A stretch of DNA of 64,000 nucleotides from Segetibacter aerophilus (GTDB lineage Bacteria > Bacteroidota > Bacteroidia > Chitinophagales > Chitinophagaceae): assembly GCF_007991655.1 (NCBI RefSeq), contig NZ_BJYT01000014.1:62001-126000 (forward strand), in the 5' to 3' direction. Both the position numbers and the translations under genes were made by a program. Of the stretch, positions 1-64,000 are shown one piece after another (position 1 is the stretch's first letter; every line of letters starts with the position of its first letter). The notes under the pieces were generated by a model. The model was given only the letters and a program-made list of their open reading frames with translations. It was not told the origin of the DNA and made no database searches.

Positions 1-1
1 G

Positions 2-43
2 CTCAACCTGGGCATTAATATCGGTTCGGCCATACTTAATTAG
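2..43 (+). CDS. C-terminal end of an unidentified protein (partial)
   Basis: The first bases read in one frame as LNLGINIGSAILN followed by TAG, and a terminator-like hairpin follows within ten bases. The alternating hydrophobic pattern would suit the last beta strand of an outer-membrane protein, but 13 residues are too few to name a family. The call rests on the hairpin placement and on reading-frame continuity with the window edge. Confidence 0.3.
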   Translation, partial: LNLGINIGSAILN

Positions 44-50
44 TTTGCTA

Positions 51-101
51 AACGCCTTAACGCAAATGCCTTTACAACCGCAAATGTTTAGGCGTTAATT
101 T
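51..101 (+). terminator. Probable rho-independent terminator
   Basis: AACGCCTTAAC at 51-61 can pair with GTTTAGGCGTT at 86-96 with one mismatch, leaving a 24-base loop, followed by AATTTTTG. It would end the gene that runs into the window from the left. The long loop makes it a modest candidate. Confidence 0.4.
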
Positions 102-367
102 TTGAGCCGTGAAATTACATGAAATTGAATTAAAGGCAAGATGGCGATTAAAATTTCCTATAAAATTAGTTGGGAGTTGATTGCGTTAAGAAGCGTTATT
201 TAGACGCGCTGTTCTCAGTTTGCTATTCATTGTTATACAAATAAATTACACTGATCGAGCGGGTAAAACAAATGTGTCGCCGGGGGCCAAAAATATTCTA
301 CCTCTAAAAAAAGAAAGTGTATTCCTAGAAACAATGTTTTTTACAGGCTTTAGCCCTCTACCAAACA
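102..367. other. Intergenic stretch without a recognised gene
   Basis: AT-rich spacer between the partial gene at the left edge and cobA. A 74-codon open frame starting at 220 runs into the cobA 3' end and has no protein-like features, so it is not accepted. No RNA or promoter could be assigned. Confidence 0.5.
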
Positions 368-390
368 TTGTTGTGTCACTCACTTGTACG
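368..390 (+). repeat. Dispersed 20-bp repeat, degenerate copy
   Basis: TTGTTGTGTCACTCACTTGT matches the GTTGCGTCGCACTCTTGTAC family with a few changes. It directly abuts the stop codon of cobA on its 3' side. The copy at 19065 has the same variant core GTTGTGTCACTCACTT. Confidence 0.5.
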
Positions 391-1164
391 TTAGCTTTTC
401 ATAGCAGCATGCTCCACGTTTGCTTTAACGTAGTGTTTATATAAAGAGGGATGGAGGTTGACAACTTCTCCAACCATTATAATCGCCGGGTTAGATAGCC
501 CTTTATATTGTGCCCTGTAATAGATATCATTTACCTTACCTATAACCATCTTTTCATTATCGGTTGTTCCGTCTTGTATGATAGCTACTGGTGTTTCACT
601 CTTACCATGCTCCGCAAAAACTTCCATAATAGCTTCCAGCTTGCTCATAGCCATTAATATGATAACCGTTGCGCTTGATTGAGCTGCCAGCTTTATGTCT
701 GCTGATATCTCTCCTGATTGTGTAGTTCCGGTAGTAACCCAGAAGCTTTCATTTATTCCGCGACAGGTTAACGGTATCATTTGTGATGCAGGTACACCAA
801 GTACACTCGAGATTCCCGGGATTACCTCAACCTCTATTCCTGCTTCGCGTGCAGCGTCGATTTCTTCCATAGCCCGTCCAAATACAAAAGGATCTCCCCC
901 TTTTAATCTAACAACCCTTCCATGCGACATTGCATACTCTATTATAACATTATTTATTTCTTGCTGAGAAAGTGCGTGACAACCAAAACGTTTTCCGACA
1001 AACATTTTTACTGCATCCTGCGAAGCGTATTCAAGCAGCGCATTATTAGCCAACGCATCATACAGGATTACATCCGCATTTTGGATGGCTTTTATTGCCT
1101 TTAAGGTGATTAATTCCGGATCTCCCGGGCCTGCTCCAACTAAAGAAATTAATTGTTCTTTCAT
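391..1164 (-). CDS. cobA: Uroporphyrinogen-III C-methyltransferase
   Basis: It transfers two methyl groups from S-adenosylmethionine to uroporphyrinogen III, giving precorrin-2, the precursor of siroheme. The 257 residues are a single tetrapyrrole methylase domain: VGAGPGDPELITLKA near residue 9, GDPFVFGRA near residue 90 and the PGISSVLGVPA segment near residue 118. The length is normal for a stand-alone SUMT; the dehydrogenase/ferrochelatase half found in fused CysG is absent, so siroheme completion must be encoded elsewhere. The gene is divergent from nirB across 211 bases with two inverted repeats. This placement fits a role in supplying siroheme to NirB. Confidence 0.93.
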   Translation of the reverse strand: MKEQLISLVGAGPGDPELITLKAIKAIQNADVILYDALANNALLEYASQDAVKMFVGKRFGCHALSQQEINNVIIEYAMSHGRVVRLKGGDPFVFGRAMEEIDAAREAGIEVEVIPGISSVLGVPASQMIPLTCRGINESFWVTTGTTQSGEISADIKLAAQSSATVIILMAMSKLEAIMEVFAEHGKSETPVAIIQDGTTDNEKMVIGKVNDIYYRAQYKGLSNPAIIMVGEVVNLHPSLYKHYVKANVEHAAMKS

Positions 1165-1234
1165 ATTAATATTTAAAATATGTTAACTATTTTAAGAAAA
1201 AGAATCAGAAAAAGCACTTTTGTAAATATGAACC

Positions 1235-1253
1235 TTGTAAATTTATGATACAA
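1235..1253. promoter_or_regulatory. Inverted repeat TTGTA-N9-TACAA, possible operator
   Basis: A symmetric TTGTA/TACAA pair with a 9-base spacer lies in the cobA-nirB divergent region. The spacing and symmetry resemble sites of dimeric regulators, including Crp/Fnr-type proteins, but the regulator is not known. Seen directly; function inferred from position. Confidence 0.4.
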
Positions 1254-1274
1254 ATCACGGAAAAGAGTAGAATT

Positions 1275-1302
1275 TGTAATAAAAGTATAAATATTTATTA
1301 CA
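1275..1302. promoter_or_regulatory. Perfect 9-bp inverted repeat upstream of nirB
   Basis: TGTAATAAA at 1275-1283 is followed after 10 bases by its exact complement TTTATTACA at 1294-1302, about 75 bases before the nirB start. No T-run follows, so a protein-binding site is more likely than a terminator. It could control nirB, cobA or both. Confidence 0.45.
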
Positions 1303-1375
1303 TATACTTTTTCTTAATGTTTTAACTGCTTGCCATTCTAATTAGTTTTTAATTCTTAATTAAACACCTAACACT

Positions 1376-3904
1376 ATGAAAATTGTAATCATAGGAAATG
1401 GAATGGTTAGCTACAAATTCTGCGAAAAGCTGGTAGCAAAAACGGACTTACCATCAGCTTTATCTATAACAGTATTTGGTGAGGAAGTCAGACCGGCATA
1501 CGACAGGGTTCACCTCAGCGAATATTTTGCAGGTAAAAGTGCAGAAGAGCTTACCATGGCACCTGCCCAATGGTATGCAGATAATAATATCAGGCTCTAT
1601 CTTGGCGACCCTGTCCAAAGTATAGACAGGCTAAACAAAACAATTCATTCATTTCATGGAATTACAGAATCTTATGATTATTTGGTCTTAGCGACTGGTT
1701 CATCTGCATTTGTTCCCCCCATACCCGGAGTTGAAAAAGAAGGTGTCTTTATATATAGAACAATAGAGGATCTTGAAATGATGACTGAATATGCTAAGAA
1801 AGCAAAAACTGGCGCAGTCATTGGTGGCGGTCTGTTAGGTCTTGAAGCCGCAAAGGCAATGCTTGACTTAGGAATTTGTGATACACAGATAATTGAATTT
1901 GCGCCACGGCTTATGCCGCGTCAAATTGATGATGCGGGTTCTAAAATTCTACAGGCAAAATTGGAAACTCTTGGGCTGAAAATACATACTAATAAAAATA
2001 CCTCTGCTATACTTGGTGATGATTGCATTACCGGAATGCAGTTTGCAGATGAATCTCACATTAGTGTAGACATGCTTGTCATCTCTGCGGGTATAAAGCC
2101 AAGGGACGAGATTGCAAAACTCGCAGGCCTTGAGGTTGGACACCGTGGTGGAATAGTGGTAAATGATCACATGCTAACAAATGACCCGAACATTTTTGCA
2201 ATTGGCGAGTGTGCATTGTACAATGGAATGATTTACGGACTAGTGGCACCGGGATATGAAATGGCGCAGGTAGTTGCAGACTACTTGTTAGCAAAGATTA
2301 ATAATTCCCCTTCGGGGGTTAGGGGCTTCACCGGCTATGACATGAGCACGAAGTTGAAGTTGATTGGGGTAGATGTGGCAAGCTTCGGTGATCCATTTGT
2401 ACCACAAGCTGAATGTCGTACAGTTGTGTTTGAAGACACAATGAAAGGAGTTTACAAACGTATCAACATAACACAAGATGGTAAACACCTTTTAGGGGGA
2501 GTATTGATTGGTGATGCGGAAGCATACAACATGCTTTTGCAAACAACAAAAAATAAGATCGCATTACCACCAAATCCTGAAGATGTTATTCTTGGTTCAA
2601 GAGGTGGTGCAGAGCCTGAAGGCGGGGCAGGCGTGTTAAGCCTTCCTGAAGATGCTTTGATTTGTAGTTGTGAGGCGGTTACTAAAGGTGACATCTGCAA
2701 TGCGGTAACTGAAAAAGGTTGCGAAACTGTAGATTCCATAAAAAAATGTACAAAAGCAGGAACAGGATGCGGCGGTTGTATTCCGATGTTGAAAGACCTG
2801 ATGGTTCATACGATGAAGGCGCAGGGTAAGTACGTGAGAAATGTTCTGTGCGAGCACTTTAGTTATTCAAGGCAGGAGTTGTATGATTTGGTTAAGGTAA
2901 AACAACTGAAATCTTATGATGCTGTATTAGATGAAATAGGACACGGTGACGGTTGTGAAGTCTGTAAACCGGCTGTTGCATCTATCCTTGCAAGCTTGTG
3001 GAATGAGATGATTTTGAAGAAAGGAAATGATACGGCTCAGGATAGTAACGACCGTTACCTGGCAAATATTCAAAAAGGCGGAACTTACTCTGTAGTACCC
3101 CGTATTCCTGGTGGAGAAGTTACTCCTGAGAAATTAATAGTAATTGGACAGGTGGCGCAGAAATATAACCTCTACACAAAAATAACAGGCGGACAGAGGA
3201 TCGATTTATTTGGAGCTCATCTCAATGATCTACCTGCAATCTGGAAAGAATTAATTGAAGCTGGCTTTGAAAGCGGACATGCTTACGGCAAAGCTTTACG
3301 CACTGTGAAGAGCTGTGTTGGCTCTACCTGGTGTCGCTTCGGCTTACACGACAGCGTTAGTTATGCTATAAGAATTGAAGAAAGGTATCGCGGTCTTCGT
3401 GCACCGCATAAAATAAAATCAGCAGTATCAGGTTGTATACGTGAATGTGCCGAAGCACAATCGAAAGACTTTGGAATAATTGCCACTGAAAAAGGCTGGA
3501 ACTTGTATGTATGCGGTAATGGTGGTTCCAAACCTCAACATGCTTTATTACTAGCTACTGATTTAGACAGTGACACTTGTATCAAATACATTGATCGCTT
3601 CCTGATGTTTTATATAAAAACAGCAGATCCTTTATCACGTACTGCTACCTGGTTAAACAAAATGGAAGGGGGAATAGATTACCTAAGAAATGTTGTGGTA
3701 AATGATAGCCTCGGTGTTGCTCAGCAATTGGAAGCTGAAATGCAATTGCTGGTCGACAGTTACGAATGTGAGTGGAAAGCTGTTGTTAACAACCCTGAAC
3801 TACAAAAGAGGTTTTCGCATTTTGTAAATGCACCGGAAGAAAAAGATCCTTCAATAAAGTTTGAACCGTTGAGAGATCAGAAAAAGGCGATGGAGTGGAA
3901 GTAG
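1376..3904 (+). CDS. nirB: Nitrite reductase [NAD(P)H], large subunit
   Basis: It reduces nitrite to ammonium in the cytoplasm using NAD(P)H. The 842 residues show the full family order: an FAD/NAD pyridine nucleotide-disulphide oxidoreductase domain (about 1-400, with GNGMVSYKF and VIGGGLLGLEAA), a BFD-like [2Fe-2S] domain (about 425-475, CSC and CTKAGTGCGGC), a second Cys-bearing linker (about 490-540), then the ferredoxin-like half domain and the siroheme/[4Fe-4S] domain. The four cluster ligands C647, C653, C687 and C691 form the expected C-x5-C...C-x3-C. Residues about 309-317 (NNSPSGVRG) are encoded by a GC-rich palindrome and look like an insertion. It starts the nitrate run and depends on cobA next door for siroheme. 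Confidence 0.95.
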   Translation: MKIVIIGNGMVSYKFCEKLVAKTDLPSALSITVFGEEVRPAYDRVHLSEYFAGKSAEELTMAPAQWYADNNIRLYLGDPVQSIDRLNKTIHSFHGITESYDYLVLATGSSAFVPPIPGVEKEGVFIYRTIEDLEMMTEYAKKAKTGAVIGGGLLGLEAAKAMLDLGICDTQIIEFAPRLMPRQIDDAGSKILQAKLETLGLKIHTNKNTSAILGDDCITGMQFADESHISVDMLVISAGIKPRDEIAKLAGLEVGHRGGIVVNDHMLTNDPNIFAIGECALYNGMIYGLVAPGYEMAQVVADYLLAKINNSPSGVRGFTGYDMSTKLKLIGVDVASFGDPFVPQAECRTVVFEDTMKGVYKRINITQDGKHLLGGVLIGDAEAYNMLLQTTKNKIALPPNPEDVILGSRGGAEPEGGAGVLSLPEDALICSCEAVTKGDICNAVTEKGCETVDSIKKCTKAGTGCGGCIPMLKDLMVHTMKAQGKYVRNVLCEHFSYSRQELYDLVKVKQLKSYDAVLDEIGHGDGCEVCKPAVASILASLWNEMILKKGNDTAQDSNDRYLANIQKGGTYSVVPRIPGGEVTPEKLIVIGQVAQKYNLYTKITGGQRIDLFGAHLNDLPAIWKELIEAGFESGHAYGKALRTVKSCVGSTWCRFGLHDSVSYAIRIEERYRGLRAPHKIKSAVSGCIRECAEAQSKDFGIIATEKGWNLYVCGNGGSKPQHALLLATDLDSDTCIKYIDRFLMFYIKTADPLSRTATWLNKMEGGIDYLRNVVVNDSLGVAQQLEAEMQLLVDSYECEWKAVVNNPELQKRFSHFVNAPEEKDPSIKFEPLRDQKKAMEWK
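2307..2325 (+). repeat. GC-rich palindromic element inside nirB
   Basis: CCCCTTCGGGGGTTAGGGG forms a CCCC-TTC-GGGG hairpin and is translated in frame as part of NSPSGVRG between the FAD domain segments LLAK and FTGYDMSTK. Related elements occur at 7733, 11223 and 11340. The surrounding DNA is AT-rich, so the element stands out. Confidence 0.65.
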
Positions 3905-3923
3905 GGAAAGGTGGAGAGTTCTA

Positions 3924-4018
3924 TTTCACGAAAAGAAAAACCAAAGGGGCAAAGACGCAAAGTACAAGCCCTCTCTTTGCGCCTTAACGTTGTATTCCTT
4001 TTCGTTCTTTGCGTGAAA
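3924..4018. repeat. Imperfect inverted repeat in the nirB-nirD spacer
   Basis: TTTCACG at 3924-3930 is complementary to CGTGAAA at 4012-4018, and GGCAAAG at 3948-3954 to CTTTGCGCC around 3975-3983, giving nested arms of about 40 bases. The CAAAGACGCAAAG text looks repetitive rather than coding. With the 20-bp repeat just after it, this accounts for most of the 349 bases before nirD. Confidence 0.5.
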
Positions 4019-4047
4019 ATATTTATCGCTCAATAGAATTAACACAA

Positions 4048-4067
4048 GTACAAGAGTGCGACGCAAC
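4048..4067 (-). repeat. Dispersed 20-bp repeat, clear copy
   Basis: GTACAAGAGTGCGACGCAAC lies in the nirB-nirD spacer. It has the same sequence as the copy at 33988 and the complement of those at 28064 and 35342. The core TGCGACGCA is nearly palindromic. Confidence 0.7.
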
Positions 4068-4253
4068 CGATGATATAACAGATTTACAAAAAGTCTGGTC
4101 CAAAAGATCCAAACTAATAAAATACTGCTTTCATAATAAATAAATCTCTTTTACCCTAACGATTGTTTGCCTTTGATAGCCTTACGATTAGCTGCTGTAT
4201 GAAGTTTTAGAATGAATGTTACTGCCATAACTCTTCATCAAAATTTCATAAAT

Positions 4254-4640
4254 ATGAGTACTACACTTACCGGAAACATTACCTGGTTTCCTGCATGCAA
4301 CACTTATGACGTACCCGAAAATGGGGGCGTTTGTGTAAAGTATAAACACAAACAGATAGCCCTGTTCAACTTCACCCGCCGTGGAGAATGGTACGCTTCT
4401 CAAAACATGTGTCCTCATCGAATGCAAATGGCACTGAGCCGCGGAATGATCGGATCGTTGGAAGGAGAACCCAAAGTTGCATGCCCATTTCATAAGAAAA
4501 ATTTCTCCTTGGTTGACGGCCACTGCATGAGTGGCGATGATTACAAGATTAAAACATACCCTGTAAAAATTGAAGACAATTTAGTGTACATAGGTGTGTC
4601 TGAAGAAGACAATGAAACGTATGAAACTGTATGCGCATAA
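4254..4640 (+). CDS. nirD: Nitrite reductase [NAD(P)H], small subunit (Rieske type)
   Basis: A Rieske-fold partner of NirB. From the ATG at 4254 it has 128 residues, close to the usual NirD length; an in-frame ATG at 4212 would add 14 residues that do not look like family sequence. The cluster-binding pairs are C53-P-H55 and C77-P-F-H80. A 349-base spacer filled with repeats separates it from nirB, so co-transcription would need read-through, yet the order nirB-nirD is the standard one. A bulged hairpin follows at 4646-4676 before the porin gene. Confidence 0.9.
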   Translation: MSTTLTGNITWFPACNTYDVPENGGVCVKYKHKQIALFNFTRRGEWYASQNMCPHRMQMALSRGMIGSLEGEPKVACPFHKKNFSLVDGHCMSGDDYKIKTYPVKIEDNLVYIGVSEEDNETYETVCA

Positions 4641-4645
4641 ATAAG

Positions 4646-4676
4646 AAGCCCGGACAGGCTGCCACCTGCCGGACTT
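4646..4676 (+). other. Intercistronic hairpin after nirD
   Basis: AAGCCCGGACAGG and CCTGCCGGACTT can form a bulged stem around GCTGCCA. No T-run follows, so it is more likely a processing or stabilising hairpin than a terminator. Confidence 0.35.
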
Positions 4677-4722
4677 AAGTCTTAAATAAATAACGCTCAC
4701 TTAAAACCCAGGTTAAAATTAC

Positions 4723-6075
4723 ATGAAAAAACCTTCATTCATTCCGGTCACGCTTTTGCTCTTATGCACGGCGACCGGAGTTCGAACGAAAGCTCAACTA
4801 TCGATGTCTGCACAGTTGAGAACAAGAACAGAATTAAGAGACGGGCAAGGAGTGCCGTCACCAAAAGGTGCGTGTCCAGCATTTTTTACATCTCAACGTA
4901 CACGGCTAAACGTTGGCTATAATATGTACAGATTGAAGTTCGGTGTAAGCTTGCAGGAAGTACGTGTTTGGGGACAGGACGTATCGACTATCAATCGTAC
5001 AACTACTCCTGACAACAATGGAATGATGTTGCACGAAGCGTGGGCAGAAATGTTTTTGACAGACACAACTGTTAAAAACAAAGCACTAAGCCTAAAGTTA
5101 GGAAGGCAGGAATTGGTGTATGATGACCAGCGATTGATTGGAAACCTCGATTGGTTGCAACAAGGTCGCAGGCATGATGCGGCGGTATTGAAATATGAGA
5201 CTAAGGGCTGGATGCTGCATGTAGCAGGAGCATTTAATCAAAACAAAGAAAATGCATCAGGAACAGTTTATAATAGCAACCCGGCCGGAAATTATACCAG
5301 CAGCACTAATGGCGGCAACATGTATAAAAGCATGCAATTTTTATACGCCGGCAAAAAGCTAAAAAGTGGCAATGCGTCTTTTTTGTTCTTTACCGATCAA
5401 TTTAGCAAATACAGGATGGACACGGTAAACAGCAGTACCGTAAAAACCTTTGAACAGGGTAGTTGGGGCAGGGCAACAACTGGCTTCTACCTAAATAATA
5501 CTTTTGATAAAGTTGGGGTTACTGCATCTGCTTACTACCAATTTGGCAAGACGGCTACAGCTCAGAAATTAAGTGCGATATTATTAAGTGGAACTTTTCA
5601 ATATGCTTTTAATAAAAAGGTTAACGCTGCTGCCGGTGTTGATTATACATCCGGCGGTTCCAAAGGTGCTACCAGCAATACCTTCGATCCTTTATACGGA
5701 ACACCTCATAAATTATGGGGATTGATGGACTACTTCTACGCAGCCAACCCTTTCGGTAAAGGCGGTTTAACAGATTACTATATAAAAGCAAAATATAAAA
5801 CATCTGACAAATTTTTGCTCTCTACAGACCTTCATCAATTCAACAGCGCAGCCAGCATTCGCACCGGTGATAATCAAAGAAATTTCGGACAGGAAATAGA
5901 CATGGTAGGTAATTATTCTCTTACAAAACAAATAACCATCGAGGGTGGATATGCACACTTCTTTGCAACTCCGCTTCTTACTTCTGCGGCTGTTAAAAAC
6001 GTAGCAAACGCTCAGGCAAATAATAACTGGGCTTATGTGATGATTAACATCAAACCAGACTTCCTCTTCAAATAA
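4723..6075 (+). CDS. Outer-membrane beta-barrel protein, alginate-export/porin family
   Basis: The 450-residue protein starts with a signal peptide (MKKPSFIPVTLLLLCTATG, cleavage probably near KAQ) and continues as alternating beta-strand sequence ending in an aromatic residue region, as outer-membrane barrels do. Segments such as GRQELVYDDQRLIGNLDW and the spacing of Gly/Tyr/Asn match the alginate-export-type porins that Bacteroidota often place in nitrate clusters. Its position between nirD and narK suggests that it admits nitrate or nitrite to the periplasm. Family assignment is by recognition; the substrate is inferred only from neighbours. Confidence 0.75.
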   Translation: MKKPSFIPVTLLLLCTATGVRTKAQLSMSAQLRTRTELRDGQGVPSPKGACPAFFTSQRTRLNVGYNMYRLKFGVSLQEVRVWGQDVSTINRTTTPDNNGMMLHEAWAEMFLTDTTVKNKALSLKLGRQELVYDDQRLIGNLDWLQQGRRHDAAVLKYETKGWMLHVAGAFNQNKENASGTVYNSNPAGNYTSSTNGGNMYKSMQFLYAGKKLKSGNASFLFFTDQFSKYRMDTVNSSTVKTFEQGSWGRATTGFYLNNTFDKVGVTASAYYQFGKTATAQKLSAILLSGTFQYAFNKKVNAAAGVDYTSGGSKGATSNTFDPLYGTPHKLWGLMDYFYAANPFGKGGLTDYYIKAKYKTSDKFLLSTDLHQFNSAASIRTGDNQRNFGQEIDMVGNYSLTKQITIEGGYAHFFATPLLTSAAVKNVANAQANNNWAYVMINIKPDFLFK

Positions 6076-6130
6076 TACAAACGGGTTGCCTGCCAGCAAA
6101 ATCAATTTATCACCCGTAATACAACTTCTT

Positions 6131-7444
6131 ATGTCTCTTCCAACATCTCAACAGCCACTAACCAAACTAAATGTTTTTAGCTTGAAAGGCATACAAATGC
6201 AAAGTTTTCACACAACATGGCTCATGTTCTTTGTGTGTTTCTTTGGCTGGTTCGGTCTGGCTCCTTTAATGCCGACCATTCGCGAAAACCTTCACCTTAC
6301 AAAAGGCCAGGTCGGAAATCTCATTATCGTTTCAGTTTCATCAACCATCATTGCCCGTCTCATTATTGGCAAGCTTTGCGATAGCTGGGGACCGCGAAAG
6401 ACTGCTGTCCGTTTATTGCTTCTCGGTTCGTTGCCGGTATTTTTTGTAGGCCTTGCAAAAGATTATACAACCTTCCTTTTGTTTCGTGCTGCTATAGGTA
6501 TCATCGGTGCTTCATTCGTCATCACGCAGTTTCATACCTCTATGATGTTTGCATCAAACATTAAAGGAACAGCCAATGCAGTTGCAGGCGGTTGGGGTAA
6601 TTTGGGTGGTGGAGTCACCAATATTGTAATGCCATTGATTTTTGCATCCATAGTAGGAATGGGTTTTACAAAAGGCGAAGCGTGGAGATACGCGATGATA
6701 GTTCCGGGAGTAATGATGGTAATCGTCGCGTTCTTATACCAGAGGTTTACAAAAGATACTCCACAAGGAAACTTTGAAGAAATTGGAAGAACTAAAAAAG
6801 TAAGTGAAAAAACCGATTGGTCTGTTTTGAAAGACTGGAGAATTTGGGCACTGACTGCTGCTTATGCAATGTGCTTCGGGATGGAAATCACTTTCGATAA
6901 CGTTGCCTCGCTTCACTTTGTTGATACGTTCAAATTGTCTCAGTCAAATGCAGGTTTTTGGGCAGGAATTTTTGGTTTGATGAATTTATTTGCCCGTGCA
7001 CTTGGCGGTATTGTCTCGGACAAAACGGGTAAAAGATTTGGCATGCGTGGAAAAGGATTATTGCTTGCAATTGTGTTGTTGCTTGAAGGTCTCGGCCTCA
7101 TCCTTTTTGCCCAGGCTGGTTCACTTGTATTTGCGATCGTTAGCATGTTAAGTTTCGCCCTTTTCCTTAAAATGGCCAATGGCGCTACTTACGGAATTGT
7201 TCCTTTCATCGATGAAAAAAATGTAGGTCTGGTTAGTGGTATTGTTGGTGCCGGCGGTAACCTAGGTGGTATGATGTTCGGCTTCCTGTTTAAGTCTTCA
7301 ACCATTTCATATGCGCAGGCTTTTACCTACATCGGGTATATCGTAATTGCTGTTTCGGCTGTTGTTTTTGTAACAAGATTTGTTGGTAAGAAAGAGGCTG
7401 TTGCCGAAGAAGTGTTGCTGGGACGTGAAGTTGCGGTGGCCTAG
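6131..7444 (+). CDS. narK: Nitrate/nitrite transporter, MFS NarK family
   Basis: An inner-membrane major facilitator of about 12 transmembrane segments. Both nitrate signature loops are visible: GGWGNLGGGVTNIVMP in the first half and GAGGNLGGMMFGFLF in the second. The MFS motif between segments 2 and 3 reads GKLCDSWGPRKT. The ATG at 6131 gives 437 residues; an upstream in-frame ATG at 6086 would add 15 residues of no clear use. It begins within about 60 bases of the porin gene and precedes the nitrate reductase, so nitrate uptake for assimilation is the likely job; export of nitrite is possible for this family. Confidence 0.9.
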   Translation: MSLPTSQQPLTKLNVFSLKGIQMQSFHTTWLMFFVCFFGWFGLAPLMPTIRENLHLTKGQVGNLIIVSVSSTIIARLIIGKLCDSWGPRKTAVRLLLLGSLPVFFVGLAKDYTTFLLFRAAIGIIGASFVITQFHTSMMFASNIKGTANAVAGGWGNLGGGVTNIVMPLIFASIVGMGFTKGEAWRYAMIVPGVMMVIVAFLYQRFTKDTPQGNFEEIGRTKKVSEKTDWSVLKDWRIWALTAAYAMCFGMEITFDNVASLHFVDTFKLSQSNAGFWAGIFGLMNLFARALGGIVSDKTGKRFGMRGKGLLLAIVLLLEGLGLILFAQAGSLVFAIVSMLSFALFLKMANGATYGIVPFIDEKNVGLVSGIVGAGGNLGGMMFGFLFKSSTISYAQAFTYIGYIVIAVSAVVFVTRFVGKKEAVAEEVLLGREVAVA

Positions 7445-7446
7445 TT

Positions 7447-7680
7447 GTCTGAACCACGATTTAGAGGGATCTTTTGGATTTTGAGGAAATGTCTGAACCG
7501 GGATAATGGGATGAATGGGAATTGTGGGATTATCTGAACCATAATTTGAAGCCATTAAATGGATTTTGAAGAAAAAGTAAATGTGCTAAAATATCCCTTA
7601 ATCCAAAAAATCCAGATCAAGGTTCAGACTAAAATTATCCTTATCCCACCTATCCCAAAAATCTCACCCATCCCAGTTCT
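7447..7680. repeat. Tandem 42-bp repeats with an inverted partner
   Basis: GTCTGAACC recurs at 7447, 7491 and (as ATCTGAACC) 7532, a spacing of 41-44 bases, and its complement GGTTCAGAC lies at 7621-7629. The left half is rich in GGGAT/TGGGA words and the right half in their complements ATCCC/TCCCA, so the whole 230-base narK-nasA spacer can fold back on itself. No gene is seen in it. Confidence 0.6.
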
Positions 7681-7696
7681 AATAGAAAATTGACGA

Positions 7697-10600
7697 ATGA
7701 GTAATTCAAATAAAATGAACGAATTTTCCAAACTCCCCCTTCAGGGGGGCGGGGGGCGCACAACATGTTGCTATTGCGGGGTCGGCTGCGGAATAGTAAT
7801 GCATAAAGACCGCAACGGTAAGCTGCATGTCGAAGGCGACAAGGATCACCCGGTGAACAAAGGCATGCTCTGCAGTAAGGGAATGAACTTGCATTATACA
7901 GTAATGGATCAAAGCGACAGGTTGTTGTATCCCGAAATGCGTTACAATAAAAGCATGCAGCGACAAAGAGTTACATGGAACCAGGCGTTGGAGAGGACTG
8001 CTGCTGTTTTTAAAACACTTATCCATAAATACGGTCCTGATTCAGTTGCTTTTTATGCATCGGGGCAGTGCCTGACGGAAGAGTATTATGTAGTCAATAA
8101 GTTGATGAAGGGATTTATTGGTAGCAATAACATTGATACCAATTCGCGCTTATGCATGAGCAGTGCAGTGGCAGCGTATAAAATGAGTTTAGGCGAAGAC
8201 AGTGTTCCTGTTAGTTATGATGACCTGGAACTGGCTGATTGCATTTTTGTTGCAGGCGCAAACCCCGCCTGGTGTCATCCTATTTTATGGAGAAGGATTG
8301 AAGCTGCAAGAGCCCTTAACCCAAACATTAAAATCATTGTCAGCGACCCAAGGAAAACGCAAACTTGTTCATATGCAAATGTCCATCTTCAACTAAAGCC
8401 AGGAACTGATGTAGTACTACATCATGCGATTGGACGGATACTAATTGAGAACGGAGACATTGATATCCATTTTATAAAAGAACATGCTGAAGGCTACGAA
8501 GCTTATCGCAATAAAGTGATGCAACGAAGTGTTGCAGAAGCGGCGGTGATATGTGATGTGGTTGAAGAAGACATTAGAGAAGCTGCATCGTACATAGGCA
8601 ATGCAAAAGGTTTTATCACCATGTGGACGATGGGGTTGAACCAAAGCGTTATTGGCGTAAACAAAAATCTCAGCTTAATCAACTTAAACCTAATTACAGG
8701 TCATATCGGTAAGCCTGGAAGCGGCCCATTTTCATTAACTGGTCAACCCAATGCAATGGGTGGAAGAGAGGTGGGTGGTATGGCAAATATGCTGCCTGCT
8801 CACCGTAACCTTGCCAACGCGGGCGATCGTGCTTTTATGCAGGGCTTTTGGGGTGGTACAACCATTGCTTCAAAGCCTGGTTATACCGCAACTGAAATGT
8901 TTGAAGCGCTAAACGACGGAAAACTAAAGGCTATTTGGATTATTGGAACAAATCCATTGGTAAGCCTTCCCGATGTAAGAATTGCCGAAGAAGGCCTAAG
9001 GAAAGCAAAGTTTGTAGTGGTACAGGACGTAAGCAACAAACCGGAAACGCTCAAGTATGCAGACGTTATTTTACCCGCTGCAGCATGGGCAGAGAAAGAA
9101 GGAACGATGACGAATGCGGAACGAAGAATTGCTTACATGAACAAAATAGTAGAGGTCCCGGGAGAAGCGCTTCCTGATGCTGAAATCATTAGCCTTTTTG
9201 CTAAAAAGATGGGCTTTCATGGTTTTGATTACAAAGACTCTTCTGAGATCTACGCAGAACATTGCAGAACGACAGAAGGAACCAACATCGACATTACAGG
9301 ACTTAGCTATGATGTTCTTAAGAGCAAGCGTAGCGTTCAATATCCATACACAAAAGAAGAAACGGGTTTTGGAACTACAAGATTGTTTACTGACAAACAA
9401 TTTTATACTCCTTCTAAAAAAGCAATTATTCAAACGGTTGAAGAAGGCAATCAATCGGAAAAGACTACAGAAGACTTACCACTTGTTTTAACTACAGGCC
9501 GTATACGTGACCAATGGCATACGATGACGAAAACAGGAAAGGTGAGTAAGCTAAAACAACATCTATCCAACTCGTTTTTAGAAATCCATCCAAATGATGC
9601 GGAAGACAGAAACATCAATGAAAATGATATTGTCGAGATCTTCAATGGCCGGGGTAATGTGAGAGTAAAGGCAAAATTGACGACGGACATAAAACAAGGG
9701 GTTGTGTTTTTACCCATGCACTGGGGTAAGATATTAAACAGCGATTTAAACAGGGCAAATAATCTTACCAATAACCTTGTCGATTTGATCTCAAAAGAAC
9801 CTGATTTTAAATTTTCTGCTGTCCAGGTTCATCGATACAAAAAAGCCAAACAAAAAATAATAGTCATTGGGGCTGGAGCAGGTGCATATGGTTTTGTAAA
9901 AAGCTACCGTGCAATGAATACAGAAGATGAAATTGAGATCTTCAGTAAAGAAAACTTCCCGTTTTATAACAGAGTAATGCTGCCTGACTATATAAGCGGA
10001 GCGCAGGAATGGCAGCAGCTGGTAAAAATGAAAGATGAGGAAGAATACAATCTAAATATAAAATTACATCGAGGAGTAAGCATTGAACAAATAGAAAGAG
10101 GCAAGAAGTTGGTTGTTGATAACAGAGGTGTTGTTCATACTTACGATGTCTTATTGATGGCAACAGGCAGCAGGGCTACCATGCTAAGAGACATTCCTGG
10201 AATGCAAGGCATCTTCACCATGCGTAGCCGGGTTGATGCTGATGACTTTAAAAATCATGTTGATCCCACAAAAGGTAAAGTTGTAATAGTGGGTGGTGGA
10301 TTACTCGGAATTGAGTTAGCAGCGTCACTGCGCGAAGTCAATGTTGAAGTGACCGTTATCCAAAGAATTTCCCGCTTAATGGATCGACAGTTAGACACAT
10401 TGGGAAGCCAGTTACTTGATGAAGAACTGACCGACAAAGGTGTTGAAATATTTTATGATGATGAGATAGAACGGTTTATTGGAAAACAAACCGTAACGGG
10501 CATAAGACTTAAAAGCGGACGCGAAATAGATTGCCAGGCAATCGTTATCGCAATAGGAACAACCCCTAATATTGAACTTGCTCGTGAATCGGGAATTGAA

Positions 10601-11320
10601 TGTAAACGTGGAGTAGTGGTTAATGAATACCTGTCAACAAATGATCCGAACATATATGCTATTGGTGAAATCGCAGAGTTTAAAGGTTTTTTGTATGGCA
10701 TTACCGCAGCAGCAGAACAGCAGGCTGATATTGTAGCGAAACATTTAAATGGTGACATCTCCAACTTTTATGAGGGCTCATTGCTAATGAACATCCTAAA
10801 AATGCATGGAACTGATTTGTGTTCTTTAGGACTACCTGAAGCTCCTGCAAACGATCCTGCTTATGAAGAAGTCGTATTTATTGATAAAGCAAAAAGGTAT
10901 TATAAAAAGTGCGTCATCCACAACGACCGGTTGGTAGGTGCGATATTGATTGGCGATAAAACAGAATTTTTAGAGTATCGAGATTTAATCCAGCATAAAA
11001 TTGAATTATCGGAAAAACGTCTTGAATTGTTGCGTTCTGGTAAAAAAGCGGAACCTGTAATTGGTAAATTGATTTGTTCTTGTGGTAGTGTTGGAGAAGG
11101 CAACATCGAAAATAAAATAAGGGAAGGATGCACAGAATTAAAATCTCTCTGCACAGCATCAGGAGCAGGTATGGGATGCGGAAGTTGCAGACCAGAAGTG
11201 CTGGCGATATTGGAGAGATGTAGCCCCCCTGCCCCTGAAGGGGAGCTGCTGCCGCCGCTCAAATACAGATCCCTGGGGCAAATTAATAATGCATCTAAAC
11301 TAAAAGCACAAAGAGCTTAA
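7697..11320 (+). CDS. nasA: Assimilatory nitrate reductase fused to FAD- and BFD-type electron-entry domains
   Basis: It reduces nitrate to nitrite. The 1207 residues contain a molybdopterin oxidoreductase: [4Fe-4S] ligands C24-x2-C27-x3-C31 and a fourth in GMLCSKG near 57, the Mo-bisMGD domain to about 580, and a dinucleotide-binding domain about 605-705. A second enzyme part follows: an FAD pyridine nucleotide-disulphide oxidoreductase (about 718-1080; IVIGAGAGAYGF, VIVGGGLLGIELA) and a BFD-like [2Fe-2S] domain (about 1118-1170; CSC and CTASGAGMGCGSC). The tail resembles the N-terminal half of NirB and probably lets NAD(P)H feed the catalytic part directly. Both ends carry GC-rich palindromic insertions (residues about 12-21 and 1175-1186). 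The symbol follows common usage; narB or nasC are equivalents. Confidence 0.9.
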   Translation: MSNSNKMNEFSKLPLQGGGGRTTCCYCGVGCGIVMHKDRNGKLHVEGDKDHPVNKGMLCSKGMNLHYTVMDQSDRLLYPEMRYNKSMQRQRVTWNQALERTAAVFKTLIHKYGPDSVAFYASGQCLTEEYYVVNKLMKGFIGSNNIDTNSRLCMSSAVAAYKMSLGEDSVPVSYDDLELADCIFVAGANPAWCHPILWRRIEAARALNPNIKIIVSDPRKTQTCSYANVHLQLKPGTDVVLHHAIGRILIENGDIDIHFIKEHAEGYEAYRNKVMQRSVAEAAVICDVVEEDIREAASYIGNAKGFITMWTMGLNQSVIGVNKNLSLINLNLITGHIGKPGSGPFSLTGQPNAMGGREVGGMANMLPAHRNLANAGDRAFMQGFWGGTTIASKPGYTATEMFEALNDGKLKAIWIIGTNPLVSLPDVRIAEEGLRKAKFVVVQDVSNKPETLKYADVILPAAAWAEKEGTMTNAERRIAYMNKIVEVPGEALPDAEIISLFAKKMGFHGFDYKDSSEIYAEHCRTTEGTNIDITGLSYDVLKSKRSVQYPYTKEETGFGTTRLFTDKQFYTPSKKAIIQTVEEGNQSEKTTEDLPLVLTTGRIRDQWHTMTKTGKVSKLKQHLSNSFLEIHPNDAEDRNINENDIVEIFNGRGNVRVKAKLTTDIKQGVVFLPMHWGKILNSDLNRANNLTNNLVDLISKEPDFKFSAVQVHRYKKAKQKIIVIGAGAGAYGFVKSYRAMNTEDEIEIFSKENFPFYNRVMLPDYISGAQEWQQLVKMKDEEEYNLNIKLHRGVSIEQIERGKKLVVDNRGVVHTYDVLLMATGSRATMLRDIPGMQGIFTMRSRVDADDFKNHVDPTKGKVVIVGGGLLGIELAASLREVNVEVTVIQRISRLMDRQLDTLGSQLLDEELTDKGVEIFYDDEIERFIGKQTVTGIRLKSGREIDCQAIVIAIGTTPNIELARESGIECKRGVVVNEYLSTNDPNIYAIGEIAEFKGFLYGITAAAEQQADIVAKHLNGDISNFYEGSLLMNILKMHGTDLCSLGLPEAPANDPAYEEVVFIDKAKRYYKKCVIHNDRLVGAILIGDKTEFLEYRDLIQHKIELSEKRLELLRSGKKAEPVIGKLICSCGSVGEGNIENKIREGCTELKSLCTASGAGMGCGSCRPEVLAILERCSPPAPEGELLPPLKYRSLGQINNASKLKAQRA
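7733..7757 (+). repeat. GC-rich palindromic element at the nitrate reductase N terminus
   Basis: CTCCCCCTTCAGGGGGGC plus GGGGGGC encodes LPLQGGGGR just before the first cluster cysteine. It forms a CCCCCTTCAGGGGG hairpin and belongs with the elements at 2307, 11223 and 11340. Confidence 0.65.
11223..11246 (-). repeat. GC-rich palindromic element near the nitrate reductase C terminus
   Basis: GCCCCCCTGCCCCTGAAGGG and four further bases are the reverse orientation of the 7733 element and are translated in frame as SPPAPEGELL, after the last cluster cysteine. A hairpin CCCCTGAAGGGG is visible. Confidence 0.6.
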
Positions 11321-11339
11321 ACATTATTACATAACAATA

Positions 11340-11378
11340 GCTCCCTTTAGGGCGGGGAGCAAATTCACCTTTAGGGGT
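11340..11378 (+). repeat. GC-rich palindromic element before the rubredoxin-fusion gene
   Basis: GCTCCC and GGGGAGC flank TTTAGGGC, and ACCTTTAGGGGTTAGG follows directly up to the next start codon. This intergenic copy is of the same kind as the in-frame copies and occupies the position of the ribosome-binding region. Confidence 0.5.
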
Positions 11379-11384
11379 TAGGAC

Positions 11385-12860
11385 ATGGCAACAACAGAAC
11401 TTATATACATTAATTTTACTGGCGGCATTGTTTCTCCGGGTTACTTAAAAGAAGTACTTGAAATAGCTGCAATGGCTAAAGTAAAAGACGTACGTTTTGG
11501 TTTGAGGCAACAATTAATTCTGGAAGTGCCGGTAAAACATATAGATGTATTTACTGAGGCGTGTTTTGAAAAAAATATTGCTTGTTCAAGAAAAAAAGAA
11601 GCCCATCCAAACATCGTAAGCTCTTACCCTGCGGTTGATATTTTCACTACTGATACCTGGGTGCGTGAGGGTGTTTACAAAGACATCTTCAACCTATTCG
11701 ATTACACGCCTGCCGTAAAAATTAATATTACTGATAGTAACCAAAGCCTCGTTCCATTTTTCACTGGTCATGTAAATTGGATCTCTTCTGAATCAACCCA
11801 TTTCTGGTATTTGTACGTCCGTTTTCCTAAGTCGGAGCATGTGTATTGTTTTCCTGAATTAGTTTATACAAATGACATTGCTTCCGTGTCGAAACACATA
11901 GAAGGAGCTTTAGCTACGAAAGAAATTGCTAACGGAAATGAACTATACAAACAAGTGAAGGATGCCTGTCGGTTCATTTCTAAGCCAATAGAAAAAGCGC
12001 TGCAGCTTCCGACATTTTCACTGCCTTATTATGAAGGCTTTAACCGCTACGACAACAATTACTGGCTGGGAATTTACAGGCGTGAAGAATCGTTCTCAGT
12101 CAACTTCCTGTTGCAAATTTGTTCTATCTGTATGAAAACAAGAGTAGGTCAAATGTATACGACTCCATGGAAAAGCATTATTATCAAAGGCATCGAAACA
12201 AGCGAAAGACATTTGTGGGATTATGCGCTGGGCAAATACAGGATCAATGTTCGCCATGCAGCCAACGAATTAAACTGGCAGATTGAAGACAACTGCGAAG
12301 ATGGTCTGCAACTAAAAAGACATATAATCCGCTATTTCGATAAAGAGGACGTACGAACTTATGGGCTGTGCTTTGCGGTAAAGACGAGGGCTTTTTCAAG
12401 TATGCTGGGTTCTGTAATTGTGAGGAAACAAGAAGTCAGAAACCCCGAACGATTAAAAGCATTGGAGCGTTTTGAAATTTTATACACTGCTGACTTCAAT
12501 CCCAATACTTCGAACTTGATAATCTTTAGAAAAGATGTTGAGAAAGAACACCTCGGAACGTACCTTGTTTCGTTATGCAAATATTTTTACGAATTGGAAA
12601 GTGAGGAAAAAACAGTCATCCTTGAAAATCTAAATCATCCCGCAGATGCATCCTCAGAAACTGTTCCGTTGAAAGAAGTCTATCAATGTAAACATTGCTT
12701 TTCTATTTACGATGAAACGACGGGTGATGAAGAGAATAATGTTCCTCCAGGAACTCCCTTTACTCAACTGCCTTCTAGCTATGTGTGTCCATTATGTGAA
12801 GCCGGCAAAGAAGACTTTGAAGCTATCGATCTTTCTATGCTAAATACTCCAGTTTCTTAA
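11385..12860 (+). CDS. Rubredoxin fused to nitrite/sulfite reductase-like half domains
   Basis: The C-terminal 50 residues (about 432-480) are a complete rubredoxin: CKHC, the Y-D-E-x-x-G-D core, PPGTPF and CPLC. The preceding 400 residues look like two ferredoxin-like half domains of the nitrite/sulfite reductase family; segments near 35-50 (RFGLRQQLILEVP) and near 255-270 (MKTRVGQMYTTPWKSI) occupy the places of the paired T-x-R-Q-type motifs. The four siroheme/[4Fe-4S] cysteines of a true reductase are not present, so catalysis is unlikely. It lies 64 bases after the nitrate reductase and most probably acts as an electron carrier or adaptor for that system. This role is inferred from domains and position. 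Confidence 0.75.
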   Translation: MATTELIYINFTGGIVSPGYLKEVLEIAAMAKVKDVRFGLRQQLILEVPVKHIDVFTEACFEKNIACSRKKEAHPNIVSSYPAVDIFTTDTWVREGVYKDIFNLFDYTPAVKINITDSNQSLVPFFTGHVNWISSESTHFWYLYVRFPKSEHVYCFPELVYTNDIASVSKHIEGALATKEIANGNELYKQVKDACRFISKPIEKALQLPTFSLPYYEGFNRYDNNYWLGIYRREESFSVNFLLQICSICMKTRVGQMYTTPWKSIIIKGIETSERHLWDYALGKYRINVRHAANELNWQIEDNCEDGLQLKRHIIRYFDKEDVRTYGLCFAVKTRAFSSMLGSVIVRKQEVRNPERLKALERFEILYTADFNPNTSNLIIFRKDVEKEHLGTYLVSLCKYFYELESEEKTVILENLNHPADASSETVPLKEVYQCKHCFSIYDETTGDEENNVPPGTPFTQLPSSYVCPLCEAGKEDFEAIDLSMLNTPVS

Positions 12861-13047
12861 AACCATCGTTAACAGGAAAGGGATTAACCAAAACGAATTT
12901 AGAGGTTGCATTCATAGCCAAGAAGTAGCTACCGGCAGCTGCGTACTATCAACCTTTTTACCTGCCTTTTGTTGATATCGGCAAATACGAACTTGCTTTA
13001 TTTCGCTTTTCGTTCCTACTTTTCCTTTTTAATTAATCAAGCTATTT
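12861..13047. other. Spacer between the nitrate run and the S9 peptidase
   Basis: No gene, terminator or clear promoter was recognised in these 187 bases. Confidence 0.5.
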
Positions 13048-15522
13048 ATGAAATTATTTGGGCTCATTGTACTTCTTATTTCTACTACTCCTTCATTTTC
13101 ACAAACACGCACAACAGCTAACTACCAGCTTGCCTCCAGGTTTTCTCCAAAAAAATTAGACAAGATGGTTTTTTCTACATCTGTCGATCCACACTGGCTA
13201 AAAAAATCAAATCGGTTTTGGTATGTGTACGAGACACCTCAGGGTAAAAACTGATTTATAGTTGATCCGGTGAAGGCACAAAAAAGACTGATGTTCGACA
13301 ATGCAAAACTTGCTGCAGAACTAACCAAAATAGTAAAAGATCCCTTTGATGCACAACACTTACTAATAGACAGTATGCGTTTTGTAAAAGACGAAAACTG
13401 GATTCAATTCGAAGTAAAAAGCTCGCAGGAAGTTGAGCGAAAAGATACGACCGTAAAAAAAGGAACGCCTCCCGCAAAAGAAAAAAAAGTGTTCTATTTT
13501 GAATATAACCTCGATACCGAACAACTGGTTGAACTGTCGGATTTTAAAAAACCAAAACGAAATCCTCGTTGGGCATCTGTTGCGCCCGACGGCCAAACCA
13601 TTGTTTTCGCTAAAAACTTCAACCTGTTTTGGATGGATAAATTCAACTACGAAAATGCTTTACAAAAGGAAGACGATAGCACCATTGTTGAGAACAAACT
13701 CACTACAAACGGAATTGAATATTTCGAATATGGCTCTTCGGACAATGAAACCAATGTAGACAAAGAGAAGAATAAAAATAAACGCAAGCCCGCCCGCATC
13801 TTATGGTCTGCTGACTCAAAACATTTTGTAATGTCACGGCCTGATATGCGGGCGGTAAAAGAGCTGTGGGTGATTAACAGCATTGCTTCTCCACGCCCTA
13901 CATTGGAAACGTACAAATACCACATGCCGGGCGAAAAAGAATCACCAATCGAGTATGTGTTGTTGTTTGACATGGCTACTAAAACAAGTAAAGAACTGGA
14001 TGTAAAACAGTTTAAAGACCAGGCTGTCAGCTTATGGAGCGCGCCGGTTTTAGAGAAAACCAGGGACGACGATTATCGCCCCGCAATTTGGCTCGGCACA
14101 AATAATAAATTTTATTTTGCCCGTACAAGTCGTGATCTTAAAAGAATAGACGTTTGTGCCGTTGACATCAACACCGGTAAAGTAAGTCCTTTGATAGAAG
14201 AGAGAATGAACACGTATGTTGAGATGAGGAAACTTGGCTTAGTCAATGGAGGCAGTGAATTGATTGAATGGAGTGAAAGAGATGGATGGGGACACTTTTA
14301 TCTGTATGATGGAAATGGCAAGCTGAAAAATCAGATTACATCAGGTGCTTACCACTGCGAAGACATTGTAGGTATCGATGAAAAAAAGAGGGTTTTATAT
14401 TTTACGGCAAATGGACGCGAGCCCAAAGAAGACCCCTACTACACACACATCTATCGCATCAATTTCGATGGTACCGGCGCACGCTTACTAAACGCAGGAG
14501 AGTTCGAACACTCAGCAACAATGGACGATGATGAACAGTTTTTCGTTGATAATTTCTCAAGAGTCAACACTGCTCCGAAATCAGTACTTTTTAATAGCGA
14601 AGGCAAAAAAGTACTCGACCTTGAAACCACCGACCTGTCATCATTGATGGCTGCCGGTTACAAATTTCCGCAAGTGTTTAAGGTAAAGGCAGACGATGGT
14701 ATAACGGATCTCTATGGAGTAATGTACAAACCGTTCGACTTTGACTCAACAAAGAAATACCCGGTAATCGAGTACGTTTACCCCGGTCCGCAAACAGAAG
14801 CAGTAAACAAAGCATTCGGAAAGGGAATGGATCGTATTGACAGGCTGGCACAAATAGGCTTTGTCGTAGTTACAGTCGGCAACCGTGGTGGCAATCCCAG
14901 TCGCAGTAAATGGTATCATAACTATGGTTATGGAAACCTCAGAAATTATGGACTTGCCGATAAAAAGGCGGCTGTCGAACAGCTTGCCGATCGCTATTCT
15001 TTTATCGATATTAATCGCGTCGGCATTCACGGTCACTCCGGTGGTGGCTTCATGTCAACTGCTGCCATGTTCAATTATCCCGACTTTTTCAAAGTCGCTG
15101 TTTCCTCTTCCGGTAACCACGACAACAGTATCTACAATCGTTGGTGGAGCGAAAAACACCACGGGGTAAAAGAGAGTGTTGGCGAAAAGGGCGACACCAC
15201 TTTTACGTACAACATCGAAAAGAACAACGACCTGGCCAAAAACCTAAAAGGTCACCTTCTCCTGACAACCGGCGATATTGACAACAACGTTCATCCCGCA
15301 AATACCATAAGAGTTGTAAATGCCCTTATAAAAGCAAACAAACGTTTCGACCTTGTAGTGCTGCCCGGACAGCGCCATGGATACGGCGATATGAGCGAGT
15401 ATTTCTTCTATATGTTGGCAGACTATTATAGCAAGTGGTTATTAGGCGATTTCTCACAGCCGGTAGATATAGAACAAATGAACCGCGAAATAGAGTTGGG
15501 AAGCGGAGGTAATAAACTGTAA
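13048..15522 (+). pseudogene. S9 family peptidase (DPP IV-like) with an in-frame TGA at codon 69
   Basis: The frame opens with an ATG and a signal peptide (MKLFGLIVLLISTTPSFSQ), runs 68 codons to TGA at 13252-13254, and continues open in the same frame to 15522. Across the stop the text reads YETPQGKN-stop-FIVDPVKAQK, which joins smoothly as expected for this family; a TGG (Trp) to TGA change would explain it. The rest is complete: beta-propeller region and a C-terminal alpha/beta hydrolase domain with Ser in GIHGHSGGG, Asp in GDIDNNVHP and His in GQRHGYGD. An exported prolyl-oligopeptidase/dipeptidyl-peptidase activity is expected if the stop is a sequence error or is read through. A GTG at 13270 could start a truncated form without a signal peptide. 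Other genes here use TGA as stop, so recoding is unlikely. Confidence 0.8.
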
Positions 15523-15547
15523 TTCTTAACCCTCATAGTTTTTATTT

Positions 15548-15578
15548 AAAGAGTACGAATGTTTTTCGTGCTCTTTTT
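15548..15578 (+). terminator. Rho-independent terminator after the S9 peptidase
   Basis: AAAGAGTACGAA (15548-15559) pairs with TTCGTGCTCTTT (15565-15576) with one G-T pair and ends in a T-run. It lies 26 bases after the stop. Confidence 0.75.
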
Positions 15579-15645
15579 GTTTAAACCAATAAAAGCTGTT
15601 TACTCTTTTTCGTTGGCCAGCATTTGTAATTCTTCTGATGCTTTT

Positions 15646-15665
15646 GTTGCGTCGCACACTTGTAC
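15646..15665 (+). repeat. Dispersed 20-bp repeat, clear copy
   Basis: GTTGCGTCGCACACTTGTAC differs by one base from the common form. It is preceded by CCAGCATTTGTA, a match also seen (CCAGCATTCGTA) before the copy at 28064, so the repeat unit may be longer than 20 bases. The rest of the 359-base spacer holds no recognisable gene. Confidence 0.65.
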
Positions 15666-15881
15666 ATCCTTCTATAACTCAGCTTTTATTAACGCATACT
15701 GCAAACATCACTTCGGTCATTTATTCTACTTCAAGCCCAATTTACCCGGCTACCATGTAAATCATCTTAACCGTTTAACTTCCCTCTTTGACCGTTTTTA
15801 TATATCAAAAAACAAAGAACTGATAAAATAAGCACGTACATTGCTTGACTATTTTTCTTAAAAACAAAAATTAAAAAGATT

Positions 15882-16265
15882 ATGAAAAAGGTAATTGTAT
15901 TGCTTGCTTTTTTACTAGGCGTCTCAGGTAGCGCTCTAATGGCACAGGGTGGCGGTGGAGGTAACATGGACCCTGCACAAATGAAAGAAAGACAACTTAC
16001 ACAGTTAAAGGCTTCTGACCTGAAACTTACAGACGCGCAAGCTGATTCTGTAGTAAGCATCAACATGGAATCAAGACAGCAAATGAGAGGTCTTAGAGAT
16101 TTAAGCGATGATCAAAGAGCGGCTAAGATGAAAGAGATGAACGATATGCGTTTAAGAAGATGGTCAGCAGCTTTAAAAGATGAAGCGCTTGCTAAAAGAG
16201 TAGCAGAATACTATGAGAAACAAAGAGCGGCCAGGGCAAACGGTGGCGGTGGTCCACAACAATAG
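15882..16265 (+). CDS. Small exported helical protein, Spy/CpxP-like character
   Basis: The 127 residues begin with a signal peptide (MKKVIVLLAFLLGVSGSALM, cleavage probably after AQ), then a Gly run and a charged helical region rich in Met, Gln, Lys and Arg with a repeated L-x-L-T-D-A-Q-A pattern near 48-57. This composition resembles small periplasmic Spy/CpxP-like or DUF4890-like proteins of Bacteroidota. Function is not known. It stands alone, bounded by a strong terminator. Confidence 0.75.
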   Translation: MKKVIVLLAFLLGVSGSALMAQGGGGGNMDPAQMKERQLTQLKASDLKLTDAQADSVVSINMESRQQMRGLRDLSDDQRAAKMKEMNDMRLRRWSAALKDEALAKRVAEYYEKQRAARANGGGGPQQ

Positions 16266-16274
16266 TTTTTTAAG

Positions 16275-16305
16275 AAAACGGCGAAGCTCAAACTTCGCCG
16301 TTTTT
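16275..16305 (+). terminator. Rho-independent terminator
   Basis: A perfect 12-bp stem, AAAACGGCGAAG (16275-16286) with CTTCGCCGTTTT (16293-16304), loop CTCAAA, followed by a T. It ends the 15882-16265 gene. Confidence 0.9.
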
Positions 16306-16449
16306 GTTTCAACCAATTTCACTGCTTTTTTTCAAAAGTGAAATATTCAGAAGTATAAGTTCGTTCAGCGCTCTGTTTCCAGGTTTTAATTTTTCTACAA
16401 CACTTTTGAGTTTTTAAAAGATATTGTATTTTGACAAGAAACCTTTAGT

Positions 16450-17013
16450 ATGAGAAAGAACCTTATTACCACATTACTTCTTATAACTGTTACACTCTTC
16501 TCTGTTACAGCCACGTTTGGCCAGGCATCTATTTCCGGCGATACTATTAAAAATGCCCTGGCAAAAGAATGGCAACGCGCAAAGGAATATACGCAGGAAT
16601 ATATGCGCGCAATGCCGGCAAATAAATACTCCTTTAAAGCAACTGATAGCGTTAGAACTTTTGCCCAACAGTTATTGCACCTTGCACAAGCAAATATGTT
16701 TTTAGTATCGACCGCAACCGGTGAAAAATCTTCTTACGCTGGCCCTGATCTTGAAAAAAGTGCGGGTGCACAAAGCGCTGACTCTGTCATGTACTACGTA
16801 AACAGCAGTTATGATTTTGCAATCAATGCGATCAAAAAATTGCCTGCAACTTCTCTCATGCAAACAGCCACTTTAAACATGGGAAGACCGCTGACCGAAA
16901 CAAGACTTGCATGGCTATTAAAGTCGTTTGAACACCAGACTCACCATAGGGGTCAAACAACCATTTACCTGCGACTCGCAGGAGTTCGTCCTCCTAACGA
17001 AAAGCTTTTCTAA
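16450..17013 (+). CDS. Exported DinB-family protein
   Basis: The 187 residues start with a signal peptide (MRKNLITTLLLITVTLFSVT, cleavage near FGQ) and continue as a four-helix DinB/YfiT-type domain. The metal-binding pattern is visible: a His in LLHLAQAN near residue 77 and H-Q-T-H-H-R-G-Q near residues 159-166. Members are metal-binding, some being thiol transferases; the substrate here is unknown. It is flanked by terminators on both sides and so is probably a single-gene transcript. Confidence 0.82.
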   Translation: MRKNLITTLLLITVTLFSVTATFGQASISGDTIKNALAKEWQRAKEYTQEYMRAMPANKYSFKATDSVRTFAQQLLHLAQANMFLVSTATGEKSSYAGPDLEKSAGAQSADSVMYYVNSSYDFAINAIKKLPATSLMQTATLNMGRPLTETRLAWLLKSFEHQTHHRGQTTIYLRLAGVRPPNEKLF

Positions 17014-17036
17014 CAAACCTAACTACTACCCTATTT

Positions 17037-17074
17037 CGAGCAACAATACTTAGTCAAGTTTGTTGCTCGTTTTT
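17037..17074 (+). terminator. Rho-independent terminator after the DinB gene
   Basis: CGAGCAACA (17037-17045) pairs perfectly with TGTTGCTCG (17061-17069), followed by TTTTT. Confidence 0.85.
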
Positions 17075-17284
17075 ATTTATGAAGCACTAGTTTCTCAGGT
17101 TTTTGTGAGCTAAATTGGTTGCTTCAGCTGGTTGTTTTAATGTTTAATTCTATCTTTCAAATTCTCTAATTAACTGTTGTTATTTTTATTTTCTATCGGT
17201 CAATTTTTTGCCAAAAATCATTTTTCTTCAACTTATAATTCTATATTTAATTTTTCTTCTGATTGCAAAAACCTAATAAATTTT

Positions 17285-19024
17285 ATGGGTGATATCCAAA
17301 TTAAAAAATCTTCAAAAGTTTACGATGCAGTAATTGTTGGCTCCGGTGCAGGCGGAGGCATGTCGGCATATGTTTTAGCAAATGCTGGTGCAAAAGTTCT
17401 GTTGTTAGAGGCGGGTCCATTCTTCGATCCTGTTAAACATTCACAACAATTAAAATTTTCTTACGAATCACCAAGAAGAGGTGCCGGTTCTAAACTCAGG
17501 GCCTTTGGTGACTTCGATGCCGCCTACGGTGGATGGGAACTTGAGGGTGAGCCTTACACTAAAAAAGACAACACTCAGTTCGACTGGTTCCGCTCTAGAA
17601 TGCTTGGCGGCAGAACGAACCACTGGGGAAGAATTTCACTCCGGTTTGGACCAAAAGATTTTCAACCAACAGATGGTTACAGCGAAAGATGGCCATTAAC
17701 CTACGACGAAATAAAACCCTATTACGATAAGGTAGACATGCTGATAGGTGTGTACGGAACCAAAGAAAACTTGGAAAACGATCCGGATGGCATATTTCTT
17801 CCACCTCCAAAACTTCGCTTGAATGAAATGTTCATTAAGCAGGGCGCTGAAAAAGCGGGTGTAAAAGTAATTCCCGGAAGAGGCTCTGTTTTAACTAAAG
17901 CGTTGCCTAATAATAAAGACCGTGGTGCATGTTTCTTCTGCGGCCAGTGTAACCGTAGTTGTAAAGTCTATGCCGACTTTTCTGCTTCGTCATGTCTCGT
18001 TATTCCTGCTATGAAAACAGGCAATCTCGAAGTTATTTCTAACGCGATGGTGCGTGAAGTACTAACTGATGACAAAGGTCTTGCAACGGGCGTTTCGTAT
18101 GTGAGTAAAGACGACATGCAGGAATACCAGGTGAGCGGAAAAACGGTTATCCTTGGTGCAAGTACTTGCGAGTCTACAAGGATCATGTTTAACTCAAAAT
18201 CTAAAACCCATCCGAACGGTCTTGCTAATAGCAGCGGGGTTTTAGGTAAATATTTACAAGACTCCACCGGTGCTTCTCTGTCTGGCTTTCTTCCAAAACT
18301 AATGGATCGTAAGCGCTATAACGAAGACGGTGTTGGTAGTATTCACCTGTTAGGCCCCTGGGTTACTGATAACAAAGGACTTGATTTTCCCCGTGGTTAT
18401 CATATAGAATTTGGTGGCGGAATGGGTATGCCGGGTTATGGTTTCGGCGGAGATGTTCCGAAGCTAAATGGAATGGTACCTGGTCCCGATGGAAAGATGA
18501 AAGAAGCGGGCGGTTTCGGTGCTTCCCTAAAAAATGACTACCGTCGTTTCTACGGAACAAATGTAGGTATGGCTGGTCGTGGTACAGGTATGGCTAGAAT
18601 TGATAACTACTGCGAGATCGATCCAAACGTAGTTGACAGGTTCGGTATTCCCGTATTGCGTTTTCATTACAACTGGAACAACGACGAGATCAACCAGGCC
18701 AAACACATGCAGGAAACTTTCCAATCTATCATGCATGAAATGGGCGCAATCGTAACGTCGTCAGAAAGAAACGCTGCAAATAACTGGGGACTGGAAGCTC
18801 CAGGAAGAATTATACACGAGGTAGGTACGGCTCGTATGGGTGATGATCCCAAAAAGTCGGTGTTGAATAAGTGGTGCCAGGCGCACGACTGTAAAAACCT
18901 TTTTGTTGTAGACGGATCATCTCACGTACAACAATCAGACAAAAACGCTACCTGGACAATTCTTGCGTTTTCAATGAGAGCAGCCGAGTATATACTTGAT
19001 CAAAGAAAAAAGCAGAATATTTAA
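17285..19024 (+). CDS. GMC family oxidoreductase
   Basis: A flavoprotein dehydrogenase of the glucose-methanol-choline family, 579 residues from the ATG at 17285; an ATG at 17177 in the same frame would add 36 residues that are AT-rich and not family-like. The FAD-binding motif [13 protein letters not shown] is near residue 19, the GMC loop [14 protein letters not shown] near 105, a cysteine cluster [10 protein letters not shown] near 217, and the C-terminal flavin/catalytic region HEVGTARMG and [15 protein letters not shown]. The next gene is a gluconate 2-dehydrogenase subunit-3-like protein, so the two probably form one dehydrogenase complex acting on a sugar or polyol. The substrate cannot be read from the sequence. 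Confidence 0.9.
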
Positions 19025-19064
19025 AATGATTTTGTAATCAGCTGTTGCTTTTATTTCAGCTCCG

Positions 19065-19084
19065 GTTGTGTCACTCACTTATAC
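19065..19084 (+). repeat. Dispersed 20-bp repeat, degenerate copy
   Basis: GTTGTGTCACTCACTTATAC shares the variant core with the copy at 368-390 and lies 40 bases after the GMC stop codon. Confidence 0.45.
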
Positions 19085-19181
19085 TGCATCGTTATGGCAT
19101 CAGCAGGTGACAGGATGATTGAAACAGCAACAGTAACGAGAATAATTAAAGTTGAATTTATAATTTAATAAAACAATTTTT

Positions 19182-19850
19182 ATGAACAGGCGGGACTCAT
19201 TAAAGGCGCTCACGATAGGAACTCTTTCTACAGAAGTTTTATTAAAAGCATGTAAACCGAAAGAGCAGAATACAGACGTATCCGGATCTGGATCGGGAGA
19301 CCAAAAAGGAGAAGCTGACAGACCCCAAAATGAACTGGACAGAAATGCTAAGCTAAATGCGGAGAAATTTTTCACCGAGCATGAGATGGCGACTATTACA
19401 ATTCTAGCTGACATTATCATTCCAAAAGATGAGAAATCAGGAAGTGCTTCCGACGCGAAGGTTCCCGATTTTATAGAGTTCATGGTAAAAGACGTTCCCG
19501 ATCACCAGATCCCTATGCGAGGCGGTCTGCGCTGGCTTGATATACAAATGCTAAACCTTCACGGTAATCCTTTTAAAGATTGCAATAGTGATCAGCAAAT
19601 TCAAATGGTTACAGAAATAGCTTACCCCGCGAAAGCAGCACCTGAAATGCAGCAGGGCGTAGCCTTCTTCAACAGAATGAGAAGCCTGACAGCTTCGGGC
19701 TTTTTTACAAGCAAAATTGGTTTAGACGATATAGGATATGTGGGTAACAGGCCTAATCAATGGAACGGCGTTCCTGATGACGTATTGAAGCAGTACGGCT
19801 TAGCTTATACTGAGAGAGAATTAAAAGAGAGTATCAGTTTCTCAGCTTAG
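19182..19850 (+). CDS. Gluconate 2-dehydrogenase subunit 3-like protein
   Basis: The 222 residues begin NRRDSLKALTIG, a twin-arginine type signal, with a cysteine at the end of the hydrophobic segment (LLKAC) that could be lipidated. The body contains the family text FFTEHEMATITILADIIIPKDEKSGSA and FIEFMVKD. Such proteins partner GMC dehydrogenases and may help export or assemble them; the GMC protein has no signal of its own, so co-export through Tat is a reasonable inference. A strong terminator follows. Confidence 0.85.
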   Translation: MNRRDSLKALTIGTLSTEVLLKACKPKEQNTDVSGSGSGDQKGEADRPQNELDRNAKLNAEKFFTEHEMATITILADIIIPKDEKSGSASDAKVPDFIEFMVKDVPDHQIPMRGGLRWLDIQMLNLHGNPFKDCNSDQQIQMVTEIAYPAKAAPEMQQGVAFFNRMRSLTASGFFTSKIGLDDIGYVGNRPNQWNGVPDDVLKQYGLAYTERELKESISFSA

Positions 19851-19871
19851 CATTAATATTTGATTGTGTAA

Positions 19872-19910
19872 AATAAGTGAGGGTGGCAGAAGCCGCCCTC
19901 ACTTATTTTT
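19872..19910 (+). terminator. Rho-independent terminator
   Basis: AATAAGTGAGGGTGGC (19872-19887) pairs with GCCGCCCTCACTTATT (19892-19907) with one G-T pair, loop AGAA, then TTT. It closes the GMC/subunit-3 unit. Confidence 0.9.
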
Positions 19911-19993
19911 ATTAATACTGTAGATTCTAATTTTGCCAAAACGGGCGTTGCGCATAATTTTAGTTTAAACCTTTTTAAGATATTTAATTGCAA

Positions 19994-20416
19994 ATGGCAT
20001 TATTAGAAAAACATTTGGAAGTACGAGAATCATCGATCCCAGGTGCAGGTAAAGGCTTGTTTACCGATAAGCATATTCCAAAAGGAACGAGGATTGTGGA
20101 GTATAAAGGCCGAATTAGAACGTGGAAGGAGGTAGAGAATGAGGACGATAACTATTATATCTTTTACGTAAACGAAGACCGTATTATTGATGCATCTAAC
20201 CATCAAAAGTCTCTTGCCCGTTTTATTAATGATGCAAAAGGGCTGCAAAAAATAAAAGGATTATCCAACAATGCCCAATTTGTAATCGACGGCTTACGAG
20301 TGTTTGTAGATGCCATTAAAGACATTCCGGCAGGAAACGAAATCTTCTTGGGATACGGAAAAGAGTATTGGCAAGTTATTCGAACAAACCAAAAGCTCGA
20401 TGCAAAGAACAAGTAG
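19994..20416 (+). CDS. SET-domain protein
   Basis: A 140-residue protein made almost wholly of a SET fold, the class of protein-lysine methyltransferases. Visible parts are the start IPGAGKGLFTDKHIPKGT, the central RFINDAKGL and NNAQF in the place of the N-H-S-C-x-P-N motif, and the end IPAGNEIFLGYGKEYW. The ATG at 19994 is chosen; an upstream TTG at 19988 would add two residues. Short bacterial SET proteins are known, with substrates mostly unknown. It is monocistronic between two unrelated transcripts. Confidence 0.85.
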   Translation: MALLEKHLEVRESSIPGAGKGLFTDKHIPKGTRIVEYKGRIRTWKEVENEDDNYYIFYVNEDRIIDASNHQKSLARFINDAKGLQKIKGLSNNAQFVIDGLRVFVDAIKDIPAGNEIFLGYGKEYWQVIRTNQKLDAKNK

Positions 20417-20500
20417 GGCAAGCTCCAGAGCCATTCATTGGGATTAGTCGCTTGCTACAAGAAAACGGCTTTGAAAAATAAATGTTGGTTTGAAGACTCC

Positions 20501-21658
20501 TTAATAATCTCCTCCTGCTCCACCGCTTCCGAAACTACCTCCGCCAAATTCTACCCCAGTTGTAGCAGAAGTCTTCTGACCTGTAACTTGGGTAATTACG
20601 AGGCTTTCTATATTTATTCTTGTCTCATTTAAGTCAGCGTTCCTATTAAAACTTAACCCAAACCTCGGTATCCTTAAGTATTTTATAATTGCATAACTAA
20701 TTGCGATCATGATGAAGCCTCCAATCAGCACTGCCATTTCAACTGACAGCACATGGTAATAGTACCTGAAGGTAAACACTGACATACCAACAAGCACTAA
20801 TCCTATTCTTAGAAACATCAAGTCTCTTTTCTTAACTCCATGGGCAACATAAGCAACGGGAACAACAAAAGTGAGAACCCAAAATAACCATCCAAAAGGA
20901 ATTGGATCGATTTCACCCAGGTGAACGCCAGACATTTCACCTCCTAACTCTTTTACAACAAAGTAATTTACAGAGCTGTAAAAGGTAAGAATAGTCACGA
21001 GCAAAACACTTTTAAAACAACGACGATACAATTGGTATGCATCCTTTTTCCTTAGCACGGTTAAGCAACCATAGGTCACGGCAGAAAAGATCATTATTAA
21101 GAAAGGAGCGGTTGCTTTTGCAAAAGCGCCGATCCGGGTATATAAGAGGAATATGAATACCAACAGCCCGAGGTAGCTTAGTATTGCCATGAAGCCATCA
21201 ACAAATCGAACACTCAGGTATAGAAATACGATGACAGCGACACCACTTACTAAAGTCGCATTGGCAAAATCATTATAAACAGCGATCCCTGAAAGCAGAA
21301 ATGCGGCCGAAGAAAACATCAAGAGGTTATCTACCCCCGCGTTGTAGTACTGCTTGTTCCTGACCAAAAGCTCTAACGAAACATAATTAATCAGCGCCAA
21401 GATTATATACATGCCAATGCCGGGCGTTGATGAAAGAAACACAAGTATCACAAGCAAAGCTGAAAAGATGATGGCGACTATAGTCAGTAAGCCAAGTGCT
21501 ATCCTAATGAAATTGTTGGGCGTATACAAATTAGAAGTGTAGTTATCCCGGATGTTTTTATAAGCCTCCTCGGTGATGTATTTCTTTCCATATGCTTGAT
21601 ATGCCTCGTCCTGCACATGCTTGTTATATAAATCCGTATCAATATAAATGTGCATCAT
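20501..21658 (-). CDS. Polytopic membrane protein, DUF2157/DUF4401-like
   Basis: A 385-residue protein with about nine or ten hydrophobic segments between residues 55 and 345, a soluble N-terminal part, and a glycine-rich C-terminal end (GGGSFGSGGAGGDY). Its start overlaps the end of the upstream gene by 20 bases, so the two are translated together. No catalytic motif is seen and function is unknown. Confidence 0.7.
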   Translation of the reverse strand: MMHIYIDTDLYNKHVQDEAYQAYGKKYITEEAYKNIRDNYTSNLYTPNNFIRIALGLLTIVAIIFSALLVILVFLSSTPGIGMYIILALINYVSLELLVRNKQYYNAGVDNLLMFSSAAFLLSGIAVYNDFANATLVSGVAVIVFLYLSVRFVDGFMAILSYLGLLVFIFLLYTRIGAFAKATAPFLIMIFSAVTYGCLTVLRKKDAYQLYRRCFKSVLLVTILTFYSSVNYFVVKELGGEMSGVHLGEIDPIPFGWLFWVLTFVVPVAYVAHGVKKRDLMFLRIGLVLVGMSVFTFRYYYHVLSVEMAVLIGGFIMIAISYAIIKYLRIPRFGLSFNRNADLNETRINIESLVITQVTGQKTSATTGVEFGGGSFGSGGAGGDY

Positions 21659-22625
21659 TCTTTAATAATTGATTGTAATAGATTAAAGCTTTTATCAAGC
21701 TAATTCCTGAAACCAAAAAATATATAGTCGCAGCGTAAATACCACCTGTGCTTTCATTATTAAAAAATAAAAAATTACACATAACATAACTCAGTCCAAT
21801 ATAACCGTAAAACAACGTTACGACCAGGAAATAAAAAGAATGAACTCTAATGGCATATCGAAAAAAAAGATAGAAAATGACTGCTAATACGAGGAACCAG
21901 ACCAGGAAAGTATGGTCAAAATGAAAGAGCGCTGCAAGAATTGAAATAAACAAAAGATGCGCTCCGAAGTTTTTATACGTGAACGCGAAATGTTGCTTGA
22001 CTTGCTTGCGCGAAGACAGAAACGACAAGGCAAGTAAGCCTGCACCCAAGATTATGGCAGTAAAGATTAACTGTTCGTCCTGGAAGTCGTTGCTACGAAT
22101 TATATTTAGGGGAGCTACTGTTAGACCTGCCCAGGCAGCTAGATTTGTTATTGCCATACTTAACACATCAATATGATCAAAGTAATAAGCTGCGGTAAAC
22201 AAGACGACCATAGGAACAAAAGTGGCAAGCCCCCAGTCCACGCCAAATACTTTGTACTCGAATTGAAGGTATCCTACAAGTGTTACAAGCAATAGACATC
22301 CAAAAATCAAAAAGTAGTCGAACAGCGCCGTTGGAGAGTCAACTTTTTTATTGGAATAGCCTTTCGCTTTTCTTATGCAAAAGGCAAAGCAAAAAATACA
22401 GGTTGCGGCAATCATAGTAATTAAAGCCGCATGGCCTATAGAATCAATGTTCTTATAAACTAAGATGCCTATGGCAGTAGTAAAAAGTAAGATACCAAGT
22501 GATAATATCGAAGTAAGCTCAATGTAAATGGAAAGAGGAGCACGCTCATGTTGCTCAACACATTCAAATTCCCCTTCTGAAATGAGTCCTTTCTCTAACA
22601 GCTTTCTAAATAGAGGTATATCCAC
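21639..22625 (-). CDS. Polytopic membrane protein, DUF2157-like
   Basis: The 328 residues start with a short soluble region (LLEKGLISEGEFECVEQH) of the type found at the head of DUF2157 proteins, followed by about ten hydrophobic segments. It is the first gene of a two-gene unit with the overlapping 20501-21658 gene. Function unknown. Confidence 0.7.
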   Translation of the reverse strand: MDIPLFRKLLEKGLISEGEFECVEQHERAPLSIYIELTSILSLGILLFTTAIGILVYKNIDSIGHAALITMIAATCIFCFAFCIRKAKGYSNKKVDSPTALFDYFLIFGCLLLVTLVGYLQFEYKVFGVDWGLATFVPMVVLFTAAYYFDHIDVLSMAITNLAAWAGLTVAPLNIIRSNDFQDEQLIFTAIILGAGLLALSFLSSRKQVKQHFAFTYKNFGAHLLFISILAALFHFDHTFLVWFLVLAVIFYLFFRYAIRVHSFYFLVVTLFYGYIGLSYVMCNFLFFNNESTGGIYAATIYFLVSGISLIKALIYYNQLLKNDAHLY

Positions 22626-22916
22626 ATTTAATATTTGACTAAAAATAGAATTTTAAAACACGTAATCAAATAGACTGGCATTGCTGGCTTTCGTCATTCT
22701 GCAATCCACGCTTTGAATGGTTTTAAACCAATTCCCTAAAATCAACAAAAGGAAAAGCGGAGTTAAAGAAACGGGCAAAGAATAAAACGAAATTAGAATG
22801 AAGACTGGCAGCCTTAATTTTGTCGCCACCAATAGTATTCACCAGGCCGATCATTAGTATAGCGGCAGAAATACTTCTTTTAAGTTCGCTTGCAAGTAAT
22901 CGTATAAACCATATTA
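22626..22916. other. Divergent spacer before recD
   Basis: This 291-base region separates the DUF2157-like pair from recD and must hold both promoters. No clear consensus promoter or repeat was recognised. Confidence 0.4.
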
Positions 22917-24719
22917 ATGCAGACTCTTAACAACGTTCACCAGCAATTTGCAGAATTTTTTAAAAGCGAAACACTTAAACCATTTGCGTTTTTAGTTTCT
23001 AAAAAATTAAGCGAAGGGCATATCTGTATTCAGGTAAACGATGCTGCGTTAGAACTAGAGGAATCAGCCTTTTTTGATGCAAAAACAGTATTTAGAAATA
23101 TTGCAAAGCTGCAGGAAGAGCCGCTGGTAACTACTTCAAATGGTCCTAAGCAACCGTTTGTGCTACACAACAGCAGGCTCTATCTACAGAGATACTTTAA
23201 CTACGAAACGGCGATTCTGAAAAGAATTAAAGCATTCGTCGAAAGTGAGAAAGGATTGTTCGAGAAAAGGGCACAACAACTAAGTTCTCACGCAGCTTTT
23301 ATCAGATCGCTTTTTAATAGTGCTGCTGCAAACGAAAACGCCTTATCTGGTGAAAATATTGACTGGCAGCTTGTGGCTGCTATATCTGCGGTTCTAAACA
23401 ATTTTACCATAATTACCGGCGGCCCTGGTACCGGCAAAACGACAACGGTAGCAAAGGTTCTTGCGATACTGTATACTTTGAACCCTGACCTTAAAGTTGC
23501 CTTGGTTGCCCCTACCGGTAAAGCAGCGATGCGAATGGCAGAGTCTTTAAAAAGCTCGTCTCTAAACGTAGCTTCGGATATAAAAGAAAAGTTACAGGCT
23601 GTAACTCCGGCAACCATACATCGCTTATTGAAGTACGTGCCCGACACTCCATATTTTAAACACAACAAAGAGAACCCTTTAAACTATGACGTGGTAATCG
23701 TAGACGAATCGTCGATGATTGATGTCGCTTTGTTTGCAAAGCTATTAGACGCAACAGGGCCTGAAACAAAACTGGTTTTGTTGGGTGATAGGGACCAGTT
23801 GGCTTCCGTTGAAGCAGGTAGCTTATTTGGAGATCTTTGTAGAAGCCAGTCAGCGTTAGAATTTCTTTCACCTGAAAGAGCAGCGGTGATTAACTCTTTT
23901 ATTGCTGAAAGCGAAAGACAGTTACCGCCCGATTATTTTTTAAAAAGCGCTCCTCATCTTTTATCTGAAAATATTATTGAGCTTAAAAAAAGCCACCGTT
24001 TTACAAGCGATAAAGGCATTGGAAAATTTAGTAAGGCCATCATAAAGAATGACCTAGAGGGATTGAAGGAGTACATAGAAAACGACCAGGATGAACAGGT
24101 AACGATCGATACACAGTATGCCCCTGAATTATTTGAAAAATTTGTAGAAGGTTACGCAGAATATATCAGGGAGCCTGACATTAAAAAAGCACTACAGAAA
24201 TTAGGTCAGCTAAGAGTGCTTTGTGCTGTAAGAGAGGGTGAGCAGGGTTTGTATAGTTTGAACACAGCGATTGAGAATTATCTGAGAAAGAAGAAACTGC
24301 TTGATAAACGTTCTGAGTATTATGAAAACCGTCCTATTATAGTTACAAGAAATTATTATTCTCTTGACTTGTTCAATGGTGACATTGGAATTATAAGGGC
24401 TGATGAAAATGGGGTTTTAAAAGCATGGTTCGAGGATAGTAATAAAGAACTAAAATCAGTATTACCGGGATACATCGCAGAGTCTGAGACGGTGTTTGCA
24501 ATGACGATACACAAAAGCCAGGGCTCTGAGTATGATAAGGTGTTAGTGGTTTTACCCGATAATACTAACGTAAGAATATTGACAAGAGAATTGCTCTACA
24601 CCGCGGTTACGCGGCCAAAATCCAAGGTAATTGTACAGGCAAGCGAAGCAGTCATCTTACAGACCGCAGAAGGAGTAGTCGAAAGAGCTTCAGGGATCAT
24701 GGAAAGGTTTGATGAATAA
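22917..24719 (+). CDS. recD: Exodeoxyribonuclease V subunit alpha (RecD helicase)
   Basis: A 5'-3' superfamily 1 helicase subunit of RecBCD, 600 residues. Walker A is GGPGTGKTTT near residue 168, Walker B region VVIVDESSM near 265, followed by LLGDRDQLASVEAGSLFGDL, and the C-terminal motif MTIHKSQGSEYDKV near 530 and LLYTAVTR. It leads the order recD-recC-recB; 108 bases separate it from recC. The complex degrades or resects linear double-stranded DNA. Confidence 0.92.
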   Translation: MQTLNNVHQQFAEFFKSETLKPFAFLVSKKLSEGHICIQVNDAALELEESAFFDAKTVFRNIAKLQEEPLVTTSNGPKQPFVLHNSRLYLQRYFNYETAILKRIKAFVESEKGLFEKRAQQLSSHAAFIRSLFNSAAANENALSGENIDWQLVAAISAVLNNFTIITGGPGTGKTTTVAKVLAILYTLNPDLKVALVAPTGKAAMRMAESLKSSSLNVASDIKEKLQAVTPATIHRLLKYVPDTPYFKHNKENPLNYDVVIVDESSMIDVALFAKLLDATGPETKLVLLGDRDQLASVEAGSLFGDLCRSQSALEFLSPERAAVINSFIAESERQLPPDYFLKSAPHLLSENIIELKKSHRFTSDKGIGKFSKAIIKNDLEGLKEYIENDQDEQVTIDTQYAPELFEKFVEGYAEYIREPDIKKALQKLGQLRVLCAVREGEQGLYSLNTAIENYLRKKKLLDKRSEYYENRPIIVTRNYYSLDLFNGDIGIIRADENGVLKAWFEDSNKELKSVLPGYIAESETVFAMTIHKSQGSEYDKVLVVLPDNTNVRILTRELLYTAVTRPKSKVIVQASEAVILQTAEGVVERASGIMERFDE

Positions 24720-24827
24720 CTGCAACTGGAATTGATGGGATGCTTCAAATTAGTTGGATGATGGAATAGATAACAAATGTTCGCTACCATAAACAGGTTG
24801 GCGACAAAAAGAAGTAATTGAACTATA

Positions 24828-27800
24828 ATGAGTTTACAAATTAACGGGTCTAATTCACTGGAGCATCTTGCAGGCCAACTTTCCCAGGAATTGCTGCGGC
24901 AGCAGAACCACGTATTTCAGCCGCAGTACATCGTGACGCAGACGCAAGGGATGAATAACTGGTTAAAGATTAAGATGGCAGCTACGGTGGGGATTGTTGC
25001 GAACTGCAAGTTTGTGAAGCCCAACGACCTTGTGAACGAGATCTATTATAAACTGGGCTCGCAAAATAAACAGGCACTTTCACCCGATATTTTACAGTGG
25101 GTGCTTTTTACCCTTTTATCGTCGAAGGAGTTCCAGGATGAATTTAGGAACATTGCTAACTACTACACAAACGATGACGTAAAGCGTTTAGCGCTTGCAA
25201 AAAAAGTGGCTGATCTGTTTGACCAATACCAGATCTATCGACCTGAAATGATTCGTGATTGGAACGAAAACACTTCCGGCTTCAACGGTAGCAATGGATG
25301 GCAAAAGTTTTTGTGGGTTAAGGCAAAAGAGATCCTTGGAGAAAGCATGCCCGATAAAACAGTAATAGGCAAGACAATCATCGAAGCACTGAAGCAACCG
25401 GAACAACAAAAGAAATTAAGAGCGCAAATTCCAAATATTCATGTTTTTGGTTTGTCGATTATAACCACTTATCACGTTCACATATTTTACGAGCTGGCAA
25501 AAATTATAGACGTTACTTTTCATTTGTTGAACCCTGCTCCCGCCGTCTATTGGTTCGAAGACAGAAGCGAAAAGCAACTGGCAATGTGGAGGCAAAAGAG
25601 TAAAGTGAAGCTGCGGCCGGCAGATTTGCAAAGCGCTGGAAACCCTTTGTTAATAGGATGGGGAAGAGTATTGCAAGACACGTTTAGCATGTTCTTCGAA
25701 AGCGAGGAGTTCTTGAATCAATACGTAGATATAGAGTCGCCTGAACCTTCTACGCAAACCTTGCTGAAGAAAATTCAAAATGATATTTTTCATAATCATG
25801 CCGTTGAGGCCAGGAATGAATTAACAGAAGATGATCTAATCGATGGTTCGATAACGGTCAACGCATGTTATACTACCGCTAGGGAGGTGGAGGTATTGTA
25901 TAATTATTTAGTGCATCTCGTCGACCAGAAATCTGAGGCATTATCTGCAAGAGACATTGTGGTAATGGTAAGCGATATTGATGCTTATGCGCCTTATATA
26001 AAAGCTGTTTTCAACTCTGCCCCTTACAAATTTCCTTTTACGATTGCTGACGAAAGTTTTACTATAAGTGATAATTTATTTAGCGCTCTTCAGCTTGTCC
26101 TGGCGCTAAGTGAAGACAATTTTAAGGCAGAAGAAGTATTGCAACTATTGGACTCCAATTATATCAGAACCCGGTTTTCAATCACGGGTACGGATCTCAT
26201 TAGAAAAGCTGTTGACAAAGCCAACATCAGGTTTGGAATTGAAGGTAAAAAGGAAGATGAAACAATCTACGTAAGCTGGAAAAATGGTATCCGAAGAATT
26301 ATGTATGGCATATGCATGAGCGGTGAGGAAGCCTACGACGTTGACGGATATACTACCTATCCGCTTGATATAGCAGAAGGCGAAGATTCATTTGAGCTTA
26401 TCCGCTTTAGTCATTTTGCTGAAGTACTTATATCAACTATTGAAGATCGGAGGCATGTTAGAACCATTACAGAATGGGGAGAATATATTGAGCAGGTGAT
26501 TGATAAATTGATTTATCAAACGGAAGACAACAACGACGAAGATTATCAATTGCTTTTGCGAAACCTTGAGAAGTTATATGCGTTGAATGATGTGGTGAAA
26601 GACAAAATTAGTTTCGATGTTTTTAAGCACAGTTTTCTTAATTCACTTACTACCGAAACCCGCTCAAACGCATTTGCATCGGGCGGCATTACCTTTTGTT
26701 CCTTGATCCCAATGCGAAGTATTCCCTTTAAAGTAGTCGCATTGCTCGGGCTTAATTTCGATAAGTTTCCTCGTAAAGAGACAAGGGTTAGTTTCAACTT
26801 AATGGAGCTGGAAAAGAGAAAAGGCGACAGGAATGTAAAGGAGAATGACAAGCACTTGTTTCTCGAGACGCTACTTTCCGCACAGCAGTATTTATACATC
26901 AGCTACATAGGGCGCAATTCAAAAGACAATACTGTAATGCCGCCATCGGTGCTGATTGATGAATTGATAGATTATATACAATCTGGTCTTAAAGATGAAG
27001 CGGTTAAACTAAGAGAGACATTTGTGACTACTCATCCTTTGCATGGTTTTAGCCACAAATATCAAATACAGAATAAACGTCTGTATAATTACCTGGGCGA
27101 GGCGGATACAACAAAGCACACAACCGTAGTGTCTCAGGCAGCTGCAACCGCTCCGCTCGCTTTTGACGAGGTGTCTATCGAAGCCTTTATCGGCCTCTTC
27201 AAAAATCCTTTAAAAGCTTATTATAACAATGTATTGCGCATCCGCTACGAACAGGATAATGTGCTGCTGCCCGAGAACGAAATATTCGAACTGGATGGTT
27301 TGCAATCGTGGCAAATGAAACAAGATATGTTGTTCTCGAACCCCGACGAACTCACCGAATATAGAAACAAGGGAGTTGCTACCGGCACGCTGCCGTTGAA
27401 AAATATGGCGGATTGGGTACTGGCAAGTACGGCCGTTTCAGTTAGTCCGTTGAAAGAGTTGGTGAGTGATTGCATAGGAGATGCCCATGAGGAAAGCATG
27501 CATGTTGAATTGGAGCTCGGCGATACTTTGCTGAAAGGAAAGCTGGGTCGCATTTATGACGGTAAGCTCTTATTTATTTCACTCTCAAAGTATGAAAGCA
27601 AGTATTTGCTCGAAGCCTACATACGGTTTCTTATCGCCATAGCTGCCGGCAATCCGCTTGACTTATTTTATATTTCGGCAGTTAGGAATAAAGTGTACAA
27701 AATCGATGAAAGTAGCAGAAGCAGGAAAACGGCTTTGAAAAGTTTGCAAAAGCTACTGAACGTGTACAAGCTTGGGCATGAAGAGATTTTGATGTTCTAT

Positions 27801-28028
27801 CCTGATTTCAACAAAAGTCCTGCTGATATAGAGAGCTTAACCGAAGACAAGTTTAAAGTGTTGGTCAATAAGTATCTCGAAAGTGAAGGCTACGATGTTT
27901 ACTTGAAAAAGGAACATTCGTTTGGCTTCTTCGACCAGGATGGAGTGTTCGAGCAATACCAGGAAAATAGTGCTGAAATCTTTGGTGAGGCTAAGGAGCT
28001 ATTTGATCTGTATTATGGAAGGAGTTAG
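24828..28028 (+). CDS. recC: Exodeoxyribonuclease V subunit gamma (RecC)
   Basis: The 1066 residues match RecC: an N-terminal helicase-like fold without a functional P-loop (start region LAGQLSQELLRQQNHVFQPQ, then VTQTQGMNNWLKIKMA), the middle GGITFCSLIPMRSIPFKVV with LLGLNFDKFPR, and a C-terminal inactive nuclease-like domain. It follows recD. Within RecBCD this subunit splits the strands and reads Chi-type sites; the local recognition sequence cannot be told from the protein. Confidence 0.9.
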   Translation: MSLQINGSNSLEHLAGQLSQELLRQQNHVFQPQYIVTQTQGMNNWLKIKMAATVGIVANCKFVKPNDLVNEIYYKLGSQNKQALSPDILQWVLFTLLSSKEFQDEFRNIANYYTNDDVKRLALAKKVADLFDQYQIYRPEMIRDWNENTSGFNGSNGWQKFLWVKAKEILGESMPDKTVIGKTIIEALKQPEQQKKLRAQIPNIHVFGLSIITTYHVHIFYELAKIIDVTFHLLNPAPAVYWFEDRSEKQLAMWRQKSKVKLRPADLQSAGNPLLIGWGRVLQDTFSMFFESEEFLNQYVDIESPEPSTQTLLKKIQNDIFHNHAVEARNELTEDDLIDGSITVNACYTTAREVEVLYNYLVHLVDQKSEALSARDIVVMVSDIDAYAPYIKAVFNSAPYKFPFTIADESFTISDNLFSALQLVLALSEDNFKAEEVLQLLDSNYIRTRFSITGTDLIRKAVDKANIRFGIEGKKEDETIYVSWKNGIRRIMYGICMSGEEAYDVDGYTTYPLDIAEGEDSFELIRFSHFAEVLISTIEDRRHVRTITEWGEYIEQVIDKLIYQTEDNNDEDYQLLLRNLEKLYALNDVVKDKISFDVFKHSFLNSLTTETRSNAFASGGITFCSLIPMRSIPFKVVALLGLNFDKFPRKETRVSFNLMELEKRKGDRNVKENDKHLFLETLLSAQQYLYISYIGRNSKDNTVMPPSVLIDELIDYIQSGLKDEAVKLRETFVTTHPLHGFSHKYQIQNKRLYNYLGEADTTKHTTVVSQAAATAPLAFDEVSIEAFIGLFKNPLKAYYNNVLRIRYEQDNVLLPENEIFELDGLQSWQMKQDMLFSNPDELTEYRNKGVATGTLPLKNMADWVLASTAVSVSPLKELVSDCIGDAHEESMHVELELGDTLLKGKLGRIYDGKLLFISLSKYESKYLLEAYIRFLIAIAAGNPLDLFYISAVRNKVYKIDESSRSRKTALKSLQKLLNVYKLGHEEILMFYPDFNKSPADIESLTEDKFKVLVNKYLESEGYDVYLKKEHSFGFFDQDGVFEQYQENSAEIFGEAKELFDLYYGRS

Positions 28029-28063
28029 TTTTTTAGCCAGCATTCGTACCACGCCTGGCCTTC

Positions 28064-28083
28064 GTTGCGTCGCACTCTTGTAC
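28064..28083 (+). repeat. Dispersed 20-bp repeat, clear copy
   Basis: GTTGCGTCGCACTCTTGTAC lies 35 bases after the recC stop and is preceded by CCAGCATTCGTA, as at 15646. A perfect AGCATG-TAAA-CATGCT hairpin follows at 28133-28148. Confidence 0.7.
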
Positions 28084-28167
28084 TTTTTGAATAAATATTC
28101 AACGCCCTTAGACTACAGCAGCCACAATTAGGAGCATGTAAACATGCTGTTAATCCACCCGGTCAAC

Positions 28168-28192
28168 AAATGCCTGTGAAGGCATTTTTATT
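28168..28192 (+). terminator. Terminator-like hairpin between recC and recB
   Basis: AAATGCCT (28168-28175), GNRA-type loop GTGA and AGGCATTT (28180-28187) followed by TTA form an intrinsic-terminator-like structure 14 bases before the recB start. It may attenuate recB or mark a separate transcript. Confidence 0.6.
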
Positions 28193-28206
28193 TACTTTAC
28201 ACCCTC

Positions 28207-31200
28207 ATGAAAGTCAAAGATTTTGATACCTCTACTGTGCCTCTTTCAGGCAGTAACCTGATAGAGGCAAGCGCAGGTACCGGTAAAACTTACTCCATCG
28301 CTATCATGGTTTTGCGACTAGTGTTGGAAAACAAGATTCCAATAAAAGAGGTCTTGATGGTAACATTTACCAAAGCGGCTGTAGCTGAACTTGAGGAGAG
28401 AATAAGACTGTTTATCAGGCAGGCCCACAAGGCCAGCCTTGGAAATAAAAGTGGCGACCCTACACTTTCCGCTTTAGTGGAGCATGCCACTAAGCTAACT
28501 TCACAGCAAGACGTTCAGCAACGTCTTAAAGACGCAGTATTGTTTTTAGATGAAACATCTGTGCTTACTATCCATAGTTTTTGTCAGCAGACGCTTACCG
28601 AATTTGCCTTTGAGACAAACCAGCTATTTGGCTCAGAAACATTAAAAGACCTTGTTTCACTTATAGAAAGTGAAGTGAATAAATTCTGGCGTGAAAACAT
28701 TACCACCTTAAATGTTGATTTGCTCGGGCAGTTGCTGGAGCATGGACTATCAAGGGCAGATCTTGTTTCTGTCATAAGGGAACATCTGTCCGGTAAAAAT
28801 TATTTTGAATACGATGAGAACGAAAGCTATTTGATTTGTGATGAAGACCAGGTGAGCTTCTCGAACACCATAAAAGAACTGGCAGAAAAAGACCTAGAGA
28901 TCAAAGACTGCGTGTACGATCATATCAGGAATCATTCGGATCGCCTTAAATCTATAACAGAAGCAAACAAGTGGGCCAAAGCAAGTTTATTGCACTTGGT
29001 GGATACACCTCCAGAATTTCTAACGGTAGTAGTTAGTAAAAAAGGCACCGGTTATATCGATAAGTTGTACGGAGATATCATCTTGCAGCATAGCGAGTGC
29101 GACGACTTGGTGGAAGAGAGAAAAAGTATTCTTCAATCCGTTATAAACAAAATTAACTGTCATGCTATTGGCATCGTAACAAAAGCAATCGATCAATATA
29201 AGCAGCGCAACAGTTTGCTCGGCTTCGACGATATGATCGTTAACCTCCACAAGGCAATTGTACATAACAACAACACAAACCTTATTACTTCTCTTCAGAG
29301 AAAGTACCGCGCAATTTTTATCGATGAGTTTCAGGATACTGATAAGCTGCAGTATGAAATTTTTCATAACACTTTTGGGACAGGGCAAAATATTCTGTTT
29401 TACATAGGCGATCCAAAGCAATCAATTTACTCCTGGAGAAAGGCTGACATTTTCACCTACTTCAAAGCATCGGATGAGGTTGACAATAAGTATGGGATGA
29501 ATGTAAACTACCGGTCCTCTGCATCCTTTATAAATGCAATGAATTTATTCTTCAAACCTCGTATTGATTTTGACACATTTTATTTCAATGGACATCAACA
29601 CTCGATTGATTATATCAAAGTAGAATCGCCTCGCGATAATAATAAAGGTGGCTTATATCTGAACGGTCAACAAGATGTTCCCATCACTATCTATGGCAAC
29701 CAGAATAACAGTGAAATAGCTGAGACAGTAACGGCCCAAATTATCAACCTGCTTGAAAAGGAAAAATTTACGATAGTTGAAAAAGGTATCTCTAGAAGGA
29801 TAAGGCCTTCTGACATCGGTATTCTGGTAAGAAAAAATAAACAAGCAATTGCAGTGAAGGCTTGTCTTGCCAAGCGTGGTATACCCGCAGTCACCATTGA
29901 TGATACTAAAATTTTGCAGTCTGAAGAAGCAATCTATGTGTTATATCTTTTAGAGGCTTTAATAGACTTAAACAGGCCGTCTATTAATAAAGCTTTGTTG
30001 TCTCCTTTCACAGGTTATGACACAAGAGCTGTTCTCGCTTTGAATGAGGAGACGGTGCTAAATAATTTCAGAGAATACAAGAGCATCTGGGACAAAGATG
30101 GGGTGTATAGTGTTTTAATGAAGTTCGTTTCTGACTACCAGGTAAGGGCGCTGTTGCTAAATCATCATACAGAAAATGGTGAACGTACTATTGCGAATCT
30201 TTACCAAATTATTGAGGTGCTGCATAAGGTACAATCTGCCAAACAGTTTTCCGAGCTTGAGCTGGTGAGCTGGCTAAAACGCGGAATTGACGGAATGCAA
30301 ACTGAAGGAGATGAGTTTGAACAACGGGTAGAAAGCGATGAAGAAGCGGTTAAAATTGTGACACTTCACAAGAGCAAGGGCCTTGAGTACAACATCGTCT
30401 TTGCACCTTTTCTGGACCTTGATACGAAGATACATTTTCGTTTCTGCAGTTTCAGAGACACGGAAACCGGAGATTACATTTTCGCCGACAGCGAACAGCT
30501 AAACCCCGAACAACAACAGATCGTAGACGAACAAACCGAACAGGAAAACCGGCGCCTGATATATGTCGCAATTACCCGGGCTGTGTATAAATGCTATCTC
30601 AATAAAAGTCTTGCAAACTATTATAAAGACTCTTCGCTCGTTCCATTTCTGGCTTCCGTTAAAGGGATTGATCCAAGCCTCATTAGTTTCAATGAATCTC
30701 CTACAATTCCTGCTAAATACTATTATTCCTTTGACCGGGAAGTGATAAAAACTGCAGAAGCGAAGCCGGTCAACTTTACGCTCTCACAGGTGAATTGGAG
30801 AAAGATGAGCTACACGTCTCTTGCAAGCGCACATACAACAAGTACTAAACATAATTCTGGTATTGCAGCTAACGAGTACGATCATTTTGTATTCAAGCAA
30901 TTGGTTAAAGGGAACAAAACCGGCAACCTGTTACACTATATTTTTGAAAACATCGACTTCGCAAATAACCGGAATTGGGAGCGAACGATACAGAGTGCTT
31001 TAAAAAGATACACGGCAAGACATAGCGACTATACGACTATGTTAATAGAAATGCTGAACAAGGTTACAAAAGTCAGTATTAAGATGAATGGCGAAGAATT
31101 TTCGCTTTCGAACATTTTGCAGGAAAAACGTTTAAACGAGTTGGAATTCGATTTTAATGTCGGGCTGTTTGACCCTGCTGACCTTGCCGGGCTTACAAAC

Positions 31201-31599
31201 AATGATACCCGGATTAATTTGAAATATAGCCAGGATTTGGAAGGGGTTATGAACGGCAAAATGGACATGTTCTTCGAGTATAATAACAAGTACTACATTC
31301 TTGACTGGAAGTCAAACTTTTTAGGCGACTCGGTTGAGTACTATAAAAAAGAATTACTGCCGGAAGTAATGAGCGAAAACAACTATCATCTGCAATACTT
31401 GCTCTACACTCTTGCAGCGAAAAAATATCTTCAAAGCCGCTTACCAGAGTTTGATTACGAAAGGCACTTTGGTGGAGTTATTTATTTGTTTGTCCGCGGT
31501 ATCAGGGACGATGCAAATAGCGGCGTGTTTACCAGCTTGCCCTCCCTGCGAAGCATTGAGATGCTTGAGAAAATCTTAAGTAAGAAAATATCCATTTAA
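28207..31599 (+). CDS. recB: Exodeoxyribonuclease V subunit beta (RecB helicase-nuclease)
   Basis: A UvrD/Rep-type 3'-5' helicase with a C-terminal nuclease, 1130 residues. Walker A is EASAGTGKTYS near residue 21; motif II region AIFIDEFQDTDKLQYEIF near 370; IGDPKQSIYSWRKAD near 400; VTLHKSKGLEYNIVFAPF near 720; RLIYVAITRAVYKC near 785. The nuclease motif appears as YYILDWKSNFLG near 1030, with the active Asp and Lys. It completes the RecBCD set, and a terminator-like hairpin precedes it. Confidence 0.93.
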   Translation: MKVKDFDTSTVPLSGSNLIEASAGTGKTYSIAIMVLRLVLENKIPIKEVLMVTFTKAAVAELEERIRLFIRQAHKASLGNKSGDPTLSALVEHATKLTSQQDVQQRLKDAVLFLDETSVLTIHSFCQQTLTEFAFETNQLFGSETLKDLVSLIESEVNKFWRENITTLNVDLLGQLLEHGLSRADLVSVIREHLSGKNYFEYDENESYLICDEDQVSFSNTIKELAEKDLEIKDCVYDHIRNHSDRLKSITEANKWAKASLLHLVDTPPEFLTVVVSKKGTGYIDKLYGDIILQHSECDDLVEERKSILQSVINKINCHAIGIVTKAIDQYKQRNSLLGFDDMIVNLHKAIVHNNNTNLITSLQRKYRAIFIDEFQDTDKLQYEIFHNTFGTGQNILFYIGDPKQSIYSWRKADIFTYFKASDEVDNKYGMNVNYRSSASFINAMNLFFKPRIDFDTFYFNGHQHSIDYIKVESPRDNNKGGLYLNGQQDVPITIYGNQNNSEIAETVTAQIINLLEKEKFTIVEKGISRRIRPSDIGILVRKNKQAIAVKACLAKRGIPAVTIDDTKILQSEEAIYVLYLLEALIDLNRPSINKALLSPFTGYDTRAVLALNEETVLNNFREYKSIWDKDGVYSVLMKFVSDYQVRALLLNHHTENGERTIANLYQIIEVLHKVQSAKQFSELELVSWLKRGIDGMQTEGDEFEQRVESDEEAVKIVTLHKSKGLEYNIVFAPFLDLDTKIHFRFCSFRDTETGDYIFADSEQLNPEQQQIVDEQTEQENRRLIYVAITRAVYKCYLNKSLANYYKDSSLVPFLASVKGIDPSLISFNESPTIPAKYYYSFDREVIKTAEAKPVNFTLSQVNWRKMSYTSLASAHTTSTKHNSGIAANEYDHFVFKQLVKGNKTGNLLHYIFENIDFANNRNWERTIQSALKRYTARHSDYTTMLIEMLNKVTKVSIKMNGEEFSLSNILQEKRLNELEFDFNVGLFDPADLAGLTNNDTRINLKYSQDLEGVMNGKMDMFFEYNNKYYILDWKSNFLGDSVEYYKKELLPEVMSENNYHLQYLLYTLAAKKYLQSRLPEFDYERHFGGVIYLFVRGIRDDANSGVFTSLPSLRSIEMLEKILSKKISI

Positions 31600-31699
31600 G
31601 CCAAGCCAATTACTTTAAATGTTTTTTGCGATGTATTCTAAAATCACTGAAAGTAATCGTGTAAAGACTTGTAAATAATGTTTCGAAAATCAAAACCCC

Positions 31700-32650
31700 T
31701 TATTTACTCTCCATCACCTTCTTCCATAATTCAGGGATACGTCTGACCCAGATTAATTCTCGTTTTTTAGTCAACGCATCTTCTGAAGGCGACCCCCAAT
31801 GAACGCTGTTATCGGGCAAATCTTTGCCTACCCCGCTTTGGGCGAGCACGGTAACATTATTACCAATAGTCAGTGTTTTACTTAAGCCGACCTGGCCCCA
31901 AAGTGTAACTCCATCTTTCAACCTTGTTCCCCCGGCTATAGCTACTTGTGCGGCAAGTAAACAGTTCTTCCCAATCACCACATCATGACCAATGTGAACC
32001 ATGTTATCAAGCTTCGTTCCCTGTCCAATTCTTGTATCAGCAGTCACTCCCCGATCAATCGTACAACCCGCCCCTATTTCTACAAAATCTTCAATCACTA
32101 CATGCCCGCAACTTTGCATTCTTCTATACCACACCTCACGATTTTTTTTAGTGTTATAATAAAATGCATCGCTTCCTACAACCGTTCCTGCTTGTATAAC
32201 AACGCTATCTCCTATCACGGTATAATCGAGTATAGCGACGTTTGGGTGAATAACACAGTCCCTCCCAATGGTTACATGATTGCCAATAAAAACATTGGGC
32301 ATAACAACGGTGCCATCGCCGATTTTTGAAGAATTACTGATAGATTTTTCAGATGGAGCAAAGGGCCTGAAGTGATTGGCGATTGTGAGATAAGCTTCAA
32401 AAGGGTCACTTAAAACTAACAAGGTTTTACCTTCAGGAACTTGCACTTCCTTCGTATTGATGATGATAAAAGAGGCTGCACTATGTAAACATTTATCATA
32501 GTATTTAGGATGATCAACAAAACAAATATCTCCCGTTTCAACACGATGAATTTCATTAATACCGGTTGCAAAAGCAGCAGCATCACCAAGCACTTCAGCA
32601 CCTATTAAACCAGCAATCCATTGTACAGTAACAGGAGAAGGAAATTTCAT
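31700..32650 (-). CDS. lpxD: UDP-3-O-(acyl)glucosamine N-acyltransferase, LpxD family
   Basis: It adds the N-linked acyl chain in lipid A synthesis. The ATG at 32650 gives 316 residues; an upstream in-frame ATG at 32719 would add 23 residues outside the family. An N-terminal uridine-binding domain (to about 100) is followed by left-handed beta-helix hexapeptide repeats (SKIGDGTVVMPNVFIGNHVT and onward) and the catalytic His in NMVHIGHDVVIG near residue 220. It is not next to other lipid A genes here, so it could be a second copy or a related sugar N-acyltransferase. Confidence 0.8.
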   Translation of the reverse strand: MKFPSPVTVQWIAGLIGAEVLGDAAAFATGINEIHRVETGDICFVDHPKYYDKCLHSAASFIIINTKEVQVPEGKTLLVLSDPFEAYLTIANHFRPFAPSEKSISNSSKIGDGTVVMPNVFIGNHVTIGRDCVIHPNVAILDYTVIGDSVVIQAGTVVGSDAFYYNTKKNREVWYRRMQSCGHVVIEDFVEIGAGCTIDRGVTADTRIGQGTKLDNMVHIGHDVVIGKNCLLAAQVAIAGGTRLKDGVTLWGQVGLSKTLTIGNNVTVLAQSGVGKDLPDNSVHWGSPSEDALTKKRELIWVRRIPELWKKVMESK

Positions 32651-33245
32651 GATAAAAACGATTTTGGCAAAGGTACTATGCGCTTCATTCAAAGCTGTAT
32701 TTGGCTTATTCTTATTCAAGAATTGGCGACAATTTAGGCTTCAGCAATTCACAAAAAAACACCTCTATTTTACCTTATATTTTGGTGGAGTAACGTTTTA
32801 TGTCTCATACTGACAAGGAGCAAAAAATGACCGTAATTTTCATTTAATGCAAAGCAAAAAAACGTTAGCGCCAGAAGATGAGTCTATTATAAAAGACATC
32901 GTAGCAGTTAGGCATTAATATGCTGCTTAAAAACAAAATGAAGATCATTTTTAAAAGAAAATTTTCTTGCGATTCTTATTGCTATTTGAGACACTAAGTA
33001 AGACGTAAACAGACAAGAGCTTTGTAGCTTAAGTTATGCGGCGAGCACGATCTGTTTTTCATAGAGAAACGCCGAAAGCCTTTATTCATCGCACTTTCAG
33101 CACTTTAAATGGCATAAACATTGGTAATAAAAATTGGTGTGAATATAGTTGCGACAATGCAAATTTGGTGTGTAATTCAGCGCTCTTAAAAGTGTCCTTA
33201 TTAACAATAAAATTAAAAATGTGTATAAAATAATGAAAGAAAATT
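32651..33245. other. Long spacer without an accepted gene
   Basis: About 600 AT-rich bases divergent between lpxD and the next leftward/rightward signals. A 65-codon frame at 33036-33233 has basic, uneven composition and no start signal, and was not accepted. No repeat of the 20-bp family is present. Confidence 0.5.
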
Positions 33246-33276
33246 TTTGTGTTAGAAAAAACAATTTTTAATATTG
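33246..33276 (+). promoter_or_regulatory. Bacteroidota-type promoter candidate
   Basis: TTTG at 33246-33249, a 19-base spacer, and TAATATTG at 33269-33276 match the -33/-7 consensus TTTG-N19-TAnnTTTG at all fixed positions but one. It points at the terminated segment in front of rluE. Confidence 0.5.
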
Positions 33277-33281
33277 TGTAA

Positions 33282-33352
33282 GGAAATTTATTTCCTGGTA
33301 CTTACTAACCCATCCATATATCAAAGCCTGGTTTTATACCGGGCTTTTTTAT
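33282..33352 (+). ncRNA. Possible short terminated RNA or leader of rluE
   Basis: From the expected start just after the promoter at 33246-33276, about 70 bases run to an intrinsic terminator: AAAGCCTGG (33323-33331), loop TTTTATA, CCGGGCTTT (33339-33347) and a T-run. The rluE start codon lies seven bases further on. There is no open frame of note inside. It may be a small RNA or an attenuating leader. Confidence 0.4.
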
Positions 33353-33358
33353 TGTTAT

Positions 33359-33946
33359 ATGCAGCGCTATTTCATCATCTACAAGCCATTCCAGGTACTA
33401 AGTCAATTCACGTCAGAAGGAGGTAAAAAGTGCCTTGCAGATGTATTTGATGTGCCTAAAAATATTTATCCTGTCGGGCGCCTCGACTATGATAGTGAGG
33501 GCTTACTTATACTTACTGATGACACCCGATTAAATCACCTTTTATTAAGCCCAAAACACGAACATGAAAGAGAATATTGGGTGCAGGTTGAAGGCAGTAT
33601 AGCCCCGCAAGCGTTGGATGAGTTAACAGGAGGTGTAACCATATCAATAGATGGTAAACAACACACGACACTTCCCTGTAAAGCATCTCTTTTTACTGAA
33701 CCGCCACAAGTATTTGAAAGAAACCCGCCAATAAGATTTAGAAAAGAAATTCCCGTTAGCTGGGTTAGCTTATCACTGGTCGAAGGAAAGAACAGGCAGG
33801 TAAGAAGAATGACTGCTAAAGTCGGTTTTCCTACATTACGATTGATAAGATACCGCATTGAAAGGCTTTCAATTCAAGGCCTTGCTCCAGGTGAAATAAA
33901 AGAACTTTCAAAGCAGGAAATTTATAAAGGATTGCTTATTCAATAA
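33359..33946 (+). CDS. rluE: 23S rRNA pseudouridine synthase, RluE/RsuA type
   Basis: It isomerises a uridine in 23S rRNA to pseudouridine. The 195 residues match the RluE branch: start YFIIYKPFQVLSQFT, the catalytic motif GRLDYDSEGLLILTDD with the active Asp near residue 43, and the conserved EGKNRQVRRMTAKVGFPTLR near 145. The N-terminal S4 domain is lacking, as is normal for RluE. A terminator ends seven bases before its start. Confidence 0.88.
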   Translation: MQRYFIIYKPFQVLSQFTSEGGKKCLADVFDVPKNIYPVGRLDYDSEGLLILTDDTRLNHLLLSPKHEHEREYWVQVEGSIAPQALDELTGGVTISIDGKQHTTLPCKASLFTEPPQVFERNPPIRFRKEIPVSWVSLSLVEGKNRQVRRMTAKVGFPTLRLIRYRIERLSIQGLAPGEIKELSKQEIYKGLLIQ

Positions 33947-33987
33947 CAGAAATACCGTAGTTATAGATGGCTGCTGAAAGCAGTTAA

Positions 33988-34007
33988 GTACAAGAGTGCG
34001 ACGCAAC
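33988..34007 (-). repeat. Dispersed 20-bp repeat, clear copy
   Basis: GTACAAGAGTGCGACGCAAC, identical to the copy at 4048, lies 42 bases after the rluE stop. Confidence 0.7.
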
Positions 34008-34085
34008 TATTGCTTAATTGAAATACTTATGCTTGAGCCAAAATTTGCCTTTAAAATCTTTAAAGCTTCAGGGGTACTAAAAGCA

Positions 34086-34120
34086 AAAAGCCGGTTCAAT
34101 AATGATCCGGCTTTTCAAAT
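34086..34120. terminator. Bidirectional terminator between rluE and korB
   Basis: AAAAGCCGG (34086-34094) pairs with CCGGCTTTT (34107-34115); T-rich or A-rich runs flank both sides, so it can serve both convergent genes. Confidence 0.75.
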
Positions 34121-34137
34121 TTTTATAACCAACGTAG

Positions 34138-35178
34138 CTATCCTGCTATCTCCCACACCTCTCTTCCACGCAACAGTTTATCTAAATCTCCTGCTCCTTT
34201 TGTTGCGATTGTTTCCTCTATTTGCATTTGCATGATGTCTTCGTAACAAGCTCTTTCAGTTTCATAAAACACACCAAATGGCCTTGGAAAATGAACGCTT
34301 TGTTGAGGGTCGTCAAACATTCTTACAAGCACCTGCGCTTTATAAAAATCCTTCTCGTCATGTATCCAAAGATCATCTTCACTAACGCCATTGCCTAACT
34401 GTACAGCTACTGGTCGAAGGCCTTCGATTTTTATTCCCTTATCCCGTGCAGTTCCGTATACCAACGGCTTTCCATGTTCGAGGAATAAAGCTTCTTCCAT
34501 CTTGGTTGATTTCTCTGTAAAAATCTCGAAAGCTCCATCATTAAAAATATTGCAGTTTTGATAGATCTCAAGAAACGAAGCCCCTTTATGTTGATGACTT
34601 CTGGTAAGCATCGTTTGCAAATGTTTTGGATCGCGATCCATGCTACGACCGATAAAAGTAGCGTCTGCACCAAGCGCAAGGGCAAGTGGATTAAAGGGAT
34701 GGTCTATACTACCATAAGGAGTACTTTTAGTGATCTTTTTCTTTTCACTAGTAGGCGAATATTGCCCTTTCGTTAAACCATAAATCTGGTTATTAAACAT
34801 TAAAAGGTTAACGTCAAAATTTCTTCTTAAAAGATGAATAGTATGGTTACCGCCAATGCTTAGGCTATCACCGTCACCACTCACGATCCACACGCTTAAT
34901 TCAGGACGACTTGCTTTTAATCCACTGGCAATTGCAGTCGCACGTCCGTGAATACTATGCATCCCGTAAGTGTTCATATAGTATGGAAAACGGCTGCTGC
35001 AGCCGATACCGCTAATGATCACAATATTTTCTTTTGGAACACCTATGCCTGGCATTATCTTCTGCACCTGCGCAAGAATAGAATAATCACCGCAGCCAGG
35101 GCACCACCTGACTTCCTGATCGGTCGCAAAATCCTTTGCGGTTAATGTAACCGGCCTTGTTTCTGTTATCGTTGACAT
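34138..35178 (-). CDS. korB: 2-oxoacid:ferredoxin oxidoreductase, beta subunit (KorB-like)
   Basis: The thiamine diphosphate-binding subunit of a 2-oxoglutarate-type ferredoxin oxidoreductase, 346 residues. Cluster/TPP features are RWCPGCGDYSILAQVQ near residue 25, GIGCSSRFPYY near 57, and the TPP motif GDGDSLSIGG through MFNNQIYGLTKGQYSPTS near 100-142. The partner alpha subunit, usually directly upstream, is not in the window; a repeat copy and an AhpD-like gene lie there instead. The start is preceded by AAGGAAG. Confidence 0.9.
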   Translation of the reverse strand: MSTITETRPVTLTAKDFATDQEVRWCPGCGDYSILAQVQKIMPGIGVPKENIVIISGIGCSSRFPYYMNTYGMHSIHGRATAIASGLKASRPELSVWIVSGDGDSLSIGGNHTIHLLRRNFDVNLLMFNNQIYGLTKGQYSPTSEKKKITKSTPYGSIDHPFNPLALALGADATFIGRSMDRDPKHLQTMLTRSHQHKGASFLEIYQNCNIFNDGAFEIFTEKSTKMEEALFLEHGKPLVYGTARDKGIKIEGLRPVAVQLGNGVSEDDLWIHDEKDFYKAQVLVRMFDDPQQSVHFPRPFGVFYETERACYEDIMQMQIEETIATKGAGDLDKLLRGREVWEIAG

Positions 35179-35341
35179 GATAATACTTCCTTAATTTGAG
35201 GGTGTAAAATTCGATAAATAAAACCGAGTTGCTGTTGGTTTTACTTTTTTTTGGCTATTAATTACTAAAATAGAAATCGTTCGACCTTGCTTTCTTAAAA
35301 TTACGCTTTTGTGTCAAGCTTCATAAATAAATTCTGCTGCC

Positions 35342-35361
35342 GTTGCGTCGCACTCTTGTAC
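35342..35361 (+). repeat. Dispersed 20-bp repeat, clear copy
   Basis: GTTGCGTCGCACTCTTGTAC lies between korB and the AhpD-like gene, in the 289-base spacer. No other feature was found in this spacer. Confidence 0.7.
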
Positions 35362-35467
35362 TTTTCGTAATTCTATTTAACAAGCTTAAAGCTGCCATAT
35401 AAACAGTGTTAGCTAAACACCTTTTAGCCGAATTCGAATATCACTACCAAACGCTTCAAAGCCCTGG

Positions 35468-35812
35468 CTATGATTTTTGTAGTTCTTCCCAATACTCGGC
35501 TGCGCGACGAGTATGAGGTATGACGATGGTACCGCCGACAATATTTGCTACTGCAAAGATTTCGTACATCTGTTCGGTCGTTACTCCAAGTTCGTAGCTT
35601 TTGCCTAAGTGGTATTTTATACAATCGTCGCACCGTAAAACCATGCTTGCAACCAGCCCCAGCATTTCCTTTGTCTTCTTATCTAAAGCTCCTTCTTCGT
35701 ACGTGTTTGTATCAAGGTTCCAAAGCCGTTTCATCACCAGGTTATTCTTACTAAGAATGACTTCATTCATCTTAACCCGGTAGTCATTAAACTCTTCTAC
35801 TATATTGCTCAT
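35468..35812 (-). CDS. Carboxymuconolactone decarboxylase/AhpD-like protein
   Basis: A 114-residue all-helical protein with the AhpD-type redox motif in LRCDDCIKYH (C-x2-C-x3-H) near residue 60. Members reduce peroxides or act as decarboxylases; the CxxC-H pattern favours an alkylhydroperoxidase-like or other redox role. It is probably monocistronic and sits upstream of korB. Confidence 0.85.
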   Translation of the reverse strand: MSNIVEEFNDYRVKMNEVILSKNNLVMKRLWNLDTNTYEEGALDKKTKEMLGLVASMVLRCDDCIKYHLGKSYELGVTTEQMYEIFAVANIVGGTIVIPHTRRAAEYWEELQKS

Positions 35813-35938
35813 ACTATTACTTTTTACAAAATTACGGTCAGAGTGCCTAAACCTCGGGCAAAAGCAACGCCTTATGGCGCGGCTTATTTTTTGCTTATTT
35901 ATATATTAGAGTTTAACGTACATTATAACAAAGGTTAA

Positions 35939-36673
35939 ATGCCAAAGCTTCATATATATAAAAACGAAAAGGAAACATGTTACGCTTTTGCTGAGTGGCT
36001 GGCAAACCTGGTCAAAGAGACTTTGACTAAACAAGACCGATTTACAATCGCTCTCTCCGGGGGTGATACACCTAAACTCGTTTACAAAATATTGGCAACC
36101 GATTACGCGACTAGTATTGACTGGACGAGAATTCACCTGTTTTGGGGAGATCAAAGTTTCATCTCTTCTCCAGACGAGAAATATAACCCGACGCTAGGTT
36201 TGAAGAATTTGATCGACGATTTACCAGTTTCGAAAAATCATGTTCATAGTATAAGAACTGATGTATCTCCTCAAGATTCAGCGACAGAATATGAAAATTT
36301 GTTGAGGACCTACTTTACAGAACCCGAATCGACATTCGATCTTGTTATACTTGGCATGGGTGAACAAGGAAACCTGCTTTCGCTCTACCCGTTCTCGGAA
36401 GAAAGTCATCATGCCGGCTCGTGGGTAATGCCTGTTTACGACAAGCAAGACGATTTATACAAAGTCACGTTAACCATTTCAGCAATCAATGCCTCCGCCG
36501 TAAAAGCTTTTTTAATAACAGGAAAAAAGAAAGAAGACGTAGTGCAACAAGTTTTGAAGGGCAAATACGAACCAGAAAAAGCTCCGGCTCAACTAATTGT
36601 TGCTGCGAATAAACCAGTCCATTGGTTCCTTGATGAAGGCTCGGCAGGTAAGTTGATCAAACCCAGCTATTGA
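35939..36673 (+). CDS. pgl: 6-phosphogluconolactonase-like protein with altered active site
   Basis: The 244 residues follow the 6-phosphogluconolactonase (SugarP isomerase) fold: FTIALSGGDTPKLVYKIL near residue 36, RIHLFWGDQ near 65, FDLVILGMGEQG near 135, and the end APAQLI. However the usual W-G-D-E-R is WGDQS, and the usual G-H-T-A-S-L-F-P is GNLLSLYP, so the arginine and histidine expected in the active site are replaced. The fold call is firm, activity is doubtful. No glucose-6-phosphate dehydrogenase or gluconate dehydrogenase gene is adjacent. Confidence 0.75.
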   Translation: MPKLHIYKNEKETCYAFAEWLANLVKETLTKQDRFTIALSGGDTPKLVYKILATDYATSIDWTRIHLFWGDQSFISSPDEKYNPTLGLKNLIDDLPVSKNHVHSIRTDVSPQDSATEYENLLRTYFTEPESTFDLVILGMGEQGNLLSLYPFSEESHHAGSWVMPVYDKQDDLYKVTLTISAINASAVKAFLITGKKKEDVVQQVLKGKYEPEKAPAQLIVAANKPVHWFLDEGSAGKLIKPSY

Positions 36674-37009
36674 TTTAAGTAGCGCGTTACCTATATCGTT
36701 TTGAGATCTTTCACCCTTCTTTATTCATTATTGTAGACTAATAGTGCAGCTCTAAAAGTTGTTAATAAGCGGGCTACAATTTCCTTCTTCATGTTCTATA
36801 ATTTCTTTTAACGCCTTGCAAAAACTTCTATTAGAATCGTTAATATTCATTTCTCAACTAGTTGCGTTTCAATTCGTTCTACTTGTTTTTGTACTGCTAT
36901 TTTAATTCTGGCACAGTTTTCTCTTTGTATGGTCAAAGAATTTATAATAGAATTTTTCACAACTAAAAACTGAACAGATAAGTCAATTCTACATTTTAAA
37001 ATTACAATT
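36674..37009. other. Spacer without an accepted gene
   Basis: A 336-base AT-rich region. On the minus strand a 32-codon frame (36850 to 36752) begins in an ATGA overlap with a longer frame antisense to the next gene, but neither has supporting features. TTTG at about 36921 with TAGAATTT about 20 bases later is a weak promoter candidate for the next gene. Confidence 0.4.
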
Positions 37010-37597
37010 ATGAAAAGTAAACTATTAGCAATTACGATGGCGGCAATCTTTGCAGCTTGTAATAGTAACCCGAAAACAAATACACAGACGACAACGACTA
37101 CAGATACTACCAGCCTTAGAAATAATTCAATGGCCGATAAAGGGCAGGTAATTGAATTGAAAGGCGTAAGCGACACAATCGTCGCTGGTGATGGCAGCCG
37201 TTACGTAAAGGTTGATCCTAATCAACCTGCACAAAATTTGGCGGCAACTACTACCCCTCCAGCATCCGTGAAAACACCAACTGCAACTACTCATCGTAGC
37301 ACTGCTAAAAAAACTACTCGTAGCACCGGTACAAGATCTTCCGGTGGTTATAGTGGAAGGGGTTCTTCAGGCGGTGGTTATTCAGGTGCGGGTACTGCAT
37401 CTGCTCCCGTTCCGGCAAAAAAGAAAGGATGGAGCAAAGCAGCAAAAGGAGCAGCAATTGGAGCTGGTACTGGTGCCGTTGCAGGTGCTATCATAAGCAA
37501 AAAGAAAGGTTTAGGAGCAGTTGTTGGTGGAGTTGTTGGTGGTGCAGGTGGATATATCATCGGCCGTAATAAGGACAAGAAAGATGGCCGTTATTAG
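37010..37597 (+). CDS. Glycine-zipper lipoprotein
   Basis: The 195 residues start with a lipoprotein signal (MKSKLLAITMAAIFAAC, cysteine at 17). A Thr-rich linker, a Ser/Gly/Arg-rich stretch (about 100-130) and a C-terminal glycine zipper (about 145-185; GAAIGAGTGAVAGAIIS, GAVVGGVVGGAGGYIIG) follow, of the YMGG-like kind. Such zippers insert in or associate with the outer membrane. It opens a run of small exported proteins. Confidence 0.8.
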   Translation: MKSKLLAITMAAIFAACNSNPKTNTQTTTTTDTTSLRNNSMADKGQVIELKGVSDTIVAGDGSRYVKVDPNQPAQNLAATTTPPASVKTPTATTHRSTAKKTTRSTGTRSSGGYSGRGSSGGGYSGAGTASAPVPAKKKGWSKAAKGAAIGAGTGAVAGAIISKKKGLGAVVGGVVGGAGGYIIGRNKDKKDGRY

Positions 37598-37643
37598 TAG
37601 AACAAGAGCCGACAGTTAAACAATCATAAGAAATAAAATTTCG

Positions 37644-37687
37644 ATCTGTATGCAAGTTGCAAAAAACTGTATACAGATTTTTTTTTG
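37644..37687 (+). terminator. Rho-independent terminator
   Basis: ATCTGTAT (37644-37651) pairs with ATACAGAT (37671-37678), followed by a run of eight or nine T. Confidence 0.75.
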
Positions 37688-37781
37688 CACCAATTTTTTT
37701 CTCCTTACGGAATGGAGCAAAAAAAGCTTTAATCCTCTGAAGTTTGGCCTCATTTTTTATTTAATAAACTAAAGAAATTAC

Positions 37782-37946
37782 ATGGAAAAAGATCAAAACC
37801 AGACAAAGGAGTCACCTCAGAAAGAAGAGAACCAAAAACCGTTACCCGTTCATAATCCTTTCGATCCTAATGACACGCGTAAAATAACGCAAGAGGATAT
37901 CGATAATGAAGAGAGGTTCAAAGAGGCGATGACAGAGAGGGACTAA
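37782..37946 (+). CDS. Small acidic hydrophilic protein, 54 residues
   Basis: The frame MEKDQNQTKESPQKEENQKP ... HNPFDPNDTRKITQEDIDNE ... TERD is preceded by a terminator and an A-rich leader and ends before the next gene. It is rich in Glu, Lys, Gln and Asn, with a short less polar part HNPFDPND. No family is recognised; the composition suggests a disordered cytoplasmic protein. Intact start, stop and clean position between two genes support it. Confidence 0.5.
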   Translation: MEKDQNQTKESPQKEENQKPLPVHNPFDPNDTRKITQEDIDNEERFKEAMTERD

Positions 37947-38001
37947 TCCGAGTAACAAAAATCAGCAACCATTACCTGGAAATGGTTAAAAAAAATTAGC
38001 T

Positions 38002-38337
38002 ATGAAACATCTTTTGTTAGCAAGCATTTTTATTGCAAGCACTTTTCTCGCGCAGTCCCAAAGTGCCACCGGTACGAGAACGAGTACCGGCAAAAATAGT
38101 AGCAACGCAAAGAAGACTGCCACACAGGCGAGAGGCACAGGCCAATACCACGGAAGCAAGGATACTACACCAGGAAGCCCAATGGGAACAGGTGGTGCTG
38201 GCGGCACCGGAATGAGCGGGTCGCCAGCGGGATCTGCGTCTAAAACGGCACTACAAAAAAGTAAGGCTGCCCCGTCAAATGAGCAAAGCGGAAACAACAT
38301 CCTTGCGAGAAAGGGGACGGCTAAAGGAAAAGACTAA
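38002..38337 (+). CDS. Small exported low-complexity protein (Gly/Ser/Thr/Lys-rich)
   Basis: The 111 residues have a clear signal peptide (MKHLLLASIFIASTFLAQSQ) followed by a basic Thr/Ser/Gly-rich sequence with a short GTGGAGGTGMSGSPAGS part. No domain is recognised. It resembles the product of 38577 in composition, so the two may be paralogues. Confidence 0.65.
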   Translation: MKHLLLASIFIASTFLAQSQSATGTRTSTGKNSSNAKKTATQARGTGQYHGSKDTTPGSPMGTGGAGGTGMSGSPAGSASKTALQKSKAAPSNEQSGNNILARKGTAKGKD

Positions 38338-38406
38338 CATTTTAGGACATTTGGATTAGGGGTTTATCTTTCTGCATGCCCCGCACAAAACATGCTTGCA
38401 AATTAT

Positions 38407-38439
38407 ATTAAAATATATTTTAATAATATGAGCATGCTC
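38407..38439. other. Two adjacent perfect palindromes upstream of the 38577 gene
   Basis: ATTAAAATATATTTTAAT (38407-38424) is a perfect 18-bp palindrome, and GAGCATGCTC (38430-38439) a perfect 10-bp one, five bases later. The spacer is 239 bases. They may be regulator sites or a transcript hairpin; no T-run follows. Confidence 0.45.
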
Positions 38440-38576
38440 TTGTACAACTTTTTTTGATTCGAGCTCTTTAAAGACTAAAAATCCTCAAGATTCCCCAACA
38501 AATCATATTACTTGTAATTTTAGTGCGTTGGCAAATGTGGTCTAAACTTTGAAGCCTTAATAGAAAAGATTGTAGT

Positions 38577-38987
38577 ATGAAAAAGACATTCATCGTTGCA
38601 TTATTTGCATTAGGCAGTTTATCTCTAAGTGCCCAAACAGGATCAGGAACAAATTCTGGTTCTCAAGGTAAAACAAAGCACAAAGGAACAACAGGACAGT
38701 CAAGTACTAGTGGCCAAACTGGTACCGGTAGTACAACAGGAGAAGGTAGCGGAGCTGGATCAGGGAGCGGTACAGGCGGCACAGGAACAGGTCAAAGCGG
38801 TACAGGTGGTACAGGCGGAAGTAACATGCACAAAGGCATGAACAAGGGCAGTGCTAATGGACAAAGTACGAAGAGAAAACACAGGTCAACAAGAAGCGGG
38901 GGAACTAACTCAACTGGTTCTCAATCGTCCGGAAGTGGATCTGGAACAGGTACAGGTAGCGGAACTACAACTCCTCCTCAAAAATAA
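38577..38987 (+). CDS. Exported Gly/Ser/Thr-rich repeat protein
   Basis: The 136 residues have a signal peptide (MKKTFIVALFALGSLSLSAQ) and then almost only Gly, Ser, Thr, Gln and Lys, with GTG/GSG/GTGG units between 45 and 85 and a basic middle (KRKHRSTRSGG). No folded domain is expected. A strong terminator follows. Confidence 0.7.
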   Translation: MKKTFIVALFALGSLSLSAQTGSGTNSGSQGKTKHKGTTGQSSTSGQTGTGSTTGEGSGAGSGSGTGGTGTGQSGTGGTGGSNMHKGMNKGSANGQSTKRKHRSTRSGGTNSTGSQSSGSGSGTGTGSGTTTPPQK

Positions 38988-39013
38988 GTGGAGTTGCCCT
39001 ATTGAAAGAAAGT

Positions 39014-39042
39014 AAGCCATCCTGCCCGGGTGGCTTTTTTTT
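39014..39042 (+). terminator. Rho-independent terminator
   Basis: AAGCCATCC (39014-39022), loop TGCCC, GGGTGGCTT (39028-39036) and a T-run. It ends the 38577 gene. Confidence 0.85.
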
Positions 39043-39212
39043 ATGATTTGACGTTAGTAAAAAAGAACGCTAAAAAGCTTCAATCCCTCATTATTTCGTT
39101 TTATATGATTTTGGAACCAATTCTTATCAAAAAGCGCCGGGGGTATCTTCTTACTTTTTCACTTTCACAACATAACCTTACCATTTTTGAAAGCCGACGT
39201 CTTAATACAAAA

Positions 39213-39233
39213 AATCCCCGCAAAGCAGGGACT
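39213..39233 (-). terminator. Rho-independent terminator, minus strand
   Basis: On the minus strand TCCCTGC, loop TTT and GCGGGGA are followed by TTTTTTG. It lies 23 bases after the stop of the 47-residue gene at 39256-39399. Confidence 0.7.
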
Positions 39234-39255
39234 CAAAGTAAGTTCAAGATAGCAT

Positions 39256-39399
39256 TTAGAAAGCTTTGGTAGAAATTTGTGGTATGGTGGGATCGTCTGC
39301 TCTTGACCTGATATGTTTGCGAGATTTACCCCCAATTAATTGCTGAATAACTACTGATCCAAGTACTATTGCACTAAGAAGCATAAGAACATTTTTCAT
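39256..39399 (-). CDS. Small membrane-anchored protein, 47 residues
   Basis: The frame starts MKNVLMLLSAIVLGSVVIQQ, one hydrophobic helix, followed by a basic and then polar tail (GGKSRKHIRSRADDP ... STKAF) and TAA. A minus-strand terminator just downstream and the typical membrane-anchor layout support it. No family is recognised. Confidence 0.55.
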   Translation of the reverse strand: MKNVLMLLSAIVLGSVVIQQLIGGKSRKHIRSRADDPTIPQISTKAF

Positions 39400-39515
39400 G
39401 ATTGCTGATTTAATTTTTTATAATTAGAAAGGAATATGGTTGATAAAAAATCTTGCCATTAAAACGATCAAAGTAGTTATTGGTGTCCCAGGCATTAGGG
39501 GTTATCACGTCATTG

Positions 39516-39533
39516 GTTGCGTCGCACTTGTGG
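39516..39533 (+). repeat. Dispersed 20-bp repeat, shortened copy
   Basis: GTTGCGTCGCACTTGTGG keeps the GTTGCGTCGCACT core but lacks two bases of the common form. It lies between the two small minus-strand genes. Confidence 0.5.
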
Positions 39534-39578
39534 GCGTTTTTATACCTCTTAGCGAACCTATTCTCATGACTTCCTCTA

Positions 39579-39773
39579 TTATAAGGACCTGTCTTTAGTA
39601 GTTCTTATTAAGCCAACCCCAGTAAAGAAGAAAATGAGACCAAGTATACCATATACTGTGATCATCTTTATGTTGTAGCTGCCGCTACTTGAGTTTACAA
39701 AATTTACCGCCGCAGCTATTAGTCCTACTATACCTAAAATGGTTAGTATGATTCCGAATACTTTCTTTTCCAT
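39579..39773 (-). CDS. Small two-helix membrane protein
   Basis: From the ATG at 39773 (an upstream one at 39821 would add 16 residues of unlikely sequence) the 64 residues contain two hydrophobic segments: VFGIILTILGIVGLIAAAV and MITVYGILGLIFFFTGVGLI, with a basic end RTTKDRSL. This is typical of small stress-linked inner-membrane proteins, but no family is assigned. Confidence 0.65.
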   Translation of the reverse strand: MEKKVFGIILTILGIVGLIAAAVNFVNSSSGSYNIKMITVYGILGLIFFFTGVGLIRTTKDRSL

Positions 39774-39939
39774 CGTTATATTTTTAATACAAAGGGTAAA
39801 TGCAAAAGATGGGCCGTTCAATAAGACTTAGCAATTTTTTCAGGAGTAAATCCACTCTTTTCACCACTTCCCCAACTTGTGGTTAGCACAGTTTTAGTAA
39901 CCCTTATGGTATTATTTCATCATGTAAAACTGTAACGAT

Positions 39940-40227
39940 ATGTCAGAGTCATCATCAAATACAACGACAGATTTTAAGACAATTAAAAAATGGGCAGAGG
40001 AAAGAGGGGGCAAACCTTCACGCGTTAAAAGCACTGCAGATAAAGAGGGAGGCGGAGTTCTAAGAATTGACTTTCCCGGATATTCAGGACAGGATACATT
40101 AGAAGAGATTTCGTGGGAAGATTGGTACGAAACTTTCGAAGACCGAAAGCTGGCTTTTCTCTACCAGGATCATACAGCAGGAGGAAAGGAAAGTAGGTTC
40201 TTTAAGCTGATTAATAGAGAGAAATAG
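39940..40227 (+). CDS. Small protein of the family often mislabelled 1,4-alpha-glucan branching enzyme
   Basis: The 95 residues match a widespread short bacterial family: TIKKWAEERGGKPSRVKST, VLRIDFPGYSG, LEEISWEDWYETFE and LAFLYQDHTAGGKESRFFKL. Homologues are frequently annotated as branching enzymes, although the protein is far too short for that activity. True function unknown; cytoplasmic. A terminator follows. Confidence 0.75.
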   Translation: MSESSSNTTTDFKTIKKWAEERGGKPSRVKSTADKEGGGVLRIDFPGYSGQDTLEEISWEDWYETFEDRKLAFLYQDHTAGGKESRFFKLINREK

Positions 40228-40249
40228 AGTTTACAAAAAAGGGTAACGT

Positions 40250-40288
40250 CTGCTGTTGTGAGCCGCCGGCTACAGCAGCTTTTTTTTT
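40250..40288 (+). terminator. Rho-independent terminator
   Basis: CTGCTGT (40250-40256) pairs with ACAGCAG (40272-40278), with a GC-rich loop, followed by a run of nine T from 40280. Confidence 0.75.
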
Positions 40289-40295
40289 AATTAAA

Positions 40296-41171
40296 ATGCG
40301 TTTTATGAAAATTGCATTCATAACATTGCTAACCGCCATTTGTATAAATACCTACAGCCAGTCGAAGCCGAGGACTAACAGAAGCGCTCCGGTTAAAGCA
40401 GCCACCCGAAGTTCTACTACAACAAATGCCGGCATTGGTCAGCCGCCTCGGAGCGAAGAAAATTTACAACCGAGGCAAACAGTTACTGATAAATATTTAA
40501 ACGGGCCTGTGAGAAAAGGAACTGATACAACTTCCGCAAAGAGTGCCAGTTCATCTAGTCCTTTTGTTGGAGGAGTGCATGCTGCGGATAACGCGACGAG
40601 GACATTCGATACAACTATTAATAGAAATAATTCGAACGGGCAAAGAGCCAATACAACTATTGCGGGTGGGAATGATACTACTTTCAACATTAATACGACC
40701 CTTTCTCAAGGAGGAGTAACGACTAATTCGGGTGCAGTTGACAGGTCGGGGCAAGCGCAGTTTGGCCAGACTAATTGGGGTAACAGCCGAAGTACCGTTG
40801 GCGAGAGTCAATGGACTATTCCACCACCAATCACCGCTTCTTTTAATAAAGAGTTTCCCGCTTCTAACAGTGCTACCTGGACAAGGAATAATGTAGATAC
40901 GACTATCTATTCAGCAAAGTATAAATCGGGAAGCCAGTGGATCGTTACTAACTACAATTCCTCAGGCCAACGGTTAGATATGCGTACAGAGGTACCTCTT
41001 GTGCAGCCACCAAGACCTGTAAGTGTATACCTGGCTAAACAACCTGCTAACTTTAAGGCAGCTACAATTTATAAGCTACAAGTGCAGGGGAAAGATGACT
41101 TGTATGAAATAGAGACGGCGGGCGGAAAAAGAATTTATATTAACAACGATGGTGTGGAGGTCAACTACTAA
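40296..41171 (+). CDS. Exported protein with a C-terminal PepSY-like (DUF2874-type) domain
   Basis: The 291 residues start with a signal peptide (MRFMKIAFITLLTAICINTY, cleavage near SQS), then a long Asn/Ser/Thr-rich linker to about 170, then a compact part with TASFNKEFPASNSATWTRNN, IYSAKYKSGSQWIVTNYNSS and the end LYEIETAGGKRIYINNDG, a pattern seen in PepSY-like beta-lactamase-inhibitor-type folds of Bacteroidota. An inner start at 40305 is possible. Function unknown. Confidence 0.65.
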   Translation: MRFMKIAFITLLTAICINTYSQSKPRTNRSAPVKAATRSSTTTNAGIGQPPRSEENLQPRQTVTDKYLNGPVRKGTDTTSAKSASSSSPFVGGVHAADNATRTFDTTINRNNSNGQRANTTIAGGNDTTFNINTTLSQGGVTTNSGAVDRSGQAQFGQTNWGNSRSTVGESQWTIPPPITASFNKEFPASNSATWTRNNVDTTIYSAKYKSGSQWIVTNYNSSGQRLDMRTEVPLVQPPRPVSVYLAKQPANFKAATIYKLQVQGKDDLYEIETAGGKRIYINNDGVEVNY

Positions 41172-41204
41172 TCTGAGTTTAAGACGGTGGCAATAGCAAA
41201 GACT

Positions 41205-42308
41205 TTAATTGACAGCCTCGGAAGATATAAGTTTTGACAAGGCAACCGTTTCTAACAATATTCGGCCGGGCATTTGGGTGTCTTCGTTGTATTCCCATTT
41301 TATCAGTGATATCTGTCCTGCTTCTATTTCCAACCCCGTAATATCGCCATCGTTGTAACAGCAGCAACCACTATTAAAATACGAGGGTTTATAGCCAGAG
41401 AAATCAGGCAGTATTTGCCCTTTCTGATGCTTTATTTGTATTTCATTTTCTATGTCTTTAACTGCTGCTTCGTCCTTTGACTCTTTTGCTGATTCAAGTC
41501 TTCTATATAATCTTTCGAGTTGGGTTAGTGATTGAAATACTGGTTGATGAGTGTGACCTGTAACCAATAATATATTTTGTTGTGGCGCCACCCATTCATA
41601 CATCAACTTATTGTGGGCCGTCTTTAAATAATTATAGTAGGCGGGCGTATTCGGATTAATTAAAAGATATGATTGAAGCGGCGCCCACAAATTCGCTATG
41701 AACCACTTGGTAAACCAGTTGCCATCGCTCAGTTCGTCGCCCTGGTGACCATGAGTAAGAAAGATATCAAGGGAGTTACTGCTGTCAGTTGTTCGTAACA
41801 CCACGCCTTCGTAAATAGTTACTTTTTGGGCATAGATGTCTTCAAGTTCTGAGCTGCTGAAAGGACTGTTGTCCCAAAAAAGGTCGTGGTTACCAAAGAC
41901 CTTTATAAAGGCATTTCGCTGTAAAAAGAATCTTTCCTTATCAAATGAATCTGCGTTTGCCTTTTTTACAGCAGCCAGTTTGTTTTCCCAAAGTTCTTCG
42001 GCATCTCCAAGCTGGATGTAGGTGAACTTGTTTTTCTCGTAATACTCTAAAGCCTGCAAGTAATTTTTTTCGGAGAAGTTGAAATCGTCCGCACCATTTT
42101 TAGTCCCTTTATGCATGTCGGAAAAAATGATAAAACGATCAGTCTCCGCATTAAAATTTAATAATAGACCTTTTTTATTGTCGGATGTAATGCTTGCATA
42201 GAGGTCAGTTAAAGCTTTGTGTACACGTTCTTTGTCTGGTCGAGATGAGTAATAATCAGCTAGCCGGTTGATAGGTTTTACTAGTAGCTCCTGTAGAAAT
42301 TTCCGCAT
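41205..42308 (-). CDS. Metallophosphoesterase
   Basis: The 367 residues contain the calcineurin-like motif set: FSDMHKG (D-x-H) near residue 63, LGDAEELWE near 100, FGNHD near 137, THGHQGDE near 188 and TGHTHQP near 250. About 60 residues come before the catalytic fold. The substrate is not evident. It is a single minus-strand gene followed by the convergent PepSY-like gene and preceded by a repeat copy. Confidence 0.88.
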   Translation of the reverse strand: MRKFLQELLVKPINRLADYYSSRPDKERVHKALTDLYASITSDNKKGLLLNFNAETDRFIIFSDMHKGTKNGADDFNFSEKNYLQALEYYEKNKFTYIQLGDAEELWENKLAAVKKANADSFDKERFFLQRNAFIKVFGNHDLFWDNSPFSSSELEDIYAQKVTIYEGVVLRTTDSSNSLDIFLTHGHQGDELSDGNWFTKWFIANLWAPLQSYLLINPNTPAYYNYLKTAHNKLMYEWVAPQQNILLVTGHTHQPVFQSLTQLERLYRRLESAKESKDEAAVKDIENEIQIKHQKGQILPDFSGYKPSYFNSGCCCYNDGDITGLEIEAGQISLIKWEYNEDTQMPGRILLETVALSKLISSEAVN

Positions 42309-42333
42309 GATAGAGGTAGAATGAAAATATGCT

Positions 42334-42353
42334 GTACAAGGGTGCGACGCAAC
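42334..42353 (-). repeat. Dispersed 20-bp repeat, clear copy
   Basis: GTACAAGGGTGCGACGCAAC differs by one base from the common form and lies in the 101-base gap between icmF and the metallophosphoesterase gene. Confidence 0.65.
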
Positions 42354-42409
42354 AAAAGACGATTGGAAATAAAATGATGACTAACAACTAAATCTTCAGC
42401 GCTTCATCA

Positions 42410-45400
42410 TTACATGCTTCTCCTGTATTGTCCACCTACTTCATATAAAACATGAGTGATTTGCCCAATCGAACAATACTTTACTGTTTCCATCAACTCT
42501 TCGAAAAGGTTCCCGTTGTTGACTGCAGTGTTCTTTAACCGGTTGAGCATCTCGGCAGACTTGTGTTCATTACGTTTTAGAAAAGCTTTCAGATTTTGAA
42601 TTTGCTGTTGCTTTTCTTCTGTGGTACTGCGAATAACTTCGTTAGGCAAAATAGTGGGGCTACCTTTTTTATTCAGGAAAGTATTTACGCCGATAAGAGG
42701 CAGTTCACCTGTATGTTTCTGGTGTTCGTAGAAAAGACTCTCCTCCTGTATTTTGTTGCGTTGGTACATTCGCTCCATAGCACCCAGTACACCACCCCTT
42801 TCATTGATGCGATCAAACTCTGTCAACACAGCTTCTTCAACAAGGTCTGTAAGTTCTTCTATTAAAAAACTTCCCTGGTTGGGGTTTTCGTTTTTAGCTG
42901 TTCCAAGTTCGCGGTTAATAATTAACTGAATCGCCATCGCACGTCTCACACTCTCCTCTGTAGGGGTAGTTATTGCTTCATCATAAGCATTCGTGTGAAG
43001 GCTGTTGCAGTTGTCATAGATAGCATAGAGCGCCTGCAACGTTGTTCTGATATCGTTGAAGTCGATTTCCTGCGCATGAAGACTTCGGCCACTTGTTTGA
43101 ATATGATACTTGAGCTTTTGGCTCCGCTCGTTTGCGTTGTATTTATACTTCATCGCCTTGGCCCAAATTCTCCTGGCAACGCGCCCAATAACACTATACT
43201 CTGCATCCATTCCATTGCTAAAGAAGAAAGAGAGGTTTGCAGCAAAATCATCAATATTCATCCCACGGCTTAAATAATATTCCACGTACGTAAAGCCGTT
43301 GGCAAGTGTAAAGGCAAGCTGTGTAATGGGATTGGCTCCTGCCTCGGCAATGTGATACCCGCTGATGCTAACGCTGTAAAAATTCTGAATTTTATTGTCG
43401 ATGAAAAACTGCTGTACGTCACCCATCAACTTAAGAGCGAACTCGGTACTAAAGATGCAAGTGTTTTGTGCCTGATCTTCTTTTAAAATATCTGCCTGCA
43501 CTGTTCCTCTCACCTGACTCAATGCTTCTGCTTTTATCTGCTGGTAAATTTCGGCGGGCAATACTTCGTCTCCGCAAAGTCCTAACAGTTTTAAACCTAA
43601 GCCGTTGTTACCCTCAGGTAACCTTTCTGGTGAGGATGGATTATAGTAAGAAGGCTTGGAAGAATTATTGAACTTTTGATCAAGCTTTTCATTGACCAGT
43701 TGCCATTGACCATGCTCCTCTATCCATTTCTCACACATCTGGTCGATAGCTGCATTCATGAAAAAAGCAAGAATGATGGGGGCCGGGCCGTTTATCGTCA
43801 TGCTTACTGAAGTGGTAGCACTACATAAATCAAAGCCGCTATATAACTTTTTTGCATCGTCTACAGTTGCAATGCTAACACCACTGTTGCCAATCTTTCC
43901 ATAGATATCGGGTCTGATTTCTGGATCCTCGCCATATAGGGTAACGCTGTCAAACGCAGTAGAAAGACGCTTGGCCGGTTGCCCTAAAGACACATAGTGA
44001 AAACGTTTGTTGGTGCGCTCGGGTCCACCTTCGCCGGCAAACATTCTTGTTGGATCTTCGCCTTGTCTCTTTAGTTCAAACACCCCTGCTGTATAAGGAA
44101 ACTCGCCGGGAATATTTTCCTGCAATTGCCACCTCAAAAGATCGCCCCAATCTTTATACTTCGGAAGAACCACCTTAGGTACACGCGTTCCGGATAAGGT
44201 GTTGGTGATGAGAGATTGCTTTATCACTTTGTCGCGCACCTCGTACTCAAAAAAGTCGGAGCTGTACTTTTGTACGATGTCATTCCAGTGCTGCAACAAC
44301 TTTCGGCATTCATGATGCAACTGTTCATCCAGTTGTTTCCTTGCTGCTTCGAGACTTTCGGTAACTGCCGGTGTTCGAGTGCCAACTTCAGCCAGTACTT
44401 TAACAGTTCCGTTTATGTTATAGAGTTTAGAAGCAATAGCGCATTGTTCATTTACCCAGCTATCATATTTCCGATTGTTTTCAGCAATCTCAGACAAATA
44501 GCGAACGCGTTTGGGAGGAACTATCAAACTGCTGATAGAATGTTTTACTTCTGTAGGTTCGATTGTTTTTTGAGCAAATTTTAAATTTGTCTTAATCTCA
44601 ACAACTTTCATCAATTCGGTAAAAAGCTGGTTTACCCCTTCGTCATTGAACTTTGATGCGGTAGTACCAATGACAGGTAAGTCCTCATCTTTGGCAGTCC
44701 ATAAATTGTGGTTGCGTTTGTACTGCTTGCGCACTTCCATAAGTGAGTCTAAAGCGCCTGCCTTGTCAAATTTGTTGATGCAGACTATGTCGGCATAATC
44801 AAGCATGTTTATTTTTTCTAACTGGCTTGCAGCACCATACTCCGGCGTCATCACGTACATGCTGATATCGCAATAATCTAAGATACTTGCGTCGCTTTGA
44901 CCAACACCTGCACTTTCAAGAATAATGAAATCGTATCCTGCACTTCTAACAATGTCGATTGCCTCTTGCACATGACTACTTAAAGCTTTATCGCTCTCGC
45001 GAGTGGCAAGGCTGCGCATGTAAGCACGACAGCTATGAATGGAGTTCATCCGTATCCGGTCCCCTAACAAAGCCCCACCAGATTTCTTTTTCGATGGATC
45101 AACAGAGATAACTGCAATAGTTTTATCCGAAAATGTGTGCAGAAAGCGACGAACAATTTCATCTGTAACTGATGACTTACCTGCGCCTCCTGTTCCTGTA
45201 ATTCCTACGACCGGTGTCGTTTCTTTATCAGTATTGTTCTGAATGGGTAATAATAACTTTTCAAACTCCTGCCCGTTCTCCGCGTGGCTGATAGCTCTTG
45301 CGATAAAACGAATGTCTTTCACTTCATCAAGCTGTAGTTTGCCTGATATTGTTAAATTCCCATTTACTGCGAAATCACAACTCTTGACTACATCTTCAAT

Positions 45401-45793
45401 CATTCCTTCAAGGCCCATCGTTCTTCCGTCATCGGGGCTATAAATACGCGTAATTCCGTAATTGTGTAATTCGCGTATTTCAGCTGGCAGAATAGTGCCT
45501 CCGCCCCCGCCAAATATTTTTATATGTCCACACCCGTTCTGGTCAAGTAAATCCTTCATGTATTTGAAGAACTCGACATGTCCGCCCTGGTAACTTGTAA
45601 TCGCTATCCCTTGCGCATCTTCTTCTATGGCACATTCAACTATTTCTGCAACGCTTCGGTTATGACCGAGGTGAATAATTTCTGCACCCTTAGATTGCAT
45701 TATCCTCCGCATTATGTTTATGGCGGCGTCATGACCGTCGAATAAAGAGGCCGCAGTTACGATTCTAACTTTGTGTTGAAGACTATAAGACAT
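42410..45793 (-). CDS. icmF: Fused isobutyryl-CoA mutase with G-protein chaperone (IcmF)
   Basis: A coenzyme B12-dependent acyl-CoA mutase converting isobutyryl-CoA and n-butyryl-CoA, with its own GTPase chaperone. The 1127 residues show the IcmF order: B12-binding domain (1-135, [15 protein letters not shown]), MeaB-like GTPase (about 175-430, [16 protein letters not shown], then [10 protein letters not shown]), linker, and the mutase barrel (about 560-1127, [57 protein letters not shown]). The KRFHY text fits isobutyryl- rather than methylmalonyl-CoA mutases. No partner gene is next to it. Confidence 0.93.
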
Positions 45794-46267
45794 ACTTCGA
45801 ATTCTAAATAATTTTATAAACCAGCAGGTAATGGGTGAGTAACTAATCTAATATCGATGAACTCTTTCCAAAGAATAACCCCATTTATTCTCTAACTATC
45901 AACAATCATACTTTCCCTACGCGGTGAGCTAAATTAGCGCTTTAAAGGGTTTCGGTTGCTTTTTAGCAAATCGCCTAAAAATTTTGTTAGAAGAATTCAA
46001 ACTCACGGCCTAAAATTCCACAATTATTACTACGGAAGTAGCAGAAGTTAGACCTTTTTTAGAAAAATTCTAAAAGGAAGTGGGCAAGCGGGCATTAACA
46101 GCAAGATGCTTGGTAACGTTTCGAAAAGATAAATTATAGGGTAGAAGCCTTACTAAGGGAAGATTAATACAATCGTAATGGCCCTTGCTTACTGCCGGGC
46201 CAGTTGAAAAACAACGGTGTTAGCTGAATTGATAAAACAAGCTACAAAACTGATAAGAGGGAACCTT
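45794..46267. other. Spacer upstream of icmF
   Basis: A 474-base region without a credible gene. Two hairpins are visible: CCTTTTTTAGAA with TTCTAAAAGG (46053-46077) and TGGCCC with GGGCCA (46179-46202); neither has the layout of a terminator for a known gene. The icmF promoter must be here. Confidence 0.4.
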
Positions 46268-46456
46268 TTAAACTGCCTCTACCAGTAAGTGGCTACGCAC
46301 TTCTTGTAGACTTACTTCCTGCCTTGTATCTGTGACAGCTTTAGTAACTACTTGCTTTTTAAGTTCTTGCTGGGTGCGACGTGTTAGATGACTTGTGTAA
46401 AGAATGAGATAAACTGAAGAAGCCAACATTATTAAAAATGTAAAAGTTAGTATCAT
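46268..46456 (-). CDS. Small membrane-anchored protein, 62 residues
   Basis: The frame begins MILTFTFLIMLASSVYLILY, one transmembrane helix, followed by a charged tail TSHLTRRTQQELKKQVVTKA ... RSHLLVEAV that would be cytoplasmic. Typical of small inner-membrane anchors. No homologue is recognised. Confidence 0.45.
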   Translation of the reverse strand: MILTFTFLIMLASSVYLILYTSHLTRRTQQELKKQVVTKAVTDTRQEVSLQEVRSHLLVEAV

Positions 46457-46737
46457 AAGTCAGGGTTAAAAGAGTAATCTGCTTAGAGACAACTCTTTTA
46501 CCAGTAACGATGCACATTGAAATAATTATTTTCTTTATGCATAAACTACAACACCTTAGCGTAGACGGAAATCTGAGTAAAAGCAAAAAAAAAGATTTGC
46601 TAGGATATGCTAAAAAGAATAGCTCGTTAGCGGGCAGACAATATCACTACCAGAACTCGTAGCCAGAGAACTTTCGAGCAAAGGCATTAAATTTTAAGTC
46701 GTATCTGCGTCGGAGTTAATACAGGCAGAGCGAAATC

Positions 46738-46887
46738 TTATGAGGCAGAAGTAGAAGTTTTCATTCGTTTGTTAGACATCCTCAACCTTTCTTTATACTC
46801 TTCTTTTACAACCCACCTAACAAACTTTTTAATAACTATTATACTGATAAATATAAATACCGCAAGGAGAAAAAACTGAATTATCAT
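46738..46887 (-). CDS. Small membrane-anchored protein, 49 residues
   Basis: From the ATG at 46887: MIIQFFLLAVFIFISIIVI, then a strongly basic tail KKFVRWVVKEEYKERLRMSN. A longer frame from 46956 would run through the terminator of the tRNA-like RNAs and is less likely. It lies directly downstream of that terminator. Confidence 0.4.
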   Translation of the reverse strand: MIIQFFLLAVFIFISIIVIKKFVRWVVKEEYKERLRMSNKRMKTSTSAS

Positions 46888-46930
46888 ACGCACAGAATAT
46901 AGGTTAGATTTTGTTTCACGGATAATTGGA

Positions 46931-46972
46931 TAAAAATGCCCCAACCCAATGCACAAATGAGAAGGGTTGAGG
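46931..46972 (-). terminator. Rho-independent terminator of the tRNA-like RNA unit
   Basis: On the minus strand CCTCAACCC (46972-46964) pairs with GGGTTGGGG (46947-46939), one T-G pair, followed by CATTTTTA. It starts 11 bases after the acceptor stem of the first tRNA-like RNA. Confidence 0.75.
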
Positions 46973-46982
46973 CTAAGAGAGC

Positions 46983-47144
46983 TGTGGAAGAAGGGCTCGA
47001 ACCTTCACGAGGTAGTTAGCCAAAGTGCAATGTTGTGGTGGTCAACCCCAGTCTTTCTTGCGAAAGGCATTACGCTTCGTTTATCCCATGATCCTCACCC
47101 CCGAGACAAGAGGGCATGTCTGCCAAAAATTTCATCACTCCACA
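46983..47144 (-). ncRNA. tRNA-like structured RNA with a giant variable region, copy 1
   Basis: Read on the minus strand, the 162 bases fold as a tRNA: acceptor TGTGGAG/TTCCACA, D arm ATG/CAT with the GG of the D loop, anticodon arm CCCTC-TTGTCTC-GGGGG, and T arm GAAGG-TTCGAGC-CCTTC with a canonical T loop. Between anticodon and T arms lie about 91 bases instead of the usual 4-24; GAGG/CCTC could close this arm, and CTTTC-GCAA-GAAAG is a GNRA hairpin inside it. No CCA is encoded. The anticodon would be GTC with T at position 37, which is unusual, so decoding is doubtful. Compared with copy 2 the acceptor and T stems differ by compensatory changes. Confidence 0.7.
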
Positions 47145-47250
47145 GTATTGATAAGAACTCTTTTTTTTAAAGGTACAGAACTAAGACACACCAGCATCTG
47201 TAATTTCGTTCCTGGTATTAGGTCTTCAAAGGTATTACCATTTTACTAGC

Positions 47251-47420
47251 TGTAGGGGGAGGGGTCGAACCTCCACGAGGCAGTTAGCTTAACGCAAAGT
47301 TTAGTGGTCAACCCTGGTCGGCCGAACGCAAGGAACAGTCGGCTCTACGCTTAAGTTTATCCCGTGATCCTCACCCCCGAGACAAGAGGGCATGTCTGCC
47401 AAAAATTTCATCACCCCACA
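47251..47420 (-). ncRNA. tRNA-like structured RNA with a giant variable region, copy 2
   Basis: A 170-base relative of copy 1 in the same orientation. Acceptor TGTGGGG/CCCTACA, D arm ATG/CAT, anticodon arm CCCTC-TTGTCTC-GGGGG and T arm GGAGG-TTCGACC-CCTCC are all present. The first 65 bases are almost identical to copy 1 (two differences), the middle is divergent but keeps blocks GGGATAAAC, GGGTTGACCAC and GCTAACT. The region between anticodon and T arms is 99 bases; inside, GCCGA/TCGGC and CTTAA/TTAAG can pair, the latter matching CGAAG/CTTTG of copy 1. No CCA is encoded. I do not recognise a described family with this layout. Confidence 0.7.
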
Positions 47421-47574
47421 AGAAAAAAAGATCGTACATCAATCCTCATTGACTATGCAATATTACAACATCTTCCCTTTTCATTATAAAATCTTCAAGT
47501 ATTATTTTAAATATTTAGAAAATATCCACATATTTGTAGAATATGTTAGAAAATTTAAAATAGAAGAATTAAAA

Positions 47575-48045
47575 ATGGCAGGGAAATTAAATCTTGACAA
47601 ACTGGATCATGAGATCATTTACGAAATGATGGAAACGGCAGAAATTTCTTACGCCGACCTTGGAAAAAAATTATTTGTGTCAGGCGGAACTATTCATGTC
47701 AGGATTAAAAAGCTCCAGGAAATGGGCATCGTTAAAGGCACCCGCTTAAATGTCGACCTAAAAGCGCTCGGATACGATGTAATTGCTTTTATCGGCATTT
47801 ACCTTGAAAAAAGTTCGTTGTATGACGATGTTGTAAAAGAACTTAAAAATATTCCTGAAATTGTACGATTAAATTATACAACTGGCAACTACAGCATGTT
47901 TGCTGAAATTATTTGCAAGGATATCACGCAGCTAAGATCGGTGTTGCATGATGAACTACAAAAAATTAAAGGAATTGAAAGAACAGAAACGTTTATCTCC
48001 CTTGAAGAAAGCTTCAGCCGCAACGTTGTTGTTACTAATAATTAA
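47575..48045 (+). CDS. Lrp/AsnC family transcriptional regulator
   Basis: A 156-residue regulator with an N-terminal winged helix-turn-helix (about 5-60; LDKLDHEIIYEMMETAEISY and LFVSGGTIHVRIKKLQEMG) and a C-terminal RAM ligand-binding domain (about 68-145; GYDVIAFIGIYLEKSS, YTTGNYSMFAEIIC). The ATG at 47575 is chosen; the frame is open upstream to 47392 but that part overlaps the tRNA-like RNA on the other strand. Lrp-type proteins sense amino acids. Its target cannot be told, but it is divergent from the RNA unit. Confidence 0.88.
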   Translation: MAGKLNLDKLDHEIIYEMMETAEISYADLGKKLFVSGGTIHVRIKKLQEMGIVKGTRLNVDLKALGYDVIAFIGIYLEKSSLYDDVVKELKNIPEIVRLNYTTGNYSMFAEIICKDITQLRSVLHDELQKIKGIERTETFISLEESFSRNVVVTNN

Positions 48046-48073
48046 GTCATTTACAGAATTGCACTAAAAAACA

Positions 48074-49156
48074 TCACAACTTTCCCCGCACATTTAAAGC
48101 GTCTCTCAAACCGTTCCCAAGCAGGTTAAACGCAAGCACTAAAATCATAATGGCTAATCCGGGTGCGAGGGCCAGCATTGGATTATGGGTAATGATGAAG
48201 TTGTAGTTTTCTTTTATCATCAATCCCCAACTGGGCTGTGGCGGTTGAACACCTACACCTAAAAAACTTAACCCCGCTTCTATAACAATTGCTGATGCAA
48301 AATTGCTCGCAGCAATAACCATTACAGGACCCAGTATATTGGGCAGAATGTGAAAAACAATGGTACGGGTATGCGAATAACCCAAGGCTCGTGTTGCTTC
48401 GATAAATTCAAGTTCGCGTACTGCCATCACTTGCCCGCGTACAAGTCTCGCTACGTTTACCCACATTGTTAATCCGACCGCAATAAAAACTTGCCAGAAG
48501 CCTTTGCCGAGTAGGAGCGTTAGGGCAAAAACAAGTAATAGGGTTGGAATGCTCCAAATGACGTTAATGAACCACATGATGATATCGTCAATGCGTCCCC
48601 TAAAATAACCAGCAAGAGAGCCAAGTAATATTCCAAGTATGACGGAGATTGTTACTGCGATCAGTCCCACACTCAGGCTAACTCTTATGCCTACAATTAA
48701 CCTACTTAGAATATCTCTCCCAAATTTATCCGTACCTAATAGAAAGGTTTTCCGCAGAACCATTTCCTGTTCGACCTTCGATTGATGATACGATTGTCGC
48801 TCCGTTATCCCTTCATCTATATACTTCTGAACAATAATGCTGTCGTTTACTTTTTGATAAGATGTAATAGGTAACAATGAATAAGGTTGTTCCTGACCAT
48901 TTACTAACCGTAAAAAGAACGGTACTCTCTCAGCTATGTTTTCGTTTTTTATTTTCAGAAAATGTATGGTAAACCCAGGTTTTTCGCCACCAATTTCAAC
49001 CGTCATTTTGTTTGCATTAGGCGAAGAATCTGGCGCAATGAAATAAGCAAAAACAGCCAACAGAAAGGACAGGCAAATTATCACCAAACCAAACATAGCG
49101 CCCTTGTTTTTTTTAAGGCGTTTCCAAAAGGCTTGTGAGTATGAACCAGAAGGCAT
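48074..49156 (-). CDS. ABC transporter permease, DppC/OppC type
   Basis: An inner-membrane permease of the peptide/nickel importer family, 360 residues. An N-terminal helix (about 18-42) precedes a roughly 110-residue extracytoplasmic insert, then five membrane segments with the EAA loop EATRALGYSHTRTIVFHILP near 250. The DppC-like start SQAFWKRLKKNKGAMFGL is visible. Neither the second permease, the ATPases nor a binding protein is next to it, so its partners must be encoded elsewhere. Confidence 0.85.
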   Translation of the reverse strand: MPSGSYSQAFWKRLKKNKGAMFGLVIICLSFLLAVFAYFIAPDSSPNANKMTVEIGGEKPGFTIHFLKIKNENIAERVPFFLRLVNGQEQPYSLLPITSYQKVNDSIIVQKYIDEGITERQSYHQSKVEQEMVLRKTFLLGTDKFGRDILSRLIVGIRVSLSVGLIAVTISVILGILLGSLAGYFRGRIDDIIMWFINVIWSIPTLLLVFALTLLLGKGFWQVFIAVGLTMWVNVARLVRGQVMAVRELEFIEATRALGYSHTRTIVFHILPNILGPVMVIAASNFASAIVIEAGLSFLGVGVQPPQPSWGLMIKENYNFIITHNPMLALAPGLAIMILVLAFNLLGNGLRDALNVRGKL

Positions 49157-49203
49157 GAAGAAAAATTAGTTGACAGATGATAGTTGACGGATGACGGAAA
49201 CTT

Positions 49204-49310
49204 GAGCTGCAAGTTACAAGTTTCAAAAGGTTGGCTGGCACTGTTGCCTGTTTTGGATACCAGTTGCCAGTGCAAATTTCCCACTGGCTAACAAGCTCGC
49301 AACTCGTAGC
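49204..49310. repeat. Imperfect inverted repeat upstream of the ABC permease
   Basis: GAGCTGCAAGTTACAAGTTT on the left is related to the complement of AAGCTCGCAACTCGTAGCTT on the right (about 14 of 20 bases), and GCACTG/CAGTGC pairs inside. The text is repetitive spacer DNA in a run of three minus-strand genes. Confidence 0.4.
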
Positions 49311-49318
49311 TTTCCTTC

Positions 49319-50470
49319 TCACTTAACCACTCTTCCTTTCCACGAGTACTTGCCAAACTTTCCTAACCACCCGGCGATGATTGTATACCCAATATGAAAT
49401 GGTTGCATAATGGGGAACCACCACAACAGTTTTTCTTCATTAAAAAATTTAGCGACAGGAACCATGAACCTGAAGTCAATGACTGTTTTACCAGCAAGCA
49501 TAGCCAGCCAATACCAACCAATGTTATCAAGCCAGATCGCTGCGAAAGGCAACAGAAGAAATGATAGATTAAAAAAGTAAACAAAGATCAAAACAAACAC
49601 AATCCTTTTATCCTCAAATTTATCCGCTTTACTTGCCCATCGAATGCGTTGATTAAAGAAGTCCTTCCAGGTTTCCATCGGAAGCGTTTCTACGACTGAT
49701 TCTTTTGAAAACAAATAGTGAACCTGTGTTTTATAGCGCGTGTATATTTTGTGCATGAGCAACATATCGTCGCCGCTGGCGATATTGTCAATTCCCTTAA
49801 ACCCATCCACTTCGTAGAACACTTTCTTACTGTAAGCAAGGTTTGCACCGTTACACATGGTATGAAAACCGGCACTTACAGAAGCGGCAGTGATGCCTTG
49901 CAGGCTTATAAAATCAAGGCATTGAAAAATAGAAACAAAGGAACCCGTGTTTATAAACTTGACAGGAGCTGCCACGAAAACAGCATTATTCTGTTGAATA
50001 AAATTTGAGAAATTTGAAAGCCATTCTTCTGAAACATTGCAGTCTGCATCGGTTGTCACGATCCAATCTCCGTTAGCTTGCTGAATTGCCAGCTCAAGCG
50101 CTTTCTTTTTGTAGCTGTTGAGTTGTTTTTGAGGCAATAGTTTTTCTATCTGGAGTAAACGCAGGTTTTTATATTCGTTCTGCATCTGCCGCACTATGCC
50201 GGCAGTGTTATCGGTAGAGTAATCGTCCGCGACAATGACTTCGAAAAGTTCAGAGGGATAGTTTTGATCTAATACACTTCGCAGGCATTTAGCTATTTGG
50301 TGTTCCTCATTTCTTGCAGGTATAATCACCGAAAAAAAAATCGATGGAACAGAGCTAGAAACAGGTATGAACGGCTTCACTTTCAAAAACCATTTGCGAT
50401 AGCTTTCAATCAATACGCAATGCACAAAAAGGAAAAGCAGGATAATCGAAATAATAATTGCTGAAGCCAT
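49319..50470 (-). CDS. Family 2 glycosyltransferase, membrane-bound
   Basis: The 383 residues start with a membrane helix (about 3-18), then a GT-A domain: SVIIPARNEEHQIAKCLRSV near 47, VIVADDYSTDNT near 78, TTDADCNVSEEWL near 138 (metal-binding D-x-D) and the acceptor motif FNQRIRWASKADKF near 275, with three or four membrane segments at the end. Q-x-x-R-W places it with the processive or membrane-embedded type. The sugar and acceptor are unknown. It lies 20 bases after the alpha/beta hydrolase gene, so they are co-transcribed. Confidence 0.88.
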   Translation of the reverse strand: MASAIIISIILLFLFVHCVLIESYRKWFLKVKPFIPVSSSVPSIFFSVIIPARNEEHQIAKCLRSVLDQNYPSELFEVIVADDYSTDNTAGIVRQMQNEYKNLRLLQIEKLLPQKQLNSYKKKALELAIQQANGDWIVTTDADCNVSEEWLSNFSNFIQQNNAVFVAAPVKFINTGSFVSIFQCLDFISLQGITAASVSAGFHTMCNGANLAYSKKVFYEVDGFKGIDNIASGDDMLLMHKIYTRYKTQVHYLFSKESVVETLPMETWKDFFNQRIRWASKADKFEDKRIVFVLIFVYFFNLSFLLLPFAAIWLDNIGWYWLAMLAGKTVIDFRFMVPVAKFFNEEKLLWWFPIMQPFHIGYTIIAGWLGKFGKYSWKGRVVK

Positions 50471-50490
50471 CAGGGCAAAGAAAACAAGAA

Positions 50491-51306
50491 TTAGTCATTT
50501 ATTAGTTGGGCTATTTTTCTTGCATTTACTTCAGATAGCAAATTATGTCCCGCTTCAACAACCTCGAAAGATGCAAACGCTTCAATCCCTTCTTTGAATC
50601 GTTCACCTCCTTTGTACGGGATCACTCTGTCAAATGCACCAAACAGCATTCGCACCTTAATGCCGTTGTTCACTATTAAACGCCGCAGTTTCCCTAACGC
50701 CGGGCTAAACTTCCTCATCGAAACCCACCGCCTGTAGAGGCTTAAACGGTGCTCCTCATCGTAGATATAATATCTTATCAAGTCCGCGATGCTTCTATGA
50801 ATTACCTTCCACTTCTCCCCCTTTTCAACTACCCAAACTATCCACCCGGGATGATAAATGGTGTAGTGAAGCAGCTTACTGCCTATCCACGTCTCACTTC
50901 CAAACCATCGCCAGAAATTAAAAGACAATCCGTCGGGCGCCAAAAGCACCAAACGATCTATTTGTCCCGATAAAAGTTCGGTAAGATGTAAAGCAATTCG
51001 ACCACCCATACTAAAACCAAGCAGGCTGAATTTCATGTTCTCCTTTTTAAGCCCCTGCCGTATATCAAGAATAAATTGCGCCAGGTATTTCGGCTTCAAT
51101 ATCAGTTCGTCTTTCCATTTGGTGAGCCCGTGAAAGGGAATATCAATCGCGATGATAGTATAGATGTTTCCAAGCCTTTTTTCAAGAAATGAAAAAGTAT
51201 AGCTTTCTCTTCCATAGCCGTGAAAGCAGAATAAAAGTTTAGGCCCGTTCCCAAACTGCCTATAATGAACAGTGGAATTTTTATGAGTAATGTAGTGGCT
51301 CTGCAT
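50491..51306 (-). CDS. Alpha/beta hydrolase
   Basis: A 271-residue alpha/beta hydrolase. The oxyanion region is FCFHGYGRESYTF near 28, the nucleophile elbow LLGFSMGGRIALHL near 95-108 (Ser in G-x-S-x-G), and the C-terminal His in VEAGHNLLSEV near 252. The cap region is aromatic-rich. The substrate is not evident. It heads a minus-strand run with the glycosyltransferase and the ABC permease. Confidence 0.85.
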   Translation of the reverse strand: MQSHYITHKNSTVHYRQFGNGPKLLFCFHGYGRESYTFSFLEKRLGNIYTIIAIDIPFHGLTKWKDELILKPKYLAQFILDIRQGLKKENMKFSLLGFSMGGRIALHLTELLSGQIDRLVLLAPDGLSFNFWRWFGSETWIGSKLLHYTIYHPGWIVWVVEKGEKWKVIHRSIADLIRYYIYDEEHRLSLYRRWVSMRKFSPALGKLRRLIVNNGIKVRMLFGAFDRVIPYKGGERFKEGIEAFASFEVVEAGHNLLSEVNARKIAQLIND

Positions 51307-51431
51307 TCGTGGTGAGAAAAGTTTTAATGCTGTTGCAAAAACAATGCTATGGGAAATGGAGATAAAAAGGCGCCTTCATTAATAGAAAGAAAAACATTTT
51401 GATACAAACATTATCCCCTTGTTGTTCCATC

Positions 51432-51451
51432 GTTGCGTCGCAATCCGTTCG
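51432..51451 (+). repeat. Dispersed 20-bp repeat, degenerate copy
   Basis: GTTGCGTCGCAATCCGTTCG keeps the first eleven bases of the family and then diverges. It sits in the divergent 308-base spacer between the alpha/beta hydrolase and M14 genes; nothing else was recognised there. Confidence 0.4.
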
Positions 51452-51614
51452 TCTTTTGTAACAATTTGCGGCAACTGTTTTATTCCTACGAACAAAAGAT
51501 TTTCAACAAAGAATACAAGAATATGAAACAATCCCCTTAGCCAGGCAAATAGCGGGATCTGTTTTGGTTCGAAAAACGAAAGCAGGTAAATTCACCATTA
51601 TTACAATTCCCAAT

Positions 51615-54374
51615 ATGATTAGTAAGATTTTAACTGCTGTTTCCATTATTCTCCTGAATGTGGTTGTTTGTTCTAGCCAGGTAATACCAACGCCGAAAGA
51701 ACACTTTGGTTTTAATATTGGTGACGACTATCAATTGGCTAATTACACGCAGACAGAAGCTTATGTAAAAAAATTAGCTGCTGCATCAGACAGAACAAAG
51801 TTGGTTGACATAGGACTAACGGAAGAAGGCAGACACCAGTTCATGCTAATCATTTCGTCGTCTACAAACATCAGGAACCTGGACCGATACAAAGAGATTT
51901 CTCAAAAGCTTGCCCGTGCTGAAGACCTAACAGATGAGCAGGCTCATACCTTAGCAACCGAGGGTAAAGCTGTTGTCTGGATAGACGGAGGCCTGCACGC
52001 AACTGAAGTAGTTGGTGCACATCAATTGATCGAAACCATGTACCAATTAGTAAGTAGAAAAGACCCGGAAACATTGAGGATATTAGACGAAGCGATCATC
52101 CTGTTTGTTCATGCAAATCCTGACGGGCAAGAACTTGTTTCGAATTGGTACATGAAGGATAGCGATGTTAAAAAGCGCAAGACAAACATCCCGCGGTTGT
52201 ATGAGAAATACATCGGCCACGATAACAATCGGGATTTCTTCATGATGAACATGAAAGAGACGCAGAACATCAGCAAGCAGCAATACATCGAGTGGATGCC
52301 CCAGGTTATTTACAATCATCACCAGACAGGGCCAGCCGGTTCTGTATTGGCAGGTCCTCCATATCGCGATCCTTTCAATTATGCTTTTGATCCCCTATTA
52401 GTTACAAGTATAGATGCCGTTGGAGCAGCAATGAACAACAGGCTAAATCTCGAAGGAAAACCGGGCTATACACAAAGAGCAGGCTCGAGTTATTCGACCT
52501 GGTGGAATGGTGGTTTACGTACAACTGCCTATTTCCATAATATGGTTGGCTTACTTACAGAAATCATTGGCGGCCCTACGCCTGCTGCTATACCGCTTGT
52601 TCCTTCACGCCTTATTCCTAATGGAGCTACACCAAACCCAGTCGTTCCGCAGGAGTGGCACTTCAGGCAATCGATAGATTATTCCGTTTCGCTTAATTAC
52701 GCAGTGCTTAATTACTCGATTAACCAGAAGCAGGATTTATTATACGGAATTTATAAAATGGGAAAAAACTCTATCGAGAAAGGAAACAGGGATACGTGGA
52801 CACTTAGTCCACGTTATATTGACTCTATCAATAATGCATTCAAAAAAGATCAAAAGCTGGCGAGGTCTGGTGAAGGTGAGCGCGCTATTTCTGAACGAGA
52901 TACTGTTCCAACAAAATATTTTGATGCGGTTTATAAAGATCCTACGCTACGTGACCCACGAGGCTATATTATTTCGGCGGATCAACCTGATTTTCCTACG
53001 GCTGTTAAGTTTATCAACGCCCTTATTTACTCAGGTATAGGCGTTCATCGAGCCAGTGCTGATTTTACTGTCGCAGGAAAGAAATACCCTTCAGGCTCTT
53101 ACATCATTAAAACAAGCCAGGCCTTCCGGCCCCACATCCTTGACATGTTTGAGCCGCAAGATCATCCTAATGATTTTCAATATCCCGGCGGCCCTCCCAT
53201 ACCACCTTACGATGCTGCCGGCTGGACGTTAGCATATGAGATGGGGATCCACTTTGATCGAATCCTAAATGCCTTCGATGGTCCGTTTCAAAAGGTCCCG
53301 TATGGTCAGTTGCAATCACCAAAAGGGTTGGTTACAAAGGCTGCTTCAGACGGATATGTTTTAAGTGCCGCTTCTAACAATTCCTTTATAGCGGTCAATG
53401 ATTTAATAGAAAAGGGAGTGGATGTGTATCGCTTATCTTCCAGTCAACAAAAAGACATTGCTACAGGTTCGTTTTACTTTGAAGCAAATTCGAAGACAAA
53501 ACCTTTAATTGAAAAATATTCAAACGAACTTGGATTGAAAGTGACGGGACTGAAGAAAAGACCTCCGGTAATGACGAAGGCAACTCCACTCCGTATTGCC
53601 TTATGGGATACTTATGGAGGCTCCATTTCTTCCGGCTGGGTAAGGTGGATTTTCGAGCAGTATCATTTTCCTTTTACAGTTATTTACTCAAAAGATGTCG
53701 ACAACGAAGATCTCCGGCAGAAATATGATGTGCTGGTTTTTGTGTCGGGAGCCATCCCGGCAGTAAGAGCCGCGGGCGCCCCAAACAGGGGAGGTGGACA
53801 GCAACCAAAGCCGGAAGAAATCCCCGCAGAGTTAAGGGAAAGACTTGGAAGAATTACGCAGGATACTTCCATTCCCCGATTAAAAAGTTTCATGGCAACC
53901 GGTGGTAAAATTGTAACGATTGGCACAAGCGCAAATCTTGCTTACCATATCGGGTTACCGGTTAGAAATGCTTTGGTTGAAGTAGTGAAGGGCCAGGATG
54001 TTCCGTTACCTGGCGAGAAATATTACATTCCCGGCAGTATCATGAATATTACGGTTGATACAACTAGTGACGCCACTCTTGGAATGCCTCGAAAAGCAGA
54101 TGTCTACTTCGATGCAAGTCCTGTGTTTAAAATTGCTCCCGGTGCAATTGCCAGCGGCGACGTGAAATCCATTGCATGGTTTGCATCAGGTAAGCCTCTA
54201 CGCAGTGGATGGGCATGGGGCCAGGCGTATTTGCAAGATGGCATAGCGGCTTTCGAGGCAAAAGTAGGCGCAGGAAAGCTGGTCGTTTTTGGACCTGAAG
54301 TAACTTTTAGAGGCCAGACACATGGCACCTTCAAACTGCTGTTCAACCAACTCTACCGCCTTGACCAAAAATAA
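51615..54374 (+). CDS. M14 family zinc carboxypeptidase, exported
   Basis: From the ATG at 51615 the protein has 919 residues with a signal peptide (ISKILTAVSIILLNVVVCSS). An upstream TTG at 51564 is less likely. The zinc-binding H-x-x-E is in WIDGGLHATEVVGAHQ near 124 and the third ligand in YNHHQTGPAG near 236; LLTEIIGGPT near 318 may carry the catalytic Glu. A long C-terminal part (about 580-919) resembles a class I glutamine amidotransferase-like fold seen in such large M14 proteins. It is monocistronic. Peptide or cell-wall turnover is the likely role. Confidence 0.85.
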   Translation: MISKILTAVSIILLNVVVCSSQVIPTPKEHFGFNIGDDYQLANYTQTEAYVKKLAAASDRTKLVDIGLTEEGRHQFMLIISSSTNIRNLDRYKEISQKLARAEDLTDEQAHTLATEGKAVVWIDGGLHATEVVGAHQLIETMYQLVSRKDPETLRILDEAIILFVHANPDGQELVSNWYMKDSDVKKRKTNIPRLYEKYIGHDNNRDFFMMNMKETQNISKQQYIEWMPQVIYNHHQTGPAGSVLAGPPYRDPFNYAFDPLLVTSIDAVGAAMNNRLNLEGKPGYTQRAGSSYSTWWNGGLRTTAYFHNMVGLLTEIIGGPTPAAIPLVPSRLIPNGATPNPVVPQEWHFRQSIDYSVSLNYAVLNYSINQKQDLLYGIYKMGKNSIEKGNRDTWTLSPRYIDSINNAFKKDQKLARSGEGERAISERDTVPTKYFDAVYKDPTLRDPRGYIISADQPDFPTAVKFINALIYSGIGVHRASADFTVAGKKYPSGSYIIKTSQAFRPHILDMFEPQDHPNDFQYPGGPPIPPYDAAGWTLAYEMGIHFDRILNAFDGPFQKVPYGQLQSPKGLVTKAASDGYVLSAASNNSFIAVNDLIEKGVDVYRLSSSQQKDIATGSFYFEANSKTKPLIEKYSNELGLKVTGLKKRPPVMTKATPLRIALWDTYGGSISSGWVRWIFEQYHFPFTVIYSKDVDNEDLRQKYDVLVFVSGAIPAVRAAGAPNRGGGQQPKPEEIPAELRERLGRITQDTSIPRLKSFMATGGKIVTIGTSANLAYHIGLPVRNALVEVVKGQDVPLPGEKYYIPGSIMNITVDTTSDATLGMPRKADVYFDASPVFKIAPGAIASGDVKSIAWFASGKPLRSGWAWGQAYLQDGIAAFEAKVGAGKLVVFGPEVTFRGQTHGTFKLLFNQLYRLDQK

Positions 54375-54515
54375 AGACAGCTTTCGTGGAAAAAGTTAGT
54401 GGCTAATTCTAGCTAAAAAGCAGGGTGAAAAATGTGCTCTTTTAACCATCAATTAATTATCAAATCCTTCCATCATTAAGTAATTAATTTCTTCCAAGAA
54501 AACAGCCGATGTTGT

Positions 54516-54546
54516 TTTGTATCCCGCAAAATAATTATTACATTTG
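54516..54546 (+). promoter_or_regulatory. Bacteroidota promoter of the MarR gene
   Basis: TTTG at 54516-54519, a spacer of exactly 19 bases and TACATTTG at 54539-54546 match the consensus TTTG-N19-TAnnTTTG perfectly. Transcription would start around 54552, just before the MarR start codon. Confidence 0.75.
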
Positions 54547-54548
54547 AA

Positions 54549-54562
54549 TAGTTGCATAACTA
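54549..54562. promoter_or_regulatory. Inverted repeat at the marR transcription start, possible self-operator
   Basis: TAGTT-GCAT-AACTA is a perfect 5-bp inverted repeat overlapping the expected transcription start and close to the A-G-T-T-G-C-A-T cores known for MarR-type sites. Autoregulation is a reasonable inference. Confidence 0.5.
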
Positions 54563-54567
54563 ACTAT

Positions 54568-55008
54568 ATGCCAAACAACCAATTTAAAAGAGGTGAATTA
54601 TACAGCTTTATTACAGGGATGGCGTCAACTGCCGTAGCAAGAAGACTTCAAAAAAATTTTAAGCAGGCAGGCATTGAGATAACAATAGAACAGTGGAGCG
54701 TTTTATATCATTTGTGGAAGCAGGATGGCTTGAGTCAGCAGGAATTGTGCAAGCAAAGCTTTAGAGATAAGCCTAGCATTACCCGGCTTGTAGACAACCT
54801 CGAAAAATTGAAATTGGTAAAGAGAGTACCCTCAAAAGATGATCGAAGAATCAACCTGGTGTATTTAACAGAGGACTCAAAAAAATTGCAGTATGAGACA
54901 ATGGACATGGCCAACCAAACACTTAACGAAGCCCTTGACGGAGTAAGCTCAAGTGATATAGAAATGTGTAAAGCAGTATTGCAAAAAGTATATGACAATC
55001 TAAAATAA
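54568..55008 (+). CDS. MarR family transcriptional regulator
   Basis: From the ATG at 54568 the protein has 146 residues; a TTG at 54544 would add eight but lies inside the promoter. The winged helix domain is clear: WSVLYHLWKQDGLSQQELCK, KPSITRLVDNLEKLKLVKR, and the wing SKDDRRINLVYLT. It lies 84 bases before an acyl-CoA dehydrogenase gene in the same direction and may respond to a fatty or aromatic acid derivative, which is inferred from position only. Confidence 0.88.
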   Translation: MPNNQFKRGELYSFITGMASTAVARRLQKNFKQAGIEITIEQWSVLYHLWKQDGLSQQELCKQSFRDKPSITRLVDNLEKLKLVKRVPSKDDRRINLVYLTEDSKKLQYETMDMANQTLNEALDGVSSSDIEMCKAVLQKVYDNLK

Positions 55009-55023
55009 GGTGAACGGTCCAGG

Positions 55024-55063
55024 GTTTAAGGCGTAGAGCAAAGAAGCTGTACAGACCTTAAAC
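55024..55063. repeat. Hairpin in the marR - acyl-CoA dehydrogenase spacer
   Basis: GTTTAAGG (55024-55031) and CCTTAAAC (55056-55063) are perfect complements with a 24-base loop; no T-run follows. It resembles the repeat-rich spacers elsewhere in the window. Confidence 0.4.
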
Positions 55064-55092
55064 TTTACACCTTCCACCCTAAACCTCTAATT

Positions 55093-56883
55093 ATGGAAAC
55101 CTTACAAAAAGCAGCAGTTATTAAAGGCGCAGAATGGTTAATTAAGGAAACTAGTCCTGCAGAAACTTTTATTCCGGAAGATTATAATGAAGAGCAGCAA
55201 ATGGTTAAAGACATGTGCCGCGACTTCTTAGACACTGAAGTTATACCTGCAAGTGACAGAATTGATAAGCTGGAAGAAGGTCTGATGCCGTCGCTATTAG
55301 CGAAGGCGGGAGAACAGGGGTTGCTAAATGTGTCAATACCGGAAGAGCTTGGTGGACTTGGGAAAGAGTTCATTACTTCAACGCTGGTAAGTGAAGGCCT
55401 TGGAGGAGGTTTTAGTTTTTCCGTTGCAGTGTCTGCTCACACGGGTATAGGTACGTTACCAATTTTATATTTTGGTACCGAAGAACAAAAGCAAAAATAT
55501 GTACCCAGACTTTCATCGGGCGAGTGGAAAGGAGCGTACGGATTAACGGAGCCTAATAGTGGAAGTGATGCCTTAGGCGCCAAAACCACGGCAAGGCTAA
55601 GTGCAGATGGGACACATTATCTCATTAATGGTCAAAAGTGCTGGATTACCAATGGAGGTTTTGCGGACGTTTATACAGTATTCGCAAAAATTGACGGCGA
55701 GAAGTTTACCGCTTTTATTATCGAAAGAGGTTTTGAAGGTTTTACGCAGGGTGCTGAAGAGCATAAGATGGGCATTAAAGGCTCTTCTACTGTTCAGCTG
55801 TTTTTCCAGGATTGCAAAGTGCCTGTAGAAAACGTGTTAGGTGAAATTGGCAAGGGACACATCATTGCTTTCAATATTTTAAATATAGGCCGTTTGAAAC
55901 TTTGCGCAGCTACATTGGGTGGTGCAAAACGAGCTCTAAATACTTCACTCGAATACGCTATTGCACGCGAGCAGTTTAAACAATCAATCAGCAACTTTGG
56001 AGCAATAAAGCACAAAATTGCTGAAATGGCAATACAAACCTGGGCTTGTGAAAGTGCGCTCTACCGAACTGCAAAATGGATAGATGACAAAGAAACCGAA
56101 CTGGTCGAAAGCGGAAAGCCTTTCAATGAAGCCTTGCTGGGCGCGGCTGAAGAATATGCGATTGAATGTGCGATTATGAAGGTTTTAGGAAGCGAGGTAC
56201 TTGATTTTGTGGTTGATGAAGGCGTGCAAATACACGGCGGAAATGGTTATAGCGACGAGTATGTAATTTCAAAGGCGTACCGTGATAGTCGAATTAACCG
56301 GATTTATGAAGGAACAAATGAGATAAACCGTTTGCTTATAGTTGATATGTTACTCAAGCGGGCAATGAAAGGCAGATTGAATTTAATGGGGCCGGCAACC
56401 AACGTACAAAAAGAGTTGATGGCAATTCCTGAGTTTGGTGGCGGAGACGAGGAACCGTTTTCAAAAGAACTAAAAGCTATCGCAAATTTTAAAAAGGCAA
56501 TATTGATGACAGCCGGAGCTGCGGTACAAAAGCTAATGATGAAACTGGAAAGCGAGCAGGAAATATTGATGAACGTCGCTGATATGATCATTGAAACTTT
56601 TACAGTGGAAAGTGCTTTGCTTCGTGTGATTAAGCTGGCTGCCACCAAGGGCGACTCGGCAGTGCAATACGAAATGGATATGATGCGCGTCTACCTGACT
56701 GACGCAGCTGACAAAATAAATAAATATGGAAAAGACGCCATAAACGCATTTGCACAAGGCGACGAGCAACGGATGATGCTGTTAGGAATTAAACGGTTTA
56801 TAAAAATGCAGCCATACAATACAAAAGATGCAAGGAGAAGGATTGCAGAGAAACTAATAAAGGAAGGGAAATATGCTCTATAG
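55093..56883 (+). CDS. Acyl-CoA dehydrogenase, long form
   Basis: A flavoprotein of fatty-acid beta-oxidation, 596 residues, longer than the 380-residue short forms and with the C-terminal extension of the very-long-chain type. Visible are YGLTEPNSGSDALGAKT near 142-158 (FAD/substrate), the QKCWITNGG loop near 182, YAIAREQFKQSISNFGAIKH near 296-315, and the catalytic Glu in YRDSRINRIYEGTNEI near 398-413. It follows a MarR gene in the same direction. The exact chain-length preference cannot be read from the sequence. Confidence 0.92.
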   Translation: METLQKAAVIKGAEWLIKETSPAETFIPEDYNEEQQMVKDMCRDFLDTEVIPASDRIDKLEEGLMPSLLAKAGEQGLLNVSIPEELGGLGKEFITSTLVSEGLGGGFSFSVAVSAHTGIGTLPILYFGTEEQKQKYVPRLSSGEWKGAYGLTEPNSGSDALGAKTTARLSADGTHYLINGQKCWITNGGFADVYTVFAKIDGEKFTAFIIERGFEGFTQGAEEHKMGIKGSSTVQLFFQDCKVPVENVLGEIGKGHIIAFNILNIGRLKLCAATLGGAKRALNTSLEYAIAREQFKQSISNFGAIKHKIAEMAIQTWACESALYRTAKWIDDKETELVESGKPFNEALLGAAEEYAIECAIMKVLGSEVLDFVVDEGVQIHGGNGYSDEYVISKAYRDSRINRIYEGTNEINRLLIVDMLLKRAMKGRLNLMGPATNVQKELMAIPEFGGGDEEPFSKELKAIANFKKAILMTAGAAVQKLMMKLESEQEILMNVADMIIETFTVESALLRVIKLAATKGDSAVQYEMDMMRVYLTDAADKINKYGKDAINAFAQGDEQRMMLLGIKRFIKMQPYNTKDARRRIAEKLIKEGKYAL

Positions 56884-56929
56884 AGAAAGTAGATGGAGAT
56901 GAGTTAAAAAGCTTTCATAAGCCTTATTA

Positions 56930-56960
56930 AAGCGGGTCGTAATACGAGCCGCTTTTTTTT
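56930..56960 (+). terminator. Rho-independent terminator
   Basis: AAGCGG-GTCG and CGA-GCCGCTT (56930-56954) form a stem with one mismatch, loop TAATA, followed by TTTTTTT. It ends the acyl-CoA dehydrogenase gene. Confidence 0.8.
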
Positions 56961-57060
56961 GCTCTCTAAACAGTCTTAGACCAGTGAAGATTTTATTTAA
57001 CCTTTTTCCATCGGCAATAAAGCTATATTTAAATATCGTTTACCTTTTTAATCCACATAT

Positions 57061-57312
57061 ATGCCTCAGATTACCCCGCTCATAGTCCTGAATACCCTTA
57101 TTAAACACGAAACGCTTACTCTCAACGATCTTGCTAAAGAAGAAAACATTGGAATGACTTTACGTCCCAATGACCTTCAATCTGTTTTGGATGAATTAAA
57201 CAGCAACGGCTTTGTAGATGTACTAAACGACGTATCACCCGTTACTTATACGATCACTGACGATGGCATTACAGAAGGTTCAAGATTGAGTGACAAATTT
57301 GAGGTTGAATAG
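57061..57312 (+). CDS. Small protein with probable winged-helix fold
   Basis: The 83 residues have helical halves VLNTLIKHETLTLNDLAKEE and DLQSVLDELNSNGFVDVLND followed by a two-stranded wing-like end VTYTITDDGITEGSRL. This fits a stand-alone winged helix of the kind used for DNA binding or subunit contact. No named family. Its stop codon lies inside the terminator loop. Confidence 0.65.
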   Translation: MPQITPLIVLNTLIKHETLTLNDLAKEENIGMTLRPNDLQSVLDELNSNGFVDVLNDVSPVTYTITDDGITEGSRLSDKFEVE

Positions 57313-57325
57313 TTTCAACCTTTTT
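57303..57325 (+). terminator. Rho-independent terminator overlapping a stop codon
   Basis: GGTTGAA (57303-57309), loop TAGT and TTCAACC (57314-57320), followed by TTTTT. The TAG stop of the preceding gene is within the loop. Confidence 0.8.
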
Positions 57326-57350
57326 AAGGCAAATTTTCCAATGCTTTAAA

Positions 57351-58295
57351 TTATTCCTGCGCAAACGTTACAGCTTGCCTTATTAGGTATTTAACTCTCC
57401 GATTGTGGTCTACTGCTGGAGTCCACTTTGGAGACTTGCGTACTGCATTTACAGCTATCCTGTCAAAATCGGGATAGAAAGGAGTATTTACTTCTACGTC
57501 TGTCATATTTCCTTCTTCATCTACTACGCCGGTAACCACCACCACTGCAGCATCCCCATTTACAATTTTATATTGGGATGGAAAATAAACCTGGCTCTGT
57601 AGAAACTGGACCCAACCTTTACTACCTCCTTTAAAAGTCGCTTCGTGATCCCTGTTGGTAGTATCGGCAATTGTATTACCATCCTCATCAAAATAAGTTT
57701 TGTTAACCAAGCGACCATCAGTATAAATTTCGGTTGAACTCAGCTTTCCGTTTTTATGAAAAAATTGCCACTTACCATTCATAGCCCGTCCGGGTGCATA
57801 TCTTCCTGCCCTTGAAGGAGCACCGTTATCAAACCAACCAACAGATACGCCACTTCCATCCTCGTTATAGATAGATGAGTCAGATATATAGCCATTGGAG
57901 TGCCATCTGAAAGAAGTGCCTATGGGCTTTCCATCTTTAAATAGACTTGAGTCCCTAATAATTTTGTTAGGATAAAAGCTGACCCAGATGCCTTCTTTTT
58001 TTCCATTCACAAAATCGCCCAGGCTTTCAAGGCTTTTGTTGGGATGGAAGTATTGGAACTTACCATGACCGATTTTGCATGAACTGTCAAGGAAGGAACC
58101 ACTCATACGCAATGACCTTTCACGTACATAAAAATCCCTTCTGTACCAGACAGAGTCTTTGTAATCAATGGTTGTTAGAAAACGGGCCTGGGATATAGTG
58201 GAAGGCTTCCATTGCCAGTCATAATAGTGCTCGATATGTTGTGCATAAGTAGTCAGGCTACCTAGCAAAAAGACCAAAGCTTGCAGTGTTTTCAT
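57351..58295 (-). CDS. Exported protein with MORN/YwqK-like repeats and TonB C-terminal domain
   Basis: From the ATG at 58295 the protein has 314 residues with a signal peptide (MKTLQALVFLLGSLTTYAQ); longer frames up to 58379 add non-signal sequence. The middle has four or five repeats of the G-x-W-x-x-F-x-x-N-G-K type (GKFQYFHPNKSLESLG, GIWVSFYPNKIIRDSS, GTSFRWHSNGYISDSS, GKWQFFHKNGKLSSTE), and the end is a TonB-C domain (VVVVTGVVDEEGNMTDVEV, AVNAVRKSPKWTPA). Probably periplasmic or surface-linked; function unknown. Confidence 0.82.
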   Translation of the reverse strand: MKTLQALVFLLGSLTTYAQHIEHYYDWQWKPSTISQARFLTTIDYKDSVWYRRDFYVRERSLRMSGSFLDSSCKIGHGKFQYFHPNKSLESLGDFVNGKKEGIWVSFYPNKIIRDSSLFKDGKPIGTSFRWHSNGYISDSSIYNEDGSGVSVGWFDNGAPSRAGRYAPGRAMNGKWQFFHKNGKLSSTEIYTDGRLVNKTYFDEDGNTIADTTNRDHEATFKGGSKGWVQFLQSQVYFPSQYKIVNGDAAVVVVTGVVDEEGNMTDVEVNTPFYPDFDRIAVNAVRKSPKWTPAVDHNRRVKYLIRQAVTFAQE

Positions 58296-58444
58296 CCGAT
58301 TAAAATAGCTCATATCAGAAATAACCGCAAGTGATTTAAAAAAATTTTTTGTGGTAATACCAAGGTGAGGTTTAGCCAAACAACAGCCTACTTCTTAAGA
58401 AAAACGTAGTGCAGAGATTGTTCATGGATGGAAGGAACTACATC

Positions 58445-58873
58445 TTACTTTGCCATGTAGTTAATGATCACAACCAATTCATCACTTCCCGTTTGCCTTA
58501 TATCGTGAGAGTTTCCGGGACGTGTAAGAATACCATCACCGGCCTTTACAGCAAAGCTATCGTTGTTCATTCTCATTACACCAGTACCGCTTTCTATGTA
58601 GTAGATTTCATCCTCTTTTTGAAGATGGAAGCCAATGGCAGCTCCCTTTTTCAAAACCCGTCTGCGAAAAGTAAGCTTGAGGCCGGGGGCAGAAGCAAAG
58701 TATGAATAAGCAGTTGACATGCCGACACCATCATGAGGAGGAGGTTGATCTTTAGCAAGATCTTTTGCATGTTCAAGTATATAACCTTGCTGGTACTTTC
58801 GACCAAAAACGAATGAAATAACGGAAATTGAAATAACAGTCACCAGTGCAACAGCAACGAAACGCTTTTTCAT
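58445..58873 (-). CDS. Membrane-anchored cupin-domain protein
   Basis: The ATG at 58873 gives 142 residues with a membrane anchor or signal (VAVALVTVISISVISFVFG). The cupin barrel follows: GFHLQKEDEIYYIESGTGVM near 82-103 with His and Glu ligands, DGILTRPGNSHDIRQTG near 113-128 with the third His. Metal binding is likely; the substrate is unknown. Confidence 0.82.
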   Translation of the reverse strand: MKKRFVAVALVTVISISVISFVFGRKYQQGYILEHAKDLAKDQPPPHDGVGMSTAYSYFASAPGLKLTFRRRVLKKGAAIGFHLQKEDEIYYIESGTGVMRMNNDSFAVKAGDGILTRPGNSHDIRQTGSDELVVIINYMAK

Positions 58874-58968
58874 AACACAAGCATTTAAGAAAGAAAAATT
58901 AATCAAACCTCCTGCAGGTTACTACGCAGAATTAGAAGAAGTTTGAGACAAAATAACCAACCTTGTTT

Positions 58969-60828
58969 CTATTTTACAAATGAACGCGATTGTACTTTGT
59001 CTCCCTCCATTACCTTAAGAACATAGAAGCCGGGTGGCAAGTTTTCTATGGTGAGATTGAATTCGTTTAAGCCTTGAGAGACTTTTCTTTTCTCCCTATA
59101 GAGTTCGCGACCTGTGTTAGTATACAATTGCATCAATACATCGGCAGCGTCGTTTGCAGTGTACATCACGCGGATAAGATTGCCGGCTGAAAGCGCATAT
59201 GCCTTTAAAAACTTCTGACTTGAAATCTTAATCAGTTTTGTTTCAGAGTACACACATTGGTTGCCGACTTTGCATTGCTTTACGCGGTAGTACAAGGTAT
59301 TAGACAGGGGAAGGTTATTGTCAAAATAAGAATAAGACGCATTATTGTTGAAAGAAGAAGGTATGCTTGCAATGCGGGTAAAGTTCACTCCATCGGTTGA
59401 TCGTTCTATCTCATAAGAGGTACGATCGTTCATGCCCGTAGTGCTCCAGTTTAAATCTATACCGCTATTCTTTTCTTCGGCGTTCATTTTAATGAGGCGG
59501 TCAGCCAGCACAAAAGCTCCAAGGTTTTCTTTCCTTGCAATAACAATGGTAGTACCGGCATCAAAAATAACGTTGTCGCCGGCTGCATCGGTCTGGCCCA
59601 CAGTATTTCCACTTGGATGCTGAAACGAAAGAAAGATATACTTATAATCAGGACTAAAAGTGATGCCTGTAGGTTCAGAACCGCCAGGGGTATTCGCAAA
59701 TACTTTTATCGCTGGTGAAGCGGTGGTGTGTGTAGGTGCTACTACCCAAATGTGATTGTCGCCTCCGTCCTGCAGTACCCACAGGTTTCCTTCGCCGTCG
59801 AAAGCAAGGTTATCAGGCGATTCAAATTTTGCGGGCAAAAAAGGTCCGGAGCCATCGACATCATAGTTAATGCTTTCAACAAACACTTCAAGGTTATTTA
59901 CTGTCGCCCCGCCATCGTTCAACCTATATACGCGACCAGTTGTGGTCGAAGCAAAGTAAATTCTACCGTCGGGTCCAATTTCAACGTCTTCTATTCTTTG
60001 AAAATTGTAAGCATTCGCTGCTACACTTGCAGCCACCACGCCATTTCTTTCTGGTTTTGTAGTGTTAGCAATTTGTTTCCATGTGCCGGTTGCAAGTGCG
60101 GCAGTCGTTTTTAAAACATACAAGGCACCAGCACTAAAATTTCCCGGAACGGTAGGAACAAACTTGTAGAGAAACCCATTACTAATATTATCTGCGCCCC
60201 AGTAAGCAACAGACTGATCGCTCTTAATGGTTACGTTTTCATGGGTTTGCCTGCCCATCGCCCAAAGTTTATCAACACCTCCTGTACCATCCTGGTTGAT
60301 GACAGTCTTTGTAACCAGATCAATTTCTATAATCCATCCAAGATCATCGTAGCCGTCTCCATTTGAATCACCGTTTGGGTTTACCTCTTCGCAGACCATA
60401 ATTGTATTGCGAGGGGTTACTGTACCGGAGCAAAAAGCTGCAGTTAAGCCGATATCTGCGGTAGGCAAACTTACCTTCCCGCTATTGGTGATGCTCCAAA
60501 GTTTATTAGCGTTGAAAGTCATCGTAAGAATATTTACCTCAGCAGGCGCTGTTTCATGACTAACAGACAAATAGCCATTTGTACTACTACCTGCAATAGG
60601 CACATAACCTGTAAAATCGGGGTTACCACCAAAGTTGCCGCCACTTGTAAGTGGGGTGCCTGATCGAATTATTCTTTGAAAAGTATGCGTACCGGGAAGA
60701 ACCAGGTTCTGTGTCTGCGCCGTAGGTGCGACCGAATTAAAAGTTGCAATAGACTGACTTAAGCCAACCGGCATATTTATACAGGTAGAAAAAGTAACTA
60801 CAGCAGACCCGATAAGAATTCTTTTCAT
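58969..60828 (-). CDS. PhoX-like phosphatase/beta-propeller protein with T9SS sorting domain
   Basis: From the ATG at 60828 the protein has 619 residues with a signal peptide (MKRILIGSAVVTFSTCINMP). The body matches the PhoX/DUF839 group (GYLSVSHETAPAEVNILTMT, MVCEEVNPNGDSNGDGYDDL, MGRQTHENVTIKSDQSVAYW, EDVEIGPDGRIYFASTT). An FN3-like part (about 450-540) precedes a C-terminal type A sorting domain (LYTNTGRELYREKRKVSQGL, NLTIENLPPGFYVLKV). Export by the type IX system to the surface is expected. Phosphatase activity is assumed from the family. Confidence 0.85.
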   Translation of the reverse strand: MKRILIGSAVVTFSTCINMPVGLSQSIATFNSVAPTAQTQNLVLPGTHTFQRIIRSGTPLTSGGNFGGNPDFTGYVPIAGSSTNGYLSVSHETAPAEVNILTMTFNANKLWSITNSGKVSLPTADIGLTAAFCSGTVTPRNTIMVCEEVNPNGDSNGDGYDDLGWIIEIDLVTKTVINQDGTGGVDKLWAMGRQTHENVTIKSDQSVAYWGADNISNGFLYKFVPTVPGNFSAGALYVLKTTAALATGTWKQIANTTKPERNGVVAASVAANAYNFQRIEDVEIGPDGRIYFASTTTGRVYRLNDGGATVNNLEVFVESINYDVDGSGPFLPAKFESPDNLAFDGEGNLWVLQDGGDNHIWVVAPTHTTASPAIKVFANTPGGSEPTGITFSPDYKYIFLSFQHPSGNTVGQTDAAGDNVIFDAGTTIVIARKENLGAFVLADRLIKMNAEEKNSGIDLNWSTTGMNDRTSYEIERSTDGVNFTRIASIPSSFNNNASYSYFDNNLPLSNTLYYRVKQCKVGNQCVYSETKLIKISSQKFLKAYALSAGNLIRVMYTANDAADVLMQLYTNTGRELYREKRKVSQGLNEFNLTIENLPPGFYVLKVMEGDKVQSRSFVK

Positions 60829-61326
60829 GGTGCAGGTTTTAGTCTGATTAATTCCGAGTCGACTAAAATAGAGCATTTATCCACATTACTTCCAAATGCT
60901 TAATAACTATTTGCAATGCTTTAAGTAATCAACATTCCTAACTTTGGCAGTCATACAATTAGCACTTGTGCAGTAGCGGGACCCCTGCTGAATAGAATTA
61001 TTAACTGTATAAGAGTGCGACGCAAGAGAAGTAAAATAGTATTACAACCGCCGGGACAATTAATTTCTTTAAACTTATTTCAAGAGCTAATCGTAACATC
61101 TCCCGCATTTGATACTTCACCTCAGCTCATGTTCACTCCGTTGTTGCTACTGCTTACTGCTTCCACTTGTACAGTTAAAACACCGCTTATACCAAGCCCT
61201 AAAAGTTTTGCTTTAATTTACTACTTTCATTTCCTGCTTCAACTTTTTCCTACTTCAACCACAAAAAGTAATTGAACCGGCCGGTGTCGGTTTAAACAAA
61301 TCATTTAACCAGGAAAAAAAATTACA
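60829..61326. other. Long spacer between PhoX-like and lipoprotein genes
   Basis: Nearly 500 bases with one copy of the 20-bp repeat at 61007 and a short AACCG/CGGTT hairpin near 61276-61294. An 86-codon frame from 61015 starts inside the repeat, has no signal and was not accepted. Confidence 0.45.
61007..61025 (-). repeat. Dispersed 20-bp repeat, clear copy
   Basis: GTATAAGAGTGCGACGCAA differs by one base from the common form over 19 bases. Confidence 0.6.
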
Positions 61327-61701
61327 ATGAAAAAGTTGCAAACTATCCTTTCCATCCTAGCATGCTTTATAGCTGTCTCCTGTAATTACAATAGTGATAA
61401 TTTAAGTATTACCTATAGCAACTCCGAACAGTTTTATACAATGAAGGCCAGTTTCGATAGAAACAAGACGAGAGATGTAGAAGAATATATGGACAGGAAA
61501 ATAGGCGCCAGCAGCAAAATGTCTTTTGTCGATCACGATATAGACGGTACGGTGGCTCTTAATGATCGGAGCAAATTCCACATACAAAAATCGCCGGGGG
61601 TACTTGAAATACAACTGGACAAAGCCGAAAACTCAGCAGAAGCATATCGAATGGTGAAGTCTATGTGCGAGGGAATAAAACCGATTCTTACGAGGAAATA
61701 A
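61327..61701 (+). CDS. Small lipoprotein
   Basis: The 124 residues begin MKKLQTILSILACFIAVSC, a lipoprotein signal with cysteine at 19. The rest is a compact mixed sequence with charged and beta-like segments (LSITYSNSEQFYTMKASFDR, GVLEIQLDKAENSAEAYRMV). No family is recognised. Confidence 0.65.
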   Translation: MKKLQTILSILACFIAVSCNYNSDNLSITYSNSEQFYTMKASFDRNKTRDVEEYMDRKIGASSKMSFVDHDIDGTVALNDRSKFHIQKSPGVLEIQLDKAENSAEAYRMVKSMCEGIKPILTRK

Positions 61702-61791
61702 GGATATTGAAAAAGTTTTGGCGCTCGTATAATTGATCTACATAATCTAACCTCAACTGCTTCGCATGAAGTTTTTGCTTTCGACACTACT

Positions 61792-62340
61792 CTACACAGT
61801 CCTAATGTATTTGGCGGGAACGCTTTCTGTTAGCCAAACACCATTAGCTGAAAGATAAAATGTACGTCCCTCTTTATGCATTGTTGCGGCGTCTACTGTT
61901 AACACCACAGGTTTGCCATGTCGCCTACCCACCGCTACAGCCGTCGCTACATCAGCGCTTAAGTGTACCCATTGCCGGTTTCTTTTCTCCAGCCCTGATT
62001 GTAAAATACAGGTTACAGATCGCTCGCCGGTACCATGGTATAAAATGGCAGGCGGTTCAACGGGCGTAAGCTGAAGATCTATATTTATCGAGTGTCCCTG
62101 GCTTGCCCTGATCTTCGTTTTGTCTTCATTAAATGCAAATCGTTTCTTAGCATTTGTGGCAACTATATGCTCTAGCAAAGCAGGAGTTATGTGCTTTCCT
62201 GCCTTGTTCATTTTATCTATTAAAGCCGACGTGTCTGCCCACCCGTTTTCATCCAAAACCAAACCGATGGCACCTGGGTTATGACGCAAAACGAGACTGA
62301 TAAATTTACTTAGAGAGGTAACTTCCTTTTCACTCACCAT
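61792..62340 (-). CDS. kptA: RNA 2'-phosphotransferase
   Basis: A Tpt1/KptA enzyme that removes a 2'-phosphate from RNA by transfer to NAD+. The 182 residues carry the family motifs LRHNPGAIGLVLDENGWA near 17-34, ILYHGTGERSVTCILQSGL near 98-116, and WVHLSADVATAVAVGRRHGK near 123-142. Length is normal. Bacteria lack the tRNA-splicing pathway this enzyme serves in fungi, so the local substrate is unknown. Confidence 0.92.
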   Translation of the reverse strand: MVSEKEVTSLSKFISLVLRHNPGAIGLVLDENGWADTSALIDKMNKAGKHITPALLEHIVATNAKKRFAFNEDKTKIRASQGHSINIDLQLTPVEPPAILYHGTGERSVTCILQSGLEKRNRQWVHLSADVATAVAVGRRHGKPVVLTVDAATMHKEGRTFYLSANGVWLTESVPAKYIRTV

Positions 62341-62488
62341 TTGAATAACTGTTTTAATGCCGCACCTTAATTCACTGGATAAATTATTATAAGTATCCGT
62401 TCATCGGTTCCTATTTGTAGCAAGCAAGTGGCCCGGTTTTACTTGTGCCATAACAATACCACAGTTAATAAAGACAGTTCAGCAAACC

Positions 62489-63298
62489 ATGAAACCATTA
62501 GAAGAAACACTAACCAAGCCAAAGGAAGTACATGAAATATTGCAGCAATTGACCGAAGAGGGCGAAAAACAACATAAGCGAAGCAATGCCTCCTTGTCCC
62601 TTTCAGCTTTTGGTGCCGGTCTCGAAATTAGTTTCAGTGTATTGCTCATGGGCGCCATGTACACCATGTTCAACCAGCAGCTAAGCGAGTCAGGCATGCA
62701 CCTCGCGATCTCCATCTGTTATCCATTAGGCTTCCTGTTTGTAATCATTGGCAAGAGTGAATTATTTACCGAGCATACTACCGTGGCAGTCCTCCCTATA
62801 CTTGCTAAATCCGCAAGCTATACAAGCCTGTTCCGGATTTGGGGCATTGTGTTACTGGCCAACCTGGTAGGTCTCTTTATTTTTTGTTGCATCCTCGCCA
62901 CGCTTGCTGTCGATATGGAAATAATTAAACCGGAGGCCTACGATCATCTCGCGTCTAAACTTATAAGCCATAAGTGGTATAACATAGCCGGAAGTGCAGT
63001 GCTTGCAGGCTGGCTCATGGGCCTTCTCGGCTGGCTAAAAACTTCTGCAACCGATACCATCAGCCGCATTTTTATTATTATACTCGTAACTTTTGTTATT
63101 GGTGTAGCGGGCTTGCACCACAGTGTGGTAGGTGCGGTAGAAATGCTTGCAGGCACCCTCACCAGCCCCCATATTCACTTTACCGATTTTTTACGCTTCA
63201 TGGCTTTAGCTGTTCCCGGAAACATCATTGGCGGTTCCATTTTCGTAGCCGTTCTTAAAAAGAGCCATACCAAAGAAGAGGACTTTGATGTACAGTAG
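62489..63298 (+). CDS. Formate/nitrite transporter family protein
   Basis: An inner-membrane channel of the FocA/NirC family, 269 residues with six or so helices. Family text includes LGFLFVIIGKSELFTEHTT near 85-103, and GVAGLHHSVVGAVEMLAG near 205-222 with the central His region. A 45-residue cytoplasmic N-terminal part is charged. It is far from the nitrate run, so nitrite as substrate is possible but formate or another small acid is equally so. Confidence 0.85.
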   Translation: MKPLEETLTKPKEVHEILQQLTEEGEKQHKRSNASLSLSAFGAGLEISFSVLLMGAMYTMFNQQLSESGMHLAISICYPLGFLFVIIGKSELFTEHTTVAVLPILAKSASYTSLFRIWGIVLLANLVGLFIFCCILATLAVDMEIIKPEAYDHLASKLISHKWYNIAGSAVLAGWLMGLLGWLKTSATDTISRIFIIILVTFVIGVAGLHHSVVGAVEMLAGTLTSPHIHFTDFLRFMALAVPGNIIGGSIFVAVLKKSHTKEEDFDVQ

Positions 63299-63517
63299 TG
63301 TGAGAAGTTTTTGTACTAAGCAATTGGGGTTACTATTAAACTTTACTTGCCACGCTCGCTTGTACTGGTGTTGATTCTATTCAGCAAACGAAGAACTGAT
63401 TGATTGTCCTCAAGCCTTCCTAACCGTTTCGCAAACCTGGGGTACGTAAAAAATAACTGTTGTTTTTTCTCTCTATATCGCTGGTATAATATTTTTCCTC
63501 CTGCTAAAAAAGCCGGT
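63299..63517. other. Spacer between the FNT and mscL genes
   Basis: No gene, repeat or terminator was recognised in these 219 bases. Confidence 0.4.
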
Positions 63518-63910
63518 ATGCCAGTCATTAAAGATTTTAAAGATTTCGCTCTTAAGGGAAATGTATTAGAGCTTGCAATAGGTATAGTGATAGGTGCTGC
63601 TTTTGCGTCTATTGTAACTTCTGTAGTAGATAATTTATTAATGCCAATCGTAGGAATTCTAACGGGCGGCATCGATCTTAAAGCCTTGTCCATTAAAGTA
63701 GGATCTGCAGAATTAAAGTACGGAATGTTTCTGCAGGCCTCTGTGACTTTTTTAATAATTGCCGCTTTTTTGTTCTTAGTAGTTAAGTCTGCCAACCGGG
63801 CAAAACTGAAGACTCCTATTGTACCTAAAGCAACCACTACAGAAATTTTGCTAACTCAAATAAACCAGGAACTGATTGAAATACGCAAAGAGCTACGTAA
63901 TAGAAATTAA
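63518..63910 (+). CDS. mscL: Large-conductance mechanosensitive channel
   Basis: It forms a pentameric pore opened by membrane tension, releasing solutes in osmotic downshock. The ATG at 63518 gives 130 residues; the open frame extends to 63404 but that part is not family-like. FKDFALKGNVLELAIGIVIG is the conserved first part, then IVTSVVDNLLMPIVGIL, a periplasmic loop with LKYGMFLQ, and the second helix FLIIAAFLFLVVKSANR, and a charged helix at the C-terminal end. Confidence 0.93.
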   Translation: MPVIKDFKDFALKGNVLELAIGIVIGAAFASIVTSVVDNLLMPIVGILTGGIDLKALSIKVGSAELKYGMFLQASVTFLIIAAFLFLVVKSANRAKLKTPIVPKATTTEILLTQINQELIEIRKELRNRN

Positions 63911-64000
63911 GAGTGTGGACAAAATTCTATGGGCAGATACTAGTGCTGGACGATCTCGCGCGGTTGTTGATTCTATTTCGTTGGATCTAATTTTGTTTTA

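Follow-up and report, generated by a model that had tools for sequence, protein, structure and literature searches.

Two tandem genes in a 64,000-nucleotide stretch of Segetibacter aerophilus DNA (the whole stretch that was analyzed, referred to below as the window) represent a family of structured RNAs that is conserved across much of Bacteroidota and apparently undescribed. We think it probable that this RNA serves as a dedicated tRNA without a decoding role, used by AspRS and GatCAB to make asparagine and controlled by an AsnC-type regulator.

Two related minus-strand RNAs had been predicted from the window sequence, and both were recovered: copy A, the upstream copy, at positions 47250 to 47420 (171 nt with G73) and copy B, the downstream copy, at positions 46982 to 47144 (163 nt with G73), separated by 105 nt. 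DNA and covariance-model searches of the host's own genome found copies A and B only. Both contain the acceptor, D, anticodon, and T arms of a tRNA as described in the original prediction, and both have the anticodon loop TTGTCTC (positions 47379 to 47385 in copy A, giving G34 U35 C36, U37, and C38; positions 47103 to 47109 in copy B; minus strand). The variable region holds a separate domain, located at 47277 to 47372 in copy A and at 47009 to 47096 in copy B (minus strand) and delineated by covariation, apart from stem P2, which was read by eye. In copy A the domain runs from the V stem (GAGG/CCTC) through a 4-nt bulge, a 3-bp stem, and a conserved internal loop (GATAAA/CTAA) to the long stem P1, beyond which lies a junction bearing P2 and the hairpin P3 (GGGTTGACCAC); P2 of copy B is capped by GCAA. 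A boxA-like GTTCTT precedes copy B (positions 47153 to 47158, minus strand). Among 168 members taken from the matches listed, 37 have GYTCTT within 45 nt upstream, compared to a shuffled mean of 3.3 and maximum of 10; on our assumption that the motif plays the role of boxA, this suggests that the RNA may be transcribed as a stable RNA. An intrinsic terminator had been predicted after the downstream copy. A terminator-like hairpin 3′ of copy B is visible by eye (GCCTCAACCC/GGGTTGGGGC, with a 10-bp stem, a 16-nt loop, and ATTTTTA after it; positions 46931 to 46973, minus strand), but a scan of the locus restricted to loops of 3 to 8 nt reported none.

Comparison with catalogued RNAs agreed with the prediction that no described family would be recognized. 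Rfam at gathering score returned no family from the whole window. A permissive search (E of up to 5) of the 1.5-kb stretch around the genes gave two matches and none to the tRNA model; one of the two covers 13 nt at the start of copy A with 12.8 bits (E of 4.5; gathering score of 60) and is taken as chance. In 19 related loci (E of up to 1), nothing in Rfam overlapped the RNAs and no tRNA was matched; a near-threshold match to Flavo-1 was seen in this search (L050:433-500, plus strand; 40.7 bits with a gathering score of 42). ARAGORN, run as the tRNA-finder check that had been proposed, called no tRNA in the window or in 19 loci and none at the RNA in 60 further loci, that is, no family RNA in the window or 79 loci. 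A match to a known tRNA, tmRNA, or intron family, named in the prediction as grounds for rejecting it, was thus sought with both programs and not found, and a tmRNA or a tRNA-Leu group I intron was rejected on the same results. A phage or plasmid element was also set aside, with no plasmid match and a single 24-base phage match. YrlA bacterial Y RNAs are tRNA mimics bound by Ro/Rsr and share with this family a tRNA-like fold in a non-decoding RNA; here, however, the RNA ends form an acceptor stem, and a TROVE (Ro) match was present in just 2 of 59 relatives and absent from the other 57. A literature search covering few subscription journals yielded no paper that we recognized as describing this RNA. 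The catalogue would gain a structured family missed by ARAGORN and Rfam 15. The idea of a tRNA mimic, regulator, or expanded tRNA outside the described families is supported, and there are homologues that show additional covariation.

The claim that the stems are kept by compensatory change was upheld when 42 sequences were aligned. Pairing held in 97.0% of the cells of the structure assigned, with changes on both sides in 17 of 43 pairs; 0 of 500 shuffles reached any of five pairing measures, and sliding the structure out of register lowered pairing to 43 to 60%. The alignment supports the acceptor, D, anticodon, V, and T stems and the V-arm domain, comprising a 4-bp stem, a bulge, a 3-bp stem, the internal loop GATAAA/CTAA, an 8+3-bp P1, and hairpin P3. 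The V arm has its own covarying closing stem (GAGG/CCTC, GGGG/CCCC, or GGAG/CTCC), which was missing from the stems originally listed, and the three variable-region blocks named there (GGGATAAAC, GGGTTGACCAC, and GCTAACT) all recur among relatives. At fixed offsets in the 168 members from the matches listed, pairing was 99.8% in the acceptor stem, 97.4% in the anticodon stem, 93.9% in the V stem, and 98.0% in the T stem. Other cloverleaf features are present as well (G18 G19, T54 T55 C56, and a 7-bp acceptor). The body of the RNA resembles tRNA-Leu, and its variable region carries a structured arm of ~40 to 130 nt. The same 168 members are 107 to 209 nt long without G73; in half of them the variable region was measured, at 39 to 131 nt, the internal loop with CTAA-type letters being kept in most and P3 being confined to the longer ones. 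Single-sequence folding gave the cloverleaf no advantage (z-scores of 0.28 and −0.55 for the two copies). Model-compatible folds averaged 4.7 kcal/mol above the unconstrained optimum, under a constraint that only excluded conflicting pairs, and the 3-bp D stem was unformed in both constrained structures displayed. By energy folding alone, the family would have been missed.

A DNA search gave matches, some of them short, in 38 of 59 related genomes. A covariance-model search of Bacteroidota, proposed as a check in the original prediction, found homologues: of 296 genomes, 117 had any match and 31 were counted as family bearing, a member being defined by a score of at least 79 bits and a length of >100 nt. 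The difference reflects matches to the R1 model of ~70 to 90 nt and <58 bits, which were left out of the count. Twelve of these, 81 to 84 nt long, were read individually, and ARAGORN called tRNA-Leu in 12/12; the others are taken as tRNA-Leu. Because the model used to call presence was built from a single family, it may have overlooked distant members. The 31 RNA-positive genomes come from several families of the class and one further family (f66). A loop-pattern scan of genome contigs retrieved at least 120 stretches, and a full-length model match was taken from 118 of 120 among the matches listed. Lineages among the matches listed include Chitinophaga, Niabella, Pedobacter, Dyadobacter, Spirosoma, Algoriphagus, Cyclobacterium, Fulvivirga, Saprospiraceae, and other Bacteroidota. 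Two of the 120 are Ignavibacteria(les), which fall within Bacteroidota in GTDB, and the remainder belong to named Bacteroidota lineages.

Conserved letters were tallied in 80 distinct members recovered by DNA or model search only, although the model itself knows the loop; members fetched by pattern were kept out, some of their loop letters being set by the search itself. U1-A72, G2-C71, G73, U35, C36, and C38 each occurred in 80/80 members and G34 in 79/80. Position 37 was U in 76, C in 3, and G in 1, hence a pyrimidine in 79/80, and U33 was kept in just 59/80. The GTC anticodon and pyrimidine 37 had been judged unsuited to decoding, and the tally bore this out: with U33 missing from many members and a pyrimidine at position 37 in almost all, decoding at the ribosome appears unlikely. 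According to the accessible part of one source, G73, G34, U35, C36, and C38 are strong Asp determinants, G2-C71 is a minor one, and G10 is tabulated; U1-A72 confers amidation of Asp-tRNA-Asn, G1-C72 and U20a prevent amidation in tRNA-Asp, and the bacterial Asn identity set includes U36 and A37 (PMC9976931). The RNA carries the main letters of an AspRS substrate (G73, G34, U35, C36, C38, and G2-C71) and, in 80/80 members, those of a GatCAB substrate (U1-A72 and no G1-C72); the Asn-set letters U36 and A37 are absent. Two Asp features are not found in the RNA, which counts against our proposal. One is G10, an Asp identity feature in the portion of PMC6523644 that was available, where the RNA has A, T, or, in a minority, G. 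The other is G1-C72, which the accessible part of PMC9976931 gives as strictly conserved in bacterial tRNA-Asp and as helping to position the 3′ end in E. coli AspRS; the RNA has U1-A72 in 80/80. Compared to tRNA-Asp, then, the RNA shares G34 U35 C36, C38, G73, and G2-C71 and differs in having U1-A72 rather than G1-C72, a pyrimidine at 37, a Leu-type D arm, and a long V arm. In Dyadobacter sp. CY343 (L107), the ordinary tRNA-Asp begins with G and has the loop CTGTCAC; the RNA has U1-A72 and the loop CTGTCTC. From the 80-member tally and the published sets, as far as these were available, it follows that the main AspRS and GatCAB letters were kept and the needs of decoding dropped. The GTC triplet, whose significance was missed in the original prediction, is likely part of an aspartate identity set that stands together with a U1-A72 mark for GatCAB.

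Lack of GlnRS is the usual reason for needing GatCAB, and genomes with both AsnRS and GlnRS should need no GatCAB for translation. Among 80 chosen genomes, AsnRS was over the cutoff in 79 (the 80th has a fragment) and GlnRS in 63. In 63 genomes with both synthetases, gatB, from which alone GatCAB presence was judged, was found in 32/32 RNA-positive and 4/31 RNA-negative genomes, the other 27 lacking both (Fisher P of 6e-14, the genomes not being independent). Of 73 genomes of the same class or nearer, 29 had RNA and gatB, 0 had RNA without gatB, 4 had gatB without RNA, and 40 had neither (Fisher P of 2e-16 for genomes related to each other); G195 and G236, from the 296, were left out of this count, having no kinship listing. 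Within family f1 (36 genomes), there was a gatB match in 30/30 RNA-positive and 0/6 RNA-negative genomes, one of the RNA-positive genomes (72% complete) having only a gatB fragment under the cutoff. gatB was also present in 2/2 f66 genomes and in six further genomes of the order (the sets overlap), and when a less strict model was applied to 37 genomes, six more RNA-positive genomes were gained, all with gatB. On an AsnRS tree of 63 genomes, the RNA requires 7 changes, giving 4 to 6 supported independent contrasts; gatB follows the RNA in 3 to 5 of these and opposes it in none. The sign test (P of 0.06 to 0.25) is not significant because the contrasts are too few, and this, with the relatedness of the genomes, weakens the case for the mechanism. 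Also against it are G046, G056, G209, and G257, which have gatB, AsnRS, and GlnRS and in which no RNA was found. In G209 and G257, gatB scores far lower than most (E of ~1e-105), in a family mostly without gatB in the draw, and was perhaps acquired separately. GlnRS over the cutoff was missing from 10 of 14 genomes with gatB and no RNA, 3 of those 10 being at most 80% complete. Some genomes at the level of the order, e.g., G043 and G047, have an AsnRS of another make, with the model match in two pieces and frames of ~508 to 551 amino acids.

E. coli-type AsnB, called from the matched range on the profile, was present in 0/31 RNA-positive and 34/49 RNA-negative genomes. The NF006949 cutoff (499 bits) was exceeded by 5/5 E. 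coli-type AsnB proteins checked (908 to 954 bits) and reached by 0/19 AsnB-like proteins from 17 RNA-positive genomes; in G108 and G257, it was likewise not reached (best score, 315 bits). AsnA was found in 3/31 RNA-positive and 5/49 RNA-negative genomes. A protein over the TIGR01536 asparagine synthase cutoff occurs in 27/31 RNA-positive genomes, so that other AsnB-like enzymes may still make asparagine there; this and the three genomes with AsnA argue against the proposed mechanism. Four genomes (G031, G205, G245, and G304) have RNA and gatB and no AsnA or AsnB over the cutoff, and in three of them the best synthetase candidates score highest with a lasso-cyclase model, under its cutoff. A further point against the mechanism is that E. 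coli-type AsnB and AsnA are both missing from 12/49 RNA-negative genomes, of which nine (seven from f1, plus G100 and G108) also lack gatB, which means that synthetase loss is not always replaced. Contrasts of RNA against synthetase on the AsnRS tree mostly showed no difference.

Divergent from the RNA genes lies a gene for an AsnC-type transcriptional regulator of 156 amino acids (positions 47575 to 48045, plus strand; Pfam AsnC_trans_reg). Its nearest PDB sequence is E. coli AsnC (2cg4; E of 1.6e-31), and its best NCBIfam model is AsnC (NF008384) at 159 bits, under the cutoff of 227; the Lrp model gave 54 bits. We therefore describe it as AsnC-like, short of the AsnC model cutoff; Lrp, with leucine as signal, was rejected on the same comparisons. 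An AsnC homologue diverges from the RNA in most of the early loci examined and, among the matches listed, at 77 of the 107 loci where 700 nt or more of flank was available (11 further loci with too little were left out). The regulator is absent beside the RNA at the other 30 of these 107 loci, many of them in Cyclobacteriaceae and Saprospiraceae, and this too counts against the mechanism. Close AsnC homologues (E of <1e-45) were found in all 31 RNA-positive genomes and in RNA-negative G060, G127, and G177. In E. coli, asnA sits beside asnC, in the place occupied here by the RNA. No synthetase swap was seen at the asnC locus: G060 and G177, where the RNA is lost and AsnC kept, have no asparagine synthetase beside asnC. 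Nor did the 118 loci among the matches listed have a second constant neighbor able to release asparagine (AsnC, 77 loci; next family, 19), so that the lack of a releasing enzyme among the neighbors also weighs against the proposal.

In the mechanism that we favor, AspRS would read the aspartate identity letters of the RNA and load it with aspartate, and GatCAB would recognize U1-A72 and amidate the RNA-bound aspartate to asparagine. The asparagine would then be released by hydrolysis or by some enzyme, and AsnRS would load the free amino acid onto ordinary tRNA-Asn. The RNA would have to be kept out of translation, because Asn-RNA with an Asp anticodon would put asparagine at aspartate codons, and such exclusion would account for the loss of U33, for a pyrimidine at position 37, and perhaps for the large structured arm; the arm may double as a scaffold. 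The AsnC-type regulator would control the RNA gene. This one mechanism would explain the loop, U1-A72, the gatB link, the AsnC neighbor, and the lack of E. coli-type AsnB. If it is true, an RNA is set aside in these bacteria for the synthesis of an amino acid, and a tRNA has become a metabolic cofactor in whose conserved letters the identity codes of two enzymes can be read. For the broader proposition the chances seem to us evenly balanced: that free asparagine is made across much of Bacteroidota with the help of a dedicated RNA cofactor, namely, a former tRNA that has dropped out of the genetic code while retaining its AspRS and GatCAB letters and has grown a structured domain keeping it off the ribosome or assembling the enzymes. 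We know of no earlier RNA that serves only to hold an amino acid while that amino acid is being made. Staphylococci have a non-proteinogenic tRNA-Gly that serves cell wall peptide synthesis; it is likewise a tRNA kept for a task outside translation, but the task and the tRNA differ and it has no V-arm domain.

The same identity letters and gatB link, together with the frequent AsnC neighbor, would also be expected if the RNA were aspartylated and amidated as a sensor or regulator of the Asp/Asn supply (e.g., to AsnC or GatCAB) rather than as a bulk source of asparagine. The conserved internal loop and P3 hairpin could then be protein sites, and the AsnB-like proteins kept in 27/31 RNA-positive genomes fit this reading. 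We consider it unlikely, since a mere sensor leaves unexplained the four RNA-positive genomes without a synthetase over the cutoff and the complete absence of E. coli-type AsnB (0/31).

GatCAB might instead make asparagine on ordinary tRNA-Asn via a non-discriminating AspRS, with the RNA as an AsnC-controlled regulator that travels with the pathway. The consulted part of PMC4206432 describes tRNA-dependent asparagine synthesis on tRNA-Asn by AspRS and GatCAB in Deinococcus, Thermus, and Bdellovibrio, gives the non-discriminating AspRS route as shown for Bdellovibrio and thought possible in some Bacteroidetes genera, and lists Bacteroidetes among the genera with AsnRS, GlnRS, and GatCAB and no asparagine synthetase, all with U1-A72 tRNA-Asn. 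This account, which we rate as quite improbable, fails to explain why AspRS and GatCAB letters are fixed in the RNA itself. In addition, the AspRS anticodon-binding stretch, compared in 12 RNA-positive and 8 RNA-negative genomes (six of the eight without gatB), has motifs that are alike in RNA-positive genomes and gatB-less relatives (RKFG in f1 and SRDLG in f22); because a non-discriminating enzyme would mistranslate in the latter, AspRS is likely discriminating in both groups. The mechanism that we favor resembles tRNA-Asn-based synthesis, as described in the accessible text, in having Asp-charging letters and U1-A72 on one RNA, gatB present, and asparagine synthetase sometimes missing. It differs in its carrier, a separate RNA that resembles tRNA-Leu, has an Asp anticodon, and lacks a decoding loop, and in its product, which would be free asparagine for AsnRS. 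Where bacteria do have asparagine synthetase, the retained GatCAB is called possibly vestigial in the part of PMC4206432 available; with the RNA as its substrate, GatCAB would have grounds for being retained, and the question becomes directly testable.

If the RNA were a mimic of class II tRNAs that SerRS charges or LeuRS binds, acting as a decoy or as a donor for another process, this would account for the tRNA-Leu-like D arm and V-arm base. With tRNA-Leu and class II tRNAs the RNA shares a GAAATTGGCAGAC-type D arm, a T arm, and, following the V stem, two nucleotides that stay unpaired; it departs from them in U1-A72, G73 instead of A73, an Asp anticodon with U37, and a V region of ~40 to 130 nt with its own domain. 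All tRNA-Leu sequences read (12/12) end in A73 and the RNA in G73, which speaks against LeuRS. SerRS is not known to need the anticodon, yet the anticodon loop of the RNA is nearly invariant. In favor of SerRS, G73 and a long arm are used by this enzyme, according to the part of PMC7609411 available. The Ser set, in the accessible part of PMC9976931, lists no anticodon determinant and in bacteria includes C72 and C11-G24, whereas the RNA has A72 and mostly U11-A24. The gatB link would also be left unexplained, and we regard this reading as very doubtful. A decayed tRNA or functionless tRNA-derived repeat, suggested by the tandem copies and changing arm length, is scarcely credible, being contradicted by covariation and near-invariant letters across several orders.

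Several individual sequences departed from the common form. Short tandem copies of 117 to 121 nt adjoin a full-length copy at L017:1757-1877 and L026:1722-1838 and lack the P2/P3 part of the arm, which therefore looks dispensable. The member at L032:1366-1575 has a D-loop insertion and a second insertion in the bulge after the V stem. A 76-nt, 57-bit tRNA-like RNA at L193, in G127, has U1-A72, G73, the loop CTATCTC, and almost no V arm, and ARAGORN calls it tRNA-Asp (atc); it is possibly a diverged family member, in a genome that was counted as RNA-negative and has gatB and AsnA and no GlnRS over the cutoff. At L206, in G029, where neither RNA nor gatB was found, there is an odd 137-nt tRNA-Leu-like sequence with inserts and no ARAGORN call. 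Phaeodactylibacter xiamenensis (L146) carries five copies at one locus, four of 109 nt spaced regularly at ~151 nt and one of 138 nt.
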